Source of the DNA: Cyanobacteriota bacterium
GTDB lineage: Bacteria; Cyanobacteriota; Vampirovibrionia; LMEP-6097
Direction: 5' to 3'
Length of the DNA: 54,950 nucleotides
Assembly (NCBI GenBank): GCA_027618255.1
Contig: JAQCFG010000005.1
Span: 1-54,950 of the forward strand
The stretch's first letter is position 1; the number at the start of each line of letters is the position of its first letter. Under the pieces are notes generated by a model. The model was given only the letters and a program-made list of their open reading frames with translations, made no database searches and was not told the DNA's origin. Position numbers and translations under genes: made by a program. This document shows, piece after piece, positions 1-54,950 of this stretch.

Positions 1-30
1 TTTTATAACCGGGGCTATCATTCTTTAGGT

Positions 31-36
31 TATAAT
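31..36 (+). promoter_or_regulatory. -10 box of a leaderless promoter for the exported protein gene
   Basis: TATAAT ends 8 bases before the ATG at 45, so the expected +1 falls at or within two bases of the start codon. No Shine-Dalgarno sequence fits between them. Confidence 0.6.
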
Positions 37-44
37 ATTCAACT

Positions 45-650
45 ATGAAAAAGATATTAAAGTTATTACTTAGTTTGATGGTTTTCTCTGCGTTACTGCC
101 TGCAGCAACAATGCAAGCACAAGCAGGGGTTATCAGTAGATTTATTGAAGTTGATGAGAATGATAGGAAACAAGCGGAAGCTGATCGTATCAGAGCTCAA
201 GAAGAATATAAGCAAGAAGCGAAAGCTCAAATAGAAAAAGAAGTTATTAAACCAATTGCCAAAAAAGCTCCTGAAGTAAAGCAACAGGTAATCACAAAAA
301 AAGAACCTGTAAACTTAGCTCCTAAAGGAAAACATTCTAATGATTTGATTTGTAAAATTGTTGGAACGATAGTTGCATTGCCTGTAGGTGCAATTTCTGG
401 TCTTGTTAGAGGTAGTGTTTCCAAAGGTGGTGAACTCGCTGGATCATTCTCTGACAGTATGGACAGCAATCTTGCTGGAAACCTAGTGGGTAAACCTAGT
501 GGGGTTATTGTTGGTGGAGTTTCTGGTGCACTTGCTGGTCTTCTCAACGGCGCTGTAACTGGCATTAGAACTGGATGGAGCGACCCTTTCACTAAAGAGA
601 GTTTCTCATTAGATGGCCAAACTCGCGACTACGATCCGTTCAATTTCTAA
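45..650 (+). CDS. Exported protein of unknown function
   Basis: The 201-residue product begins with a clear Sec signal peptide (MKK, a hydrophobic stretch, then a cleavage site near AQA, about residue 27). A charged, probably helical segment rich in Glu, Lys and Gln follows (about 35-75). After it come two glycine/alanine-rich amphipathic stretches (about 105-130 and 145-175) that resemble the glycine-zipper segments of membrane-inserting proteins. I do not recognise the family. The gene is monocistronic, with its own TATAAT just before the start. It points toward the SpeD-like gene, which ends 23 bases downstream on the other strand. Confidence 0.7.
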   Translation: MKKILKLLLSLMVFSALLPAATMQAQAGVISRFIEVDENDRKQAEADRIRAQEEYKQEAKAQIEKEVIKPIAKKAPEVKQQVITKKEPVNLAPKGKHSNDLICKIVGTIVALPVGAISGLVRGSVSKGGELAGSFSDSMDSNLAGNLVGKPSGVIVGGVSGALAGLLNGAVTGIRTGWSDPFTKESFSLDGQTRDYDPFNF

Positions 651-672
651 GCTCAATAACAACGACAATTAA

Positions 673-1023
673 TTAGCTTAATAATGAAGGTCCTCGGCGC
701 AAGACCTTCATGTCGTGTTCAGCAGCATTGAATTCAAACTCCAATGCCTCAGCGAGTTCGCTAGCAAAATCAGCTTTACGATCAGTATAAAGATCAATGG
801 CACAAGAATGATATTCTGGCCAAGTATGAATACTAAAATGGAAACCATCAGCAATGATAGTCGCAGTAACTCCTTCAGGCTCAAATTGAATATAGTTGTC
901 TTTATTAAGGCTCACGCCTAATTTAACCAAGGCTTTATCAATAGCTATTTTCAAATTAGCCGTCTTTGCCATAACATCTCTATCAGTCTTGTAAAAATCT
1001 AAAATTATATGTGTTTTCATCAT
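673..1023 (-). CDS. SpeD-like protein (S-adenosylmethionine decarboxylase fold) lacking pyruvoyl serine
   Basis: The product has 116 residues, the usual length of bacterial class 1B AdoMet decarboxylase proenzymes, and carries the family hallmark SIHTWPEY. In the known family (Thermotoga maritima numbering) self-cleavage before Ser63 of an ESH motif makes the pyruvoyl cofactor, and His68 and Cys83 assist. Aligned without gaps on IHTWPE, this protein has Gly-Phe-His where Glu-Ser-His is expected and Asp where Cys83 is expected; His68 is kept. It should therefore neither process nor decarboxylate by the known route. The start is ATGATG preceded by GAGGAAG, a good ribosome site. It is monocistronic with no polyamine genes nearby. 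It may be a regulatory or neofunctionalised homolog. Confidence 0.8.
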   Translation of the reverse strand: MMKTHIILDFYKTDRDVMAKTANLKIAIDKALVKLGVSLNKDNYIQFEPEGVTATIIADGFHFSIHTWPEYHSCAIDLYTDRKADFASELAEALEFEFNAAEHDMKVLRRGPSLLS

Positions 1024-1126
1024 AGCTTCCTCTAACTTAATTCTTATAGCATAAGGGATAGGGCAGTATTGAACTCATGAATAATGAAAATACTATTTAA
1101 AAACAGCAAAGAGCCTAGGTTTTTGC

Positions 1127-1132
1127 TAGAAT
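1127..1132 (+). promoter_or_regulatory. Extended -10 box (TGCTAGAAT) for rplM-rpsI
   Basis: TAGAAT, preceded by TGC as in extended -10 promoters, ends 8 bases before the ATG at 1141. This placement argues for the start at 1141 rather than at 1084 and predicts a leaderless or near-leaderless rplM mRNA. Confidence 0.55.
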
Positions 1133-1140
1133 TGCCTCTT

Positions 1141-1578
1141 ATGTCTCTCCCACAATCACTTAGAAACACCAAGACTTTCACCAAACACGAGGTAACTCGC
1201 AAATGGAGACTGATTGACGCAGAAGGTAAAATCCTTGGCCGCCTGGCTACAGAAATTGCTAATGCATTAAGAGGCAAAGACAAACCAGAGTTTAGCCCTA
1301 ATCAAGATGTTGGTGACTTTATTGTTGTTATCAACGCAGACAAAATCAAAGTGAGTGGAGCAAAAGAAACAGACAAGCTTTATCACAGACACACTGGATT
1401 TATAGGTGGTCACAAAACTGAAACACTTGCAAGTCTTCGTCAAAGAAGACCGAACGAAATTATTAGAAGAGCCGTTAAAGGAATGCTTCCACACAATAGA
1501 TTGAGCGAAAGATTAATCACCAAACTCAACATCTATAGTGGAACAGAACACCCTCACGAGGCACAATTGGCAGCATAG
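1141..1578 (+). CDS. rplM: 50S ribosomal protein L13
   Basis: L13 of the large ribosomal subunit. Family signatures are clear: RKWRLIDAEGKILGRLAT near the N-terminus, GDFIVVINADKI, KGMLPHNRL and the C-terminal Y-S-GTEHPHEAQ. The frame is open back to 1084, but the 145-residue form from 1141 fits the family length and lies directly behind a -10 box. rpsI follows after 12 bases, the conserved rplM-rpsI pair of bacteria. Confidence 0.97.
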   Translation: MSLPQSLRNTKTFTKHEVTRKWRLIDAEGKILGRLATEIANALRGKDKPEFSPNQDVGDFIVVINADKIKVSGAKETDKLYHRHTGFIGGHKTETLASLRQRRPNEIIRRAVKGMLPHNRLSERLITKLNIYSGTEHPHEAQLAA

Positions 1579-1590
1579 TAAAGGATATAC

Positions 1591-1995
1591 ATGAGAAAAT
1601 CACAAGAGAACCAAATAGTTACCGGCAAACGCAAAAGAGCAATCGCACGCGTAAGAATCAAGTCGGGAGAAGGTAAAGTAATCGTAAACGGCAAACATAG
1701 TTTTGAAGAATACTTCGGCGCCAGAGAATCACTCAAGAAGAGATTTTTGGCTCCATTTGAAATGACTGGCAACTTAAATAAATTAGATATTTTTGTTAAT
1801 GTCAAAGGTGGCGGCAAGGTTGGACAAGCAGACGCGCTAGCTTCAGCAGTAGCCAAAGCACTTTCAGTTCACAAAGAAGGCAACCGTACTGTTCTTAAAG
1901 CAGCAGGAATGCTAACTAGAGATTCAAGAATCAAAGAGTCTAAGAAATACGGTCGCAAGAAAGCCCGTAAGAGATTCCAGTTTTCTAAGAGATAG
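1591..1995 (+). CDS. rpsI: 30S ribosomal protein S9
   Basis: S9 of the small subunit, 134 residues. Recognisable by TGKRKRAIARVRI at the start, GGGKVGQADAL in the middle and the basic tail ending QFSKR, which in this family reaches the ribosomal P site. It follows rplM in one operon, with AAAGGA about 8 bases before the ATG. The next gene converges and ends four bases downstream. Confidence 0.97.
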   Translation: MRKSQENQIVTGKRKRAIARVRIKSGEGKVIVNGKHSFEEYFGARESLKKRFLAPFEMTGNLNKLDIFVNVKGGGKVGQADALASAVAKALSVHKEGNRTVLKAAGMLTRDSRIKESKKYGRKKARKRFQFSKR

Positions 1996-1999
1996 AGTT

Positions 2000-2923
2000 T
2001 TAATCGTATTCACTTTGTGGGAAAAACCCACTATGGAAGTCTATATCAAGGCTTCTTTTGAAGGCATCTGTATTGGGAAACCTATCTTCTATAACTATAT
2101 CCTCACCGCTTGAATCTTCGTCAGCTTTATGAATTACCTTTGTCCATAGTTCATGTCGATCATAATATCCAAGTCTGACACCGATTTCAAGAACAAGTGG
2201 ATGTCTATTTTTATCACTCTCTATTTTATCGGCTTCATCCAGACTAATGGTATGGATAAAAGACCCAGGTTCCCAGCCACCTTTATTGTTACCATCTTCA
2301 TCAGCCTTTGCGATGATAATTTCTTTTGTGAGTTTGAGATTAAATGGCTTAAGTGTCATCGAGTAACTATGATCTGATTCCCTGTTGGATTGAGACTGTC
2401 GTCTAGGACTGGTGGGTCCTTGAAAATCTTCTTTAACAAATTTAAAACTATAAGCGTCGTTTGAACCAATAGTTAAACAAGTTTGGGTTGAATTATGGTC
2501 AAGACAAAGGTCCCAGCTGAAATTTTGTACAAAGTCAGCTGGTAAGCTGGATACCATAGACATAAATTTTTGTAATCTTGCAACCATACTTATAAGAGCT
2601 TGGCGTATAAAGTCCGCTGGTTTATGTTTATTACTATAGATATTGGTACCACGTAATAATTTGACTAAGTTGCTTTTGTCCCAGATTTGACCAAAGCTAA
2701 ACGCCCTATTAAGGGTTTCCACACCTTGTGACCGTAGAGCCTGTGTCTGATCAAGCAGCTCACTATATACGGATCTAGTCTCTGCACGTAATGTGTCTTG
2801 GTGTAAGTAATAGGCGTGATCGACCTCTGTATTGTAGTAATCAAGGAGATCACTACGACTTTGTTGATTCCTTCTTCTATAGTCTATAAGCTGGCAGTCA
2901 AACTGGCTAAATCTTTCAAAGAG
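2000..2923 (-). pseudogene. Headless ORF of unknown function, probably a 5'-truncated gene
   Basis: The first usable start codon is a GTG at 2722 (240 residues). However, the same frame stays open to a stop at 2924-2926, adding about 67 codons that read like real protein (for example LLDYYNTEVDHAYYLHQ). No ATG, GTG or TTG occurs in that extension, so the true start is lost or non-canonical. The product has no signal peptide and no family I recognise; the second half is rich in charged residues. The 5S rRNA promoter begins about 70 bases beyond the open frame on the other strand, so a rearrangement next to the rRNA gene could have removed the start. Confidence 0.45.
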
Positions 2924-3019
2924 TTAGTTTATTAGTGGATTAATAGCCACGATGACTGATAATAGCACAGAGAAGCTTAAGATATCTTGAAGCACTTGCG
3001 CAAACTACCTGTTTCTTGC

Positions 3020-3025
3020 TATAAA
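3020..3025 (+). promoter_or_regulatory. Promoter -10 box of the 5S rRNA gene
   Basis: TGC-TATAAA is an extended -10 box; it ends 6 bases before the mature 5S 5' end at 3032, so no processed leader is needed. A weak -35 (TTGCGC at 2996-3001) lies 18 bases upstream. Confidence 0.5.
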
Positions 3026-3031
3026 TATCTA

Positions 3032-3150
3032 TGTTTGGTGTCGATGCGACTGAAACACACTCGTTCCCATCTCGAACACGATAGTTAAGGCGGTTTGCGA
3101 CGACAATACTTGGCTGGAGACGGCCTGGAAAGATAGTTAGGCGCTAGGCA
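3032..3150 (+). rRNA. rrf: 5S ribosomal RNA (stand-alone gene)
   Basis: The 119-nt sequence has the 5S pattern: loop-B/helix-III region TTCCCATCTCGAACACG, the distal TGGCTGGAGAC segment, and terminal strands 3032-3042 and 3140-3150 that pair with several G-U pairs. No 16S or 23S sequence lies in the window on either side. It has its own promoter and a rho-independent terminator, so it is transcribed as a single unit. Whether other rRNA copies exist elsewhere cannot be seen here. Confidence 0.92.
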
Positions 3151-3180
3151 ATTTTTCTTTCTTCGGAAGGAAATAAAATA

Positions 3181-3207
3181 AAAAAATCAGCTTTGGCTGA
3201 TTTTTTT
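3181..3207 (+). terminator. Rho-independent terminator after 5S rRNA
   Basis: A tract of A, the stem TCAGC / GCTGA with a short loop, then seven T residues. It ends the 5S unit, and by symmetry of the A and T tracts it may also act on the converging mgtC-like gene. Confidence 0.8.
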
Positions 3208-3256
3208 GTTTTTAAAACCTGTTTACAAAGTTCTAGAACAAGGCACAGATAGGTTT

Positions 3257-3784
3257 TTATGACTGATCTATAGGAGGATGCTTAGCAACGCCCTCGCGCA
3301 CTCTACCACTGCCTTTGACTCGCTTAGCTAGTCTTAGCCAGACCTCGACTTTGCTTACTATCTGCAAAATAAAAATGACAATTATAGAAAATATAAGCGC
3401 ATCTAAAAAATAGCCAAGCGCAATAATTACCCCAATAGCAGCTTCCACCCAAATTGTTGAAGCTGTAGTCAAACCTGCTACTAGCCCTTCACGGTTCATA
3501 ATAGTACCAGCGCCAAGAAAACCAATCCCAGTGACCACTTGACCCATAACTCTAGCTGGATCAGCATTCATGGCCCCAACATCTTGTCCTGCAATAATAC
3601 TGTATTTAACAAAAAGCATTGAGCCAAGCCCAATTAATATCGAGGTTCTAATACCCGCTGGTTTTTTACTGATTTGTCTTTCAAAACCAATCAGACCAGT
3701 ACAAACAAGCAGAACAACTACTTGCACAAAAAAATACAAGTCTAAATGAACAGCAAGAAAAGCAAGTGAAAGGTCATGGCCCAT
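3257..3784 (-). CDS. MgtC/SapB family inner-membrane protein
   Basis: The 175-residue membrane protein has about five hydrophobic segments and the MgtC/SapB signatures: LIGFERQ after the first helix, VVTGIGFLGAGTIM in the centre and GLTTASTIWVEAAIG behind it. MgtC proteins adapt cells to low magnesium or acid; whether this member does so is unknown. The C-terminus is a basic cytoplasmic tail and lacks the ACT-like domain of longer MgtC proteins. The start at 3784 is supported by CATAAT ending 6 bases upstream, which predicts a leaderless mRNA. Monocistronic. Confidence 0.88.
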   Translation of the reverse strand: MGHDLSLAFLAVHLDLYFFVQVVVLLVCTGLIGFERQISKKPAGIRTSILIGLGSMLFVKYSIIAGQDVGAMNADPARVMGQVVTGIGFLGAGTIMNREGLVAGLTTASTIWVEAAIGVIIALGYFLDALIFSIIVIFILQIVSKVEVWLRLAKRVKGSGRVREGVAKHPPIDQS

Positions 3785-3834
3785 GTAGGTATTATGCCCA
3801 GTTGAACTTTTTGAAAGTAGCTAATATCTTAATT

Positions 3835-3960
3835 ATGTCTACTGCCGCGCCTAAATTAGACTATAGAGTACGAATACATTTTCCCAAGGTCTTTGATGCA
3901 ATTGCTGCAGATACTCTAGCTACTCAATTAGATGATAAGCTCGCAATAACGACTGAGTAG
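3835..3960 (+). CDS. Possible 41-residue small protein
   Basis: This short ORF is divergent from the mgtC-like gene. TAATAT ends 7 bases before its ATG, the same promoter-to-start spacing as other genes here. The product (MSTAAPKLDYRVRIHF...) has no signal peptide or membrane segment and no recognised family. The frame is open further upstream to 3766, but that part overlaps the mgtC-like start. The following 180 bases to 4138 contain no other gene that I can see. Confidence 0.4.
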   Translation: MSTAAPKLDYRVRIHFPKVFDAIAADTLATQLDDKLAITTE

Positions 3961-4138
3961 TTACGTTCTGCAAATGCTTCCTCTGGAGTTCTGAATTGTA
4001 ATGAGGTCTAATATAAATATGGCCCATACTCGAGTCTCCTTTTTGTTTACAAGACACTAGTCTCTGAACCTTTAATTTTTGTTTCTTATTTAACCTCAAG
4101 CTATCAGTACAGCGGAGTTACCTTTGGTCCTTTATAAG

Positions 4139-4176
4139 GCTCTTAGATAAGCTTGGCTACAAGCTTATCTAAGAGC
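4139..4176. repeat. Perfect 17-bp inverted repeat with 4-base loop at a gene end
   Basis: Arms 4139-4155 (beginning GCTCTTAGATAAGCTTG) and 4160-4176 are exact complements around a GCTA loop. The stop codon and last codons of the membrane protein gene lie inside it. No T-run follows on either strand, so it is not a classical terminator; it could protect the mRNA 3' end or be an inserted palindrome. Confidence 0.8.
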
Positions 4177-4946
4177 TGTTTATAACGATGTATTTGTATT
4201 AAGGTCATCAGATACTTAAAGAATAAAAATACTAATGCCAATAAAAATGCTACAGACCAGACTTTGGTTTCAGCATTGATTTCATAGCTTATATTGCTAA
4301 GAAAACTAACGATTATGAGTAGGAATATTAAGTGTGAGAAGAAATATTCTTTGCATTCAAGGCGATTGCTAAAAACTGTATATTTAAGATCAATGTTCAT
4401 GATTGATTTTCTCAAGCTTCCTGGTCTGTTTAATTGCATAAATAAACCTGATACAGCTTTTTCTTTATTGTGCTTCTTGTAAATTTTTACGTGTGTGACA
4501 TTATTGTTTTCTTCAATAATGAGTGAATGACGGTGGTCATAAAGTAGAGTATAAAATGCCCACTTGTCAAAATTATGGGGAGTTTCCAGACCAGACTTAA
4601 ATAAAAGAAAATCAACTACATGATGACAATTGTTTTTATCTACTGGACCAGTAAGCTCCATAACCCTCTCTGGCATTTGCTCTGACTGTTGCATTAATAT
4701 AGACTTGGGTATTTGATGATTAAGTTGCAGGTCAATATAGTTTCCTGAGCTTTTAGTGCCTGCTAGAAAGACCTTGGACAAGCTTGCTGTGTTTTCCCCA
4801 GAATCTTCTTTAAGTCTATTGATCAATTCTGCTTTGGAAATACTTAAGTCTACAGACTCTCTTTTTTTTAATAGAGCAATAATGACTTGCAATACTTGGA
4901 TTCCGATAATTAAGCCAAGAAATATAAAAGGGAGATTTTGGAGCAT
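4143..4946 (-). CDS. Membrane protein of unknown function, three predicted helices
   Basis: The 267-residue product has one N-terminal membrane helix (about 5-25), a soluble middle of about 170 residues, and two C-terminal helices (about 205-225 and 232-250). I recognise no family. TATAAT ends 9 bases before the ATG, without a Shine-Dalgarno site. Its last ten codons (LLDKLVAKLI region) are encoded by a perfect inverted repeat, so the natural C-terminus may have been replaced. It lies downstream of pnp on the same strand but is separated from it by the pnp terminator. Confidence 0.7.
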   Translation of the reverse strand: MLQNLPFIFLGLIIGIQVLQVIIALLKKRESVDLSISKAELINRLKEDSGENTASLSKVFLAGTKSSGNYIDLQLNHQIPKSILMQQSEQMPERVMELTGPVDKNNCHHVVDFLLFKSGLETPHNFDKWAFYTLLYDHRHSLIIEENNNVTHVKIYKKHNKEKAVSGLFMQLNRPGSLRKSIMNIDLKYTVFSNRLECKEYFFSHLIFLLIIVSFLSNISYEINAETKVWSVAFLLALVFLFFKYLMTLIQIHRYKQLLDKLVAKLI

Positions 4947-4976
4947 ATATCAATAATTATACATTTTTCCGAAAAC

Positions 4977-5007
4977 AAAAAAGCCCCGATTTTCACCGAG
5001 GCTTTTT
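4977..5007 (-). terminator. Bidirectional-looking terminator after pnp
   Basis: AAAAAGCCCCG, a short loop, then CGAGGCTTTTT. Read on the minus strand it ends the rpsO-pnp unit just behind the pnp stop. The A and T tracts are symmetric. Confidence 0.85.
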
Positions 5008-5024
5008 AAAATTCTTTGTTGTTA

Positions 5025-7175
5025 TTAAGCAGCAGTAGCTTCTTCTCTAGCCTCTTTTGGAGGATGGTCAACCTCTTTCATCGAAAGTGATGTACGTCCG
5101 CGAGAGTCAGTGCCTTGTACTCTGACCTTGACCTTATCTCCGACTTTAACATATTTGTTCAGGTCTTCTACTCGCTCTTGAGCGATTTGAGAGATATGTA
5201 CAAGTCCAGAAGCGCCAGCAACCATCTCTACGATAGCTCCAACACCGTCTAGTACCTTGACTACTTCACCCTCGTAAACCTTACCGGCTTTAACACCATT
5301 GGCAGAGATCTCAACGTATTCCTTAGCAAGCTCACCAGCACCGTCTTCTGTGTAATAAATATTAACTACACCTTCGTCGTTGATGTTCACTTCAGCACCA
5401 GTCGCTTCAATGATCCACTTGATGTTTTTACCACCAGGTCCAATCACCGCACCAATTTTGTCTTTAGGGACAGTTGTAGTAGTGATACGCGGAGCGTTTC
5501 CTCTAAGTGTGCTTCTTGGCTCAGGAATGATTTCATTCATCTTACCAAGGATATGCAATCTAGCATCTTTCGCTTGAGCAATTGCTCTACGAAGAGTCTC
5601 AATAGCAATACCTTTGATTTTGATATCCATTTGCAGAGCAGAAATACCATCTTCGTTACCAGCTACTTTAAAGTCCATATCGCCAAGGAAATCCTCAAGC
5701 TCATGAATATCAGTCAGTACGATGCTTTCACCGCCTTCTTGAATTAAGCCCATTGCAATACCAGCAACAGCACACTTCATTGGTACACCAGCATCAAATA
5801 GAGCTAGTGAAGAAGCGCAAGTTGCAGCCATTGAAGTTGAACCAGCTGATTCAAGAATCTCAGAGACTACGCGAATTGCATAAGCAAAATCTTCACGATT
5901 AGGAAGTGCAGCAATAATAGCTCTCTCGCCTAAAGCACCATGACCAATTTCTCTTCTTCCAGGACCACGGTTAGGACGAACCTCACCAACTGACCAAGCA
6001 GGAAAGTTGTAGTTGTGCATGTAGTACTTTTCAGTCTCGCTATCGATTCCATCAAGTCCTCTGCTCATGCGCTCTGTAGCCAGTGTCGCAATAGACATTA
6101 CTTGAGTGTCGCCGCGAGTAAATAAACCATCACCATGTACGATAGGTAAACGTCCAGCTTCAACGCTGATAGGTCTCACTTGCGTTGGATCTCTACCATC
6201 AGCTCTGACTTTAGTTTCTTTGATTTGTTTACGAAGTAAACGTTTTTCAAATTGCTTCATCTCATCACCAAGAGCATTTTTGTTTTCTTTGGTGTAAGTA
6301 GCAAGCTCATTGTCTTCACCAAGTGCTTCAATAGCAGCTTTGACTTTTTCTTTGGCAGCTGTTACAAATTCCTTGCGTTTAGCTTTAGTAGCATTGACCA
6401 TAGAAGCCTCAAGATCCTTTCTAGCATTGGTTTCTATAATCTCAATTAATTTAGCGTTAGCTACAGGCGCTTCAAAAGGTAATATAGTAACTCCAACCAT
6501 TTCAGCAAACTCATTAATCTTGGCTACTTGTTTTTTGATTTCTTCATGAGCGAATGCAATTGCATCAACTACTTTGTCATCTTCAACAAAGTTGGCACCA
6601 GCTTCAACCATCATAATTGAATCAGCAGTACCAGATACAACGATATCTAAGTCAGAAGCGATTTGCGCTTCCTCAGATGGGTTGATGATGAAGTTGCGAT
6701 CTTCGTCAAAAGCAACACGCACTGCACCAAAAGGTCCATCGAAAGGTAAACCAGCAAGCTGAAGCGCGAAACCCGCACCAAGCATTCCAAGAGTATCAGG
6801 TGGTACTTCTGGGTCAACACTTAAAGTAAGGATCACCACATGAACGTCATTGCGGTAACCTTCTTTAAATAAAGGTCTAGCCGGTCTGTCTATTAAACGA
6901 CAAATCAAAACCGCTTTGTCAGAGGCTCTACCTTCACGGCGCATGTAACTGCCCGGAATTCTACCCACTGAGTATAATTTTTCTTCGAAGTCAACCATTA
7001 ACGGGAAGAAATCAATTCCTTCTCTTGGTTGTTCGCTTGCAGTCACTGTTACTAACAAGACTGTATTTTTACATCTAATTTCTACAGAGCTAGTTGCTTG
7101 TTTAGCTAACTTACCTGTACTTACTGTTACGTCTTTATCCCCGACTTTAAATTCAATTTTCTTTTCTTTTGACAT
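5025..7175 (-). CDS. pnp: Polyribonucleotide nucleotidyltransferase (PNPase)
   Basis: The 716-residue 3'-to-5' phosphorolytic exoribonuclease is normally a trimer of the RNA degradosome. Domain order is complete: first RNase PH domain (about 10-235), an all-helical linker, second RNase PH domain (about 320-550, with RGDTQVM and the nearby GLDGIDSETEKYYMHNYNFP motif), a KH domain (IGPGGKNIK, about 575) and an S1 domain (about 640-705, GLVHISQI). AAGGAAA precedes the ATG. It follows rpsO on the same strand, the widely conserved rpsO-pnp order, with its own terminator behind. Confidence 0.97.
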   Translation of the reverse strand: MSKEKKIEFKVGDKDVTVSTGKLAKQATSSVEIRCKNTVLLVTVTASEQPREGIDFFPLMVDFEEKLYSVGRIPGSYMRREGRASDKAVLICRLIDRPARPLFKEGYRNDVHVVILTLSVDPEVPPDTLGMLGAGFALQLAGLPFDGPFGAVRVAFDEDRNFIINPSEEAQIASDLDIVVSGTADSIMMVEAGANFVEDDKVVDAIAFAHEEIKKQVAKINEFAEMVGVTILPFEAPVANAKLIEIIETNARKDLEASMVNATKAKRKEFVTAAKEKVKAAIEALGEDNELATYTKENKNALGDEMKQFEKRLLRKQIKETKVRADGRDPTQVRPISVEAGRLPIVHGDGLFTRGDTQVMSIATLATERMSRGLDGIDSETEKYYMHNYNFPAWSVGEVRPNRGPGRREIGHGALGERAIIAALPNREDFAYAIRVVSEILESAGSTSMAATCASSLALFDAGVPMKCAVAGIAMGLIQEGGESIVLTDIHELEDFLGDMDFKVAGNEDGISALQMDIKIKGIAIETLRRAIAQAKDARLHILGKMNEIIPEPRSTLRGNAPRITTTTVPKDKIGAVIGPGGKNIKWIIEATGAEVNINDEGVVNIYYTEDGAGELAKEYVEISANGVKAGKVYEGEVVKVLDGVGAIVEMVAGASGLVHISQIAQERVEDLNKYVKVGDKVKVRVQGTDSRGRTSLSMKEVDHPPKEAREEATAA

Positions 7176-7279
7176 TATTTTCCTTCTTTTTTATTGTTCG
7201 TTTTTCTATCTTTAAATTACATGCCCAGATCTGAGTTTAGCAAAACCCCTCTGTGACGATCTTATACTGTAAAGCTATT

Positions 7280-7549
7280 CTACTTTCTTAAGCCAAGTGT
7301 CGCGATAAGTTCTCTGTATCTTGTGACATCTTTGTTCTTGAGGTAGTTAATTAATTTTTTTCTTTTACCTACTTTGAGATATAAACCGCGTTTGCTGTTC
7401 ATATCTTTTTTGTTCAGTTTAAGATGCTCTGTTAATTGAGCAATATCTGTAGTTAGAATGGCAACTTGCACTTCTGTCTTACCAGTGTCTTTGGGATTAT
7501 CTCCATGCTTGTCAATGCAGCTCTGTTTTTGTTCTTTGGTAATTGGCAT
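7280..7549 (-). CDS. rpsO: 30S ribosomal protein S15
   Basis: S15 binds 16S rRNA early in small-subunit assembly. The 89 residues show the family's four-helix pattern with TGKTEVQVAILT, LTEHLK...KDMNSKRGL and RKKLINYLK. An AAAGGAA ribosome site precedes the ATG. First gene of the rpsO-pnp unit; in other bacteria S15 represses its own translation through its mRNA leader, but no such structure can be claimed here. Confidence 0.97.
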   Translation of the reverse strand: MPITKEQKQSCIDKHGDNPKDTGKTEVQVAILTTDIAQLTEHLKLNKKDMNSKRGLYLKVGKRKKLINYLKNKDVTRYRELIATLGLRK

Positions 7550-7703
7550 ATTTTTTCCTTTGTTTCCTTAATTTCAATGATGAATTATAGCACTAGAAGG
7601 GGGTTTTTTAGGTTTTTTTAGTGTTTCAAGACTATATTAGTGCTTATTGCTATTCAAAATATATGCTATCCTTGTCAATACGTACTTACAAGGAGTGAAT
7701 TTA

Positions 7704-8066
7704 ATGGGATTGAAGACAATGATAATGGCAGGAGCTGCAGGGGCAGGAATAGCTTTACATATTCCAAATGATGACGGAAATAAACCATTGCCAATAATTG
7801 AAAAGCCATCAGTTCAACAAGAATTAGAAGCGTCAGCAGAGAATCAAGAACATATAATCCCATTGCATAGAAAGCCAACTCCTATGGACATACCAAATTC
7901 ACACAATCCAGACGGAAAACAAGAAGTCATAGAAGAAAGCCCAGATGGTAAAAGATCAATTGAATTGCTAAGCCCTGAAGAGGTAGAAGAACTCATAAGA
8001 GAGTCGGTACCTTTTTTTCCAAAGAACAATGGTTTTGAACAACTCGAAAACAGAGCTGCTGCTTAA
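7704..8066 (+). CDS. Small protein of unknown function
   Basis: I place the start at the ATG at 7704, preceded by AAGGAGTG, rather than at 7647 where no ribosome site is seen. The 120-residue product begins with a short Gly/Ala-rich hydrophobic stretch (IMAGAAGAGIALHI), perhaps a weak membrane or export signal. It continues as a Pro- and Glu-rich acidic, probably disordered chain. No recognised family. Its stop overlaps the stop of the converging cytidine deaminase gene by four bases. Confidence 0.6.
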   Translation: MGLKTMIMAGAAGAGIALHIPNDDGNKPLPIIEKPSVQQELEASAENQEHIIPLHRKPTPMDIPNSHNPDGKQEVIEESPDGKRSIELLSPEEVEELIRESVPFFPKNNGFEQLENRAAA

Positions 8067-8620
8067 TACTTAGCTAGATCCACACCAAGATCCTTTGGTC
8101 CAAAAGCCATCGGCAATAATTGATTTATAGAACTAATTACTATTTTGTCTTTTGTAGTATTAGACATCAACACATCCATCGGTTGATTAGAAAGTTCGGA
8201 GACTTCATAAATCACTTGCCTGCACGAGCCGCAAGGTGAAATCACTTCTGCCATTTCAAAATCTTGACCGCGTCCGATAATTGCAATTGCTTTGAGCTTG
8301 CGATAACCCATTGAGTTTGCTCTAAGTATCGCTGCTCGCTCAGCGCAGATAGTGGAACCGTAAGCTGCGTTTTCAAAATTGGTACCTGAGATGATAGTGC
8401 CGTCTTCTGCCAAAACAGCTGCACCAACAAAAAACTTGGAATAGGGGTTATAAGAATTTTTGAGTACTTCTTGAGCGGCATCCACTAGTTCTTGATATTT
8501 TGGACTTAGCTCTTGATAATTTGTTTCTTGCATCTCTGTTGGAATCATACACGTCACAGGCTGCTTGCTGCAAGAACTTGCAGTAAACAAAATGAACAAG
8601 CTAATAATTAATTTCTTCAT
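8063..8620 (-). CDS. Cytidine deaminase domain with lipoprotein signal
   Basis: Residues about 40-175 are a cytidine/deoxycytidine deaminase domain with FVGAAVL, the zinc and catalytic motif CAERAA and the second zinc motif PCGSCRQ, as in the small tetrameric Cdd enzymes that convert cytidine to uridine. Unusually, the protein begins MKKLIISLFILFTASSCSK, a lipoprotein signal with Cys at about 17. Cdd is normally cytoplasmic, so this copy appears to be anchored outside the inner membrane. The ATG follows directly on the stop of the HAD gene, so they are co-transcribed. An internal start near residue 30 would give a normal cytoplasmic Cdd and cannot be excluded. Confidence 0.85.
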   Translation of the reverse strand: MKKLIISLFILFTASSCSKQPVTCMIPTEMQETNYQELSPKYQELVDAAQEVLKNSYNPYSKFFVGAAVLAEDGTIISGTNFENAAYGSTICAERAAILRANSMGYRKLKAIAIIGRGQDFEMAEVISPCGSCRQVIYEVSELSNQPMDVLMSNTTKDKIVISSINQLLPMAFGPKDLGVDLAKY

Positions 8621-9532
8621 TTAGTTGAGGTGGTGTGGCACAGACTCTCTTGTCTCTCTGAGTTTTGATTTTTTATCAGAAACAATCCTATCGGCGATAG
8701 TTTGAATCTGTTCACGAAGCCAAAGGTTGGTAATAGTACCAGGACGATAATCAGCCTCTCCAAACATATCTACCCGATTGTCTTCCAATAATTGCTTGGC
8801 TTGCTTAAATGATTTGATATTGTCTTTGTTATAAACAGCAAAACCCTTACCGTTATTTTTACGTACTACTGAAAATGCTGGGATATCACTTGGTCCGTCT
8901 GCAATATAAATCATATTTTCAAATGGTACGCGCCTGTCAGCATCTGTCATTGACTGGTTTACGCTGATATCCTCGGGATGAACATTCACACCTTTGTTAA
9001 TTTCAAAAAGAGCTCTAGTTTTAGTCGTGTTGTCAATTTGATAAGCAATGCTATCAATCTGTCCTTCTTGCTCTATAAACTCACAACCCCAAATTCCTTT
9101 AACCAGGTCACTTAAAATAGAGCCGCGAATCACTTCGGTCAGCCCAGTGCTAACTATATAGTGCTCTACTTTGATATCAAACTTGGCATATTCTTCCTCT
9201 GCCTGAGCGATGTTGCTAAGCTCATGAAAAAACTCTGGCAGCCCCGGAAAGAAATCAAGGCCTCCACCCAGCTCTCTCAGTTTACTGTTAGATAATCCAG
9301 CAAACTTGCCTTTCTTCACATAACTAAGAATATGATTCAAGTAAGCCGTGTCAGGACTCATGGTCACGCCTTGCTGACGATAGAATGCCGGCAATTGATT
9401 AACCTCAGCCCAAAACTGCAGATCATCAACATTGTAATGTTGAAACAATGGTTTTTGCATGTAATAAGGGATAAGAGTTTTATCAAAATCCCAGACTAGG
9501 GCGATTATATTTTGGCTAAAATTGGGCTTCAT
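8621..9532 (-). CDS. HAD-superfamily hydrolase
   Basis: The 303-residue protein has the HAD phosphatase motif I (VWDFDKTL, with the nucleophile Asp and the second Asp), a large helical cap (about 30-110), motif II around VSTGL, a lysine-bearing region, and motif IV as ADGPSDIPAF near residue 215. The substrate is unknown; the neighbouring cytidine deaminase suggests a nucleotide or its breakdown product. No signal peptide. It is the middle gene of a three-gene unit (9551-11428, this gene, cytidine deaminase) with 18-base and zero-base gaps. Confidence 0.85.
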   Translation of the reverse strand: MKPNFSQNIIALVWDFDKTLIPYYMQKPLFQHYNVDDLQFWAEVNQLPAFYRQQGVTMSPDTAYLNHILSYVKKGKFAGLSNSKLRELGGGLDFFPGLPEFFHELSNIAQAEEEYAKFDIKVEHYIVSTGLTEVIRGSILSDLVKGIWGCEFIEQEGQIDSIAYQIDNTTKTRALFEINKGVNVHPEDISVNQSMTDADRRVPFENMIYIADGPSDIPAFSVVRKNNGKGFAVYNKDNIKSFKQAKQLLEDNRVDMFGEADYRPGTITNLWLREQIQTIADRIVSDKKSKLRETRESVPHHLN

Positions 9533-9550
9533 GGATAAAGTCCAATCTTA

Positions 9551-11428
9551 TCACGAGAAAGATACCTGATAGTCACTAGCTTCTACTATTTCGCCCTCAA
9601 CAATATCGGTATTTGGCAAGTTTCTAAAGTTTTCGGGTCCTACCAAGCTGCCTCTGGTTAATAGTGAATAGCGCAAATATTTTTGCAAGTAGCTATGATA
9701 CTCGACTTCTGACAAATTACTTGTATTTTTGATTAGTCTTGAAAGGTCACAACCACTCTGCAACCTGGATGCCTCAAATCCTTCTATAATCTCAGTAAAA
9801 ATCTTTTGTCTATCAGTATCACCTGGCTCTACAAAGTTGCGCAGCACTTCATATTCTGTTAGAAAAACTTTATTGAATCTTGCTGCTAATTTATTGTCAG
9901 ACTTAAGTTCATGCATCTCAAAATCAACCCCAACAATAATTTCAATACCAGTACGCAACTTATATCCATTAACTAGTTGATTGAAAGCTTCTACGCGATC
10001 CTCACCTTCTTCAGTCAAATCTTGACTATAATATTTTTCAAAGTTGTAAAAATAAACCAAGCATGGCTTGAATTTATTTATCTCTTTTTTGATAGCAAAG
10101 TTGTCAAGTACAGAATACACAGAAGATTCAAAATCAACGGCAATAAAACCTCGATCAAATCTTGAAGCAAGCGCTTCGAGAATAAAAATTTTGTCCTGTC
10201 TAGAACCACCAGTCAAAATACTCAAACCTGTTCTTGCTCTATTCCTGAAATCCTTAGTCAAGGACAGAGACCGTGCTATTGCGTCAAAAGTACTTGTCAT
10301 CGACTCGGGAACCGTCATTAAAGAACTATATTTCTTGGCTTCAATTGGCTGCATTTCTTCAATCAGATTGTAACGAGTCATGGTCTTCAATCTCTCTTGT
10401 TCCTTTTCAGAGATTTCGAAACGTCGAATCAAAGCCTGCATAAAAGCAGACTTGGTTTGACAATCACTATCAAACAATTGTTCTAATTGTCGAGGACTAA
10501 TTGAGATACAGTTAGATTCAACAAACTCCGCTATTAAACCAGTAAAAAACCCAGAATATGTTTTGTGATAACAAAGCTTAATCACTGTATCCCAAACACT
10601 ATAATCATCATGGGTAATAATCTTGTAATGCCTATCAAAAATAGTTTGAATAGTTTTCACATCAATTTCATCAAGCAATTCCTCACTGCTATTTAAATAA
10701 AACTTGAATGTTTGATTTAATACAAGAGCCTTAAACTCTTCCGTTCTCTTAACCAGTTGTTCTATAATCCTCTGCCTGACAGCTTTCAAACAATAAGTAT
10801 CTACCAAAGCATCAGAATAAAAACTAGCTAAATCATTATTGTCTGCAATCTTGGAAAGTGCTGCAAGGATTGCAAACAAATAAGCATTCGTATCATCCCT
10901 AACTTTGAGCAATTCAAACTCCAGCTTGAGCACACTCTGGGCACGTTCTTCATTGAGTTCAACCAAACCTAAAACCAAAATCGGATAGAACTGTTCCGCT
11001 GTTGAGTAAGCGCCCCAACGTTCTCTTGTTCTCTCAAGTAATTTATTCAATGCAATAAAACTCTCTGAAGAGTCAAAAGCAGTCATGGCCTTGATCACCT
11101 CAGACACAATAGAACCTACTTTACTTGGATCACTTTCTAAATATTCAACTAAAAAATAAAATGCTCGTTGTTGTTTTGGCTCATCTTGTCTCTTAATCCA
11201 ATTAATCCAAGAATCCACATTATTGTGACTGTATTCCAAAAAAATCATCCTCAGAGTTTCAAGCGCTTGCTCAGTCGCCCATCTTTCATCACTAATATGA
11301 CGACGTAATAATGCTTTGATTGGTGGAAATAAAATATAAGCACATAATGCTAGTAACAAAACCAAAAAACCCAAAAATAGAACTGCAAGAAATGCACTTA
11401 AGCCTACGGCTGCAATATCAGACATCAA
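9551..11428 (-). CDS. Membrane-anchored protein of unknown function, possible degenerate NTPase
   Basis: The 625-residue product has one strong N-terminal membrane helix (about 8-33) followed by a large soluble part. Residues about 40-370 look all-helical, like a repeat scaffold. Around residue 405 a strand is followed by LTGGSRQDKIFILEAL, which resembles a Walker A region without the canonical GK[S/T], and about 60 residues later there is a Walker-B-like hydrophobic strand ending in YFYNFEKYY. It may be a decayed or divergent AAA-type domain; this is inference. AAGGGGG precedes the ATG. First gene of the unit with the HAD and deaminase genes. Confidence 0.65.
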   Translation of the reverse strand: MMSDIAAVGLSAFLAVLFLGFLVLLLALCAYILFPPIKALLRRHISDERWATEQALETLRMIFLEYSHNNVDSWINWIKRQDEPKQQRAFYFLVEYLESDPSKVGSIVSEVIKAMTAFDSSESFIALNKLLERTRERWGAYSTAEQFYPILVLGLVELNEERAQSVLKLEFELLKVRDDTNAYLFAILAALSKIADNNDLASFYSDALVDTYCLKAVRQRIIEQLVKRTEEFKALVLNQTFKFYLNSSEELLDEIDVKTIQTIFDRHYKIITHDDYSVWDTVIKLCYHKTYSGFFTGLIAEFVESNCISISPRQLEQLFDSDCQTKSAFMQALIRRFEISEKEQERLKTMTRYNLIEEMQPIEAKKYSSLMTVPESMTSTFDAIARSLSLTKDFRNRARTGLSILTGGSRQDKIFILEALASRFDRGFIAVDFESSVYSVLDNFAIKKEINKFKPCLVYFYNFEKYYSQDLTEEGEDRVEAFNQLVNGYKLRTGIEIIVGVDFEMHELKSDNKLAARFNKVFLTEYEVLRNFVEPGDTDRQKIFTEIIEGFEASRLQSGCDLSRLIKNTSNLSEVEYHSYLQKYLRYSLLTRGSLVGPENFRNLPNTDIVEGEIVEASDYQVSFS

Positions 11429-11570
11429 TCCCCCTTAATACTTAAATCCATTTAGTCCCATATTATCTAGACTTCGCTCGGGTTATCCCCTGGGTATTAT
11501 TTAGCTTGTTTCATTATAGTTATAACTAGAGTTCTTTCGAAACCTAGGGTTTTGAATCTATATCATGTAG

Positions 11571-11645
11571 TGGTGCCCTCACCAGGATTCGAACCTAGAG
11601 CGAGCGGTTCGTAGCCGCTTGTTTTATCCATTAAACTATGAGGGC
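11571..11645 (-). tRNA. tRNA-Arg (anticodon ACG)
   Basis: A full cloverleaf can be drawn on the minus strand: acceptor GCCCTCA/TGAGGGC, D arm GTTT...AAAC, anticodon stem AGCGG/CCGCT with loop CTACGAA (anticodon ACG), and a T arm with loop TTCGAAT. The 3' CCA is encoded. A34 is presumably edited to inosine by TadA so as to read CGU, CGC and CGA. Confidence 0.97.
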
Positions 11646-11739
11646 GCAGTGCACAATTTTAGCTTAAAATCTTGGTAATAGGAATCTAATTTATATTTTT
11701 AGCAAGATTATAGTTTTTATTCCGAATCTAGTGAAAACT

Positions 11740-11873
11740 CGGGAGTTTGTTCCCAGAGGATTGAACGGAATGACAATCAAAGTTTTGCAGGTCATTTTCG
11801 AAGAAAATAATGAATTTGACTTGAAAAACTCGGTTACTTGCAACCCAGTAAGTTAAATTCATGGCAAAACTTT
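11740..11873. repeat. Dense nested inverted repeats, unexplained
   Basis: In the tRNA-to-desaturase gap a small hairpin (GGGA...TCCC, 11740-11755) is followed by nested arms. AAAGTTTTGC (11779-11788) pairs with 11864-11873; a local ATTTTC/GAAAAT hairpin lies at 11794-11808; GAATTTGACTT (11812-11822) pairs with 11850-11860 with one G-U/A mismatch; a GGTT/AACC tip sits in the middle. Together they form a three-way junction of about 95 bases. No gene is seen in it. It could be an RNA or a palindromic mobile repeat. Confidence 0.55.
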
Positions 11874-11973
11874 ATTAAGGCTCTTTCAATACGTATCATA
11901 CAATTTACGATCAGTGATACGATAACAATAAAGACCAAACTATAAAATAATAATTTGGCAAAAGGAGTTCATC

Positions 11974-12042
11974 ATGGGAAAAAGTCAAGACAAGGGCAAA
12001 GACAAAGGCAAGAAAAAAAGCAAAGCTCCTAAGAAGAAATAA
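11974..12042 (+). CDS. 22-residue lysine-rich microprotein
   Basis: A very short ORF starts MGKSQDKGKDK and continues with mostly Lys, ending APKKK. AAAGGAG sits 8 bases before the ATG and a TATAAA box at 11941-11946 lies in front. Ten or more of the 22 residues are Lys, so the product could bind RNA or DNA; that is a guess. It is too short for most gene finders. The ribosome site is the main reason to believe in it. Confidence 0.5.
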   Translation: MGKSQDKGKDKGKKKSKAPKKK

Positions 12043-12150
12043 TCGCAGACTATAATTTCTGATTATTTTAAAGCTCTCACACTCGTCGAGGGTTTTGTTT
12101 TAATGCAGCCTAAGGTGAAACCACCCAGTTTAAATCAGTTAAAAAATGGG

Positions 12151-12156
12151 TATAAT
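12151..12156 (+). promoter_or_regulatory. -10 box for the acyl desaturase gene
   Basis: GGG-TATAAT ends 11 bases before the ATG at 12168, leaving a leader of about 5 bases. The same GGGTATAAT string recurs before three other genes (23651, 26639 and 36741 regions). Confidence 0.5.
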
Positions 12157-12167
12157 TTAGTTAACAA

Positions 12168-13337
12168 ATGAAATCATCAACCCCAATTCAAGTCACAGAA
12201 ATTGGTTGGATCAACGTAGTGTTTCTCGGCTTGTCCCCACTAGTAGCAGCCTTTGGCTTATGGTATTGGATAAAAACAGCAAGCTTTAATTGGCACACAA
12301 TTGTTCTAACTCTAATTTTTACAACAATAATTCAAGTGAGTATCACTGCAGGATACCATCGTCTATTTTCACATCGATGTTATCAAGCAGCTTGGCCAGT
12401 CAGGTTGTTCTTTTTGATTTTTGGTGCTGCGGCTTTTGAAGGCTCAGCATTAGGCTGGTCACTAGATCATCGTCAACATCATAATCACATTGATGATAAA
12501 GAAAAAGATCCCTCTGCAATTACCAAAGGTTTCTTTTGGGCGCATATGGGTTGGTTATTTTTCAAACCATTGGAAGGTAGACGTAATGAAGACAATGCTG
12601 GTGATCTATTAGAAGATCCTCTTGTAGTATGGCAAAACAAGTATTGGTTAGTTAGCGGTGTCTTGGCTGGTTATATTTTGCCAGCGGTCATTGCCTGGTC
12701 TTGGCATGATTTTTTTGGAGGTCTTTTTATTGCTGGGTTTCTTCGAGCCGTTATTAATCATCATTCCACATTCTTGATCAATTCATTATCACATTGCTTT
12801 GGCAAACAAACCTACTCTGACAAACACAGTGCTCGTGACAATTTACTTACCGCTATTCTCACTTTTGGTGAAGGCTATCATAATTATCATCATGAATTTT
12901 CTTCTGATTACCGTAATGGCCCAAGATTGTTTGATTGGGATCCTACCAAATGGATCATCAAAGGTCTTTCAGTCATTGGTTTAACAAGTCATTTGAAAAT
13001 AATAAGAGAAGAAATCATCGTTCGCAAACGCTGGCAAATGACCGAGAAGACTTTGCTTCAAAAACTACAAAAACACAATCCTGTGATTGTTGATAATGAA
13101 TGGAAAGCTCTCGATCAGCTCAAAGAAAAAATAGAGTCTGCTTTTAAACATTTGACCAATCTAAGGAATCAATATCAAGCTATCAAAAAAGCTGGTGAGA
13201 GTCTACTTGCACAAGAAGTCAAAAGCCTCAATCAAGAAATTGCAAAAGCGCGCGAACAATTCTTTGACTCTCTCAAAGCCTGGCATCATAGTCAAGACAT
13301 CCTGCAAAACAAAGTTTTGCTAGTGATGTCGCTTTAA
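12168..13337 (+). CDS. Acyl-CoA/acyl-lipid desaturase (delta-9 type) with coiled-coil tail
   Basis: Di-iron membrane desaturase that puts a double bond in fatty acyl chains. The three histidine boxes are intact: HRLFSH (about residue 63), HRQHHNH (about 103) and HNYHH (about 240), with membrane segments in pairs between them. The core ends near residue 285. A charged coiled-coil extension of about 100 residues follows, which typical enzymes of this family lack. The final 13-14 residues, ending LVMSL, are encoded by a P1 palindromic repeat, so the original C-terminus was probably altered by its insertion. TATAAT lies close to the start. Confidence 0.9.
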   Translation: MKSSTPIQVTEIGWINVVFLGLSPLVAAFGLWYWIKTASFNWHTIVLTLIFTTIIQVSITAGYHRLFSHRCYQAAWPVRLFFLIFGAAAFEGSALGWSLDHRQHHNHIDDKEKDPSAITKGFFWAHMGWLFFKPLEGRRNEDNAGDLLEDPLVVWQNKYWLVSGVLAGYILPAVIAWSWHDFFGGLFIAGFLRAVINHHSTFLINSLSHCFGKQTYSDKHSARDNLLTAILTFGEGYHNYHHEFSSDYRNGPRLFDWDPTKWIIKGLSVIGLTSHLKIIREEIIVRKRWQMTEKTLLQKLQKHNPVIVDNEWKALDQLKEKIESAFKHLTNLRNQYQAIKKAGESLLAQEVKSLNQEIAKAREQFFDSLKAWHHSQDILQNKVLLVMSL

Positions 13338-13404
13338 AAAAGGTAGCAACCGCAACGAATGTTGCGTTTGCTTTAAGGATAATCCCGACTTTTGCAGTAA
13401 GTCT
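13295..13404 (-). repeat. P1 palindromic repeat, copy A (110 bp)
   Basis: Starts AGAC and ends GTCT. It contains the family's three hairpins, including GCAAAAC/GTTTTGC and the GCAAC...GTTGC arm. Nearly identical to copy B, with one base deleted. It straddles the desaturase stop and runs directly into a DUF423 gene remnant. In the reading frame used by copy B it is open until the deletion shifts the frame. Confidence 0.9.
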
Positions 13405-13606
13405 AATTGAGGGTTTTAGCACTGACTGCTGCTTGACTTCATTAGACTTGTTTTGGATTTTCTTAATTGCTTTGCTTTTATTCTGTGGCAATATCTATGC
13501 CTATGCAATTAGTGGCAGCAAATCCTTTGGTTTGATTGCTCCATTTGGTGGCATTAGTCTAATGCTTGGTTGGGCTTATTTAATTTATATAGCAATAAAG
13601 TCTTAA
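13405..13606 (+). pseudogene. 3' remnant of a DUF423 (YgdD-like) membrane protein gene
   Basis: After the P1 repeat the sequence reads LFWIFLIALLLFCGNIY and then PFGGISLMLGWAYL before a TAA at 13604. This matches the last two helices of DUF423 proteins (E. coli YgdD has the same SGSLY and GG...GW pattern). The first half of the gene is missing, replaced by the repeat and the desaturase end, and no start codon is available. It looks like a deletion or insertion event at the repeat. Confidence 0.7.
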
Positions 13607-13612
13607 GCCATA

Positions 13613-13618
13613 TATAAT
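13613..13618 (+). promoter_or_regulatory. -10 box of a leaderless promoter for the peroxiredoxin gene
   Basis: TATAAT ends exactly 6 bases before the ATG at 13625, so +1 coincides with the A of the start codon. Confidence 0.65.
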
Positions 13619-13624
13619 TAAGCT

Positions 13625-14140
13625 ATGCCAATCAGCAAAATACTTTTAGCTACTTTGATTATCGTACCTATTTTATTTGCTTGCAACAAAGGAGATTCCG
13701 GAATGACAGCAAATACTTTAATCACAGCCCCAGACTTTAGTTTAATTGATGAGAATAATCAAACACATACTTTGTCTGACTACAAAGACCAATACGTTCT
13801 GATTTATTTTTATCCTAAAGACGACACCCCAGGTTGTACTAAGGAGGCTTGTTCTATCAGGGATTCAATCCATCGCTTTGAAAGCAAAAATATCAAAGTC
13901 TTTGGTATAAGTTCTGATAGTCCAGCAAGTCACAAGAAATTCAAAAATAAATATCAACTGCCGTTTACTTTATTGTCAGATCAAAAAAAAGAAGTGGCTA
14001 AGCTCTACCATGCTGATGGAATATTATTAAAAAGAATCTCTTACCTAATTGCACCTGGTGGCACCATCCTCAAGCATTATCCAGATGTCAGCCCAAGCAG
14101 CCATGCCGGTGACATTCTTGATGATTTTGATGCGCTTTAA
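13625..14140 (+). CDS. Bcp/PrxQ-type peroxiredoxin, exported as a lipoprotein
   Basis: Thiol peroxidase that reduces hydroperoxides. The 171-residue product has the peroxidatic motif DDTPGCTKEAC, with peroxidatic Cys and resolving Cys five residues apart as in PrxQ, followed by GISSDSPASHKKF and LLSD. It differs from cytoplasmic Bcp by an N-terminal lipoprotein signal (hydrophobic run ending LFAC, Cys at about 20), which places it at a membrane facing the periplasm. With the exported MsrAB at 27 kb it suggests an envelope oxidative-defence set. The stop codon overlaps the first arm of a palindrome cluster. Confidence 0.9.
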   Translation: MPISKILLATLIIVPILFACNKGDSGMTANTLITAPDFSLIDENNQTHTLSDYKDQYVLIYFYPKDDTPGCTKEACSIRDSIHRFESKNIKVFGISSDSPASHKKFKNKYQLPFTLLSDQKKEVAKLYHADGILLKRISYLIAPGGTILKHYPDVSPSSHAGDILDDFDAL

Positions 14141-14330
14141 TCACCTATGGGTCCAATTCCCCGCAGCTCTGCTGCATATCTGAAGATAGACTGGTTTGGA
14201 TCCATAGTGGTGATTAAAAAAAACACAAAAATCACATCGGGTGCTTGGAAGTTTTTGGTAGAAATCTGGAATCTCAGCAGGCACCCGATTAATGAAGATA
14301 CCCCTATGCTCTGCATAGGGGAGCTTCATT
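14139..14330. repeat. Cluster of three consecutive palindromes
   Basis: Palindrome 1: AATCACC at 14139 pairs with GGTGATT ending 14215, with matching ATGG/CCAT and TCCA/TGGA blocks inside. Palindrome 2: ATCGGGTGC (14236-14244) with GCACCCGAT (14281-14289). Palindrome 3: AATGAAG plus CCCCTATGC (14291-14309) with GCATAGGGG plus CTTCATT (14313-14330). Both strands contain short ORFs here, but these mirror each other and I treat them as by-products of the symmetry. Only the third looks like a compact hairpin; it has no T-run. Confidence 0.8.
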
Positions 14331-14374
14331 TAGAGTTCAAACACGTAAAATGTCACACAAGGTCTTATTATTGC

Positions 14375-14380
14375 TAAAAT
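14375..14380 (+). promoter_or_regulatory. Extended -10 box (TGCTAAAAT)
   Basis: TAAAAT ends 8 bases before the ATG at 14389. TGC in front makes it an extended -10, the same form as at rplM. Confidence 0.5.
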
Positions 14381-14388
14381 AATCAGCA

Positions 14389-14691
14389 ATGAATGTTGTT
14401 ACAAATTCTGTTATCACTGAGACTCGACCACAAGTCACTAAGCCAGATGACTTCAACAACTCTAGAATGAATTTTCGATCTCAAAACCCACTAGAAGGTT
14501 TTGAGACAACAATCGCGAGCTACGATAATGGCAAAGACTTAGCTCCAATGATCAAATATAATGACCAGCAAACTCGCTTCCAATTCCCCGCTCTCAAGAA
14601 TGGTGCAAAAGCTGAAGATGGTATTTTTTATGAGATAGCAGTGAAAAGTCTATCAAGATCCGATACTGGACAAATCGCTGTCTACAAATAG
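14389..14691 (+). CDS. Small soluble protein of unknown function, stop codon supplied by a repeat
   Basis: 100 residues, polar, no signal peptide or membrane helix, no recognised family (for example PMIKYNDQQTRFQFPAL near the middle). The TAG stop is formed by the junction with P1 repeat copy C (T from the gene, AG from the repeat's AGAC end), so the gene may originally have been longer. It has its own -10 box close to the start. Confidence 0.55.
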   Translation: MNVVTNSVITETRPQVTKPDDFNNSRMNFRSQNPLEGFETTIASYDNGKDLAPMIKYNDQQTRFQFPALKNGAKAEDGIFYEIAVKSLSRSDTGQIAVYK

Positions 14692-14800
14692 ACTTGTTTT
14701 GAAGTCGGAATTATCTCCAAAGGCAACACGCGCATTCAGCGCGGTTGCTACCTTTTATACATTAGACCTGTACATCGAAACTTCGTTTCGAAACAGGTCT
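14690..14800 (+). repeat. P1 palindromic repeat, copy C (111 bp)
   Basis: Same ends and first two hairpins as the other copies (GACTT...AAGTC; GCAACACGCGC...GCGCGGTTGC). The third hairpin belongs to the second subtype shared with copy D (CGAAAC/GTTTCG inside GACCTGT/ACAGGTC). The third hairpin extends into flanking DNA, giving 20-base arms from 14752 to 14808. Read in the copy-B frame it contains a stop, so this copy is not protein-compatible. Confidence 0.9.
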
Positions 14801-14892
14801 AATGTATAAAAGATCAACCCCAGAATCGAGTATTGGATGGAAAGGCTTACTTTATTACAGATACAACAAGTGACGAAGCTTCATGGGCTGGG

Positions 14893-15657
14893 TTACACGC
14901 TCCTAGACTCATGACCAAACCAAGGATTCGGTTCATTCATGTCGCTTGAATACTTCTCCAGCACTAAATCATGCAAATCCTGAATAGTCCCGTCTGCTTG
15001 GGCCCATTTTTCTATATCAGGAAAATCAATCTTGCAATTCTCACATTTCTTGCCATTTTGAAACTTTAGTGGACACCAAAAAGATTCTACGTTTCGGAGC
15101 ATTTCAGCTCCATAGGAATAAACTCCAGTCATCCAATCACAATAAAGACACCAAGTCATATCGTGACCAACAAGCCCGTCTATCTTCTGGCGTGAAATAT
15201 TTATCCACTCTTCTTCTTTATACTTTGGAAAACCAAGAATCCATCTCAATGGTGCATACAAAACTATCTCACCAAATCTAAGAATCAAGAAAACAGGTAC
15301 GGCACCAAGACTAACAAAAAGCCCCAGGTGATTTCTCAGAGGTCCAACTACCTTGTTAAGTGCGTCTTTAACGGTGTCACCTTTTTGTTTATGAATTATT
15401 TGCCCATGAACAAAATTGAAAACATAAATCATCAAGACTTGTGCAACTACTGTCGCAAGAACACCCGTCTTGCCAGCATACCAACTTGCAACTAGCCACG
15501 GGATCCAGCTTAATAAACTAATAGCAGTATCTAAGCCATAAGCCAAGCAAAAAAAATCGTTTCTCGTAGAAACCTGATAAATTATAGTAATAGCGATTGC
15601 TTGATAGCAAAAAGCTGCAAGCAAGACATAGACAAAGTCATTAATAAATTCAGACAT
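14893..15657 (-). CDS. Multi-pass membrane protein with C-terminal cysteine motifs
   Basis: 254 residues with about four membrane helices in the first 150 residues. A soluble C-terminal part carries WCLYCDW (about residue 175), then WC and C-x2-C (about 198-208), which could bind zinc or a metal cluster. I cannot name the family. It follows a methyltransferase gene with a 9-base gap. TATAAT at 15665-15670, overlapping the end of that gene, lies 7 bases before its ATG, so it may also be transcribed alone as a leaderless mRNA. Confidence 0.7.
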   Translation of the reverse strand: MSEFINDFVYVLLAAFCYQAIAITIIYQVSTRNDFFCLAYGLDTAISLLSWIPWLVASWYAGKTGVLATVVAQVLMIYVFNFVHGQIIHKQKGDTVKDALNKVVGPLRNHLGLFVSLGAVPVFLILRFGEIVLYAPLRWILGFPKYKEEEWINISRQKIDGLVGHDMTWCLYCDWMTGVYSYGAEMLRNVESFWCPLKFQNGKKCENCKIDFPDIEKWAQADGTIQDLHDLVLEKYSSDMNEPNPWFGHESRSV

Positions 15658-15664
15658 GTTTTAA

Positions 15665-15670
15665 ATTATA
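15665..15670 (-). promoter_or_regulatory. Internal -10 box for the cysteine-motif membrane protein gene
   Basis: TATAAT on the minus strand overlaps the stop codon of the methyltransferase gene and ends 7 bases before the ATG at 15657. Confidence 0.45.
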
Positions 15671-16298
15671 ACCGCTTCTGCAGAACAATAAGATCTGGCT
15701 CACGATAATTAACAATCTGCAAGCCAAGCTCAAGAGCTATGTACTCAAATGTCTTCAAAGAATAAAACGAAGTATGAGTTGAGTCATCCTTATAAAACCA
15801 AGACTTGAATTCATCATAACTTGGACTAAAACGAGTCATCAAGGATAAATAGCCCAATGGTTTTAACAACTTAAGCATCTTCGGAAATTCTTGCATTGGA
15901 TCATAAAAATGCTCCACTACTTCTGTGGCACAAAGCAAATCAAAACTTGCTTCAGAGAAATTATTTATTGCGTAGCAAGGGTCATAAATCTCTACTTGAT
16001 ATGATTGCCTGCCCAAAAGTTCAGCTAGTACTGGATTTGGACCGGAACCATAATCAAGAATCCGTTGCACTTGATAAGGACTAATTGCTTCTTTAATAAA
16101 GGTCTCAAGCATCTTTACATAGCCTTGATCATCAATACTGTTGTGATGAAGATCATAACGAGCTTTCTCTGTTTGAGCATCCAAAAAAAACTCCTGATCC
16201 ATTCCAATAAACAAACAATGCTCGCAATGAAAGTAGCGACGACCATTCTTCAAAGTCGTAGTTTTACTGATGGCTTTGTGACAAATTCGGCAATCCAC
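15666..16298 (-). CDS. Zinc-ribbon plus class I SAM-dependent methyltransferase
   Basis: The 210-residue protein starts with CRIC and CEHC pairs (about residues 3-30), a small zinc ribbon. A Rossmann methyltransferase follows with the SAM motif ILDYGSGPNP (about 82), an acidic end of strand 2 (EIYDP) and FDLLCATEVVEHF. The architecture occurs in methyltransferase type 11/12 proteins of unknown substrate. The start is a GTG, with TATACT ending 6 bases upstream, which predicts a leaderless GTG-initiated mRNA. The membrane protein at 14893 follows in the same direction. Confidence 0.85.
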   Translation of the reverse strand: MDCRICHKAISKTTTLKNGRRYFHCEHCLFIGMDQEFFLDAQTEKARYDLHHNSIDDQGYVKMLETFIKEAISPYQVQRILDYGSGPNPVLAELLGRQSYQVEIYDPCYAINNFSEASFDLLCATEVVEHFYDPMQEFPKMLKLLKPLGYLSLMTRFSPSYDEFKSWFYKDDSTHTSFYSLKTFEYIALELGLQIVNYREPDLIVLQKRL

Positions 16299-16304
16299 AA
16301 CTTT

Positions 16305-16310
16305 AGTATA
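16305..16310 (-). promoter_or_regulatory. -10 box of a leaderless GTG-start promoter
   Basis: TATACT on the minus strand ends 6 bases before the GTG at 16298. Confidence 0.6.
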
Positions 16311-16344
16311 ACGAAACAGGTGATCTTACCTATCAAAAATAAGT

Positions 16345-16380
16345 CAAAATCTACTTTATATGATTAAGGCGCAGATTTTG
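16345..16380 (+). promoter_or_regulatory. Inverted repeat flanking a -10-like sequence, possible operator
   Basis: CAAAATCT (16345-16352) and AGATTTTG (16373-16380) are perfect complements 20 bases apart. TATATGAT lies between them, upstream of the gene at 16400. The layout would suit a dimeric repressor. Confidence 0.35.
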
Positions 16381-16399
16381 GCGTCAAGAAGGGGACCAA

Positions 16400-17170
16400 A
16401 TGAGCATTACAAGCAATTTTTCAACACTAGTCTTAGCATTAACAGCCAGTAACAACGGAGAGGCGCAAGAGACACCCAAAGAACAAACCGGACCAAGACC
16501 TAGTATGTTCACACCACAACCACGTACTTATCTACCTTTCACAAGAAAACCAAATCCAAAACCAGCTGCTCGTTTAAAAGGAAGCATTGAGTTTAAAGAT
16601 GCCCCCACAGATAGTTTCAAATCATTTCCAGACAATGGCAGCCCTGGTGGAATCAAATTGAAAGGTTCAATTGATACGACCAATAAAAAAACAGATGATG
16701 TAATTCAAATCCAATTCCCAGGAAAAACAAGAGCAAATAAATTAGCTAAACAAATCTACAACTCTGTCACCATCAACGATCAAGAAACTGGTGAGAGAAT
16801 CAAATTAGGCACAATCAATCACCGTGAGGCAAATGCATTAATTACTCATCTGGAGAATGACTTTAAAGATGGTGAAGTTGCAAAAACAACAGGCGACAAA
16901 ATAAGTAAATATCTCACAAGCGCTCAAGAAAGACACACAATGTTATTAACCAAATTCAACGAAGGCAAAATCACGGCTGATGAATTCTACAAAGCAAGAA
17001 CTGCTGAATTAAAATTAGGCATGGGCATAAACGAACTCTACAATGAAGAGGCAAAACCACCACAAACCCCTCTAGCAAGAGCATATAGATCCATTGAAAC
17101 CAAAACACCAGAAGAAGCCATTAAACGAGGTGAACCAGTAGCTTCAAAGCAAACCAAGAGTATCTACTAA
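16400..17170 (+). CDS. Hydrophilic protein of unknown function
   Basis: 256 residues, proline-rich over the first 110 residues and helical and charged after that. There are two similar short segments (ARLKGSIEF near 58 and IKLKGSID near 80), a possible internal repeat. No membrane helix; the N-terminus is only weakly hydrophobic. AAGGGGACC precedes the ATG, one of the few first genes here with a ribosome site. Its 3' end overlaps the converging CoA-binding gene by four bases. Confidence 0.6.
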   Translation: MSITSNFSTLVLALTASNNGEAQETPKEQTGPRPSMFTPQPRTYLPFTRKPNPKPAARLKGSIEFKDAPTDSFKSFPDNGSPGGIKLKGSIDTTNKKTDDVIQIQFPGKTRANKLAKQIYNSVTINDQETGERIKLGTINHREANALITHLENDFKDGEVAKTTGDKISKYLTSAQERHTMLLTKFNEGKITADEFYKARTAELKLGMGINELYNEEAKPPQTPLARAYRSIETKTPEEAIKRGEPVASKQTKSIY

Positions 17171-17652
17171 AACTGTCCAGTGCGCAGCATAACCAAAGTA
17201 CAAGCTTCGATAGTTTCAATACCTGCTGCTGCTAACTTAGAAGCAAGTTCCGGGTTTTCTGTATTGGGGTTGAAAATAACTCGTCTTGGCTTGACTTGAA
17301 TAATTTGCTCAATTAAGCCCGAGGATATTTCAGGATTGACATAAACTGCAATAGTATCTATCTCTGTCTCCACAATAGATTCAATAGACTTACTGCAAAA
17401 GTCGGCATTATCCTTAAAGCAACTCTCAACATTCGTTGCGTTTGCTACCTTTGTTAAAGCGACATCACTAGCAAAACTTTGTTTTGCAAGATGTCTCATA
17501 CTTGGGCAGACATTAATGCCAAGTATTTCTTTTAACTTAGGATGAACCGGAATAGGCTGATAGCCCATCTCAGCAAGTAACTTAACAGCCTGATATGAAT
17601 ATCTATCTGTTTTATTCGAAGCTCCTATTACAACTACTTTTCTAATTTTCAT
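17167..17652 (-). CDS. CoA-binding domain protein (YccU/COG1832-like) carrying a 37-residue repeat insertion
   Basis: Rossmann-fold CoA-binding protein: VVVIGASNKTDRYSY at the start, then GYQPIPVHPKLKEILG, later IDTIAVYVNPE and the C-terminal ASKLAAAGIETIEACTLVML. Known members have about 120-140 residues; this one has 161. Residues 53-89 are encoded exactly by P1 repeat copy B, placed between CPSM and IES, where the family has a short loop (PSL...). Without it the protein is 124 residues with an unbroken domain. The repeat starts on a codon boundary and carries no stop. The gene follows the hydrolase gene with a two-base gap in one operon. Confidence 0.85.
   Translation of the reverse strand: MKIRKVVVIGASNKTDRYSYQAVKLLAEMGYQPIPVHPKLKEILGINVCPSMRHLAKQSFASDVALTKVANATNVESCFKDNADFCSKSIESIVETEIDTIAVYVNPEISSGLIEQIIQVKPRRVIFNPNTENPELASKLAAAGIETIEACTLVMLRTGQF
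17386..17496 (-). repeat. P1 palindromic repeat, copy B (111 bp), inside a coding gene
   Basis: Exactly 111 bases (37 codons), ends AGAC/GTCT, about 90 percent alike to copy A by eye. Read with the gene it encodes a peptide starting RHLAKQSFASDV and ending ADFCSKS. Its three hairpins are GACTT/AAGTC, a GCAAC/GTTGC-type arm and GACATC...GCAAAAC/GTTTTGC...GATGTC. Confidence 0.92.
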
Positions 17653-17654
17653 AA

Positions 17655-18608
17655 TTAAGCTGCCAAATACTCTAACATCCGAGATTCTGAGTAAAACAAA
17701 CCATCATCAAAATCAACAAAACCTACATGCCCGCCATAGTCACTTAATTCAAGAGTGATATTGTCATTTTCAGTAGCAGCTTCAAATGGATAAGAATCAT
17801 AATCAACAAAAGGATCGTCCTTTGCTAACAAAATTGCTGTAGGTATAGCAATGTCTTTAATTAGTTTATAAGAGCTGTTCCATTCCAAATATTCAGCAAA
17901 AGTCTTCTTCTCATATTGTTTTTGAAAGCGTTCAAAAAAATCAGGGAAGCTTCTGACTTTAAATAAGTCAAAAATATCGAGATCATAAGGAAGATTGTAT
18001 CTAAACTGCCAAAGTCTCTTACAAAGCATAATCAAAAAACCAAATAAGTAAGCCCTATTCTTTGGTTCATGCAACTCAGCAATAGTTGTTGTCAAGTCAA
18101 GGGTTGGCGAAACCACATAGGCGCTCGCAAGCCTGTCACTGACAGCATTGGCTCCCAAGCCAAGATAACGCAAAACGACATTGCCACCAGTACTGTAACC
18201 AACCAGATGAATTTTTTGATAATTAGCTTCACCAATAATCTTGTCGATGACCACGTCCATATCTTCTTGTTGACCAACTTCAATCAAATAAGTCTTACTA
18301 AGATCGCCACTACAACCTCGATAATTAAAAACTACAACATCATAGTTTGCTGCATTTAAAGCATTAACAACAGACTGAACATATATGCGTTTGGAAGAAC
18401 TTTCAAAACCATGACAAAGAACTACTAGTGATCCAGAATTAACGCAAGACCAATCAAGGTCAATAAAATCACCGTCGGGTGTAGGCAGCTTTTCTCTTTG
18501 ATAATGTACTTCTTTGACTGGTCTAAATAATCTAGCAAATGAGGTATTAACAAACGCGTTTTTAAATATTGAATGAGGTACTTGGTATTTTGAAATGATT
18601 TCGACCAT
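17655..18608 (-). CDS. Alpha/beta hydrolase, YheT family
   Basis: 317 residues. The hydrolase core shows the oxyanion strand VVLCHGFESS (about 62), NYRGCSG, the nucleophile elbow GYSTGGNV (Ser near 150), the acid in AKDDPFVDY (about 265) and the catalytic His in GGHVGF (about 295), the order seen in YheT/EMB8-like esterases. The substrate is unknown. It leads a two-gene unit with the CoA-binding gene. TAAAAT ends 6 bases before the ATG with no ribosome site, so it is probably leaderless. Confidence 0.9.
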   Translation of the reverse strand: MVEIISKYQVPHSIFKNAFVNTSFARLFRPVKEVHYQREKLPTPDGDFIDLDWSCVNSGSLVVLCHGFESSSKRIYVQSVVNALNAANYDVVVFNYRGCSGDLSKTYLIEVGQQEDMDVVIDKIIGEANYQKIHLVGYSTGGNVVLRYLGLGANAVSDRLASAYVVSPTLDLTTTIAELHEPKNRAYLFGFLIMLCKRLWQFRYNLPYDLDIFDLFKVRSFPDFFERFQKQYEKKTFAEYLEWNSSYKLIKDIAIPTAILLAKDDPFVDYDSYPFEAATENDNITLELSDYGGHVGFVDFDDGLFYSESRMLEYLAA

Positions 18609-18614
18609 TAACTA

Positions 18615-18620
18615 ATTTTA
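18615..18620 (-). promoter_or_regulatory. -10 box of a leaderless promoter for the hydrolase gene
   Basis: TAAAAT on the minus strand ends 6 bases before the ATG at 18608. A second -10 (TAAAAT, 18655-18660) on the plus strand nearby serves the small RNA. Confidence 0.6.
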
Positions 18621-18666
18621 ACCTGATTATTAGCGTTATTACTGAAGCTTATAGTAAAATCTAATT

Positions 18667-18812
18667 ACGGGAAAACCTCAGCTTGGTTGTTAGACTGGAG
18701 AGTTTAATAATTTGATGGTGGCAAGTACTAGCCTAATCGATCCGCAAGGAACGTGTCGTAAGACTTAATACCAGGCTCTCATTGTGGGACCAAAGGAAAT
18801 CTTAGGTCCCTA
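18667..18812 (+). ncRNA. Candidate small structured RNA, family not assigned
   Basis: A plus-strand unit with no ORF lies between two minus-strand genes. It has a -10 box (TAGTAAAAT, ending 18660), about 145 transcribed bases and a strong terminator. Inside are a long-range GAGAG/CTCTC pairing and small hairpins: GGC...GCC, TCC-GCAA-GGA and GTC-GTAA-GAC, the last two with GNRA loops. I tested it by eye against SRP RNA (no matching domain IV), tmRNA and RNase P RNA without a fit. 6S RNA remains possible but is unproven. Confidence 0.6.
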
Positions 18813-18819
18813 TTTTTTT
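18786..18819 (+). terminator. Rho-independent terminator of the small RNA
   Basis: GGGACC, a 13-base loop, GGTCCC, then TA and seven T. The T-run is on the plus strand only, which fixes the direction of the RNA. Confidence 0.85.
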
Positions 18820-19207
18820 ACTTCACTAAGTTCTTCAAGCTCTGCTTAAAAATCTTGCGAGCTTCCTTGGCTTCTTCGATGCTCACTTTATAATCAAGCT
18901 CGTGAGCAGCCAAATTGCGCATACGGTGGAATTTCCAAAGCTCTTTCTCATTATCAAAACGTTTGGCTACCTTATTAAGAGTTTCGGCTGCAGTAGATTT
19001 TTTACCATCGCTCATTTGTTGAACTGTTGCTACTAGTATTTTATGCGACTCCATTAAAGAATGATTTGGTTCAAGTTTGCTGGTGCGTTGAATCTTAGCA
19101 CAAGACTCTTTGACAAGCTCTTCTGGAAGATATTTTGTTCTGGTTACAAAATAAAACGCCAAGGCACCAAGACAAACAATAGTAACTGCAAGAATTAAAT
19201 AAAGCAT
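18818..19207 (-). CDS. Single-pass membrane protein of unknown function
   Basis: 129 residues: an N-terminal membrane anchor (about 2-22, LYLILAVTIVCLGALAFYF) followed by a charged, helical soluble domain. No recognised family. TAGAAT at 19214-19219 ends 6 bases before the ATG, another leaderless arrangement. Its stop codon overlaps the end of the small-RNA terminator tract on the other strand. Confidence 0.7.
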   Translation of the reverse strand: MLYLILAVTIVCLGALAFYFVTRTKYLPEELVKESCAKIQRTSKLEPNHSLMESHKILVATVQQMSDGKKSTAAETLNKVAKRFDNEKELWKFHRMRNLAAHELDYKVSIEEAKEARKIFKQSLKNLVK

Positions 19208-19213
19208 GTGGAT

Positions 19214-19219
19214 ATTCTA
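19214..19219 (-). promoter_or_regulatory. -10 box of a leaderless promoter for the 129-residue membrane protein
   Basis: TAGAAT on the minus strand ends 6 bases before the ATG at 19207. Confidence 0.6.
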
Positions 19220-19577
19220 ACTGATAATCAAGCGATTAATTGTTTAAGTGAAGATTCAATATCTACTCGCTCTGCACCATTAACACTGCAGTCAAAGACC
19301 ACAAAGAACCCAAAACTAAATTCAATTTACTTTTGGCTTGTACGCGCAAAGATAAATTTATCGACGAGTCGCTACTATCCGAGATTCTTGAAACAACCAT
19401 TGTTTACCATCCTTTTGTGAAATCTTAAGGAATAATAACATAGGTAGACTAACCCAGGTAAACTACGCTATACAGGATCCAAGAGTCATAAAGACAGATT
19501 TCTAGATCAAATAGCCTAGAACTATAGCCAATTTACTCAACAATGTAGCCTAACTACATGAGAACTCAATAGGCTAG
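19220..19577. other. Gene-poor stretch, possible decayed coding sequence
   Basis: About 360 bases without a gene I can support. One plus-strand frame (about 19250-19427) is open and reads like protein (for example KFNLLLACTRKDKFIDE) but has no start codon. It may be the tail of a lost gene. The rest shows no clear structure. Confidence 0.4.
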
Positions 19578-21158
19578 CTAGGGCATTTATTTAATAGTGA
19601 AGCCCTCACAATAATTCTGACGCTGATTCTAGTTTCTGGCCAATTAATGGCTAGTGCGGCCTTAAAAAACCTTGTCCCCGTTGACATAATTGACTCAACC
19701 AACCTAGGTCTAGATTTACAAATTGTTGAAGATGATAAATCACTTGATCTAAGTATTCAACCAGAGTTACAGTTTCAAGTTAGACCAAATTCTCTACATG
19801 TCTCTGATAGCAAAAGTGCTGCATTTAAGATGGATGTTTTTGTGATCCAAGCTGATGGTAGTCGAGAATTTATAGCGAGTCAAAATACCACTATTTCAAA
19901 AAACAAATCGAAGAATTTAAAACGTTTTACTCTGACACTCGACTCTAGTTCACTAGAAAACGGAATCAATAATTGAGAACTTGAACTCTTTAATACCGAA
20001 GGGGCGCTTACTAATCTTTACTCACTTGAACTTCAAGGTTTTAATAAACCAAGTAGATCACTAGATCCTTTAGATCTTGGCTTACCGACTGGTCTTGGCT
20101 CCATTGCCGAATGCACAAATACTGAGTTTGGTGATTGTCAATTAGATTATTTCTTCCGCAAAGTTAGTTTTGAAGTCAGCAAAAAAACTCAAGCGCAAAC
20201 TAAATTAATCAAAGACGACGGACAATATATAGTAGTAATTCCTTTTGCATCTGGTAGTGTTGTTAAATCAAAACGTTTCACTCAGCAAACAGTACTAGAA
20301 CCAGACATAATTACAAACGGCAACTTGCAAATAGTGCCAAGTGCATTGCGAAATAACCTAACTGATGGTCTATTTGAATATGACGGTAATGGATTATTTT
20401 TTACAGTTGGTACAAATAGAATTGATTTAACAACAGTGAGTCAAGGTCTAACGGGACCAGCAGGTCCAATAGGAGCACAAGGTCCAATAGGAGCACAAGG
20501 TCCAGCTGGGTCAACAGGCACCACAGGATCAACTGGAGCTCAAGGACCAGTAGGCGCAACTGGAGCACAAGGTCCATCTGGAGTAGCCAATCTAGACACA
20601 GCCTTTATCAATAATGGTGGTGCTCTTGGTAGCTTCACTATCAACGGTGATTTATTTATTCCCAACGCAGCAATTGACGGCTATGTACTCGGCACAGACG
20701 CTAACGGCAAAGCTAGCTGGCAAGCACCAAAGCTACCTAGTTTATTTACAGCCACCAGTACAACAACTCAAGTCATGACAGACACTAGCTTTACTGACGT
20801 ACCAGGCATGAGCATAGGCTCAGTAACTATTGTGACGGGAGATATACTGAGAGTTAGCTTCTCTGGTTCATACACCGTCAATGGCACCAAGGATGACTCA
20901 TACTCAAGGTTACGTTTTACTTTCAATAGCACAGCCATTGGACCAATACTTTCTGTTGTCAATGTCACAAAAGACACCGACACCTATGGACCAGCACATA
21001 TAATGATGCTCAAATGTGGTATCGGCGCTGGAGAAATTGCTCCAGGTACTTATACTGTCAAACTGCAAGCCTTAGCTGACGCTGATCAAGGTACTGTCTC
21101 TCTGACTTTTGGTCCTGGTAGCGAAGAATATGACCTTTATGCAGAAGTCCTTCGATAA
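19578..21158 (+). pseudogene. Collagen-like exported protein gene, broken by an in-frame TGA and lacking a start
   Basis: Two ORFs (19647-19976 and 20325-21158) are in one frame. The sequence between them is open except for a single TGA at 19974-19976, in the context INN-stop-ELELF where TGG would give Trp. Upstream of the ATG at 19647 the frame encodes a typical signal-peptide core (LTIILTLILVSG...MASA) but has no start codon before a TAG at 19575. The intact product would be about 500 residues: a beta-rich N-terminal part, a collagen-like block of about 14 Gly-x-y triplets (G-PAG-PIG-AQG...), and a C-terminal beta domain as in phage or bacterial fibres. TGA is a normal stop in neighbouring genes, so decay is the likeliest explanation. 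Confidence 0.7.
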
Positions 21159-21163
21159 GGAAA

Positions 21164-23020
21164 CTACTTCAACATCAACTTGGTTACAAGAGCATTATAG
21201 TTTTGCATATCTTCTATTGCTGAACCTTCAAGTAAAAGAGCTTGATCATAAATCAAGTTCATATAGTCTTGAGCTTCACCAGATTCAAGCAAAGCATTCA
21301 ACTTGGTTATTAACGCATGCTTTGAATTAAGCTCAAGCACTCTCTTTGACTTAGGTATAGCCTGATTTGCATTTTTATAAATACGTTCCATATTTGCGCT
21401 GATATCATTTTCGTTAGCAACCAAACAAGCGACTGTTTCAACCAATCGATCAGAGAATTTCACATCAGAAACTTTGTCTTTGAGCTGATCTTTAAAACTA
21501 GTAAGAAGATCTTTATACTCTTCAGTCTTGGCTTCAACTTCTTTATCATCATCGTCAAGCTTGATATCTCCCTTGGTAGCAGACTTAAATTTCTTTGCTT
21601 TAAAATCTGTACCAGAACTCACAACCCACTCATCAATTGGATCAGTCATAAATACAACCTCTATATCTTTAGCCTTAAGCGCTTCAAGATACGGAGAGTT
21701 TTCAAGATTCACTCTAGAATCACCAGTAATGTAATAAATCTCATCACTTGAATTTCTATCAACATAGTCTTGTAAAGAGATAGACTCACCAGTCTCAGTC
21801 TTGGTTGTTTCAAACATCAAAAGACTCATAATCTTGTCTTTATTAGCAAAATCAGTGTGAACACCTTCTTTAATTATTTTGCCAAACTGGGCATACCATT
21901 TTTTGTAATCATCAAACTTGCTTTTTTTGAGCTTCTCCAACTCCGACAATATTTTTTTACCAAGATTCTTTTTAATTGCAGCAACCCTTGGGTTTTGTTG
22001 CAAAATTTCACGAGATACATTCAAAGGCAAATCCTGAGAATCAACCAAGCCACGCACAAAACGTAAGTATTGAGGCAAAAGCAATTCTGGCTCAGAACTT
22101 ATAAAGACCTTGTTTATATATAGTTGCAAACCTTTTTGACTATCAGGCATGAACATCTCCATTCCCGCGCTCTGAGGGAAATACAGAAGAGCCGTGTATT
22201 CATTAGTACCTTCAGCATTGTAGTGAAGATGATGAATTGGATTGGTAAAATCATGGCTTAGATGTTTATAAAACTCATTGTACTCATCATCAGTAATCTC
22301 TGATTTATTTTTAGTCCAAAGAGCTTTTTGTGAATTCATTAGCTCCCAAAGAGTTTCATTTTTCTCGTCATCAATCGTTTCAAATTTAATTGGAAATTCT
22401 ATAAAATCAGAATATTTTTTAACTATTGATCTAATTTTGTAATCCTGTAAATATTCATCAAACTCTTTACCTTCTTTAAGCTTGAGAGTGATTTTGGTAC
22501 CATTGCGAAAATCAAGATCATCCTTAGGCTGAATCTCATATTCACCAGTACCAGTTGAAGTCCAAACTAACCCTTGATCTTCACCAGCTTTTTTAGTTTC
22601 CAGGCTCAATTCAGCAGCAACGATAAATGCTGAATAAAATCCAACTCCAAATTGACCAATCAACTCAGCACTATTATTCTGAGCCTTAATTTTCTCCAAA
22701 AACTCTTTAGTACCAGACTTAGCAATAGTACCAAGGTTATTAATCAAGTCATCTTGACTCATTCCAATGCCATTGTCTTGAATACTGATTGTTCTTGCTT
22801 CTTTATCTATAGCAATAAATATCCCAAGCTCACCGTCACCAAGCAAGTCTTTGTTCGTTAAAGCCTCAAAACGTAATTTGGAAATCGCATCTGCGGAGTT
22901 AGAAATCAACTCTCTTAAAAATATATCTTTATTAGAATAAAGAGAGTTAATTACCAGGTCTAATACCTGATCGACTTCTGCCTCAAATTTATATTTGCTA
23001 CCACTTGTTTTAGTTACCAT
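21164..23020 (-). CDS. htpG: Chaperone HtpG (Hsp90)
   Basis: ATP-dependent dimeric chaperone, 618 residues, full length for the family. The N-terminal GHKL ATPase domain shows FLRELISNSADAI (about 35), DNGIGM (about 82) and GQFGVGFYSAF (about 120). The middle-domain motif LPLNVSREILQQN lies near 335, and the C-terminal dimerisation region is complete. TACAAT ends 9 bases before the ATG. No neighbours share its function; the CDGSH gene is read towards it from 23320 on the same strand and ends 51 bases before htpG begins. Confidence 0.97.
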   Translation of the reverse strand: MVTKTSGSKYKFEAEVDQVLDLVINSLYSNKDIFLRELISNSADAISKLRFEALTNKDLLGDGELGIFIAIDKEARTISIQDNGIGMSQDDLINNLGTIAKSGTKEFLEKIKAQNNSAELIGQFGVGFYSAFIVAAELSLETKKAGEDQGLVWTSTGTGEYEIQPKDDLDFRNGTKITLKLKEGKEFDEYLQDYKIRSIVKKYSDFIEFPIKFETIDDEKNETLWELMNSQKALWTKNKSEITDDEYNEFYKHLSHDFTNPIHHLHYNAEGTNEYTALLYFPQSAGMEMFMPDSQKGLQLYINKVFISSEPELLLPQYLRFVRGLVDSQDLPLNVSREILQQNPRVAAIKKNLGKKILSELEKLKKSKFDDYKKWYAQFGKIIKEGVHTDFANKDKIMSLLMFETTKTETGESISLQDYVDRNSSDEIYYITGDSRVNLENSPYLEALKAKDIEVVFMTDPIDEWVVSSGTDFKAKKFKSATKGDIKLDDDDKEVEAKTEEYKDLLTSFKDQLKDKVSDVKFSDRLVETVACLVANENDISANMERIYKNANQAIPKSKRVLELNSKHALITKLNALLESGEAQDYMNLIYDQALLLEGSAIEDMQNYNALVTKLMLK

Positions 23021-23071
23021 GTGCTAACCATTGTAAAGAAGTCAAGTGCTGAAAGTCAAGCCCAATGAGCC

Positions 23072-23320
23072 TTAAGCCCACGAGTGAGCACCATCACAGA
23101 AAGCACCCTTACCAGATTTACGACAAGCGCACATTGCATAATTTTTAGAAGTTGGTATATCCACTATTTGTGGCGCCATCCCTGTAGCTTTACTTGAGTG
23201 CGATCCATCACAAAAAACTCCCTTGCTAGACCAGCCACAAGTGCAGTAAGCAACTTTGCTACCAGCTTCAAGTGCTTCAAAGACAGGCGAGTTTGGTAAA
23301 TTAGGATTTTTCAAATTCAT
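23072..23320 (-). CDS. Tandem CDGSH iron-sulfur protein
   Basis: The 82-residue protein has two mitoNEET-type motifs: CTCGWSSKGVFCDGSH (about residue 27) and CACRKSGKGAFCDGAH (about 63). Each binds a 2Fe-2S cluster with three Cys and one His. Small two-motif CDGSH proteins are common in bacteria and are proposed to act in electron transfer or cluster handling. No signal peptide. P1 repeat copy E begins 10 bases upstream of the start, so its promoter lies in or beyond the repeat. It is upstream of htpG on the same strand. Confidence 0.92.
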   Translation of the reverse strand: MNLKNPNLPNSPVFEALEAGSKVAYCTCGWSSKGVFCDGSHSSKATGMAPQIVDIPTSKNYAMCACRKSGKGAFCDGAHSWA

Positions 23321-23329
23321 TTATTTATT

Positions 23330-23440
23330 AGACTTACTGCCAAAGTCCCCTTTATCTTCACTAACGGAACTAGTGCTTCGCAGCGTTCCGACCTTTTGTG
23401 TATCGACATCACTAGCAAAACAGAGTTTTGCAGTATGTCT
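23330..23440 (+). repeat. P1 palindromic repeat, copy E (111 bp)
   Basis: Ends AGAC/GTCT, exactly 111 bases, same outer hairpins as copies A and B, but the central arm is replaced by GGAAC/GTTCC. On the minus strand, in the copy-B frame, all 37 codons are open and encode a related peptide (RHTAKLCFASDV at the start, DFGSKS at the end). Confidence 0.88.
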
Positions 23441-23497
23441 ATATCCTAACAAAATATTAGTTAAAAGCATTTTATTGAGAAGCTTTCTCAAAGTATT

Positions 23498-23608
23498 AGA
23501 CCTGTTTCGAAACACAGTTTCGATGTACAGGTCGCTCAAAAAAAGGTAGCAACCGCGCGGAATGCGCGTGTTGCCTTTGGAGATAATTCCGACTTTCAAA
23601 ACAAGTCT
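23498..23608 (-). repeat. P1 palindromic repeat, copy D (111 bp)
   Basis: Opposite orientation to copy E, 57 bases away, and nearly identical to copy C. Read on the plus strand in the copy-B frame all 37 codons are open (RPVSKHSFDV at the start, DFQNKS at the end). The 57 bases between E and D hold a small palindrome (GAGAAGCTTTCTC) but no gene. Any ORF drawn through E and D comes from the repeats. Confidence 0.9.
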
Positions 23609-23638
23609 ATTGAAGATGGAGCAATAGTACTTGATGGT

Positions 23639-23659
23639 TATACCCAGGTGGGGTATAAT
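23639..23659 (+). promoter_or_regulatory. Probable CsoR-type operator overlapping the -10 box
   Basis: TATACCC-AGGTG-GGGTATA (23639-23657) is a perfect 7-bp inverted repeat with a G/C core and AT ends, the general shape of CsoR/RcnR operators. The -10 box TATAAT (23654-23659) is built into its right arm, and the regulator's ATG follows 6 bases later. Binding there would block its own promoter. Confidence 0.65.
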
Positions 23660-23665
23660 CGAATA

Positions 23666-23932
23666 ATGGAAACAGCAGATTACAGCAAAGAACTTGGCAA
23701 ACTCAATCGTATTGCCGGCCAAATAGAAGGAGTCAAAGACATGATTAGTTGCAAACGAGCAGCGACCGAGATCATGATTCAACTTAAAGCGGTACGAGCC
23801 TCAGTCAAATCCATAGAAAGCATTATCCTAGAAGACCATTTAACTCGTCATTTATTAAACGCACAAGATTCGACTGATTTAGCCGAAAGAATCAAAGCAA
23901 CTAGCAAGTTATATAAGAAGTCTGATTTATAA
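23666..23932 (+). CDS. CsoR/FrmR/RcnR-family (DUF156) metal- or aldehyde-responsive repressor
   Basis: 88 residues, all helical. Family signatures are GKLNRIAGQIEGVKDMI (helix 1-2), Cys near 35 in SCKRAATEIMIQLKAVRAS, and the HLTRHLL segment in helix 3. The first Cys and the helix-3 His of the CsoR metal site are present; the second Cys is replaced, with another His near it, so the ligand set is closer to RcnR/FrmR-like variants. A perfect inverted repeat in its promoter suggests autoregulation. It leads a same-strand run of genes ending in an ECF sigma/anti-sigma/sensor set. Confidence 0.88.
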   Translation: METADYSKELGKLNRIAGQIEGVKDMISCKRAATEIMIQLKAVRASVKSIESIILEDHLTRHLLNAQDSTDLAERIKATSKLYKKSDL

Positions 23933-23988
23933 CGAAGGCTTTTTCTTCCTGCCACGTATAAGGTACAGAGGGAAGAGAAGGAGAATAA

Positions 23989-24333
23989 ATGAAAAAACTA
24001 ATCACGCTATTTTCGATTCTATTAATGAGTGCGACTGCCGCACAAGCAAAACATCATAGAAGCTACGACCAGGACAAGTATAATAACAGAAGTCACAAAC
24101 AAAGCTATGGTAAAAGCGACAGAGACCATGACCACAGGGACTTAGCACAATCAATTAATCGAAGCAGTAGACGAATTGAAAACAATTACTACGGACCAAT
24201 CATTAGCAACAGTCAAGGTCCAAGAAGATTCAATTCTCAGACTTGCGTAAGACCAAGAAGAGACTATTACAGACAAGCCTATATCTATAATAATCCATGG
24301 TGGGGACCTACCTTAATCAGCTTTGTCTTCTAA
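23989..24333 (+). CDS. Small exported protein rich in His, Arg, Tyr and Asn
   Basis: 114 residues with a clean signal peptide (cleavage after AQA, about 20). The mature part is polar, with His and Asp clusters (KHHRSYDQDKY, DRDHDHRD) that could bind metal ions, and ends WWGPTLISFVF. AGAAGGAGA gives a strong ribosome site. No recognised family. Its place between a CsoR-like regulator and a CnrH/Y/X-like set suggests a metal-binding envelope role; this is inference. Confidence 0.7.
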   Translation: MKKLITLFSILLMSATAAQAKHHRSYDQDKYNNRSHKQSYGKSDRDHDHRDLAQSINRSSRRIENNYYGPIISNSQGPRRFNSQTCVRPRRDYYRQAYIYNNPWWGPTLISFVF

Positions 24334-24386
24334 AACCCGATTTTAAAGCCCATCTACTGCGTTATACTCTCACCATATTTCTCATA

Positions 24387-24923
24387 ATGACCAACAATCC
24401 TCACCAGACTCAAGCATTTGCTCAATTAGTCAAAGTCAATTCATCTAAGTACTACGCAACGGCTTATAGAATGCTTGCAAATAAAACAGAAGCTCAAGAC
24501 ATAGTACAAGAAGCATTTACCAAACTTTGGCAAGCACCACACAAATGGAATCCTCAAAAGCAAACCAAATTTAGCACTTGGTTTTATCGAGTAATCATCA
24601 ATCTCTGTCTTGATTTCAAGAAGAAACGAAGGGCACTACCAATTGCAGAAGGAATGGAATTCCCCGCAGAATCGATAGACTTAGATCGAATAATAGATCA
24701 ACAAGTCAAAGCAAAACAACTAGAAGCTCTCATACAAGCCCTTCCACAAAGACAACAAATCGCACTTAATTTATCTTTTTACGAAGGACTCAGCAATAAA
24801 GAATCAGCAGAAATAATGGAGATCAATATCAAAGCATTAGAATCACTTCTAATGAGAGCCAAAACACAACTCAAATCACAAATCAAGGACAACGACAAAC
24901 AATCGTCATTGCGAGAAGCGTAA
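24387..24923 (+). CDS. ECF-type RNA polymerase sigma factor
   Basis: 178 residues. Region 2 shows YYATAYRMLANKTEAQDIVQEAF and FSTWFYRVIIN; region 4 shows LPQRQQIALNLSFYEGLSNKESAEIM, the sigma-70 region 4 helix-turn-helix. I start at the ATG at 24387 because the frame upstream overlaps the exported-protein gene. The last six residues (SSLREA) and the stop are encoded by a P3 repeat, so the native C-terminus may be lost. The anti-sigma gene follows 35 bases later. Confidence 0.88.
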   Translation: MTNNPHQTQAFAQLVKVNSSKYYATAYRMLANKTEAQDIVQEAFTKLWQAPHKWNPQKQTKFSTWFYRVIINLCLDFKKKRRALPIAEGMEFPAESIDLDRIIDQQVKAKQLEALIQALPQRQQIALNLSFYEGLSNKESAEIMEINIKALESLLMRAKTQLKSQIKDNDKQSSLREA

Positions 24924-24938
24924 GCGACGTGGCAACCC
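24904..24938 (+). repeat. P3 repeat, single arm, at the sigma-factor gene end
   Basis: A CGTCATTGCGAG core continues with AGCGTAAGCGACG and TGGCAACCC. It matches both arms of the palindrome at 30700-30801. It supplies the sigma factor's last codons and TAA stop. Confidence 0.8.
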
Positions 24939-24958
24939 AGAATTCAGGAGAATAATTT

Positions 24959-25249
24959 ATGAAAGAAAATCATCTAAATCAAATACTAGAACAAAGAGCA
25001 ATAGAACCAGCCAGCCCTGACTTGGCAATAAGAATTATTGACAGCATCACAACCAAAGAAAGCTGGAGCACTTGGTACTATCGTACAATTGACTTGTTTT
25101 GCGAACTTGCTTTCCCTAAACCAGCTTACGCATTTAGCTTTGCTGTGGTATTAGGCTTTATAATTGGCTTCAATGACAACTTATTATTCACAGATTACAG
25201 CTCTATTGACCTTGGTGAATTCATCTATAATCAAGGAGAATTATTATGA
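24959..25249 (+). CDS. Probable anti-sigma factor, single-pass membrane protein
   Basis: 96 residues: a cytoplasmic N-terminal half with a short helical segment like those that hold ECF sigma factors, one membrane helix (about 62-80, AYAFSFAVVLGFIIGF) and a short periplasmic tail. No zinc-binding H-x3-C-x2-C motif, as in CnrY-type anti-sigmas. GGAGAATAA precedes the ATG. Its last codons overlap the start of the next gene by four bases. The function is assigned mainly from gene order. Confidence 0.7.
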   Translation: MKENHLNQILEQRAIEPASPDLAIRIIDSITTKESWSTWYYRTIDLFCELAFPKPAYAFSFAVVLGFIIGFNDNLLFTDYSSIDLGEFIYNQGELL

Positions 25250-25653
25250 AACAAAATCTAAAAATCGTTTTAGCCATATCAATCATGATCAACCTAGTGC
25301 TTGCTGGTGTCATCATCGGACATTACTCGCATTCATTCAAGGAGAATTGCAGAAGAAAGCCAGCAAAGCATTTTAGCCAAAGGCTACTAGGCATCAAAGA
25401 AGGCAATCAAGCAAAGCACCTTGAAATGAAAGCTCTAAGAGATGACTTATTCAATATACTTACAGCAGAGACTTTTGATGCTGAAGCCTATCAAGTCAAA
25501 CTAGACGCTCTAAGAAAATTACACCACGTGAAAATGGAAATGATTTCCAACAAAATCAAAGAAATGGCGATGACAATGGATCAAGCTCAAAGAAAAGAAT
25601 TAGCTAAAGAGATGCGCAGACTTCATGGACATAAAAAGCATAGAATACATTAG
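25246..25653 (+). CDS. Periplasmic metal sensor, CnrX/CpxP/Spy-like
   Basis: 135 residues: an N-terminal membrane anchor or uncleaved signal (about 7-27), then an all-helical domain with the layout of the heavy-metal-resistance/Spy-CpxP family (ALRDDLFNILTAETFDAEAYQVKLDAL, later MTMDQAQRKELAKEM). The C-terminus is His-rich (HGHKKHRIH). In CnrX-type systems this protein senses metal in the periplasm and releases the sigma factor through the anti-sigma. It overlaps the anti-sigma gene by four bases, consistent with a coupled three-gene module. Confidence 0.82.
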   Translation: MKQNLKIVLAISIMINLVLAGVIIGHYSHSFKENCRRKPAKHFSQRLLGIKEGNQAKHLEMKALRDDLFNILTAETFDAEAYQVKLDALRKLHHVKMEMISNKIKEMAMTMDQAQRKELAKEMRRLHGHKKHRIH

Positions 25654-25654
25654 T

Positions 25655-26599
25655 TCAAAATTCTTCACGACCTTCTTTAAGTAGCCGACTATTAGACTTG
25701 ATGAAGTCAACCAAGATCGGCGGAAAATCATCATCAGTAACATACAGCTTAAACTGAAGCGCAATGATTTCCAAACGTTCTTTAAAGCTTGGAATATAAT
25801 TCAATTGATAAGTCGGATTGCATTTAGTGACATATTCTTTACATACATACTCAAAGCCCATGCTAATGCGCGGCTCAAGATCACGAGCAGGGGCAGGTCT
25901 TGAACCCCAATGAACTACTGATTCATTCCAAAATAAAATATCACCTGGCTTCGCTGGCAGTGCACGAATATCAGGACGCCTGAACAACCAAGAACAATCT
26001 TCCTCTGTATTATAAGTGGGGTCTCTATTTGCTGGCACCAAATAAATACAACTATTGAGTGGTGTTGATTCAGTCAGAGGAATCCAAAACGAAAGTATCT
26101 TGGGACTGCCATCTTCATAAAGTGCCTTCTTACCTTTGTCACGATGCGGTCCATAGAAACCAGAATAAAGTGAACGAGTCATTAATTCTTTATCAGGTTC
26201 CCCCAATAGCTCTAATTCTTTTTTAGCGTCCACATGCCAAATCCATAAAGTCGGCATTAAACAAGATCCCTCTCCCAAAAAATCTTCAACCACTTGAGCA
26301 AGCCTTGCTTGAAAATACCAAAACTCATCATAAACAAAGGCAAAGACTGCTGGTAAGTTAGCAGTATGCATTTTCATTAAGAGTTTTACAAACTGTTTAA
26401 AATCAAAATCTAATTCTTGAGATAAGTGCGCATAGCCTTCTAGGTCAAATAGCCTAGAATATTCTTGTTTATCTTCGTTAGTTAATTTCAACAAAGGCAC
26501 TTCTATTATTTGGTTCTCAGCGACAATAGACAAATCATTGGCAAAATCTTGCCAAAAATCCTTTGAATTCAAGTTATCTAGCTTGAGTAAATCAACCAC
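25655..26599 (-). CDS. Phytanoyl-CoA dioxygenase (PhyH)-like Fe(II)/2-oxoglutarate oxygenase, paralog 1
   Basis: 314 residues. The double-stranded beta-helix shows the iron triad: H-x-D in GPHRDKG (about residue 152), the distal His in VVHWGSR (about 230) and an Arg for 2-oxoglutarate in EPRIS. Shared with the two paralogs at 29827 and 41424 are FAFVYDEFW, LVPANRD, YNTE and RALPAKPGD. Substrate unknown; no signal peptide. The start is a GTG, with TAAACT ending 6 bases upstream. It is convergent with the metal-sensor gene. Confidence 0.87.
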   Translation of the reverse strand: MVDLLKLDNLNSKDFWQDFANDLSIVAENQIIEVPLLKLTNEDKQEYSRLFDLEGYAHLSQELDFDFKQFVKLLMKMHTANLPAVFAFVYDEFWYFQARLAQVVEDFLGEGSCLMPTLWIWHVDAKKELELLGEPDKELMTRSLYSGFYGPHRDKGKKALYEDGSPKILSFWIPLTESTPLNSCIYLVPANRDPTYNTEEDCSWLFRRPDIRALPAKPGDILFWNESVVHWGSRPAPARDLEPRISMGFEYVCKEYVTKCNPTYQLNYIPSFKERLEIIALQFKLYVTDDDFPPILVDFIKSNSRLLKEGREEF

Positions 26600-26641
26600 T
26601 TAGATAGTTTAACCCAAATTTATAGATCTTTAACTTCTGGG

Positions 26642-26647
26642 TATAAT
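26642..26647 (+). promoter_or_regulatory. -10 box overlapping the upstream ATG of the zinc-ribbon gene
   Basis: GGG-TATAAT overlaps the ATG at 26646, so that codon cannot be on the transcript. This leaves the ATG at 26661 as the start, with a leader of about 7 bases. Confidence 0.55.
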
Positions 26648-26660
26648 GAAGAAAGCGAAG

Positions 26661-26909
26661 ATGAGCAGCAGAAGTAATAGATTAAAGAAATGCGAGATGT
26701 GTGAAAAATTAATTTCAAGCACTGAGGCTCATCCTGTTTGCATGGACTGCAGTGATCATGACTCTGAATTGTTTGAAAGAACCAAAAATCTACTTAAATA
26801 TGGAGAACAAATCTCCGCTGCAGAATTAGCTGCTAGATCAGGCATAGAAAAAAAACATATCGAGCGCTGGGTCAACACTGGACGACTGAGCAGTGCTAGG
26901 CACGACTAA
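26661..26909 (+). CDS. Small zinc-ribbon/helix-turn-helix protein (YvyF-like)
   Basis: 82 residues: CEMC...VCMDC (about 10-32) forms a zinc ribbon. A helical part follows that ends in a MerR-like winged-helix pattern (ISAAELAARSGIEKKHIERWVNTGRL). This resembles the flagellar-operon protein YvyF (TIGR03826), though no flagellar genes are near. A role in regulation is likely from the fold only. Convergent with msrAB; the stops are two bases apart. Confidence 0.65.
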   Translation: MSSRSNRLKKCEMCEKLISSTEAHPVCMDCSDHDSELFERTKNLLKYGEQISAAELAARSGIEKKHIERWVNTGRLSSARHD

Positions 26910-26911
26910 AT

Positions 26912-27985
26912 TCACTGAGCCTGAAACAATTTGATAAATTCTGAATAACCTTCTTGTTCAAGCTTATCTGCTGGAATAAATCTCAATGCCGCTGAGTTGA
27001 TGCAATATCTTTTACCAGTGGGTCCCGGACCATCATCAAATACATGACCTAGATGTGAATCACCTTGTTGTGACCGAACCTCGGTTCTAGTCATAAACAT
27101 TTTAGTATCCTTATTATAAATAAGGGTTTGGTCCTGTATAGATTGCGTAAATGAAGGCCAACCAGAACCAGAATCAAATTTATCAGATGAACTAAAAAGA
27201 GGCTCACCAGTAACTACATCAACATAGATACCAGGTTTTTTATTATCCCAATACTCATTGTCAAAAGGTCTTTCCGTGGCATCTTCTTGAGTTACTTTGT
27301 ACTGCAAGTCTGTAAGCTTCTTTTTGATCTCAGAGCGATCAAGCTTTATAGAACAAGTCTTAGAGGACTGCTCAATATCTTCTTTCGCAAAACCAAAGAT
27401 CTTAGTTAAAGTACCCCAGGTTGATTCAATAAACTTGCTACGTCCAGAACCAGCCCGATATAAATTATAATGAACCGGATTCTTTTTAGAGTAGTCTTGA
27501 TGATATTCTTCAGCGGGATAAAATGTTGTGTAAGCAATCACAGGTACTTTAATATCCTTATCAAAAATCCCTGATGCTTGAACTAACTGTTTAGATTTTT
27601 CTGCTGCAATTTTTTGCGCATCATCATGAAAGAAAATCGCTGGACGATATTGAAGACCACGATCAGCAAACTGTCCCTTGTCATCGGTTGGATCAATCTC
27701 TTTCCAAAAGCTATCTAACAATCTTTCATATTTAATTTGTTCAGGATCATAACTAATTTGAATCGCTTCATAATGATCAGTCAGTCCACTACTGACGGCT
27801 TGATAATTTGCTGTTTCCGCTGTTCCACCAATATAACCCGACAAAACTGATTTGACACCAGGCAATTTGGCAAAAGTGCTTTCAACACACCAAAAACAAC
27901 CGCCAGCAAAACTGGCTTTCTTTAATTCTTTTGCGTTTACAGAATTCATAATAAACAGTACTAGTATAAGGATTAGCCTAAACAA
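26912..27985 (-). CDS. msrAB: Periplasmic peptide methionine sulfoxide reductase MsrA/MsrB fusion
   Basis: Repairs both S- and R-methionine sulfoxide in proteins. The MsrA domain comes first ([10 protein letters not shown], then GYIGG), then MsrB ([29 protein letters not shown] with the catalytic Cys). The MsrB zinc Cys pairs are absent, as in many MsrB forms. An N-terminal signal peptide (hydrophobic run, cleavage after VNA) sends it to the periplasm. TATAAT (27995-28000) touches a TTG at 27994, so I prefer the in-frame TTG at 27985, which keeps the signal peptide. Confidence 0.92.
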
Positions 27986-28180
27986 GATGGTCAAATTATA
28001 GCAAGTAAAACTATTCAGAATTATCTAGAGCCACTAATCTGCATACTAGGCATGGGAATTATATATAAAGGTGCAATTCCTCATAATATCCAGGGAACCA
28101 CAGTTAACTATATATAGTCTTATAAACTACAGGTCCGTTTACGGAAGGATCAAAGGTGACCATAAAAAAAGAGGTAAAAA

Positions 28181-29698
28181 ATGGATGAAATTATGACTCG
28201 ACTACAAGAGGTATGTCAATCGACAGCCGCTGGTGTAGTTGAACCAATCAAGGCTTATGTGCCAAATTTGCTGACAGCAATAGGAATTCTAATTATAGGA
28301 TGGCTAGCTGCTGTAATCATATCTAACTTTATTGCTTGGGCAGTTGCTAAAACTAAATTAGATAATTTATTAGCAAAATCGCTTGGCATTGAAAATGGAG
28401 GGAAGAATAGCCCTATTGCAGATAGTACCAAAACTATTGCTTACTATTTAATTATGCTACTTGCGTTAGTAGAGTTTTTCAAAAAACTAGATCTTGTATT
28501 AGTTACACAACCACTAAGCGAAATGGTAAATCATTTATTTGATTTTGCACCAAATTTACTTGGAGCAATTGGTTTACTTGTTGTTGCATGGTTACTTGCT
28601 ACTCTTACACAGAAATTAATTTCTAGTATCCTTGACGCAATCAAGTTTGACGAACTGCTTTCTGCAAAAGCAGGCAAACAATCAATTCACTTAAGCAGTT
28701 CAATATCTTCAACCGCTTACTGGTTAGTAATGCTTTTGATCTTACCAAGTGTACTTAGTTCATTACAACTTACTGATGCTGTAGCTCCCTTGAACAATAT
28801 GTTTAGTGAACTACTTGGACATCTTCCAAACATACTTAGCGCGACAATTATTCTTGTGGTAGGTTGGTTCCTAGCAAGAGTGATCCAACGTGTTGTAACT
28901 AACTTACTATCAAGTATTGGTGCTGATAACTTAATAAATACTCTTAGTTTGACATCAATCTTTGGTAAAACAAAACTGTCTGAAGTTCTTGGGATGATAA
29001 CTTATGTATTTGTATTATTCCCTGTACTTATTTCTGCATTAGACGCTCTATCTTTAGAAGCTGTTGTTGGACCTGCTACTGAAATGCTTAGCAAAATCTT
29101 TAGCGCTGTTCCACTTATATTTGCAGCTTTAATCATGTTAGCTATCGCTGTTATCGTTGGACGTTTCGCTTCAAACCTAGTTGGTAATTTATTACAATCA
29201 ATTGGTTTTGATGATGTGATGTCATGGCTTGGTGTTGGACATAGTGCTCCTAAGAGTGACGGTTCTAGACCATCAGTGCTTGTTAGCAAACTTGTACTTG
29301 CAACAATCGTTCTTTTTGCAAGTGTTGAAGCATTCAATATGCTTGGACTTACTGCAATCAGTGGCATGCTTCAACAATTCATCGTCTTCGGTGGTCAAAT
29401 CATCTTGGGTATCGTGATCCTAGCTGTTGGATTTATTCTTTCCAATCTTGCTAGTAAAGCAATCACAGATGCTGCTACTACTCATGGTGAATTACTTGCA
29501 AGCATCGCCAGAATTGCGATTCTTGTACTTGCTTCAGCAATGGGCTTAAGACAAATGGGTCTAGCAACAGACATTATCAACATGGCGTTCGGTATCCTAT
29601 TTGGTGCTGTTGCAGTTGCTATTGCGCTTGCCTTCGGACTTGGTTGTAAAGAAATTGCAAGCAAGGAAGTTGAGACATGGCTCAAATCTATTAAATAG
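28181..29698 (+). CDS. TM-helix-repeat membrane protein (mechanosensitive-channel-like, CmpX type)
   Basis: 505 residues made of about five repeats, each a pair of hydrophobic helices with the pattern P-N-L-L-x-A-I-G-x-L-I-x-G-W (for example PNLLTAIGILIIGWLAAVI near 28 and PNILSATIILVVGWFLARV near 215). This is the conserved TM-helix repeat (Pfam TM_helix) found in CmpX-like proteins of the MscS superfamily; the MscS beta domain itself is not visible. A leader of about 60 bases with a GGTC...GACC stem (28131-28161) precedes it, with AGAGG before the ATG. A terminator follows the stop. Confidence 0.82.
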   Translation: MDEIMTRLQEVCQSTAAGVVEPIKAYVPNLLTAIGILIIGWLAAVIISNFIAWAVAKTKLDNLLAKSLGIENGGKNSPIADSTKTIAYYLIMLLALVEFFKKLDLVLVTQPLSEMVNHLFDFAPNLLGAIGLLVVAWLLATLTQKLISSILDAIKFDELLSAKAGKQSIHLSSSISSTAYWLVMLLILPSVLSSLQLTDAVAPLNNMFSELLGHLPNILSATIILVVGWFLARVIQRVVTNLLSSIGADNLINTLSLTSIFGKTKLSEVLGMITYVFVLFPVLISALDALSLEAVVGPATEMLSKIFSAVPLIFAALIMLAIAVIVGRFASNLVGNLLQSIGFDDVMSWLGVGHSAPKSDGSRPSVLVSKLVLATIVLFASVEAFNMLGLTAISGMLQQFIVFGGQIILGIVILAVGFILSNLASKAITDAATTHGELLASIARIAILVLASAMGLRQMGLATDIINMAFGILFGAVAVAIALAFGLGCKEIASKEVETWLKSIK

Positions 29699-29720
29699 AT
29701 TGTATCAATAAATAAATGTC

Positions 29721-29797
29721 ACGTCGTAGTATAACGAAGACGGAAAAGACCTCGCAAATGCGGGGTCTTTTTTTTCGTCTTCGCTTTGCTACGACGC
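29721..29797. repeat. P2 palindromic repeat nested around a terminator
   Basis: Arms CGTCGTAG plus CGAAGACG (22-29 and 35-42 of 297xx) pair with CGTCTTCG plus CTACGACG at 29776-29783 and 29789-29796. The inner part is the terminator of the preceding gene. The right arm matches, with two mismatches over 22 bases, a segment inside gshB at 51398-51420. Confidence 0.8.
29744..29775 (+). terminator. Rho-independent terminator after the TM-helix-repeat gene
   Basis: AAAAGACCTCGC, loop AAAT, GCGGGGTC and eight T. It lies inside the open frame upstream of the next gene, which is why the start of that gene is placed at 29827. Confidence 0.9.
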
Positions 29798-29826
29798 AAT
29801 CCAGGGTTCATGCTACCCTAAACTAT

Positions 29827-30720
29827 ATGTTACTTTTAGAGGAAATCGAATCTAAGGAATTCTGGAAAGGCTTTGATCAAGACTTCCATATAGAAGAACT
29901 CGAGGCTGCAACTGCCGCTCAAATTGACTCACTAGAAAGCTCTAAAGAAGTTCTCAAGAAAGAGGGCTACTATCATTATCAAGAAGCTGGACTACAGTTC
30001 AACTACACTGGAGCTTGCACTTTGATCAAAGCTCTAGTACAAATGAAATTACCACCTATCTTTGTACTGGTCTATGATGAGTTTTGGCAATTACAAAACC
30101 AGCTAGGCAATATTGTTTCTAATATTCTTGGTAAAGATGCAAAGCTGATTCCAGCAATTTGGGCTTGGTGCGTGGAGACTAACTCTGAGAACATCGAAAG
30201 GCATGAGAATAATGCAGAGTACAATAGATCTATCTACTCGTCTTTCATAGAACCTCACCGGGACAAAGGTAAAATATCTCTCAACCCTGATGGCTCAGCA
30301 AAATCACTCACCACCTGGATTCCACTCAACGAAGCTAATCCTCTAAATAGCTGCATTCACCTTGTACCTGCTCACAAAGATAGAAACTATAATACTGAGA
30401 CTCAAGACAACTGGAACTTTAACTTTGCTGACATTAGAGCCTTACCAGCTAAGCCTGGTGATGTTTTAATATGGAATCAAGCCGTCTTGCATTGGGGCTC
30501 CATGCCTGCAGCAAGAGATGGTCAGGAGCCACGTATCAGCATTGGTTTTGATTATGTAGCTAAGCCTGAAGGAGTGAACTATCCAATTGATTATATGCCT
30601 AGTTTTGAAGAGCGCCGCTATCTAATTGCCGTGCAAATTATGCAGTATATTCATAAGATGGAGACTAATGAAGCTATTGTTGAGTTTATTAAAAAGTATC
30701 GTCTTTGCGAGGAGCATTAG
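29827..30720 (+). CDS. PhyH-like Fe(II)/2-oxoglutarate oxygenase, paralog 2
   Basis: 297 residues from the ATG at 29827. The frame runs back to 29716, but that part is repeat and terminator sequence. Iron triad: EPHRDKG (about residue 142) and VLHWGSM (about 220), with EPRIS for the co-substrate. It shares FVLVYDEFW, LNSCIHLVPAHKD, YNTE and RALPAKPGD with paralog 1. The last residues (RLCEEH) and the TAG stop come from a P3 repeat arm. Substrate unknown. Confidence 0.87.
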   Translation: MLLLEEIESKEFWKGFDQDFHIEELEAATAAQIDSLESSKEVLKKEGYYHYQEAGLQFNYTGACTLIKALVQMKLPPIFVLVYDEFWQLQNQLGNIVSNILGKDAKLIPAIWAWCVETNSENIERHENNAEYNRSIYSSFIEPHRDKGKISLNPDGSAKSLTTWIPLNEANPLNSCIHLVPAHKDRNYNTETQDNWNFNFADIRALPAKPGDVLIWNQAVLHWGSMPAARDGQEPRISIGFDYVAKPEGVNYPIDYMPSFEERRYLIAVQIMQYIHKMETNEAIVEFIKKYRLCEEH

Positions 30721-30801
30721 CGACGTGGCAATCTAATGCAAGGATTCAAAATATTTCAAGAAACCCTGCATTAGGTTGCTTCGCTAACGCTCGCAATGAC
30801 G
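30700..30801. repeat. P3 palindromic repeat, complete
   Basis: Left arm 30700-30741 (CGTCTTTGCGAGGAGC..., GACGTGGCAATC, TAATGCAAGG) pairs imperfectly with the right arm 30764-30801 (CCCTGCATTA..., GCTCGCAATGACG). It fills the gap between two convergent stops and could act as a two-way transcription barrier. The same arm occurs singly at 24904-24938. Confidence 0.88.
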
Positions 30802-30802
30802 A

Positions 30803-31684
30803 TTATTGTTGCCGCATCCACTCTACGCAACTTTCAATATGAAGTTTATAAGCCTCTGGATGCGCCTTAATTCTTCTGCCATGCCCAGGTAAAAGCCAAG
30901 CCCAATAATATTCTATGAGTTTCTCTACTGATTCAATTTGTTTATTCCAAGAATACTTGCAATATTTTTTCCAAGCAATTAATTGATTTAGTTTTTTTGA
31001 ATAAGCAATGTGGTCACCAGAAAACAAAAACTGTCTTTTGTAATTCAAGAGTAGATGTCCCTCAGTGTGTCCTGGAGCGTAAATTATAGCTAGCTCATCA
31101 TCAGCATCGTCTATTTTGCTGTGATATTCATGCTCTATAACTATCTCAGCATGAGGGATTGAGTCACAAAGCTCTTTGTGATGAATGATACGCTGACAAC
31201 CAAAATGATCATGAAATTTCTGATGATCAGCGACATCGTCCTTGTGGGTCAAAAACATATACTTAATACCGCCCATTTCTTCAAGTTTGTCGACGAGAGC
31301 TTTAGTAAAACGCGGACTATCAACAAGCACATTGCCAGCTTCTCTTTTAATAAAGTAACTAGTAGCTCCATATGATTTCTCAGAATGATAGCCACAATGA
31401 TAAACATTATCCTCTATAAGGATGGGGAAGGTATTTTGCACTGCCTTCATATCAATATCAGTACCAGTGTAGCCAATAGAAGCAGTGGGACATGAAATCA
31501 AGGCTTGCATTGCCGCCTGTTTTTCTTTATCGTTTCCAGGCTCTTTAATAACAGCTGACTTGCCCTTAACCTGTTCATAAATAGTCGGAGCCATCCAACG
31601 GCATGTATCACAATCGATACAGCTTTCATCTACAAAAAAACTTGCATCAATATTCTCTGGTCTTTTAAGGCTTTTTTGTGCCAT
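30803..31684 (-). CDS. Ferredoxin-metallo-beta-lactamase fusion protein
   Basis: The N-terminal 70 residues form a ferredoxin-like domain with CIDCDTC and a later SCPTASI Cys, enough for one 4Fe-4S cluster. A metallo-beta-lactamase fold hydrolase follows with metal motif THKDDVADH (about 150), GHTEGH (about 213), SGDH and PGHG. The same fusion is known from cyanobacteria and plant plastids, substrate unsettled. TATACT runs straight into a first ATG at 31690, while the second ATG at 31684 lies exactly 6 bases behind the box, so I use the latter. Confidence 0.9.
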   Translation of the reverse strand: MAQKSLKRPENIDASFFVDESCIDCDTCRWMAPTIYEQVKGKSAVIKEPGNDKEKQAAMQALISCPTASIGYTGTDIDMKAVQNTFPILIEDNVYHCGYHSEKSYGATSYFIKREAGNVLVDSPRFTKALVDKLEEMGGIKYMFLTHKDDVADHQKFHDHFGCQRIIHHKELCDSIPHAEIVIEHEYHSKIDDADDELAIIYAPGHTEGHLLLNYKRQFLFSGDHIAYSKKLNQLIAWKKYCKYSWNKQIESVEKLIEYYWAWLLPGHGRRIKAHPEAYKLHIESCVEWMRQQ

Positions 31685-31690
31685 TTGCAT

Positions 31691-31696
31691 AGTATA
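31691..31696 (-). promoter_or_regulatory. -10 box of a leaderless promoter that decides the start codon
   Basis: TATACT on the minus strand abuts one ATG and ends 6 bases before the next ATG (31684). Only the second can be on the mRNA. Confidence 0.65.
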
Positions 31697-31753
31697 TCGC
31701 TAAAGTCTAGGTCAATTAACCTAGACTTAACTAATTATGTGAATAGCTAATCT

Positions 31754-32518
31754 ATGCAGGGGAGATCACTAGTTATATTATCAGTTTTGTTCAGTTTGTG
31801 CTTTGGCCTAAGTCCAGCACATGCTCTAAAGCTACCTGATATCCATTCGCCAAACAGCTTGGCCAAGGATTCTCAGGGCAATACTTATATTGCTGCCATG
31901 GCAGAATCGAATATCTACAGAATGAATTCTGAAGGTGAGCTTTATCTTTTTGCAGGCACAGGACAAGGACTATATCAAGAAGGTCCTAGACTAGCTGCTA
32001 GTTTTAGAAATCCATATTCTGTTGCAGTAGATTCCAAAAACAATCTCTATGTTGCAGATTCTGGTAACAACCGTATTAGAAAGATCGACAATAAAACAGG
32101 TACAGTGAGCACCTATGCAGGTTCCGATAGTACCGGTCACAAAGATGGCAAAGCACTTGATGCACAGTTTAATTTCCCGTACGGAATAATTTTTGATAAA
32201 GAAGACAATCTTTATGTATCTGATCAACGCAATCATTCGATTCGCAAGATCAGCAGCAAGGGCAAAGTTTCTACTATTGCAGGCACTCAAAGCTCTGGCA
32301 CAGTAGATGGCAAGGTTGCTCGTTTCAAGTATCCATCAGCAATTGCAATGGGCACAGATGATAATGTCTATGTCTTAGACAACGGTAATAAGGTACTTCG
32401 CAAAATCAACGGTGACTCTGGCTTAGTCAGTACTATCACTGATGAAGAAGACAACAAATCTAATCTAAGAGTACCTAAGCAGGCTGTTGAAGTTGAGAGA
32501 GTTGCGTTTAATCAGTAA
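31754..32518 (+). CDS. Exported NHL-repeat beta-propeller protein
   Basis: 254 residues with a signal peptide (cleavage after AHA, about 24) and four to five NHL repeats of about 45 residues with patterns such as NNLYVADSGNNRIRKI (about 93), DNLYVSDQRNHSIRKI (about 155) and DNVYVLDNGNKVLRKI (about 208). Six repeats are usual for a closed propeller, so it may oligomerise or be short. Role unknown; such proteins bind other proteins or carbohydrates. Convergent with the large gene at 32533. Confidence 0.85.
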   Translation: MQGRSLVILSVLFSLCFGLSPAHALKLPDIHSPNSLAKDSQGNTYIAAMAESNIYRMNSEGELYLFAGTGQGLYQEGPRLAASFRNPYSVAVDSKNNLYVADSGNNRIRKIDNKTGTVSTYAGSDSTGHKDGKALDAQFNFPYGIIFDKEDNLYVSDQRNHSIRKISSKGKVSTIAGTQSSGTVDGKVARFKYPSAIAMGTDDNVYVLDNGNKVLRKINGDSGLVSTITDEEDNKSNLRVPKQAVEVERVAFNQ

Positions 32519-32532
32519 TTCCAAGTCTCTTG

Positions 32533-34800
32533 TTACCACTGGTGTCTTCTACCGAATCTACGTCTTGGTTTGAGATTGGTTGAATCTTGATATATATTAT
32601 ATCTCTGGCTTTGCTTTTGATAAACCACCTCTGTTTTGCGAGTTAGCTCTTCTTCACGAGCAGAAGCTGTTTTCTCTTTAATATCAGCAAGCCTCGAACT
32701 GAGATCAAAATCTAATGGCTGCCATTCTCTCTTAGCTGGAATATAGACTTGAGGCTTACTTTGTCCATCTTTACGAACAGCCGTAACCAAAGTCTCTCCA
32801 TCAGCAGTTTTAATAGTACCCATATTATAAATCTCTAAAATTTCCTTGCGATTCTTAGGATCAGTCCATACCGCTTTAAATTCATCACTTTCACCTGCAA
32901 CTGGCTCTGAATAAAAGCTTGTTTTACCTTCTTGATTTGTACTCTGTGCTGTTACCCCATTCAAGGCATTGATTTCTGCAATTACTTGAGCCTGATTTTG
33001 TTTCTCGATACTTGTCCAGTCACTTTGTCCCTCAGTTTTTTCAAAAAGCGTTGTTTGAGATCCTTTGAGTGCATAAATTCTTTCTATATGTTTACCTGAA
33101 GCATCTGCCCTAGTACCTGCGTTATAGTACTGCCAACCACTTTGACTTGCATGACTTTCTTGGCCAGCAATTAGAGCCTGAGTAGCTTCTGTTTGTTTAA
33201 TAGTAGATAAATCAGCTTGTACTGATTTAAGTGCAAGCATGTCATCAAGCCGGATATCTGTTTTGGGTTTAATCCCTGAGCTTGCAATTATTTCTTGAGC
33301 GAACTTGATTGCTTCGGTTGATTCTTCTCCAAGTCCGGAAAAAGCAGCATGCAAGTCAGAACTGGCTTGACTCCGCACTTCTTTATCTTTTTGTATATGT
33401 GATTTTCTTTCATTTGCATAATAACCTTCATTCATAGCATCATAAGTGCCAGAGATTCTGGGACTAAACGCACGATTTAATCCCAAGAAACCAGGTGGAA
33501 CCTCTACCCCTGGAGACCAATTAGCAACAGCGCTAGCGCTAGCACGAGGATCATTACGAGCAATAGATTTAACTGTATCTTGTAACACGATCTCACGCAT
33601 TTGTTCAGCGTAATTAGCCTTCTCTCTTTCTGCTGGAGTTTGCGGATTTTTCAAAATCCGAATTGCTATATTATTAGCCAAACCATCCAACTTTGTCTTA
33701 TCAAGTTTACCCTCTTTATCAAATAAACTAGTAACAACTCCTGCTGCTGATTCAATATTAAAATCCTTAATTCCCATGAGCTTAGCTTCTCGGGACGTAA
33801 AATCCACTAAATTGCTAGCAAATGTTTTCTTACCTTCTGGACTAAGACCTTCAAAAATAGTTCTAGCTTTTGAAGCAAGTTGGATTAGATCAGGCTTAGC
33901 CTCTGAACTTAATCCTTTAACTAAATCTAAGCTACCAGAGAGCAAAGTATTTCTATCCGCTGGGTTTAACTTACTTACAGTACCATGAACAAAATCTGTA
34001 ATTGAGTCCAAATGTTCTTTGGTTAGTTTTTCGCCACTAATCGTTGCTGCTGAGCCTACTATATCTGCAACTAATTCTCTATCTCCAGCAAGTCTCTCAG
34101 CTACTTTGGTCATAGATGCTGAATTTGGATTTTCACGTGCAGCTTGAAAATCTGATATGAAATCCATTCTCTCTGCAAGCTGCTCATCAGTACCGCGAGC
34201 TAATAAGCCGGCTGCAAAATCTAGAGCCTCGCTAGAAGTCTTTAGTCTTGGTTTGTCGCTAGTGGCTGATTGAACCAAAGACAAAGTCTCCAAACTACTA
34301 CGCAATTCTGCTTCTCTCCTTTCAATAGAAACATTGTCACCAAGAGACTTGGCTTTCTCTAATATAATCTCTTTTGTTAAACCTCTTATTCCCTCTGGAC
34401 TTTTAAACCGCACACTGTCAGTCGACTTAAGCTTATCCATAGTGAATGAATCGAGCTTCACAAGATCATTATTTGCTTTGATTTTGTTTTCAATATTGTC
34501 AAAATATTGATTTTGAACTTTCTGCTTTGCTGCTCTTGCCAGTTCTTCTGCACCAGATTTTTGCCATAGCGCTCCAGCAGTACTAGCAATCAAACTAGAA
34601 ACAGCAGCATATTGTTCACCTTTTGGTAAATCAGAGGAAGGTTGCTTTAAGCCAAAGACTGGAGTTTGAGCTACCTTTAGTTTATCAGCTTGCTCTACTA
34701 CAAAGCTAGCTTCAATAACTTTCGGGACAGGCTTTTTGTCCTCCTCATCATCAATCCTGGAATCACTTCCAGAACCAATACTAACGCCGCCAACACTCAA
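32533..34800 (-). CDS. Large hydrophilic helical protein of unknown function
   Basis: 755 residues with no signal peptide or membrane helix. It starts with a Gly/Ser segment and an acidic stretch (DDEEDKKPVP), then is almost wholly helical with many Ala, Lys, Glu and Ser. The last 200 residues look more beta-rich (QSGWQYYNAGTRAD, QVYIPAKREWQPLDFDL). The start is TTG with AAAGGAG 9 bases upstream. I recognise no family; a structural or secreted effector-like role cannot be separated from the sequence. Confidence 0.65.
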   Translation of the reverse strand: MSVGGVSIGSGSDSRIDDEEDKKPVPKVIEASFVVEQADKLKVAQTPVFGLKQPSSDLPKGEQYAAVSSLIASTAGALWQKSGAEELARAAKQKVQNQYFDNIENKIKANNDLVKLDSFTMDKLKSTDSVRFKSPEGIRGLTKEIILEKAKSLGDNVSIERREAELRSSLETLSLVQSATSDKPRLKTSSEALDFAAGLLARGTDEQLAERMDFISDFQAARENPNSASMTKVAERLAGDRELVADIVGSAATISGEKLTKEHLDSITDFVHGTVSKLNPADRNTLLSGSLDLVKGLSSEAKPDLIQLASKARTIFEGLSPEGKKTFASNLVDFTSREAKLMGIKDFNIESAAGVVTSLFDKEGKLDKTKLDGLANNIAIRILKNPQTPAEREKANYAEQMREIVLQDTVKSIARNDPRASASAVANWSPGVEVPPGFLGLNRAFSPRISGTYDAMNEGYYANERKSHIQKDKEVRSQASSDLHAAFSGLGEESTEAIKFAQEIIASSGIKPKTDIRLDDMLALKSVQADLSTIKQTEATQALIAGQESHASQSGWQYYNAGTRADASGKHIERIYALKGSQTTLFEKTEGQSDWTSIEKQNQAQVIAEINALNGVTAQSTNQEGKTSFYSEPVAGESDEFKAVWTDPKNRKEILEIYNMGTIKTADGETLVTAVRKDGQSKPQVYIPAKREWQPLDFDLSSRLADIKEKTASAREEELTRKTEVVYQKQSQRYNIYQDSTNLKPRRRFGRRHQW

Positions 34801-34855
34801 TAGAGTCTCCTTTCGTCGACTCCCTTCTCTCCTTTATTAGTGATGCATTTATAAG

Positions 34856-36619
34856 TTATGAATTAGTTAAAGCTTTCTCAAGTCCTATATCCGCATAAAC
34901 ATGCGTCTCAGCTTTAGCGCCAGGATGAGTAACAGCACCAAGGTGCGCTGGACCCACTAGCTGAGCGTATTTCCACAGAGTACCAGAGTTATAGTCATTT
35001 GCTCTCTTGGTCCACTTGGCGCGGCGTTCTGCTAATTGAGCATCAGACAAAGCAACACTTAGCTCACGAGTCTTTGCATTAATAGTAATAATGTCGCCGT
35101 CTTCAAGCAAGCCAATTGGGCCGCTTTCAGCAGCTTCTGGTCCAACATGACCAACACAAAATCCGCGAGTGCCGCCTGAGAATCTTCCATCAGTAATAAG
35201 TGCGACTTTCTCGCCCATGCCTTGACCATAGATCGCAGCAGTTGTTGCTAGCATCTCGCGCATTCCTGGCCCGCCCTTAGGTCCTTCGTAGCGAATCACA
35301 ATCACATCGCCTTCTTTGTAATCGCGCTTCTCAACAGCGCGGAAAGCATCTTCCTCACAATCAAAGACTCTAGCTGGTCCTTTATGTTCTTGTGAAACCA
35401 AGCCTGCGACTTTGACAATCGCACCATCAGGAGCCAGGTTGCCCTTGAGAGTAACTACTCCACCAGTCTTGCTGATTGGCTTTGAGCATCTATAAAGCAG
35501 GTCTTGCTCTTGTTTTGGGAAAGTCGCGCTAGCAGCATTTTGCGCAATGGTCTTGCCGTTAACAGTCATACAATCACCATGAATAAATCCAGCGTCCAGT
35601 AATTCCTTGATCACGATTTGGATACCACCAAGCTCATAAAGATCCTTCGCTACATATTTGCCGCCTGGTTTGAGGGAGGTGATATAAGGAGTGCGATTAA
35701 AAATCTCACCAACATCTTCCATAGTAAAAACAATTCCGGCTTCATGTGCCATTGCAGGCAAATGCAAAGCAGCATTGGTAGAGCCGCCAGTAGCTGCTAC
35801 TATAGTTGCAGCATTTTCTAGTGCCTTGCGAGTGACAATATCTCTTGGTCTAATGTTAAGCGCAAGCGCTTCCATCACCGCCTCGCCAGCTAGTTTGCAA
35901 TGCTTGTTTCTGTCTTCATAAGGAGCAGGCGGAGCAGAAGATCCAGGCAAAGCTAAACCAATTGCTTCACTTACGCAAGCCATAGTGTTAGCAGTGAACT
36001 GCCCGCCACATGCGCCAGCTGATGGGCAAGCAGCGTCAGTAAGCTGCTTGAGCTCCTCATCAGTCATATTGCCAGCGTCGTTTTGACCAACAGCTTCAAA
36101 AACATCAACGATAGTTACGTCTTTGCCTTTGTGTTGTCCAGGCAAAATCGAGCCGCCGTACATAAAAACGCTTGGTACATTGAGTCTGAGCATCGACATC
36201 ATCATGCCAGGTAGCGACTTATCGCAGCCAGCGATTCCCACAATCGCATCGTAACAATGACCGCGCACCGAAAGCTCGACTGAGTCAGCAATAACTTCAC
36301 GAGACACAAGTGATGATTTCATTCCTTGATGTCCCATTGCAATTCCATCGGTAACAGTAATAGTGTGAATCCCAAATGGAATTCCACCAGACTTGGCTAC
36401 AGCTTCTTTGACTATTACCGCTTGTCTAGGTAAGTCGATATTGCAAGGCGCGCTCTCGTTACCGCAATCAACGACACAAACAAAAGGTTTGGTTTCAAGG
36501 TCATCCTTGCCAGGTCCTTCAGGGAAGGCATCGGTTTTGAGATTCTTGAGCATGGTTAAACGTCCCTCACAACCGTGTACATTACTGATGAATTTAGATG
36601 GTAGTTGTTTTTTGTCCAT
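34856..36619 (-). CDS. ilvD: Dihydroxy-acid dehydratase
   Basis: Iron-sulfur enzyme of valine, leucine and isoleucine synthesis that dehydrates 2,3-dihydroxy-acids to 2-oxo-acids. 587 residues, normal length. Family blocks are present: [19 protein letters not shown] (about 95), [13 protein letters not shown] with a cluster Cys (about 145), [16 protein letters not shown] with another (about 205) and [19 protein letters not shown] near 485. TATACT ends 8 bases before the ATG. No other branched-chain genes are in the window. Confidence 0.96.
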
Positions 36620-36627
36620 GGTTGATT

Positions 36628-36633
36628 AGTATA
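36628..36633 (-). promoter_or_regulatory. -10 box for ilvD
   Basis: TATACT on the minus strand ends 8 bases before the ATG at 36619; no ribosome site is seen. Confidence 0.5.
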
Positions 36634-36743
36634 ACAAGCCTAGCTATTTAGCTTAAACAAAATTAATGCACCTTATCTTTGTATGTGCTAAAATGGCAAT
36701 AATTGCATTTTGCCACTAAGAGTTTCTTTTGGTTACCTTTGGG

Positions 36744-36749
36744 TATAAT
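36744..36749 (+). promoter_or_regulatory. -10 box of the toxin-antitoxin operon
   Basis: GGG-TATAAT ends 9 bases before the antitoxin ATG at 36759. A TACC-TTTG-GGTA symmetry overlaps it, and a TGGCAA/TTGCCA inverted repeat (36694-36715) lies just upstream. Either could be the site for autoregulation by the antitoxin. Confidence 0.5.
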
Positions 36750-36758
36750 GTGATTATT

Positions 36759-36992
36759 ATGGCAAAAGCAGTGAAATTATCAGAGGAACTAGTAGCAGAA
36801 GCAAAAAAACATGCAAAAGTAAATTGCAGGTCTGTACCTGGACAAATTGAGTTTTGGGCAAAGGTGGCAATGGCTGCCGAAGCTAATCCTGATTTACCCT
36901 TCCATTTTATTAAAGGCATTTTGATTTCAGTGGAAGAAATTAATAATGGAAAAGAGCTAGAAGAATATAAATTTGGACCACTAGATTCCTGA
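36759..36992 (+). CDS. ParD-like antitoxin (type II toxin-antitoxin)
   Basis: 77 residues. MAKAVKLSEELVAEAKKHAKV is followed by RSVPGQIEFWAKVAMAAE, the pattern of the ParD-like antitoxin family in which the N-terminal ribbon-helix-helix binds operator DNA. The C-terminal part should wrap the toxin. I start at 36759, behind the -10 box, not at the earlier in-frame codon at 36729, which lies upstream of the box. The toxin follows 37 bases later. Confidence 0.85.
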   Translation: MAKAVKLSEELVAEAKKHAKVNCRSVPGQIEFWAKVAMAAEANPDLPFHFIKGILISVEEINNGKELEEYKFGPLDS

Positions 36993-37029
36993 GGTTTCAA
37001 AAATAAAGGGAGCTTTGGCAGGAAGTCTA

Positions 37030-37308
37030 ATGAAAATCATTTATACCCCATGGTTTAAAAAAGCTATAAAGAGGTTACAGGTAAATCAAAAAAATGATCT
37101 TGATAATGCTATAGCATTTTTGATAGAAGAGCCTCTTATAGGCGAGCTTAAAGTTGGAGACTTAGCTGGAACAAGAGTACACAAGTTTAAGATGAATAAT
37201 CAGCTTACTCTTTTGGCTTATATTTATTGTGATGAGCAAATTATTCTTACTTTATTAGACCTTGGCTCACATCAAAACTTTTACCGAGATTTAAAAAAGA
37301 AACTCTGA
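37030..37308 (+). CDS. RelE/ParE-superfamily toxin
   Basis: 92 residues with the RelE/ParE fold pattern: MKIIYTPWFKKAIKRL, a Leu-rich helix, then strands GTRVHKFKMNNQLTLLAYIY and IILTLLDLGSHQNFYRDLKK. The C-terminal strand and helix carry the residues usual for this group (LDLGSH-x-NFY-x-DL). It pairs with the ParD-like antitoxin. AGGAAG precedes the ATG at 37030. Its end overlaps the converging mutM gene by 28 bases. Confidence 0.85.
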   Translation: MKIIYTPWFKKAIKRLQVNQKNDLDNAIAFLIEEPLIGELKVGDLAGTRVHKFKMNNQLTLLAYIYCDEQIILTLLDLGSHQNFYRDLKKKL

Positions 37309-38126
37309 CAGTGCCCGCAAAAATAAGTCGATCTCCCATTTTGCCTAATCTGATGAATCGGTCTTGAACACTTACTGCAAGGCATGTCTAGCCTGTCGTA
37401 GACTAGGAATTGATGTTGAAAATATCCAGCCTCGCCATCTGCCTTAGCATAATCACGGAGAGTAGAACCTCCTGCTTCAATGGCTCGCTCCAAAGTCTCT
37501 ACTATTGCTTCGTATAATTTGCCTGCTTCTTTTTTAGTCAAAGTGCTTGCGATACGCCCAGGATGAATCCCAGCACTAAACAAAGACTCAGAAGCATAAA
37601 TATTGCCAACACCAACAACTATAGATGAGTCCATAATTACCGACTTGATAGATTTGTTGCGTGCTTGAGTGATCTTGAATAATTGAACAGTGTTGAATTC
37701 TTTAGAGAGAGGCTCAAGCCCGAGCTTTTTGAAGAACTTAAACTCTGCAAATTCTGGTTCACGCAAAAGAGTCACCAAGCCAAAGCGACGCGTGTCATTA
37801 AAGACCAAAAGTCCGCCGTTACTTAAATCAATAATCAAATGATCGTGTTTGGCTTTTTTATATTCTTGTAGATTAAGGTAGACTCTCAAACGACCACTCA
37901 TACCCAAGTGAATAACAATCACTCTGTGATTATCAAGCTCTAGCAAAATATACTTAGCCTTGCGTTTGACCTTGGTTATAGTCTTGCCTTTAACGGCACG
38001 TGCAAAATCTTGTGGTATTTCTATTCTGAGTTTAGAGTTTAATACCTTAGCTTTAGTGATAGACAAGCCTTCAATTAGAGGAGCAATTCCTCTGACTATG
38101 GTTTCAACTTCTGGAAGTTCAGGCAT
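37281..38126 (-). CDS. mutM: Formamidopyrimidine-DNA glycosylase
   Basis: Excises 8-oxoguanine and FapyG and nicks the strand. The mature enzyme must begin PELPEVE, because Pro2 is the nucleophile; this fixes the start at the ATG at 38126. A -10 box (TACTAT) also ends 6 bases before it, while the upstream in-frame ATG abuts the box. Other signatures: the helix-two-turns-helix region (GVGNIYASESLF, about 168) and a C-terminal zinc finger (CSKC...CGHC, about 245-270). 281 residues, normal length. Confidence 0.96.
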   Translation of the reverse strand: MPELPEVETIVRGIAPLIEGLSITKAKVLNSKLRIEIPQDFARAVKGKTITKVKRKAKYILLELDNHRVIVIHLGMSGRLRVYLNLQEYKKAKHDHLIIDLSNGGLLVFNDTRRFGLVTLLREPEFAEFKFFKKLGLEPLSKEFNTVQLFKITQARNKSIKSVIMDSSIVVGVGNIYASESLFSAGIHPGRIASTLTKKEAGKLYEAIVETLERAIEAGGSTLRDYAKADGEAGYFQHQFLVYDRLDMPCSKCSRPIHQIRQNGRSTYFCGHCQSFFFKSR

Positions 38127-38132
38127 CTTCAT

Positions 38133-38138
38133 ATAGTA
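38133..38138 (-). promoter_or_regulatory. -10 box of a leaderless mutM promoter
   Basis: TACTAT on the minus strand ends 6 bases before the biochemically required ATG at 38126. Confidence 0.6.
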
Positions 38139-38209
38139 GCTTGGCTTAAATGAGTAAGTTTTAATCCCCGGGTGCGTATTACAGATTGCATAGAGCCAAA
38201 AAATTTGCT

Positions 38210-38262
38210 ATAATGGATACTATCAACAAATTTAACAAGTCCCTCTGAGGGGCTTTTTTTTT
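38210..38262 (+). promoter_or_regulatory. Promoter followed at once by a terminator
   Basis: TGC-TATAAT (38210-38215) predicts +1 near 38222. A rho-independent terminator (stem AAGTCCCT/AGGGGCTT, nine T) ends at 38262, so the RNA would be only about 40 bases. It could be a tiny regulatory RNA or an attenuated leader for the flavoprotein gene at 38414. Confidence 0.5.
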
Positions 38263-38270
38263 GCTCTTTT

Positions 38271-38380
38271 GAGCCTGGCTGCTAAGCCCAATAACAGCGT
38301 GCTCACTTCGCGGACTCAGTTCTTTTACTATAAGGGTTTTCCATCTTCCCTGAATGTTCTTGAGCTTAGCAACTAGGCTC
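38271..38380. repeat. Palindromic element with 17-base arms
   Basis: GAGCCTGGCTGCTAAGC (38271-38287) pairs with 38364-38380 at 15 of 17 positions, enclosing about 76 bases. It begins next to the short terminator and ends 33 bases before the flavoprotein start. An upstream extension of that ORF to 38354 is repeat-derived. Confidence 0.75.
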
Positions 38381-38413
38381 TATTGCTATCATTGCAAACT
38401 ACAAGAATACAAA

Positions 38414-39592
38414 ATGTGTAATTTAAACAAATACGACTCTATAATAATCGGCGCTGGCGCGGCAGGCTTTTTTGCCGCTATTGAAGCGGGTAAACGTGGG
38501 CTTAAAGTACTACTATTAGACCACTCTAAAAAGATAGGAGAAAAAATCCGTATCTCAGGAGGCGGGCGTTGTAACTTTACCAATCTTGGAGCAGGTCCAG
38601 AGAACTATCTCTCTAACAATCCACATTTTTGTAAATCAGCTCTTGCTAGTTATACGGCTCAAGATTTTATTGACTTAGTCGAGAAACACAATATCCCCTA
38701 TCATGAGAAAAAACTCGGGCAGCTTTTTTGTGACCGCGGTTCTGGAGACATTATCACCCTCCTGCACAGAGAAGCTGAACGAGCTGGAGTAGAAATTCTT
38801 ACCAACTGCAAAGTAAGAGACTTTGGACCAGAGTCGTATAAGGATGGCAAGTTTGAACTTGAAACCAGCCTTGGAGACTTTCAAGCAAGCTCTGTTGTAA
38901 TTGCAACTGGCGGTCTCTCGATTCCGCAAATTGGCGCCACTGATTTTGGTTATAAAATCGCGCGCAATTTTGGACTCAAAATTGTTGAGCCTAGACCAGC
39001 TCTTGTGCCCTTTACTTGCAAGCAAGAAATTTTTGCCGAGCTAACAGGCATGAGCCTAGATACTGTAGTTAGTCTTGGTAAAACTAGCTTTCGTGAAAAT
39101 ATTTTATTCACCCACAAAGGGCTTAGTGGTCCTGCGATTTTGCAAATCTCAAGTTATTGGAATCCTGGCGATTTCATCACTATCGACACTTGTCCTGATA
39201 GAGATCTTTACCAAGAGCTTGTTGATCTGAAGAAACAATCAACTAAACAAATCAAGACTTTGCTAGATTATCCGGATAAGTTCTTAGATAATATCGGCTC
39301 AGTTTTTGACTTAAGTCAAAAAATCTCAGAAACCAGTAATCAATTCTTGCAAGAACTAAGTCATAAACTCAAAAATTGGCAAATTACTCCAACAGGTACT
39401 GAGGGTTTTGCCAAAGCTGAAGTTACAGTTGGCGGCGTTGACACTAATGAACTTAATTCTAAAACCATGGAAGCAAAAAAAGTCCCTGGGCTTTATTTTA
39501 TTGGTGAAGTGGTTGACGTGACCGGTTGGCTTGGTGGCTATAACTTCCAGTGGGCGTGGTCATCGGGTTATACAGCTGGCAACAATTGTTGA
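38414..39592 (+). CDS. NAD(P)/FAD-dependent oxidoreductase, HI0933/BaiN family
   Basis: 392 residues. FAD-binding GxGxxG as IIIGAGAAGFFAAIEAGKRG near the start, SGGGRCNFTN (about 50), ATGGLSIPQIGATDFGY (about 165), FTHKGLSGPAILQIS (about 233) and the C-terminal GLYFIGEVVDVTGWLGGYNFQWAWSSG block define this family. Its best-studied members include BaiN of gut clostridia; the role elsewhere is unknown. I start at MCNLNKYDS (38414) because the frame before it is repeat sequence. Confidence 0.92.
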   Translation: MCNLNKYDSIIIGAGAAGFFAAIEAGKRGLKVLLLDHSKKIGEKIRISGGGRCNFTNLGAGPENYLSNNPHFCKSALASYTAQDFIDLVEKHNIPYHEKKLGQLFCDRGSGDIITLLHREAERAGVEILTNCKVRDFGPESYKDGKFELETSLGDFQASSVVIATGGLSIPQIGATDFGYKIARNFGLKIVEPRPALVPFTCKQEIFAELTGMSLDTVVSLGKTSFRENILFTHKGLSGPAILQISSYWNPGDFITIDTCPDRDLYQELVDLKKQSTKQIKTLLDYPDKFLDNIGSVFDLSQKISETSNQFLQELSHKLKNWQITPTGTEGFAKAEVTVGGVDTNELNSKTMEAKKVPGLYFIGEVVDVTGWLGGYNFQWAWSSGYTAGNNC

Positions 39593-39629
39593 TAGTTATT
39601 GTCCTAATGCTTAATTAATTCTCTATAGC

Positions 39630-39757
39630 ATCGAAGCAGTACAAAACAAATTTTCAAAAAAGTAATCTCGCAAAGTCAGCAGCTTCTCTGAAGCTGAACT
39701 ATACTCACTTTGCTACAAAATCTTTTTTGAGAAATTGTTTTGCACTGCTTCTTTTGA
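39630..39757. repeat. Long imperfect palindrome, first of two
   Basis: GAAGCAGT (39633) pairs with ACTGCTTC (39744-39751), CAAAACAA with TTGTTTTG (39735-39742), then TTTTCAAAAAAG with CTTTTTTGA, and inside that CGCAAAG with CTTTGC around a CAGC...GCTG tip. The whole forms one hairpin of nearly 120 bases. Confidence 0.85.
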
Positions 39758-39812
39758 TAAGGTAAATCCACAGAAGATTTAAATTAATCTTTGCAGCAAG
39801 GAGCAGAGATTG

Positions 39813-39934
39813 CATATGCCTCAATTTTCGCAGATCCGGACGGGAGCCCACGGTTGAGATTTTGGAGCAGCTTGACTGCGACAGGAAATCAATCCGTTGG
39901 GCCATGCCGGTCAAGAAAATTTTGTAGGCATATG
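39813..39934. repeat. Long imperfect palindrome, second of two
   Basis: CATATGCCT (39813-39821) pairs with AGGCATATG (39926-39934). Inner blocks CAATTTTC/GAAAATTTTG, CCGG/CCGG, GCCCACGG/CCGTTGGGC and TTGAGATTT/AAATCAA give a hairpin of about 120 bases. It shares no obvious sequence with its neighbour. The 407-base gap between two convergent genes is almost wholly these two structures; I see no gene there. Confidence 0.85.
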
Positions 39935-39999
39935 AATCCTGCCTGGTATTATGCCACTAGAAACCGTGTGCTCATTAACAAACCACTTAAGCCTTAGGA

Positions 40000-41427
40000 T
40001 CACAACACTACGTATTCAGTAATCCTCTTTGCCATCCCACCAAAAATAAAATGATGCATAGGCAAAAGCATGTACCAATAGACTCTTCCCCAAAGTCCTC
40101 TTGGTCTAAAACTCGCTTGTTGAATCAAGATTGCTCGACCATCAGCAAGTTCTTTAATTTGAAATTCAAGCCAAGCATCTCCAGGTAATTTCATTTCTGC
40201 AAAAAGAATCAAGTGATGATTAATTTCATCCGCCTTAAGCACTCTCCAGAAATCTAAGGCATCACCAGGCTTGAGCTGGTTATCGCTTCTGCGTCCACGT
40301 CTTAAACCAACACCACCAAACAATCTATCAATAAATCCTCTAAGTCGCCAAGCCCAGTCCATACAATACCAACCGCGCTTGCCGCCAATTAACCAGATAT
40401 TGTTTTTCACTTCTGTTATATCACGATCAAAAATCACTTCTCGCCTATCAATCAAGACTCCATGCTCTGGCACCTTGCACTCATCAAAAGCATTCATAGT
40501 ACTAGTGACCAAAGAATCCTTCCAGCTAGAAATCAGAGTATCACTAGAACTTACTGCTAGTGCACGCTCCAGAGCAATCTCATAAGAATAGGGCTCGATT
40601 GAAACGATTTGATCAATGCCACGATTTTCACAAATCACTTCGTTTACCAAACTTGTAACTAAACTTTTGGCTAAGTTGAAATTGATTGAGGTAATAAAAT
40701 ATAACCAATAAGAAGATAGTCCTATAGAAAGAAATGGCACAGGTATCATAAGTCGCTTAAGCCCGCGCACCTTGGCATAGCCCCGAAGCATCTGTTTGTA
40801 GTTAAGAATATCTGGCCCACCGATATCAAAAACCCTGTCATAGGCTTGTTCTTGTCCAATAACTCCAGTGAGATATTGAATCACATTGGCTATTGCAACA
40901 GGCTGGCAGCGAGTATTGAGCCAACGTGGCGTCAACATCACAGGTAACTTTTCAACTAGGTCTCGTATCATCTCAAAAGACGCGCTACCTGAACCTATAA
41001 TAATTGCAGCTCGCAAAACAGTCAGGTAACAACTTGCTTCAGCCAAAATCTTTTCGACATTGTTACGAGAGCTTAGATGTTTGGATAAATTATCAGCATT
41101 ACTAATACCTCCAAGGTAAATTATTTGCTTAGCATTAGTTTTGTTAATAGCCTCGACAAAGTTAGTCGCTGTTTGAGCTTCAAGCTTGGCAAAATCATCA
41201 GAACCGCCCATTGAATGAACCAAGTAATAAGCTATATCAATTTCTTGAGGCAATTGTACTTCTTTGAGTAAGTCACCTTCGATTAGTTTAACTTCGCCAC
41301 TGAATTTACTATGATCAAAACGACTTGCATTACGCACCAATGCAAATACCTCGTGACTTTGCTTTAGCAAATCAACAATCAACCTCTGTCCGATGTAACC
41401 GTTGGCACCTGTAACTAAAATCCTCAT
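40000..41427 (-). CDS. NAD(P)-binding epimerase/dehydratase-like protein with DUF2867 domain
   Basis: 475 residues. The N-terminal Rossmann domain begins MRILVTGANGYIGQRL (GxxGxxG), with YLVHSMGG where SDR enzymes have their active-site region, as in NmrA-like/complex I NDUFA9-like proteins. The C-terminal 170 residues match DUF2867 (DFWRVL, LILFAEMKLPGDAWLEF, QASFRPRGLWGRVYWYMLLP). The same two-domain protein occurs in many bacteria; no substrate is known. It overlaps the preceding dioxygenase gene by four bases (ATGA), so the two are translationally coupled. Confidence 0.88.
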   Translation of the reverse strand: MRILVTGANGYIGQRLIVDLLKQSHEVFALVRNASRFDHSKFSGEVKLIEGDLLKEVQLPQEIDIAYYLVHSMGGSDDFAKLEAQTATNFVEAINKTNAKQIIYLGGISNADNLSKHLSSRNNVEKILAEASCYLTVLRAAIIIGSGSASFEMIRDLVEKLPVMLTPRWLNTRCQPVAIANVIQYLTGVIGQEQAYDRVFDIGGPDILNYKQMLRGYAKVRGLKRLMIPVPFLSIGLSSYWLYFITSINFNLAKSLVTSLVNEVICENRGIDQIVSIEPYSYEIALERALAVSSSDTLISSWKDSLVTSTMNAFDECKVPEHGVLIDRREVIFDRDITEVKNNIWLIGGKRGWYCMDWAWRLRGFIDRLFGGVGLRRGRRSDNQLKPGDALDFWRVLKADEINHHLILFAEMKLPGDAWLEFQIKELADGRAILIQQASFRPRGLWGRVYWYMLLPMHHFIFGGMAKRITEYVVL

Positions 41428-42254
41428 TTCTTTAATCTCCCTCGAGCAAACTCAATCATCGACTTATCAAAATCATACATGTGAGTATAAGAAACTATTT
41501 GTCTGGCAATTAAATCAAGGCGCTCTTCAAAGCTAGGCAACAATTGAGGTTCAACAATGATATCTTTCATCTGTTTGATGTCGCCGCGCTGATACTCTAG
41601 AGCAATACTGATGCGTGGACTAGTGGCACGCTCAGAAGCTCTTGCACCCCAATGCAAGATTGCATGATTCCAAATCAAGGCGTCACCTGGCTTGGCAGGC
41701 AAAGCGCGAACAGCAGCATATTCAAAATCAAAGCTTGACTCGCGTTCTGTGTTATAAGCTCTATCTCGGTTAGCTGGCACTAAATAAATACAACCGTTCA
41801 TGGGATTAGCTTCGTTGATCGGAATCCAGAGAGTGACAGCCAGTGGTGAACCGTCTTCTTCTAGTGCGTGTCTATCCCTGTCACGATGCGGCTCCCAACC
41901 AGCTTCTTGCTTGCTTGGATCAAGATGCCAAGCCCAAAAAGCAGGGAGCATTTTGTACTGATCGCCCAGAAATCCACTAAGAATATTTTTAAACTTGGCT
42001 TGTAATAACCAAAACTCATCATAAACAAAAGCAAAGACTGGTAATAATTCTTGACTTGCGAGTCTAGAAATTACTGATTCTAGTTTAGTAAAATCAAAAC
42101 CCAAATCTAATTGATTAAGCTGAACGTAGCCCTCCTTAATCATCAGATCTTGAGCTTCTTGACCAAGAGCAGCCACGTGCGCTTTAATTTCAAGCTCTTC
42201 TATATTTAGTTCTGGTGCAAATTGGCACCAAAAATCTTTGGAAACTAAATCCAT
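41424..42254 (-). CDS. PhyH-like Fe(II)/2-oxoglutarate oxygenase, paralog 3
   Basis: 276 residues, the shortest of the three paralogs. Triad: EPHRDRD (about 125) and ILHWGAR (about 203), with SPRIS. Shared blocks are FAFVYDEFW, MNGCIYLVPANRD, YNTE and RALPAKPGD. It lacks the RS-x-YSxF segment that precedes the H-x-D motif in paralogs 1 and 2. Co-transcribed with the SDR/DUF2867 gene and divergent from a cupin, which may point to a small-molecule pathway. TAAAAT ends 6 bases before the ATG. Confidence 0.87.
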   Translation of the reverse strand: MDLVSKDFWCQFAPELNIEELEIKAHVAALGQEAQDLMIKEGYVQLNQLDLGFDFTKLESVISRLASQELLPVFAFVYDEFWLLQAKFKNILSGFLGDQYKMLPAFWAWHLDPSKQEAGWEPHRDRDRHALEEDGSPLAVTLWIPINEANPMNGCIYLVPANRDRAYNTERESSFDFEYAAVRALPAKPGDALIWNHAILHWGARASERATSPRISIALEYQRGDIKQMKDIIVEPQLLPSFEERLDLIARQIVSYTHMYDFDKSMIEFARGRLKK

Positions 42255-42269
42255 ACTATAATTTTACCC
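42255..42269. promoter_or_regulatory. Shared divergent promoter, two leaderless genes from one 15-bp gap
   Basis: Only 15 bases separate the two start codons. On the plus strand TATAAT (42257-42262) ends 7 bases before the cupin ATG. On the minus strand TAAAAT (42266-42261) ends 6 bases before the dioxygenase ATG. The two -10 boxes overlap by two bases. Confidence 0.65.
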
Positions 42270-42629
42270 ATGTATATAAGAAAACTAATGGATTGTGAGG
42301 AGTTTATAGCTGGAGACAACACTATGCTTAGAGAAATCCTTCATCCAGATAAAGCCCCGCTTGATTTAAGATACAGCCTTGCTCACGCCAAAGTCCCGAT
42401 TGGCAAAACTACTTACTTGCACTCACTCAAGACTTCTGAGATCTACTACATACTTGAAGGCAAGGGCAAGATGTTTATCAATGACGAATGCGCCACACTT
42501 GAACCTGGCGACACCGTCTATATCCCCCCCAACGCCAAACAATGTATCGAAAATATCAGCGATCAAGAATTGGTTTTTATTTGCATCGTTGATCCTGCTT
42601 GGAAGGAAGAGGATGAAGTGGTTTATTAA
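42270..42629 (+). CDS. Cupin-domain protein
   Basis: 119 residues, a single cupin barrel: motif 1 around KTTYLHSLKTSEIYYILEGKG and motif 2 around LEPGDTVYIPPNAKQCIEN. Of the usual metal ligands (two His, Glu and a later His), one His and the Glu are present while others are replaced, so metal binding is uncertain. It is divergent from paralog 3 of the dioxygenases with which it shares a promoter region, suggesting joint function. Its stop overlaps the stop of the giant EF-hand gene by four bases. Confidence 0.82.
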   Translation: MYIRKLMDCEEFIAGDNTMLREILHPDKAPLDLRYSLAHAKVPIGKTTYLHSLKTSEIYYILEGKGKMFINDECATLEPGDTVYIPPNAKQCIENISDQELVFICIVDPAWKEEDEVVY

Positions 42630-45600
42630 TTATTCTCTAAAGAATATAAGATTTGGTACAAAGCATCTATTTCTAACGGAAGCGGAGTTCCACTACTATC
42701 AACTTGTTGAAAGTCAAGAACTTCGTTGTGTATTGCACGAGTGAGTCCAGTATATGTTGGTAACAACTCTGCAGCGTTAATACCTTCCGAGTCTGCTCTG
42801 CCTGCTGGAGGGGTAATTGCTGAAGCTGGATCAGTAGGATCTAGTAGTGCTCCACCATAAGCCTTAGCGTAGTCTTGTTGGTATCTTGTATATTCATCAA
42901 CATCGACTTCACCATCAGCATTGAAGAATTGATATGCACCTAGGGCTGGGTCTTGTACTGCGATTAAACTTGGATCAGAGTTAACGGATTCTGGTTGTCC
43001 AGTTGCTGTATTTAACTGCATTACTTCTGTTGTTGCGGCACCTGTCACTGGGTCTGGCACGTAGCCATATTTAGAATCGATGGTTCTATTATCTCCGTAG
43101 ATTTGTGCAATTTGGCCTAAAACATCATCAAGATCTTGATCTCCAAAGATATTACCAACATCAGTACCACCCAAGATAGACTCAATTATTCTATTGTGTA
43201 ACAAAACACGTAATTGATTGTCTTCATCAGATGTCAATGCTTCAAAACTAAAACCATGCATCGCATCTAGTACTCCAGTCAACTGAATAATTCCTTGTTG
43301 AATAGCATCAATCTCTTCATCTGAGCCATTAAGAATTGAATTATCAGCACGCCTCTCCAGATCAGCAATTCCTAAATAAAGATTCTTCACAACTTCAGTT
43401 TGATTAGGATCATAAGTTAAAAAAGCCTGATCATGCCAGAATTCATCACGAGTATCCCAATAGTCTCTAACTTGGTTAACTTTATCCAGTTGTTCATTAA
43501 TTGCAGCAATTTGAGTTGCTGCAAAGCCAGTATCATCATTAACGCTTTGCCATTGTTCTAAAGTATTCTCTAATCCTTCAATATTACTATTGAAGAAATT
43601 AACCTTGAATTTAGAAAATTCATATGACTGAATAGCTTTGCCTTGATTTGTAAGCCCGCCATCATTATAAATATCATCAACATCAGTACTATTCAAGCCT
43701 TCTAAAGATATACCTTTCTTTAGGTTATGCAACATCACTTCTGTTTTAAACAGCTCGACACCAAGAGCTATAACATTTTCATTAGACTCTCCCTTAACTG
43801 CAGCTTCATAACGTCTTTCTAAGTCATTTGCAGCCTCATATACATGACTTCTTGATTCTTCCGTACCAGCTGGGTAAGACTTACCTGATTCAGTGTTCCA
43901 GAACTCAGATCTTCTTGCAACAAAACCAGATAAATTTTGCATAGCGTTAATGTGAGAATTGATTTGAGCAATTTGAGCTCTGGCAAAGCCAGTATCATCG
44001 TTAACACCTTGCCATCTTGCAAGTAAATTATTAAGTCCATCAATTTGACTAGTATAGAAATCTTGTCTTGAATCCAAATACTCTAGACTCTCATTAATTA
44101 TTGTAGTGATAGCCTTTGAAGCAAGTAACCCTTCTCCCCTAGCACCATCAACATACCTCTGCAAAATCGCAACATCATCCATATCTGTGATGCCATCGTT
44201 ATTTACATCAAGTAAACCTTTATTAACAGCTATTTCAAGATGATCACCATGTATTGGAACAGCACCATCTGGATAATTAAGTTCTGGATTTCCTTGAACA
44301 ATATTAGTTAAGTGAGTTATATCATCTTGAGTAATAACAGGAACATCTCCATCATCAACTACTCGACCCAAAACACCTTGATAAATAAATCCAAAAGGTG
44401 TAATACTAATAGGACTATCTGGTATGAGAATATTTTCTATGTAGCTTTGAACAGTATCCCCTGTTTCCAGATAAAGATCATCACCACGAGCTCCATCAAT
44501 AAACTTCATCATTATTCTTAGATCTTCTACACCAGTCTGTCCATCTCCATCAAAATCATAAAAACCCAGATTGAAATTATCCCCTTCTGGAGTATATGCT
44601 ATGTAATGCCCTGTTGTAAATCCAGCTGGACGAACAGGTGCATCTGCACGATTTGCTGGAGGACTATGAATCATAGAAGCCAATCTAAGTGCATCGCTCA
44701 TGTCAACATCACCATCACCATTAATATCTGCAAACTGAGCAAGTCTCTCTTCAACAGTCAGAGGCTCAGCGGGTTCAGTAACTCCAGGAAGAGCGGTGAG
44801 CATATCAGACATTTGAGTTAAGAAATCTACACTCACTACGCTATCAGCATCCATTGAGTTGAAAGCGGAGAGTCCATTTTGCAAGGCACCAGTGAAGCCA
44901 GTAAATCCTTCATCAAAGAAACCTAGATCACCATAGAGTCCAGCTATATCCTCAAACACGCTAGGCATATTTATAGCTACATCAACAAGTGGATTGCTAA
45001 GGTCTGCTCTTGCTTGATTCAAATAATTCACAACACTTTGATGCTGCTCAGCAAAACTAGCTTCAATCTCAGCACTTTGATCTGGACTGTATTGAGTTAC
45101 TTGTCCAAAAATCAAATCCATATCTGCTTGGCTTACCTGTCCATTAATCAAGTCTTCTATAGTACGTCCTTGAGCGATTAATGCGTCTTCAATCAGACCG
45201 GTAAGACCACCAAACTTGTAAAAATCAGGTGAGCTTTCATCCTGACTCAAGTATTCGTCACCATAAATCTCAGCAAGCTCTTCAAGTAATCCAAGAGGAC
45301 TTGGCATTAGATCTGGAGTCCCATTAAGCAATTGCAATTCTTGCCCGCGGCGTGTTAATAGTACTTGAGCTTCAGCGTGCTGCTCGGCTACATAGTTAGA
45401 GCCAATACTGTTTTCAAATTCTGTTACGATAGCGTCCAAGTCCGGATTTAATTCAAGCACTTGAGTCAAACTCTCAATTAGAGCTGGATCTAAATTATTG
45501 TTGCGCATTTCAGTAAGTACAGCCAAAACTTCTTCTCTACTGATTTGACCATCAGCCTCAGTATCTACTCTTGCAACAAGAACTTCAAGCTCATCTTTTC

Positions 45601-46159
45601 TAGAGTTATTACTAAGTATCATTGCTACAATATCCGAATCATTCTCAGAACTTGAGCCAGCACGATCAGCCATCATCCTAGTCATCGCTTCTCTATCTGA
45701 AATCACACCATTGTTATCACTATCTATATTGTTTAAATTCTCATTGATTCTTTGAGTTGTTTGATTAAACTGCATCAATTCAGCTAGACCACGTTCTGAA
45801 TTATTCTTACGCAGTTTGATCAAGTAATTCATACTTTCTCTGTCCGAAACAGTTCCATCTTTATTAGTATCAAAAGCATTTTTGTAGGTTAATCTACCTC
45901 GATTAACATTGGCTCTTCTTGCATTTGCGGTACGAATTTCACGACCAGAACTTGCTATACTTTCTGTACTAACCAGCCTAGAATTGGCTCCCAATGCAAC
46001 TCCTGAGCTTTTGGCAATATCATAAATTCGCCCTCGACTAACCCCACCTGACCTTGAACCTGCTCCGGTAATTCGATTCAATCTTGTTGAAATAGAATTA
46101 ACACCTTGGCTTCTATTGTACCCCTCAACTCCCCTAAGTCTAGATACGTTATCAGTCAT
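42626..46159 (-). CDS. Giant protein with EF-hand and dockerin-like calcium repeats
   Basis: About 1177 residues from the ATG at 46159 (a TTG lies three codons earlier). Calcium loops: DTNKDGTVSDRE (about 97), DSDNNGVISDRE (about 146) and DTEADGQISREE (about 197) in the N-terminal part; dockerin-like DINGDGDVDMSDAL, DFDGDGQTGVEDL and DVNNDGITDMDDV between about 475 and 660. Near 690-830 and 850-990 a segment of about 130 residues is duplicated (both copies contain GVNDDTGFA or SVNDDTGFA and NDLERR or ADLERR). No signal peptide, so export would need another route. Possibly a surface protein; function unknown. Confidence 0.8.
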   Translation of the reverse strand: MTDNVSRLRGVEGYNRSQGVNSISTRLNRITGAGSRSGGVSRGRIYDIAKSSGVALGANSRLVSTESIASSGREIRTANARRANVNRGRLTYKNAFDTNKDGTVSDRESMNYLIKLRKNNSERGLAELMQFNQTTQRINENLNNIDSDNNGVISDREAMTRMMADRAGSSSENDSDIVAMILSNNSRKDELEVLVARVDTEADGQISREEVLAVLTEMRNNNLDPALIESLTQVLELNPDLDAIVTEFENSIGSNYVAEQHAEAQVLLTRRGQELQLLNGTPDLMPSPLGLLEELAEIYGDEYLSQDESSPDFYKFGGLTGLIEDALIAQGRTIEDLINGQVSQADMDLIFGQVTQYSPDQSAEIEASFAEQHQSVVNYLNQARADLSNPLVDVAINMPSVFEDIAGLYGDLGFFDEGFTGFTGALQNGLSAFNSMDADSVVSVDFLTQMSDMLTALPGVTEPAEPLTVEERLAQFADINGDGDVDMSDALRLASMIHSPPANRADAPVRPAGFTTGHYIAYTPEGDNFNLGFYDFDGDGQTGVEDLRIMMKFIDGARGDDLYLETGDTVQSYIENILIPDSPISITPFGFIYQGVLGRVVDDGDVPVITQDDITHLTNIVQGNPELNYPDGAVPIHGDHLEIAVNKGLLDVNNDGITDMDDVAILQRYVDGARGEGLLASKAITTIINESLEYLDSRQDFYTSQIDGLNNLLARWQGVNDDTGFARAQIAQINSHINAMQNLSGFVARRSEFWNTESGKSYPAGTEESRSHVYEAANDLERRYEAAVKGESNENVIALGVELFKTEVMLHNLKKGISLEGLNSTDVDDIYNDGGLTNQGKAIQSYEFSKFKVNFFNSNIEGLENTLEQWQSVNDDTGFAATQIAAINEQLDKVNQVRDYWDTRDEFWHDQAFLTYDPNQTEVVKNLYLGIADLERRADNSILNGSDEEIDAIQQGIIQLTGVLDAMHGFSFEALTSDEDNQLRVLLHNRIIESILGGTDVGNIFGDQDLDDVLGQIAQIYGDNRTIDSKYGYVPDPVTGAATTEVMQLNTATGQPESVNSDPSLIAVQDPALGAYQFFNADGEVDVDEYTRYQQDYAKAYGGALLDPTDPASAITPPAGRADSEGINAAELLPTYTGLTRAIHNEVLDFQQVDSSGTPLPLEIDALYQILYSLENN

Positions 46160-46216
46160 ATTTAACAAATAAACTTTGCAGGTTAAAGTTCTGTTAACTG
46201 AAAAGAAGTTTTGAAA

Positions 46217-46645
46217 TTAATCAACTTGGACAATTCTAGTTTCATCATCAAGATCAATCCTGATCTTCATCACTTTAGTATTTTTTTCTATCAAAAGCAT
46301 TATTGATTGATCAATTTGTTCTGCCCACTCAATACAAATTATTTTATGCTTAGCAGACTCAAGAATTTCAGCAAAGTCCTCAAAGGCAATCCCCACCTGG
46401 TATAGATCATAGTGAAAGAAGTCTAAATGATCCAAATGATATTCATTCATCCCAACAAAAGTGGGACTAGTAATCTTGCCTTGAATCCCCAGTGCATAAC
46501 CAAGTTCACGAATCAAAGTAGTTTTGCCGCAACCCATGCCTGCATAAAAAAGCAGTGTGGTATCTTCTTTGCTTACTAATAACTGCTTAGCCAGATCTTC
46601 AGCAAAAATTTTACTGGCTTCAAGATTGCTGAGTCGGTACTCCAT
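46217..46645 (-). CDS. tsaE: tRNA threonylcarbamoyladenosine biosynthesis protein TsaE
   Basis: ATPase that, with TsaB and TsaD, makes t6A on ANN-decoding tRNAs. 142 residues with a P-loop in YAGMGCGKTTLIREL (about 38), SPTFVGMNEY, then FFHYDLYQV and ICIEWAEQ, the usual TsaE order. Its ATG overlaps the stop of the GerMN gene (TAATG), so they form one unit. TsaB and TsaD are not in the window. Confidence 0.93.
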   Translation of the reverse strand: MEYRLSNLEASKIFAEDLAKQLLVSKEDTTLLFYAGMGCGKTTLIRELGYALGIQGKITSPTFVGMNEYHLDHLDFFHYDLYQVGIAFEDFAEILESAKHKIICIEWAEQIDQSIMLLIEKNTKVMKIRIDLDDETRIVQVD

Positions 46646-47166
46646 TAATCTAATTCTTTAGCCAATGGCTGCGGTACTTGAAGACCCTCACCACCAAGCA
46701 TCTTGGCTTTAGCCCCATCTATATATAGATAGACTGGTCTGCCCTTGGCAAGCGTCAAAGCGGTTTCGCGGAACTGTCTAAATCTCACTTGCATAGTTTC
46801 AGAACCGCCTCCATTAATGAAACGTGCGCTGATATTAATTTTGACTTCTTTAGGGTTTTCTTCTACCTCTATTAAACGTGATCCTTCAGGTACTTCGGTA
46901 TTCAGTTCTTGTTTTGACTGTTCCTCCTCAGTAGGACCTAAAAATAATTGTTGAATCGCAACTTCATAAGCAGTTTTATCTTTCGGAACCTTGCGCACAA
47001 CGGGAATCAAAACAACTCCAAGTTCATCGCTTGCCTTAGTAAAATAAATTGTAACTTTGGGACCATTAATTACGCCACCAAGACCATTTTTATTGCGGCT
47101 ACAAGCACTCGTCAAGAAGACACTGCAAAAGATAACCAAGATAGAAAGAATCCGTATAAAAGACAT
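46645..47166 (-). CDS. GerMN-domain lipoprotein
   Basis: I start at the ATG at 47166: from there a lipoprotein signal follows (SFIRILSILVIFCSVFLTSAC, Cys about 23; split here as SFIRILSILV and IFCSVFLTSAC). TGGAG lies about 10 bases before it. The 173-residue product is one GerMN domain (VTIYFTKASDELGVVLIPVVR, VQIQQLFLGPTEEE-like AIQQLFLGPTEEE, MQVRFRQFRETAL). GerMN occurs in spore germination protein GerM and in many non-sporulating bacteria, probably as an envelope binding domain. Coupled with tsaE. Confidence 0.85.
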   Translation of the reverse strand: MSFIRILSILVIFCSVFLTSACSRNKNGLGGVINGPKVTIYFTKASDELGVVLIPVVRKVPKDKTAYEVAIQQLFLGPTEEEQSKQELNTEVPEGSRLIEVEENPKEVKINISARFINGGGSETMQVRFRQFRETALTLAKGRPVYLYIDGAKAKMLGGEGLQVPQPLAKELD

Positions 47167-47328
47167 ATGACAAGCTCCACAAACATCAACGATGCTTGTA
47201 TTCCTAGAATAGTAACACAAGGAGAAAGACAAGTCGATGTATAGTTGGAGCGTCATAGCAAAGATTCCAAAAAGCAAAGCTTTTTGAAACAGGAGTAAAA
47301 GCTAGACCCACTAAACAAGCAGATGGTA

Positions 47329-47334
47329 TATAAT
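47329..47334 (+). promoter_or_regulatory. -10 box for the ompH-ompH-lpxD-wecB operon
   Basis: TATAAT overlaps an upstream ATG (47333) and ends 7 bases before the ATG at 47342. This favours 47342 as the start and predicts a near-leaderless operon mRNA. Confidence 0.55.
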
Positions 47335-47341
47335 GATGCCT

Positions 47342-47809
47342 ATGCAATTCACTAGAAAACTTTCACTCAAACTTGTATTACTATTATTTATTAGCTTCTA
47401 TTTGCCAAGCGCTGCAGAAGGACTTAAAGTAGCAACGGTAAATTCAAGCAAAATTATCCAAAGCTATTCTCTAGCACAAAACTTATTACAAGACATAGCC
47501 AAGGCTGAAGCTGATCTTAATAAGAAGATCCAAGAAAAACGACTGACTCTCGAAAAAGCCAAAGAACAAAAGAAAACTCAAACTGAGTTACAGATGCTTG
47601 CTGAACAAATCAGATTAGAACTTGAGCCAGAAGCCAAAAAATTAGAAGCCGATAGCAACAAAAAAAGTGCTGAAGTTGAAGCTAAAATCAAAGCTACAAT
47701 CGGCGAAGTTGCCAAACTAGCTAAGTACGACATTGTTTTAGTTGAAGAAGCGGTACTTTACGGCGGCACAGACATTAGTGATGAAATACTCAAAAAGCTA
47801 GGTAAATAA
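47342..47809 (+). CDS. OmpH/Skp-family periplasmic chaperone 1
   Basis: 155 residues: signal peptide (cleavage after AAE/AEG, about 25), then KVATVNSSKIIQSYSLAQ, the strand-helix start of the Skp fold. A long charged coiled coil (about 50-120) makes the tentacle helix, with a return strand YDIVLVEEAVLYGG near the end. Skp carries unfolded outer-membrane proteins across the periplasm. The next gene is a second copy two bases away, and lpxD follows, the classical envelope arrangement of diderm bacteria. Confidence 0.9.
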   Translation: MQFTRKLSLKLVLLLFISFYLPSAAEGLKVATVNSSKIIQSYSLAQNLLQDIAKAEADLNKKIQEKRLTLEKAKEQKKTQTELQMLAEQIRLELEPEAKKLEADSNKKSAEVEAKIKATIGEVAKLAKYDIVLVEEAVLYGGTDISDEILKKLGK

Positions 47810-47811
47810 AT

Positions 47812-48273
47812 ATGAAAATTCTAATACTATTAATTGTTATTAGTTTAACAACAAGCCCTTGCTTAGCCAAGATCGCTTCTTTAGATATTGTTGAGATTTA
47901 CAAAAGCTACTCACTAGTACAAGAGGCAAACCAAGACGTAGACAAGGCTGAAGCAAGCTTCAAAAGAATCCTTGCAACAGCACAAGAAGAGATACTCGCT
48001 CTTGAAGCACAAACAGGCAAAGAACAAGAACTAGAAACTAAACGTCAAGAAATCCAAAAAGTTGTAGACCAAAGAGTTGAAGCATTGCAAGACAGCAAAG
48101 ATTTTTATAATACTCAAATCAACCGCAATATCGCCAGGCTACTTGAGACTTTTGCCAAAGAGAATAAATTAGATTTAATCGTTGAGAAGGGTTACATCAT
48201 GTCACCAATTGATGACATTACTGCTGAGTTTATCAAAAGACTAGAAAAAGATCTTACAACAACCAAGAAATAA
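47812..48273 (+). CDS. OmpH/Skp-family periplasmic chaperone 2
   Basis: 153 residues, a tandem paralog of the gene before: signal peptide (cleavage after CLA, about 20), KIASLDIVEIYKSYSLVQEA, a coiled coil, and LDLIVEKGYIMSP near the end. The two share the K-x-x-x-SYSLxQ motif. Skp normally works as a trimer; two different subunits could form mixed trimers. lpxD begins directly after its stop codon. Confidence 0.9.
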   Translation: MKILILLIVISLTTSPCLAKIASLDIVEIYKSYSLVQEANQDVDKAEASFKRILATAQEEILALEAQTGKEQELETKRQEIQKVVDQRVEALQDSKDFYNTQINRNIARLLETFAKENKLDLIVEKGYIMSPIDDITAEFIKRLEKDLTTTKK

Positions 48274-49398
48274 ATGAAGCTCAAAGAACTAGCTCAAATA
48301 ACGGAAGCTAGACTTCAAGGCTCTGAAGACTTAGAGATCAGCTCGATTGCCGCTGAACCAGGCTTGGCAACAGAAGATCAGCTTGCATTGATTTTCCCGC
48401 CTCGCTTCGCAAAAGCAAACAGACTACTCAAAGACAGCAAAGCAACCAACTTGCTGGTTTCCGAAGAACTAATGCTCGACGAGGAGTTTCAAGCATTTAC
48501 AGCAGAAAATAAATTCAATTTAGTTATCGTCAAACGCCCCAAGTTTGCACTTCAACAACTCATTACTCATTTCGAAAAACCACGTGCTCAAGTTCCAGTA
48601 GGGATTCATCCAAGTGCTGTAATCGACCAGACTGCCAAAATCGATCCAAGCGCAAGAATTGGAGCTTTAGTTTTTATTGGAGCCAATGTAACTATTGGAG
48701 CAGGGTCAGAGATACAGGCTCGCGCCACTATCATGGATAATTCTCAAATTGGACAAGATTGTCTAATCAAGTCAGGTGTTGTAATTGAAGACTACACAGA
48801 GATTGGCGACAGAGTAATTATTCATCCAAATACAGTCATTGGATCTGATGGCTATAGCTACACAACTGCAGAACCTAGTAACCTAGAAAAAATGCAACGT
48901 AAGGATTTTAATTTCAATATGGATAGGCAGATCCAACACAAACTCAATTCTGCTGGCAATGTCATCATCCAAAATGATGTTGAGATTGGAGCCAATACCA
49001 GTGTTGATAGAGGTAGTATCGGAGCAACTATTATTGGAGCAGGGACTAAGATAGACAATAATTGTCAAATTGCCCACAATGTCAAAATCGGCAAAGATGT
49101 TTTGATCATTGCCCAAACTGGAATCGCTGGCAGTGCCAAAATCGGTGACAGAGTGACAATCGCCGGACACAGTGGTGTTGGTGATGGAGTTGAAATTGGT
49201 AATGATGTCATAGTTGGTGCCTTTAGTGCTATCAATTCCAATCTTGATCCTTTTGTGCCAGTCTTAGGGATTCCTGCTCTACCTTATGGTGAATTTATGC
49301 GCAGACAAAAAGCCCTGGCTCGAATTTGCAAACATCAAGATGAATTAAGAAGACTCAAAATCAAGGTTGAAGAACTCAATAAAGTTCAAACAAGTTAA
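48274..49398 (+). CDS. lpxD: UDP-3-O-acylglucosamine N-acyltransferase
   Basis: Third step of lipid A synthesis, so the cell should make lipopolysaccharide. 374 residues: N-terminal uridine-binding domain (to about 100), then left-handed beta-helix hexapeptide repeats from about 108. The catalytic His is in NNCQIAHNVKIG (about 270), and GSDGYSY and GIAGSAKIGD are typical. The C-terminal helix (RRQKALARICKHQDELRRLK) completes the trimer fold. It follows the ompH pair as in many Gram-negative genomes. Confidence 0.95.
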   Translation: MKLKELAQITEARLQGSEDLEISSIAAEPGLATEDQLALIFPPRFAKANRLLKDSKATNLLVSEELMLDEEFQAFTAENKFNLVIVKRPKFALQQLITHFEKPRAQVPVGIHPSAVIDQTAKIDPSARIGALVFIGANVTIGAGSEIQARATIMDNSQIGQDCLIKSGVVIEDYTEIGDRVIIHPNTVIGSDGYSYTTAEPSNLEKMQRKDFNFNMDRQIQHKLNSAGNVIIQNDVEIGANTSVDRGSIGATIIGAGTKIDNNCQIAHNVKIGKDVLIIAQTGIAGSAKIGDRVTIAGHSGVGDGVEIGNDVIVGAFSAINSNLDPFVPVLGIPALPYGEFMRRQKALARICKHQDELRRLKIKVEELNKVQTS

Positions 49399-50664
49399 TT
49401 GCCAGATCATAAACGACTCAAAATCTTTGTAGTGGCAGGTACTAGACCTGAACTTATTAAAGTCTATCCAGCCTACAAGGCTTTTCAAGAGCGCAGTCAA
49501 ACCAGCATGTCACCAGGGACTGATATTAGACATCAACTTGAAGTCAAGTGGGTTTCAACTGGGCAGCATCCTGATTTAGTGCAAGACCTCTATCATTTTT
49601 TTGATATCAAACCCGACCATGAATTTACTATCACCAAGTCAGAAGACCCCGATTTGCAACTTGCAAGTCTCTCAAGTCAAATCATGACTCAAGCTAGTGA
49701 ATTGTTCTTGCGCGAGAAACCAGATCTAGTGATAGTTCAAGGTGACACCCTAACAGCCCAGCAAGTTGGGCTCGCTGCATTTTATCAGAAAATCAAAGTA
49801 GCACATATTGAAGCAGGAATCCGCACCAATAATATCCACAGTCCCTTCCCTGAGGAGTTAGCGAGAAGAATACTTTCTCAAATATCTGACCTCAATTTTG
49901 CACCAAGTCAAACAGCACTCATTAATCTAGAAGCAGAGAAAGTAATGCACAAAAAATCCAGCTTTAATTTCTATACTGGCAACACAGTGGTAGACGCACT
50001 TGAATACAGCAAAACAAGAATCACTGATGATGATTTTGATTGGTCAGAATTCAAGTTCTCAAGACTCGCGTTCTATCCTGATCTAGAATATGACCTAATC
50101 AAAATCCTCGAAAAACTTGCTGGTAAAAAAATAATATTGGTTACAGCACATCGACGGGAGAATATCGGACAGGCTCATCAGAATCTAGCTAATGCAATTC
50201 ATAGACTAGCCACTGAATCTTCTCAAGAACTTGAGTTTATAATCTCAGTACATAAAAACCCGCAAGCGCGCAAGGCTTTTGAAGACTTGCAAGAGACTGT
50301 CACCAAAGAGGCTTTAACCAATGTGCGCATTCTTGACGCGATTAACTATCCGCTCTTTTTGAAACTCATGATGGCAAGCTATTGCATAGTGACTGATAGT
50401 GGAGGCATTCAAGAAGAAGCTCCGTATTTAGGAAAACCAGTTTTGGTTTTTAGAAATGAGACTGAGCGAGTTGAAGGCATTGAAGCTGGGCTAGCTAGTT
50501 TGATTGGTACCGAGGAGCATGTGGTGCATGGAGCTATTCTAGAGCTAGTCAATGACCCTGCTGTTTATAATTCAATGATTCAAGAAGGCTTGCAACCTTA
50601 TGGTGATGGGCTAGCAGGGACAAGGATTGCTGATGTGAGTTTATTGTATTTAAAAAAGCGATAA
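49399..50664 (+). CDS. wecB: UDP-N-acetylglucosamine 2-epimerase (WecB-like)
   Basis: Makes UDP-ManNAc for surface polysaccharides. 421 residues, somewhat longer than the usual 370-390. Signatures are VVAGTRPELIKVYPAY at the start, GDTLTAQQVGLAAFY, HIEAGIRTNN-x-HSPFPEE, VTAHRRENIG and TDSGGIQEEAPYLGKPVL-type block near 340 (split: TDSGGIQEE, then GKPVLVFRNETER). The only available start is a TTG directly after the lpxD stop. Translation probably depends on coupling with lpxD. Confidence 0.92.
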   Translation: MPDHKRLKIFVVAGTRPELIKVYPAYKAFQERSQTSMSPGTDIRHQLEVKWVSTGQHPDLVQDLYHFFDIKPDHEFTITKSEDPDLQLASLSSQIMTQASELFLREKPDLVIVQGDTLTAQQVGLAAFYQKIKVAHIEAGIRTNNIHSPFPEELARRILSQISDLNFAPSQTALINLEAEKVMHKKSSFNFYTGNTVVDALEYSKTRITDDDFDWSEFKFSRLAFYPDLEYDLIKILEKLAGKKIILVTAHRRENIGQAHQNLANAIHRLATESSQELEFIISVHKNPQARKAFEDLQETVTKEALTNVRILDAINYPLFLKLMMASYCIVTDSGGIQEEAPYLGKPVLVFRNETERVEGIEAGLASLIGTEEHVVHGAILELVNDPAVYNSMIQEGLQPYGDGLAGTRIADVSLLYLKKR

Positions 50665-51621
50665 GATTAATCGATATTCAAGCCTATCCCTTCCTTCAAG
50701 CCCTTCAACCCTATTAATCTCCTGCAAGCAAGTAGGCGAAGTGATATTAATCTCAGTTAAATAATTACCAATCAAATCAACTCCCGCAAAATAGATTCCA
50801 TTCTCTAATAAGAAGGGTTTGATCTTGTCACAGATCTCTCTATCTCTATCATTCATAACGTACTTAGCATAAGAACCGCCAACTGCAAGATTGGCTCGAA
50901 AATCATTTTCCGGTGGAATGCGCAGTAGCGCGCCAATTGGCTTGCCGTTGACTACGATTATTCTTTTATCACCTTCTAGCTTAATATCAGGAATATACTT
51001 CTGAAGCATCATCTGCTCTGATGGACACTCAATGACGCTATCAAGTTCAAGCAAACTAATCCCAGCACCACCAAAACCATCAAGTGGCTTCATAACTACC
51101 TTGCCATGATTATTTACAAAAGCCTTGATCTCTGCAAGATCATCAGTGACTATCGTCTCAATAATCAAATCAGGGAAATTCAAAATCATTAATTTCTCGT
51201 TCAAGTTAATCAAAGACTCAGGCTTATTTATCACCTTGGCTTTTTTACATTGAGCCATAATTTTGCATTCACGCTTGTACTCATCATCGACAGGAGGATC
51301 TTTGCGCATAAAAATATAATCAAAATCCTCTAAGTTCATTGTGACTTGAGAATCAATACTTGCTTGATCCAAGATTAACAACTTTGATTCTTTAGTCGCG
51401 TCGGAGCAGAGCGAAGACGGATGGTTTTGGCTTCTAAAAAATTCGTCACTCAATTTTAAAAAACTAGCAGAGCCCGCAGCCTCAAGACTCTTTGTGTAAT
51501 AAACCGCGTGTCCTAGTCCATGAGCAGCTTGCATCATAGACCAAGTACTGTCGTGATTACGAATAAAACCAGTAATCTCATCAGCGACAAAAGCAATACG
51601 ATAAATCAAGGGACTAGTCAT
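50650..51621 (-). CDS. gshB: Glutathione synthetase with a probable repeat-encoded insertion
   Basis: ATP-grasp ligase joining gamma-glutamylcysteine and glycine. 323 residues with FMRKDPPVD, NKPESL, MKPLDGFGGAGI, a YIPDIKLEGDKRIIVV block, NLAVGG and GVDLIGNYLTEINITSP. Compared from memory with E. coli GshB, the stretch between VYY and MRKDPP is about 15 residues longer. In that stretch NHPSSLCSDATKES (66-79) is encoded by DNA matching the P2 repeat. No gshA is in the window. It overlaps miaA by eight bases, and its 3' end overlaps wecB. Confidence 0.93.
   Translation of the reverse strand: MTSPLIYRIAFVADEITGFIRNHDSTWSMMQAAHGLGHAVYYTKSLEAAGSASFLKLSDEFFRSQNHPSSLCSDATKESKLLILDQASIDSQVTMNLEDFDYIFMRKDPPVDDEYKRECKIMAQCKKAKVINKPESLINLNEKLMILNFPDLIIETIVTDDLAEIKAFVNNHGKVVMKPLDGFGGAGISLLELDSVIECPSEQMMLQKYIPDIKLEGDKRIIVVNGKPIGALLRIPPENDFRANLAVGGSYAKYVMNDRDREICDKIKPFLLENGIYFAGVDLIGNYLTEINITSPTCLQEINRVEGLEGRDRLEYRLILSLF
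51398..51420 (-). repeat. P2 repeat segment inside gshB
   Basis: Two mismatches over 22 bases against the right arm of the P2 palindrome at 29776-29797 (both contain CGTCTTCGCT and CGACGC). It is in frame and G/C-richer than the surrounding gene. Confidence 0.6.
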
Positions 51622-52513
51622 GATACAACCACCTCAAATTAGGATTCTGATTAAACCAAGTCATTTGCCTCTTGGCATAGACTCTTGTTTTCTTTTGTAT
51701 CATCTTACGACCCTCAGTTATAGAATAATTACCTTGCAGGTAACCAATCATTTCTTTGTAACCAATAGTGCCCATCAAAGTATCCGTCACACCGTATTTT
51801 GCAACTAGAGCTTCTACTTCATGTATCAAACCTTTGTTGATCATTTTAATGACTCGCTTGTTAATTAAATCATACAAGGTTTTACGGTTTTTGAAATTAA
51901 GTCCATAGTAAGCTGCATCATATCTATTTTCTGTTTTTTTTGAACGGTTCTCGGAGAGTGGCTTGCCACTGAGTTTGACAATCTCAATAGCGCGAATTAC
52001 TCGCACTTTGTTTTTCATATCAACATCCTCACGTGCTTGAGGATCAAGCTGGTCGAGCATCTTAGTTAAAACATCAAGCTCCATAGCTTTAAGCTCTTCT
52101 CTCAATTCAATATCTCTACCAATATCTGGCATGTCTAGGTTGTCTAATGCCGACCTTATATATAAACCTGTACCACCAACAACAATAGCTCTACCACCTA
52201 GTTCTTTCAGACAAAGATCAAAATCATCTCGATAAGCTCCTGCCGAATATTGCTCATTTGGCTTCTTGATATTAATTAAACAGTGTTGAATTAATCCAAG
52301 CTCCTCATCACTTGGCTTAGCTGTACCAATATTCATCTCAGCAAAAATCAAACGACTATCAGCATTAATGATAGGTAATTTGAGTTCTTGAGCTAAAGCT
52401 AAGGACAAATCTGTTTTGCCGGTACATGTCGGACCGACAATTGCGATAATATCTCGAGGATTTTGCTCAAGATCATCAAGAATGTATGCAAGATGTTCAA
52501 GTTTAGCTGACAT
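51614..52513 (-). CDS. miaA: tRNA dimethylallyltransferase
   Basis: Adds a dimethylallyl group to A37 of tRNAs that read UNN codons. 299 residues: P-loop IVGPTCTGKTDLSLALA (about 25), NADSRLIF-x-EMNIGTAKP (about 52), AIVVGGTGLYI (about 108), the C-terminal MGTIGYKEMI and KKTRVYAKRQMTWF. The ATG follows an AT-rich stretch without a clear ribosome site. First gene of the miaA-gshB pair. Confidence 0.95.
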   Translation of the reverse strand: MSAKLEHLAYILDDLEQNPRDIIAIVGPTCTGKTDLSLALAQELKLPIINADSRLIFAEMNIGTAKPSDEELGLIQHCLINIKKPNEQYSAGAYRDDFDLCLKELGGRAIVVGGTGLYIRSALDNLDMPDIGRDIELREELKAMELDVLTKMLDQLDPQAREDVDMKNKVRVIRAIEIVKLSGKPLSENRSKKTENRYDAAYYGLNFKNRKTLYDLINKRVIKMINKGLIHEVEALVAKYGVTDTLMGTIGYKEMIGYLQGNYSITEGRKMIQKKTRVYAKRQMTWFNQNPNLRWLYHD

Positions 52514-52597
52514 ATTTGTTATTGCTGGCTAAATCTAAAGCTCGACTTAGCTTCAAACCATGTTACCATCTCTTATGACATCTTTATATGTAGCGAC

Positions 52598-54850
52598 ATG
52601 AATCTAAACACTGACTCCAAACTAGCTAAATATACTTTAATTGCACTAGTTGTCGCAATTGGAGTAGTATCCTTAACGGTTCTTGTAAGTATCCGCTCTT
52701 GGTATAAGCCAACTATCAAACTCAACCTACCTAGTCCTGTCACGGTGGTTCTTGATAAAGAAGTAGATGTCTTAGATAGAGTTGCAACAAATGATGCAAA
52801 ACGCAAAGCCAAGTCTTCAGCACTCAAGAGCTCGGTCAATAAAGAAATTCTGACTGTTGACTTGGAAGCCTTTAAACAAAGTCTAGAAAATCTCAAATTT
52901 ATCATACATACAATTAGAGAAGAGCGCACTGTTACCAAACCCCTGCCCGATCCACTCAATTCTAAAGTAAGCCTGGGCACGCAAATGGCATTACTAGCAA
53001 TGGACGCTGACAAATTCAATCAAGTACTACTTAGTACCAACCTTGCTGCTGTTATGAGTAACCCTGCTCAGTTCAATGAATTAATGTCAATGACAGAGAT
53101 TGAAGCGAAGATATTTTTTGATAGTGTAGGACAACAAAAAGTACTAAACAAAAGGAAACAGGAAGAAATTACTGCACTCGATAAGTCTTTCTTTGACAAT
53201 ATTAGCCGTGTTGACTCTGAGCAGCTGTTTGCAACTGCCTTTACCGTACAAAAGAAAATTCTTGACCTTGGTTTAGTTAGAGGTATGCCACAATCCAAAA
53301 TCAAAGAGAATATCAAGATTCTTTTTCCCGAAATTGGTTTAATAGAGCTTGATTTAATTCGTAAATTAATCATCAGATCAACTTCTCCTAATATAGAAAT
53401 AGATTGGGGCAAACTCAAAACTCTTGAACAAGAGGCGATGGACTCTGTGCAAGACGTAATTGTCAGCCTAAAGCCAGGAGCATTACTTGCTACCAAAGGC
53501 AAAGTAGTTGAACCACAAAACTACTACTATCTTCAAGAACTTGGCAAGCTCCATCCACAAACCGACTGGGATGAGATTTATAACAACTTCACCATCATTC
53601 TAGTCATGGTTTTACTCACAATCTTGTTTAATATCATCACCAAATTAAGACAGTACTCTATTCAACAAGTAATAATGATGTTCTTAGTGCCAACTACCGT
53701 GTTTGTAATTATTGATGCGATCTCCATCTGGGGCGTTGACAAATTAGCACTAGCACCACTTGCGACCGTATCGATCTTGCTTACTGTCTTCTATGCCCCA
53801 GCAATGGCAGGGGTCATAGTAGTCTTTATGTCATTCTTTTTAGCCAAAACCATTGACATGAATTTCTGGCAAGTCTTGCCTCAATTAGTGGGTTCAATCT
53901 ATGCAATCTTCTTAGTTAGAAAAGCTCACCAAAGAGAAGACCTAACCAACGCAGGTACCAGAATTGCTATCGCTCAAGTACTTACTTTTCTTGCCACTTT
54001 AATGCTAGCTGTTGAAGACTTTGATGTTTCAACTGTTATGATCATTGGAGCGCTTTATATAATTAGTGCTGTTGCTTCTGGATTTATTTCACTAGCCGCG
54101 CTACCTTACCTTGAAGCTGGTCTCAAACTCTATACACCTTTCAAACTTGCTGAGCTTTCAAATCCAAACCAAACCCTTCTCAAAAAACTCAAAGAAGAAG
54201 CACCTGGAACTTACGAACACTCTATCAATGTCTCAAGGCTTTCAGAGGAAGCAAGTAACGCACTAGGACTCAATACTGAATTGATTCGTGTCGGTTTGCT
54301 TTATCATGATATCGGCAAAATGCATGCGCCTGATTACTTCATTGAAAACACACTAGGTAAACCAAACCCACATACCACTCTTGATGATCCCAAAAAATCA
54401 GCCGAAATAATCATTGCTCACATACCAGAAGGAATCAAACTCGCTCGCAAGTATCATTTACCTCAAGCAATTATTGATTTTATTCCTATGCATCAAGGTA
54501 CCACTATCACCAATTTTTTCCATCATCAAGCGATAGAAAGATTTGGCAAGCGCAATGTCAAAGCTAGTGACTATAGATATCCAGGACCAAAACCCAATAC
54601 CAGAGAAACTGGTGTTGCCATGATTGCCGACAGTAGTGAAGCTGCGCTAAGAAGCATCAAAGACCTTGCAGATGAATCAGAAGCCAAGAAAATGATCCAC
54701 AAAATTATTAGTGCTCGATTTAAAGAGGGTGAGCTTGATGACTCGGGTTTAACTCAAGCAGACTTGGATAAAATAGCCATTTGCTTCTTTAATGTCTGGA
54801 AATCACAGAACCATGAGAGGGTTAAATATCCGGAGAAACAAGAGGATTAA
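52598..54850 (+). CDS. pgpH: PgpH-type 7TM-HD cyclic-di-AMP phosphodiesterase
   Basis: 750 residues. Membrane helix near 15-30, an extracytoplasmic 7TMR-HDED domain (about 45-325), a seven-helix membrane block (about 335-520) and a cytoplasmic HD domain. The HD domain has the metal motif LLYHDIGKM (about 570) and the nearby HAPDYFIEN. Proteins of this order hydrolyse c-di-AMP to pApA in Firmicutes and are widespread in Cyanobacteria, so this organism probably uses c-di-AMP. TATATG ends 7 bases before the ATG. The final 100 bases of the window hold nothing I can identify. Confidence 0.93.
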   Translation: MNLNTDSKLAKYTLIALVVAIGVVSLTVLVSIRSWYKPTIKLNLPSPVTVVLDKEVDVLDRVATNDAKRKAKSSALKSSVNKEILTVDLEAFKQSLENLKFIIHTIREERTVTKPLPDPLNSKVSLGTQMALLAMDADKFNQVLLSTNLAAVMSNPAQFNELMSMTEIEAKIFFDSVGQQKVLNKRKQEEITALDKSFFDNISRVDSEQLFATAFTVQKKILDLGLVRGMPQSKIKENIKILFPEIGLIELDLIRKLIIRSTSPNIEIDWGKLKTLEQEAMDSVQDVIVSLKPGALLATKGKVVEPQNYYYLQELGKLHPQTDWDEIYNNFTIILVMVLLTILFNIITKLRQYSIQQVIMMFLVPTTVFVIIDAISIWGVDKLALAPLATVSILLTVFYAPAMAGVIVVFMSFFLAKTIDMNFWQVLPQLVGSIYAIFLVRKAHQREDLTNAGTRIAIAQVLTFLATLMLAVEDFDVSTVMIIGALYIISAVASGFISLAALPYLEAGLKLYTPFKLAELSNPNQTLLKKLKEEAPGTYEHSINVSRLSEEASNALGLNTELIRVGLLYHDIGKMHAPDYFIENTLGKPNPHTTLDDPKKSAEIIIAHIPEGIKLARKYHLPQAIIDFIPMHQGTTITNFFHHQAIERFGKRNVKASDYRYPGPKPNTRETGVAMIADSSEAALRSIKDLADESEAKKMIHKIISARFKEGELDDSGLTQADLDKIAICFFNVWKSQNHERVKYPEKQED

Positions 54851-54950
54851 GGAAGATCGAAAGTAACTACTCAGGTCTAAAGTAAAAGCTCAATAAATTG
54901 AGGCAAAGTCCTTTATAAGCGAGTCTTAAGAAGCTTATGCACAAAACAAT

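Follow-up and report, generated by a model that had tools for sequence, protein, structure and literature searches.

A short mobile element, probably of the MITE type, lies in frame in a CoA-binding protein gene and in many other genes of one Candidatus Melainabacteria family

We detected a 111-bp element inserted in frame in a CoA-binding protein gene, within a stretch of 54,950 nucleotides of Candidatus Melainabacteria DNA (the window). With a probability of about 0.87, the insert is a copy of a non-autonomous, MITE-type element that was multiplied in one Candidatus Melainabacteria family and was kept in the gene because its sense frame provides a tolerated loop. The copies constitute an apparently independent new family of protein-coding mobile elements, mechanistically MITEs. 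The window belongs to a metagenome-assembled genome (MAG) of 2.0 Mb in 104 contigs (G000). According to kinship labels, the sister genome G001 (Candidatus Melainabacteria bacterium SI037S4_bin4) is of the same genus, G002 is a third congener and G004 represents another genus of the same family. The element catalogues were built from searches and fetched stretches.

The element begins at nt 157 of the CoA-binding gene, on a codon boundary, and is stop-free, providing residues 53-89 of the product, as an earlier note on this DNA had read from the open reading frame (Table 1). The domain was assigned by Pfam, and the closest solved relative, 3ff4, can be aligned with residues 3-48 and 96-161 of the protein, leaving the part between them unmatched. 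Element-free genes were found in three places: the G005 ortholog, the syntenic G001 gene, which adjoins the same hydrolase gene as in the window, and a G001 paralog. All three lack exactly this stretch, the outcome which the earlier note had named as support for an insertion. In the alignment, the sister protein reads CPS-L-EAVKDTDIDT, and the window protein CPS-M-[37]-I-ESIVETEIDT. The earlier count of 37 added residues is right for the element itself (37 codons); the gene has gained 38 codons, because the 3-bp target codon is now present twice (here as ATG/ATT, in fresher copies as ATT..ATT). The left copy of the duplication differs from ATT by a single changed base.

The structure model of the CoA-binding protein, built on a two-row alignment, is of low confidence (pLDDT 52 overall, about 35-46 in the insert); the insert is not confidently folded in this prediction, and the model is too weak for further use. 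The syntenic G001 ortholog (L042/L111, G001:C91) carries an unrelated deletion of ~27 residues between two NPE motifs and may be non-functional, or rescued by the paralog at G001:C82.

Table 1. Host gene, inserted element and further copies of the family in the window
Feature	Position	Strand	Remark
Host gene, CoA_binding_2 (PF13380) protein, 161 aa	17167..17652	(-)	~123 aa without the insertion
Mobile element of 111 bp, in frame in the host gene	17386..17496	(-)	encodes RHLAKQSFASDVALTKVANATNVESCFKDNADFCSKS
Target-site duplication, right copy	17383..17385	(-)	AAT on +, ATT = Ile codon on gene strand
Target-site duplication, left copy	17497..17499	(-)	CAT on +, ATG = Met on gene strand
5' stem-loop of the element	17461..17495	(-)	GACATC..GATGTC, inner GCAAAAC..GTTTTGC; covariation across copies
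110-bp copy, same P1 subfamily as the CoA-gene copy	13295..13404	(+)	
Diverged full-length copy	14690..14800	(-)	flanks ATT..ATT, frame +0 broken
Full-length copy, main (type A) subfamily	23330..23440	(-)	frame +0 open
Full-length copy, RPVSK subfamily	23498..23608	(+)	flanks ATT..ATT
Fragment, element 3' end	37000..37034	(+)	

The DNA search of the window's own genome detected 45 matches to the 111-bp sequence, of which ~22 are close to full length, with 81-94% identity; the recurrence expected in the earlier note was thus found. A profile of the encoded peptide gave 125 matches in G000, 82 in G001, 23 in G004 and one in G002; the remaining 190 of the 194 genomes sampled from the class had none. 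The viral contigs searched contained no copy of the 5' hairpin.

The element had been described earlier as palindromic. It is not one long palindrome but consists of two stem-loops, the first of them at the 5' end, together with short, imperfect inverted repeats at the termini (AGACATCCTGCAAAA / AGACTTACTGCAAAA). The order of parts is AGACATCCTGCAAAAC-nnn-GTTTTGC-TAGT-GATGTC (the stem-loop), a linker, the second stem-loop, which varies between subfamilies, and the 3' end AGACTTACTGCAAAA, which is the start inverted. The pattern AGACWTNNTGCAAAA, present at both element ends, has 146 matches in G000, and its reversed form, taken as the control, has 9. Covariation supports the 5' stem-loop: 98.4% of cells are paired and four pairs have changed on both sides, which exceeds all slid controls. 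The 5' and 3' halves are shared between subfamilies in different combinations. Between the genes of G000, the most frequent P1 subfamily measures 110 bp, and the copy in the CoA-binding gene is of a 111-bp form. One 110-bp copy in the window (13295-13404) gives the last codons and the stop of a desaturase-like ORF (12168..13337, ending ..HHSQ|DILQNKVLLVMSL*), where the element forms the C-terminal tail and is read in a different frame (+1). The window also contains three paralogs in ~17 kb (25655..26599, 29716..30720 and 41424..42254), which by eye are phytanoyl-CoA-type dioxygenase-like.

Exact 3-bp direct repeats flank 49 of the 102 copies alignable without gaps (AAT 24, ATT 21, AGT 3, ACT 1). 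The consensus of the target-site duplication is ANT, and AAT or ATT accounts for 45 of these 49 cases. The ANT duplications and the empty orthologous sites therefore indicate insertion at a staggered 3-bp cut. The family has the attributes of MITEs: it is short, has a high copy number, has no transposase gene, and possesses both terminal inverted repeats and a target-site duplication. Some copies are recent, because one in G000 (L143, contig C39) and one in G001 (L246, contig C3) are identical over 111 bp with unrelated flanks, while the dS of the compared host genes between these species is about 0.7-0.8; this identity reflects recent spread or exchange between species. The insertion shared by L147 and L170 looks inherited (element dS 0.50).

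In another gene common to the two genomes, elements occupy the same codon (L160, G000:C61, and L179, G001:C57), with the duplications AGT/AGT and AAT/AAT, respectively. The element dS is 0.04 versus 0.73-0.82 in the flanks, and independent insertion at one (hot) site, or insertion followed by conversion, is possible.

The insertion in the CoA-binding gene is one of many. Aligned to orthologs, the fetched long-ORF copies revealed no fewer than 25 genes that carry the element in frame and whose ortholog in a sister species is empty. In ~15 of the filled/empty ortholog pairs the gap is exactly 38 residues, with the duplicated Ile or Asn codon visible, for instance in the GalE-like epimerase (AKH-NIEAV empty, GKHN[37]NIEAV filled) and in the filled form of MsrA (FDKEI[37]IKVPV). 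The hosts identified with Pfam/NCBIfam include MsrA/B, TsaE, MurI, NadC, AroA, PGI, GlyS, PurL, the GalE-like epimerase, a KdsB-like cytidylyltransferase, a uracil methyltransferase, PcrA/UvrD, the glycogen debranching enzyme, ArgJ, RNase HII, and cupin, GNAT, Fic, VTC, AAA, DJ-1/PfpI and M14 peptidase proteins, as well as an ABC permease that holds a nested pair of elements; an aminotransferase of G004 is a further host as judged by its family match. The insertions fall inside the Pfam domains of the host genes; in AroA, the alignment to 3rmt breaks between residues 88 and 92 of 3rmt. Truncated insertions were also found (L152, L155). In the ABC permease gene (L124/L141, G000:C8:5500-5740), one element apparently lies inside the other, still in frame.

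Every complete insertion keeps the downstream frame, because 111 + 3 = 114 bp, i.e., 38 codons. The reading frame used is strongly biased. Four of the six frames of the type-A consensus are open (+0, +1, -0 and -1), and sense +0 is used by ~38 of the 40-41 intragenic copies, a count biased for G000, where frame +0 served to select the loci. The exceptions are L247 (+1), L178 (-0, partial, in a nitroreductase) and possibly L123 (-1, near the N terminus). The G001 sample is nearly unbiased, since all strong copies were fetched (E <= about 2.6e-17), and by hand count 14 of its 15 intragenic copies are in +0 (p ~ 4e-8 under four equal frames; 4e-21 for the looser pooled 40/43). The skew does not come from a lack of open frames, because +0, +1, -0 and -1 are open in 28, 25, 28 and 27 of 30 intergenic type-A copies, respectively. 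Target supply cannot explain the preference of +0 over -0, because ANT on the opposite strand is again ANT. Among the type-A frame peptides, +0 is the only hydrophilic open one (GRAVY -1.22, versus +0.09, +0.26 and +1.01 for the others), and the remaining sense phase reads T|AG at the junction, a TAG stop. The ratio of nonsynonymous to synonymous changes (N/S) is 3.15 in genes and 4.01 in intergenic copies, with a neutral expectation of 3.08; since the genic value is close to neutral, there is no sign of the peptide sequence being preserved. Selective maintenance of +0 in intergenic copies was also considered and rejected, with the other three frames, about as often open there, as the control.

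The simplest account of the frame bias is host selection, with only +0 giving a tolerable loop. A DDE-type transposase acting in trans would make the 3-bp staggered cut, and insertions would arise in all orientations and phases. Where an ANT site has its T in the first position of a codon, the junction would read TAG and the protein would end; the other frames apart from +0 would add hydrophobic peptides and would be selected away. In +0, the hydrophilic, loop-like peptide would be tolerated at surface positions, and the element could persist as translated selfish DNA. As judged from the open frames, the peptide is probably translated; the host proteins would presumably remain active and tolerate the insert as a disordered loop.

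The bias could also originate in insertion or in the evolution of the element, and not only in host selection, if the element is adapted to genes, by its length (111 = 3 x 37) and its hydrophilic sense frame, or has transcribed sense strands as its target. The ratio of sense +0 to antisense -0 (~38 : 1, despite equal supply of ANT targets) fits such adaptation, as do subfamilies that are far apart in DNA and share the open frame and a similar peptide. However, +0 is no better kept open than the other frames in intergenic type-A copies, N/S is near neutral, and the most amplified subfamily in G000, at 110 bp, does not keep the frame, so that we regard this explanation as improbable. A wider proposal is an element with length, termini and sense frame tuned so that a protein hit by insertion would stay functional and full-length, with a standard hydrophilic loop added; conserved coding sequence would be its habitat, it would spread between species of this uncultured lineage, and some host proteins would possibly use the peptide. 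We consider this proposal unlikely, and of the two the less improbable.

Removal of the insert at the RNA level, or skipping by the ribosome (intron-like or byp-like), would restore a protein of normal size. The conserved, covarying 5' stem-loop on the sense strand is in agreement with it, and the hosts include genes expected to be essential, with insertions inside catalytic domains. An open frame would then be needless, yet the in-gene copies are open; copies with a diverged 3' part still have a frame-fitting length, some orthologs retain in-frame partial remnants (L167, L168), and Rfam gave no match to the element, neither to an intron nor to another family. Removal or skipping is therefore very unlikely. 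Wrong joining of repeats into genes during metagenome assembly has to be weighed, since all the genomes are MAGs of about 100 or more contigs; but on both sides of each insertion the sequence is collinear with a single orthologous gene, the target codons are duplicated, the genic copies have private mutations, and two MAGs behave alike at different genes, making such an artefact still less credible. In the least probable explanation, CoA-binding proteins natively have this stretch as a normal loop or domain; in favor of it there is the open frame and nothing more. This explanation was refuted by the empty orthologs; the stretch is also absent from the Pfam and PDB relatives and is repeated elsewhere in the genome. 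Host selection acting on insertions of a MITE-type element is the reading we retain.

We searched for an autonomous partner of the element. The PF01609 (DDE_Tnp_1), PF13340 (DUF4096, IS5-type), PF00665 (rve) and PF01797 (Y1_Tnp) loci examined in these incomplete MAGs did not have matching ends. The same holds for 20 inspected loci with truncated or unpaired element ends, and the truncated ends do not border a transposase. The ANT duplication is reminiscent of the ISL2 subgroup of IS5; the literature search gave no support for this link, and DUF4096 is absent. RAYT-like Y1_Tnp genes are present (5-6 each in G000, G001 and G004, and 2 in G002), and no element is adjacent to them at the eight RAYT loci examined. 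A second repeat type, found in the window at 24897-24935 and 30693-30731, has a CGTCATTGCGAG-like sequence and resembles CGTC-tagged REPs.

The protein-coding mobile repeats described so far come mostly from Alphaproteobacteria that live inside cells (Rickettsia, Wolbachia). Finding this habit in an apparently unrelated family of elements, in a lineage near the cyanobacteria, points to an independent origin of the phenomenon. The literature search, of incomplete coverage, found no report from Melainabacteria, in agreement with the earlier note, which knew of no such element in this kind of organism. Compared with the Rickettsia palindromic elements (RPEs), the new family has target-site duplications that are clean, close species that provide many filled/empty ortholog pairs, and recent copies that are nearly identical. 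It supplies dozens of natural peptide insertions in enzymes, informative about where proteins tolerate inserts and how translated selfish DNA survives selection. In genome annotation, the insert residues should not be taken as domains of the host protein.

RPEs are the closest parallel. PMC2229807 and PMC10969869 (referring to Ogata 2000, 2002) give their length as 105-150 bp and describe the gmk product with an insert as translated and active. Both families consist of short repeats (111 bp here) with stem-loops and terminal inverted repeats, have intergenic as well as in-frame intragenic copies with a conserved peptide frame, and occur in frame in numerous conserved, mutually unrelated genes, the insert being absent from relatives. 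The earlier suggestion of an RPE-like selfish insertion stands as to the way of working (empty sites, duplications, dozens of parallels), but not as to homology: neither the peptide nor the genic copy had an NCBIfam match at E <= 1. NCBIfam includes RPE models. The element differs from RPEs in its host phylum (Candidatus Melainabacteria, not Rickettsiales), in not being a single long palindrome and in its clear target-site duplication (ANT), which is given as '?' for RPEs (PMC2229807). RNA genes, those for tmRNA and RNase P RNA, are among the sites of RPEs. In the 40 loci scanned here, no Melainabacteria copy overlapped an RNA gene.

The Wolbachia palindromic elements (Ogata 2005, as cited in PMC2229807) are likewise protein-coding palindromic repeats inside genes, in an alphaproteobacterial host. 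REP/BIME sequences mobilized with RAYT (IS200/IS605-like Y1_Tnp) are also dispersed hairpins, and RAYT-like genes exist in the genomes studied here; however, neither the duplications of 3 bp nor the terminal inverted repeats suit an HUH enzyme. HUH enzymes are not known to make a target duplication. The enterobacterial ERIC/RU-1, RU-2/YPAL and RU-3 elements and the 107-bp Correia elements are MITEs whose ORFs are joined in frame to those of the host, but they are mainly intergenic and several have TA termini (PMC2229807), whereas the Melainabacteria element has many insertions in the middle of conserved enzymes and uses one frame.
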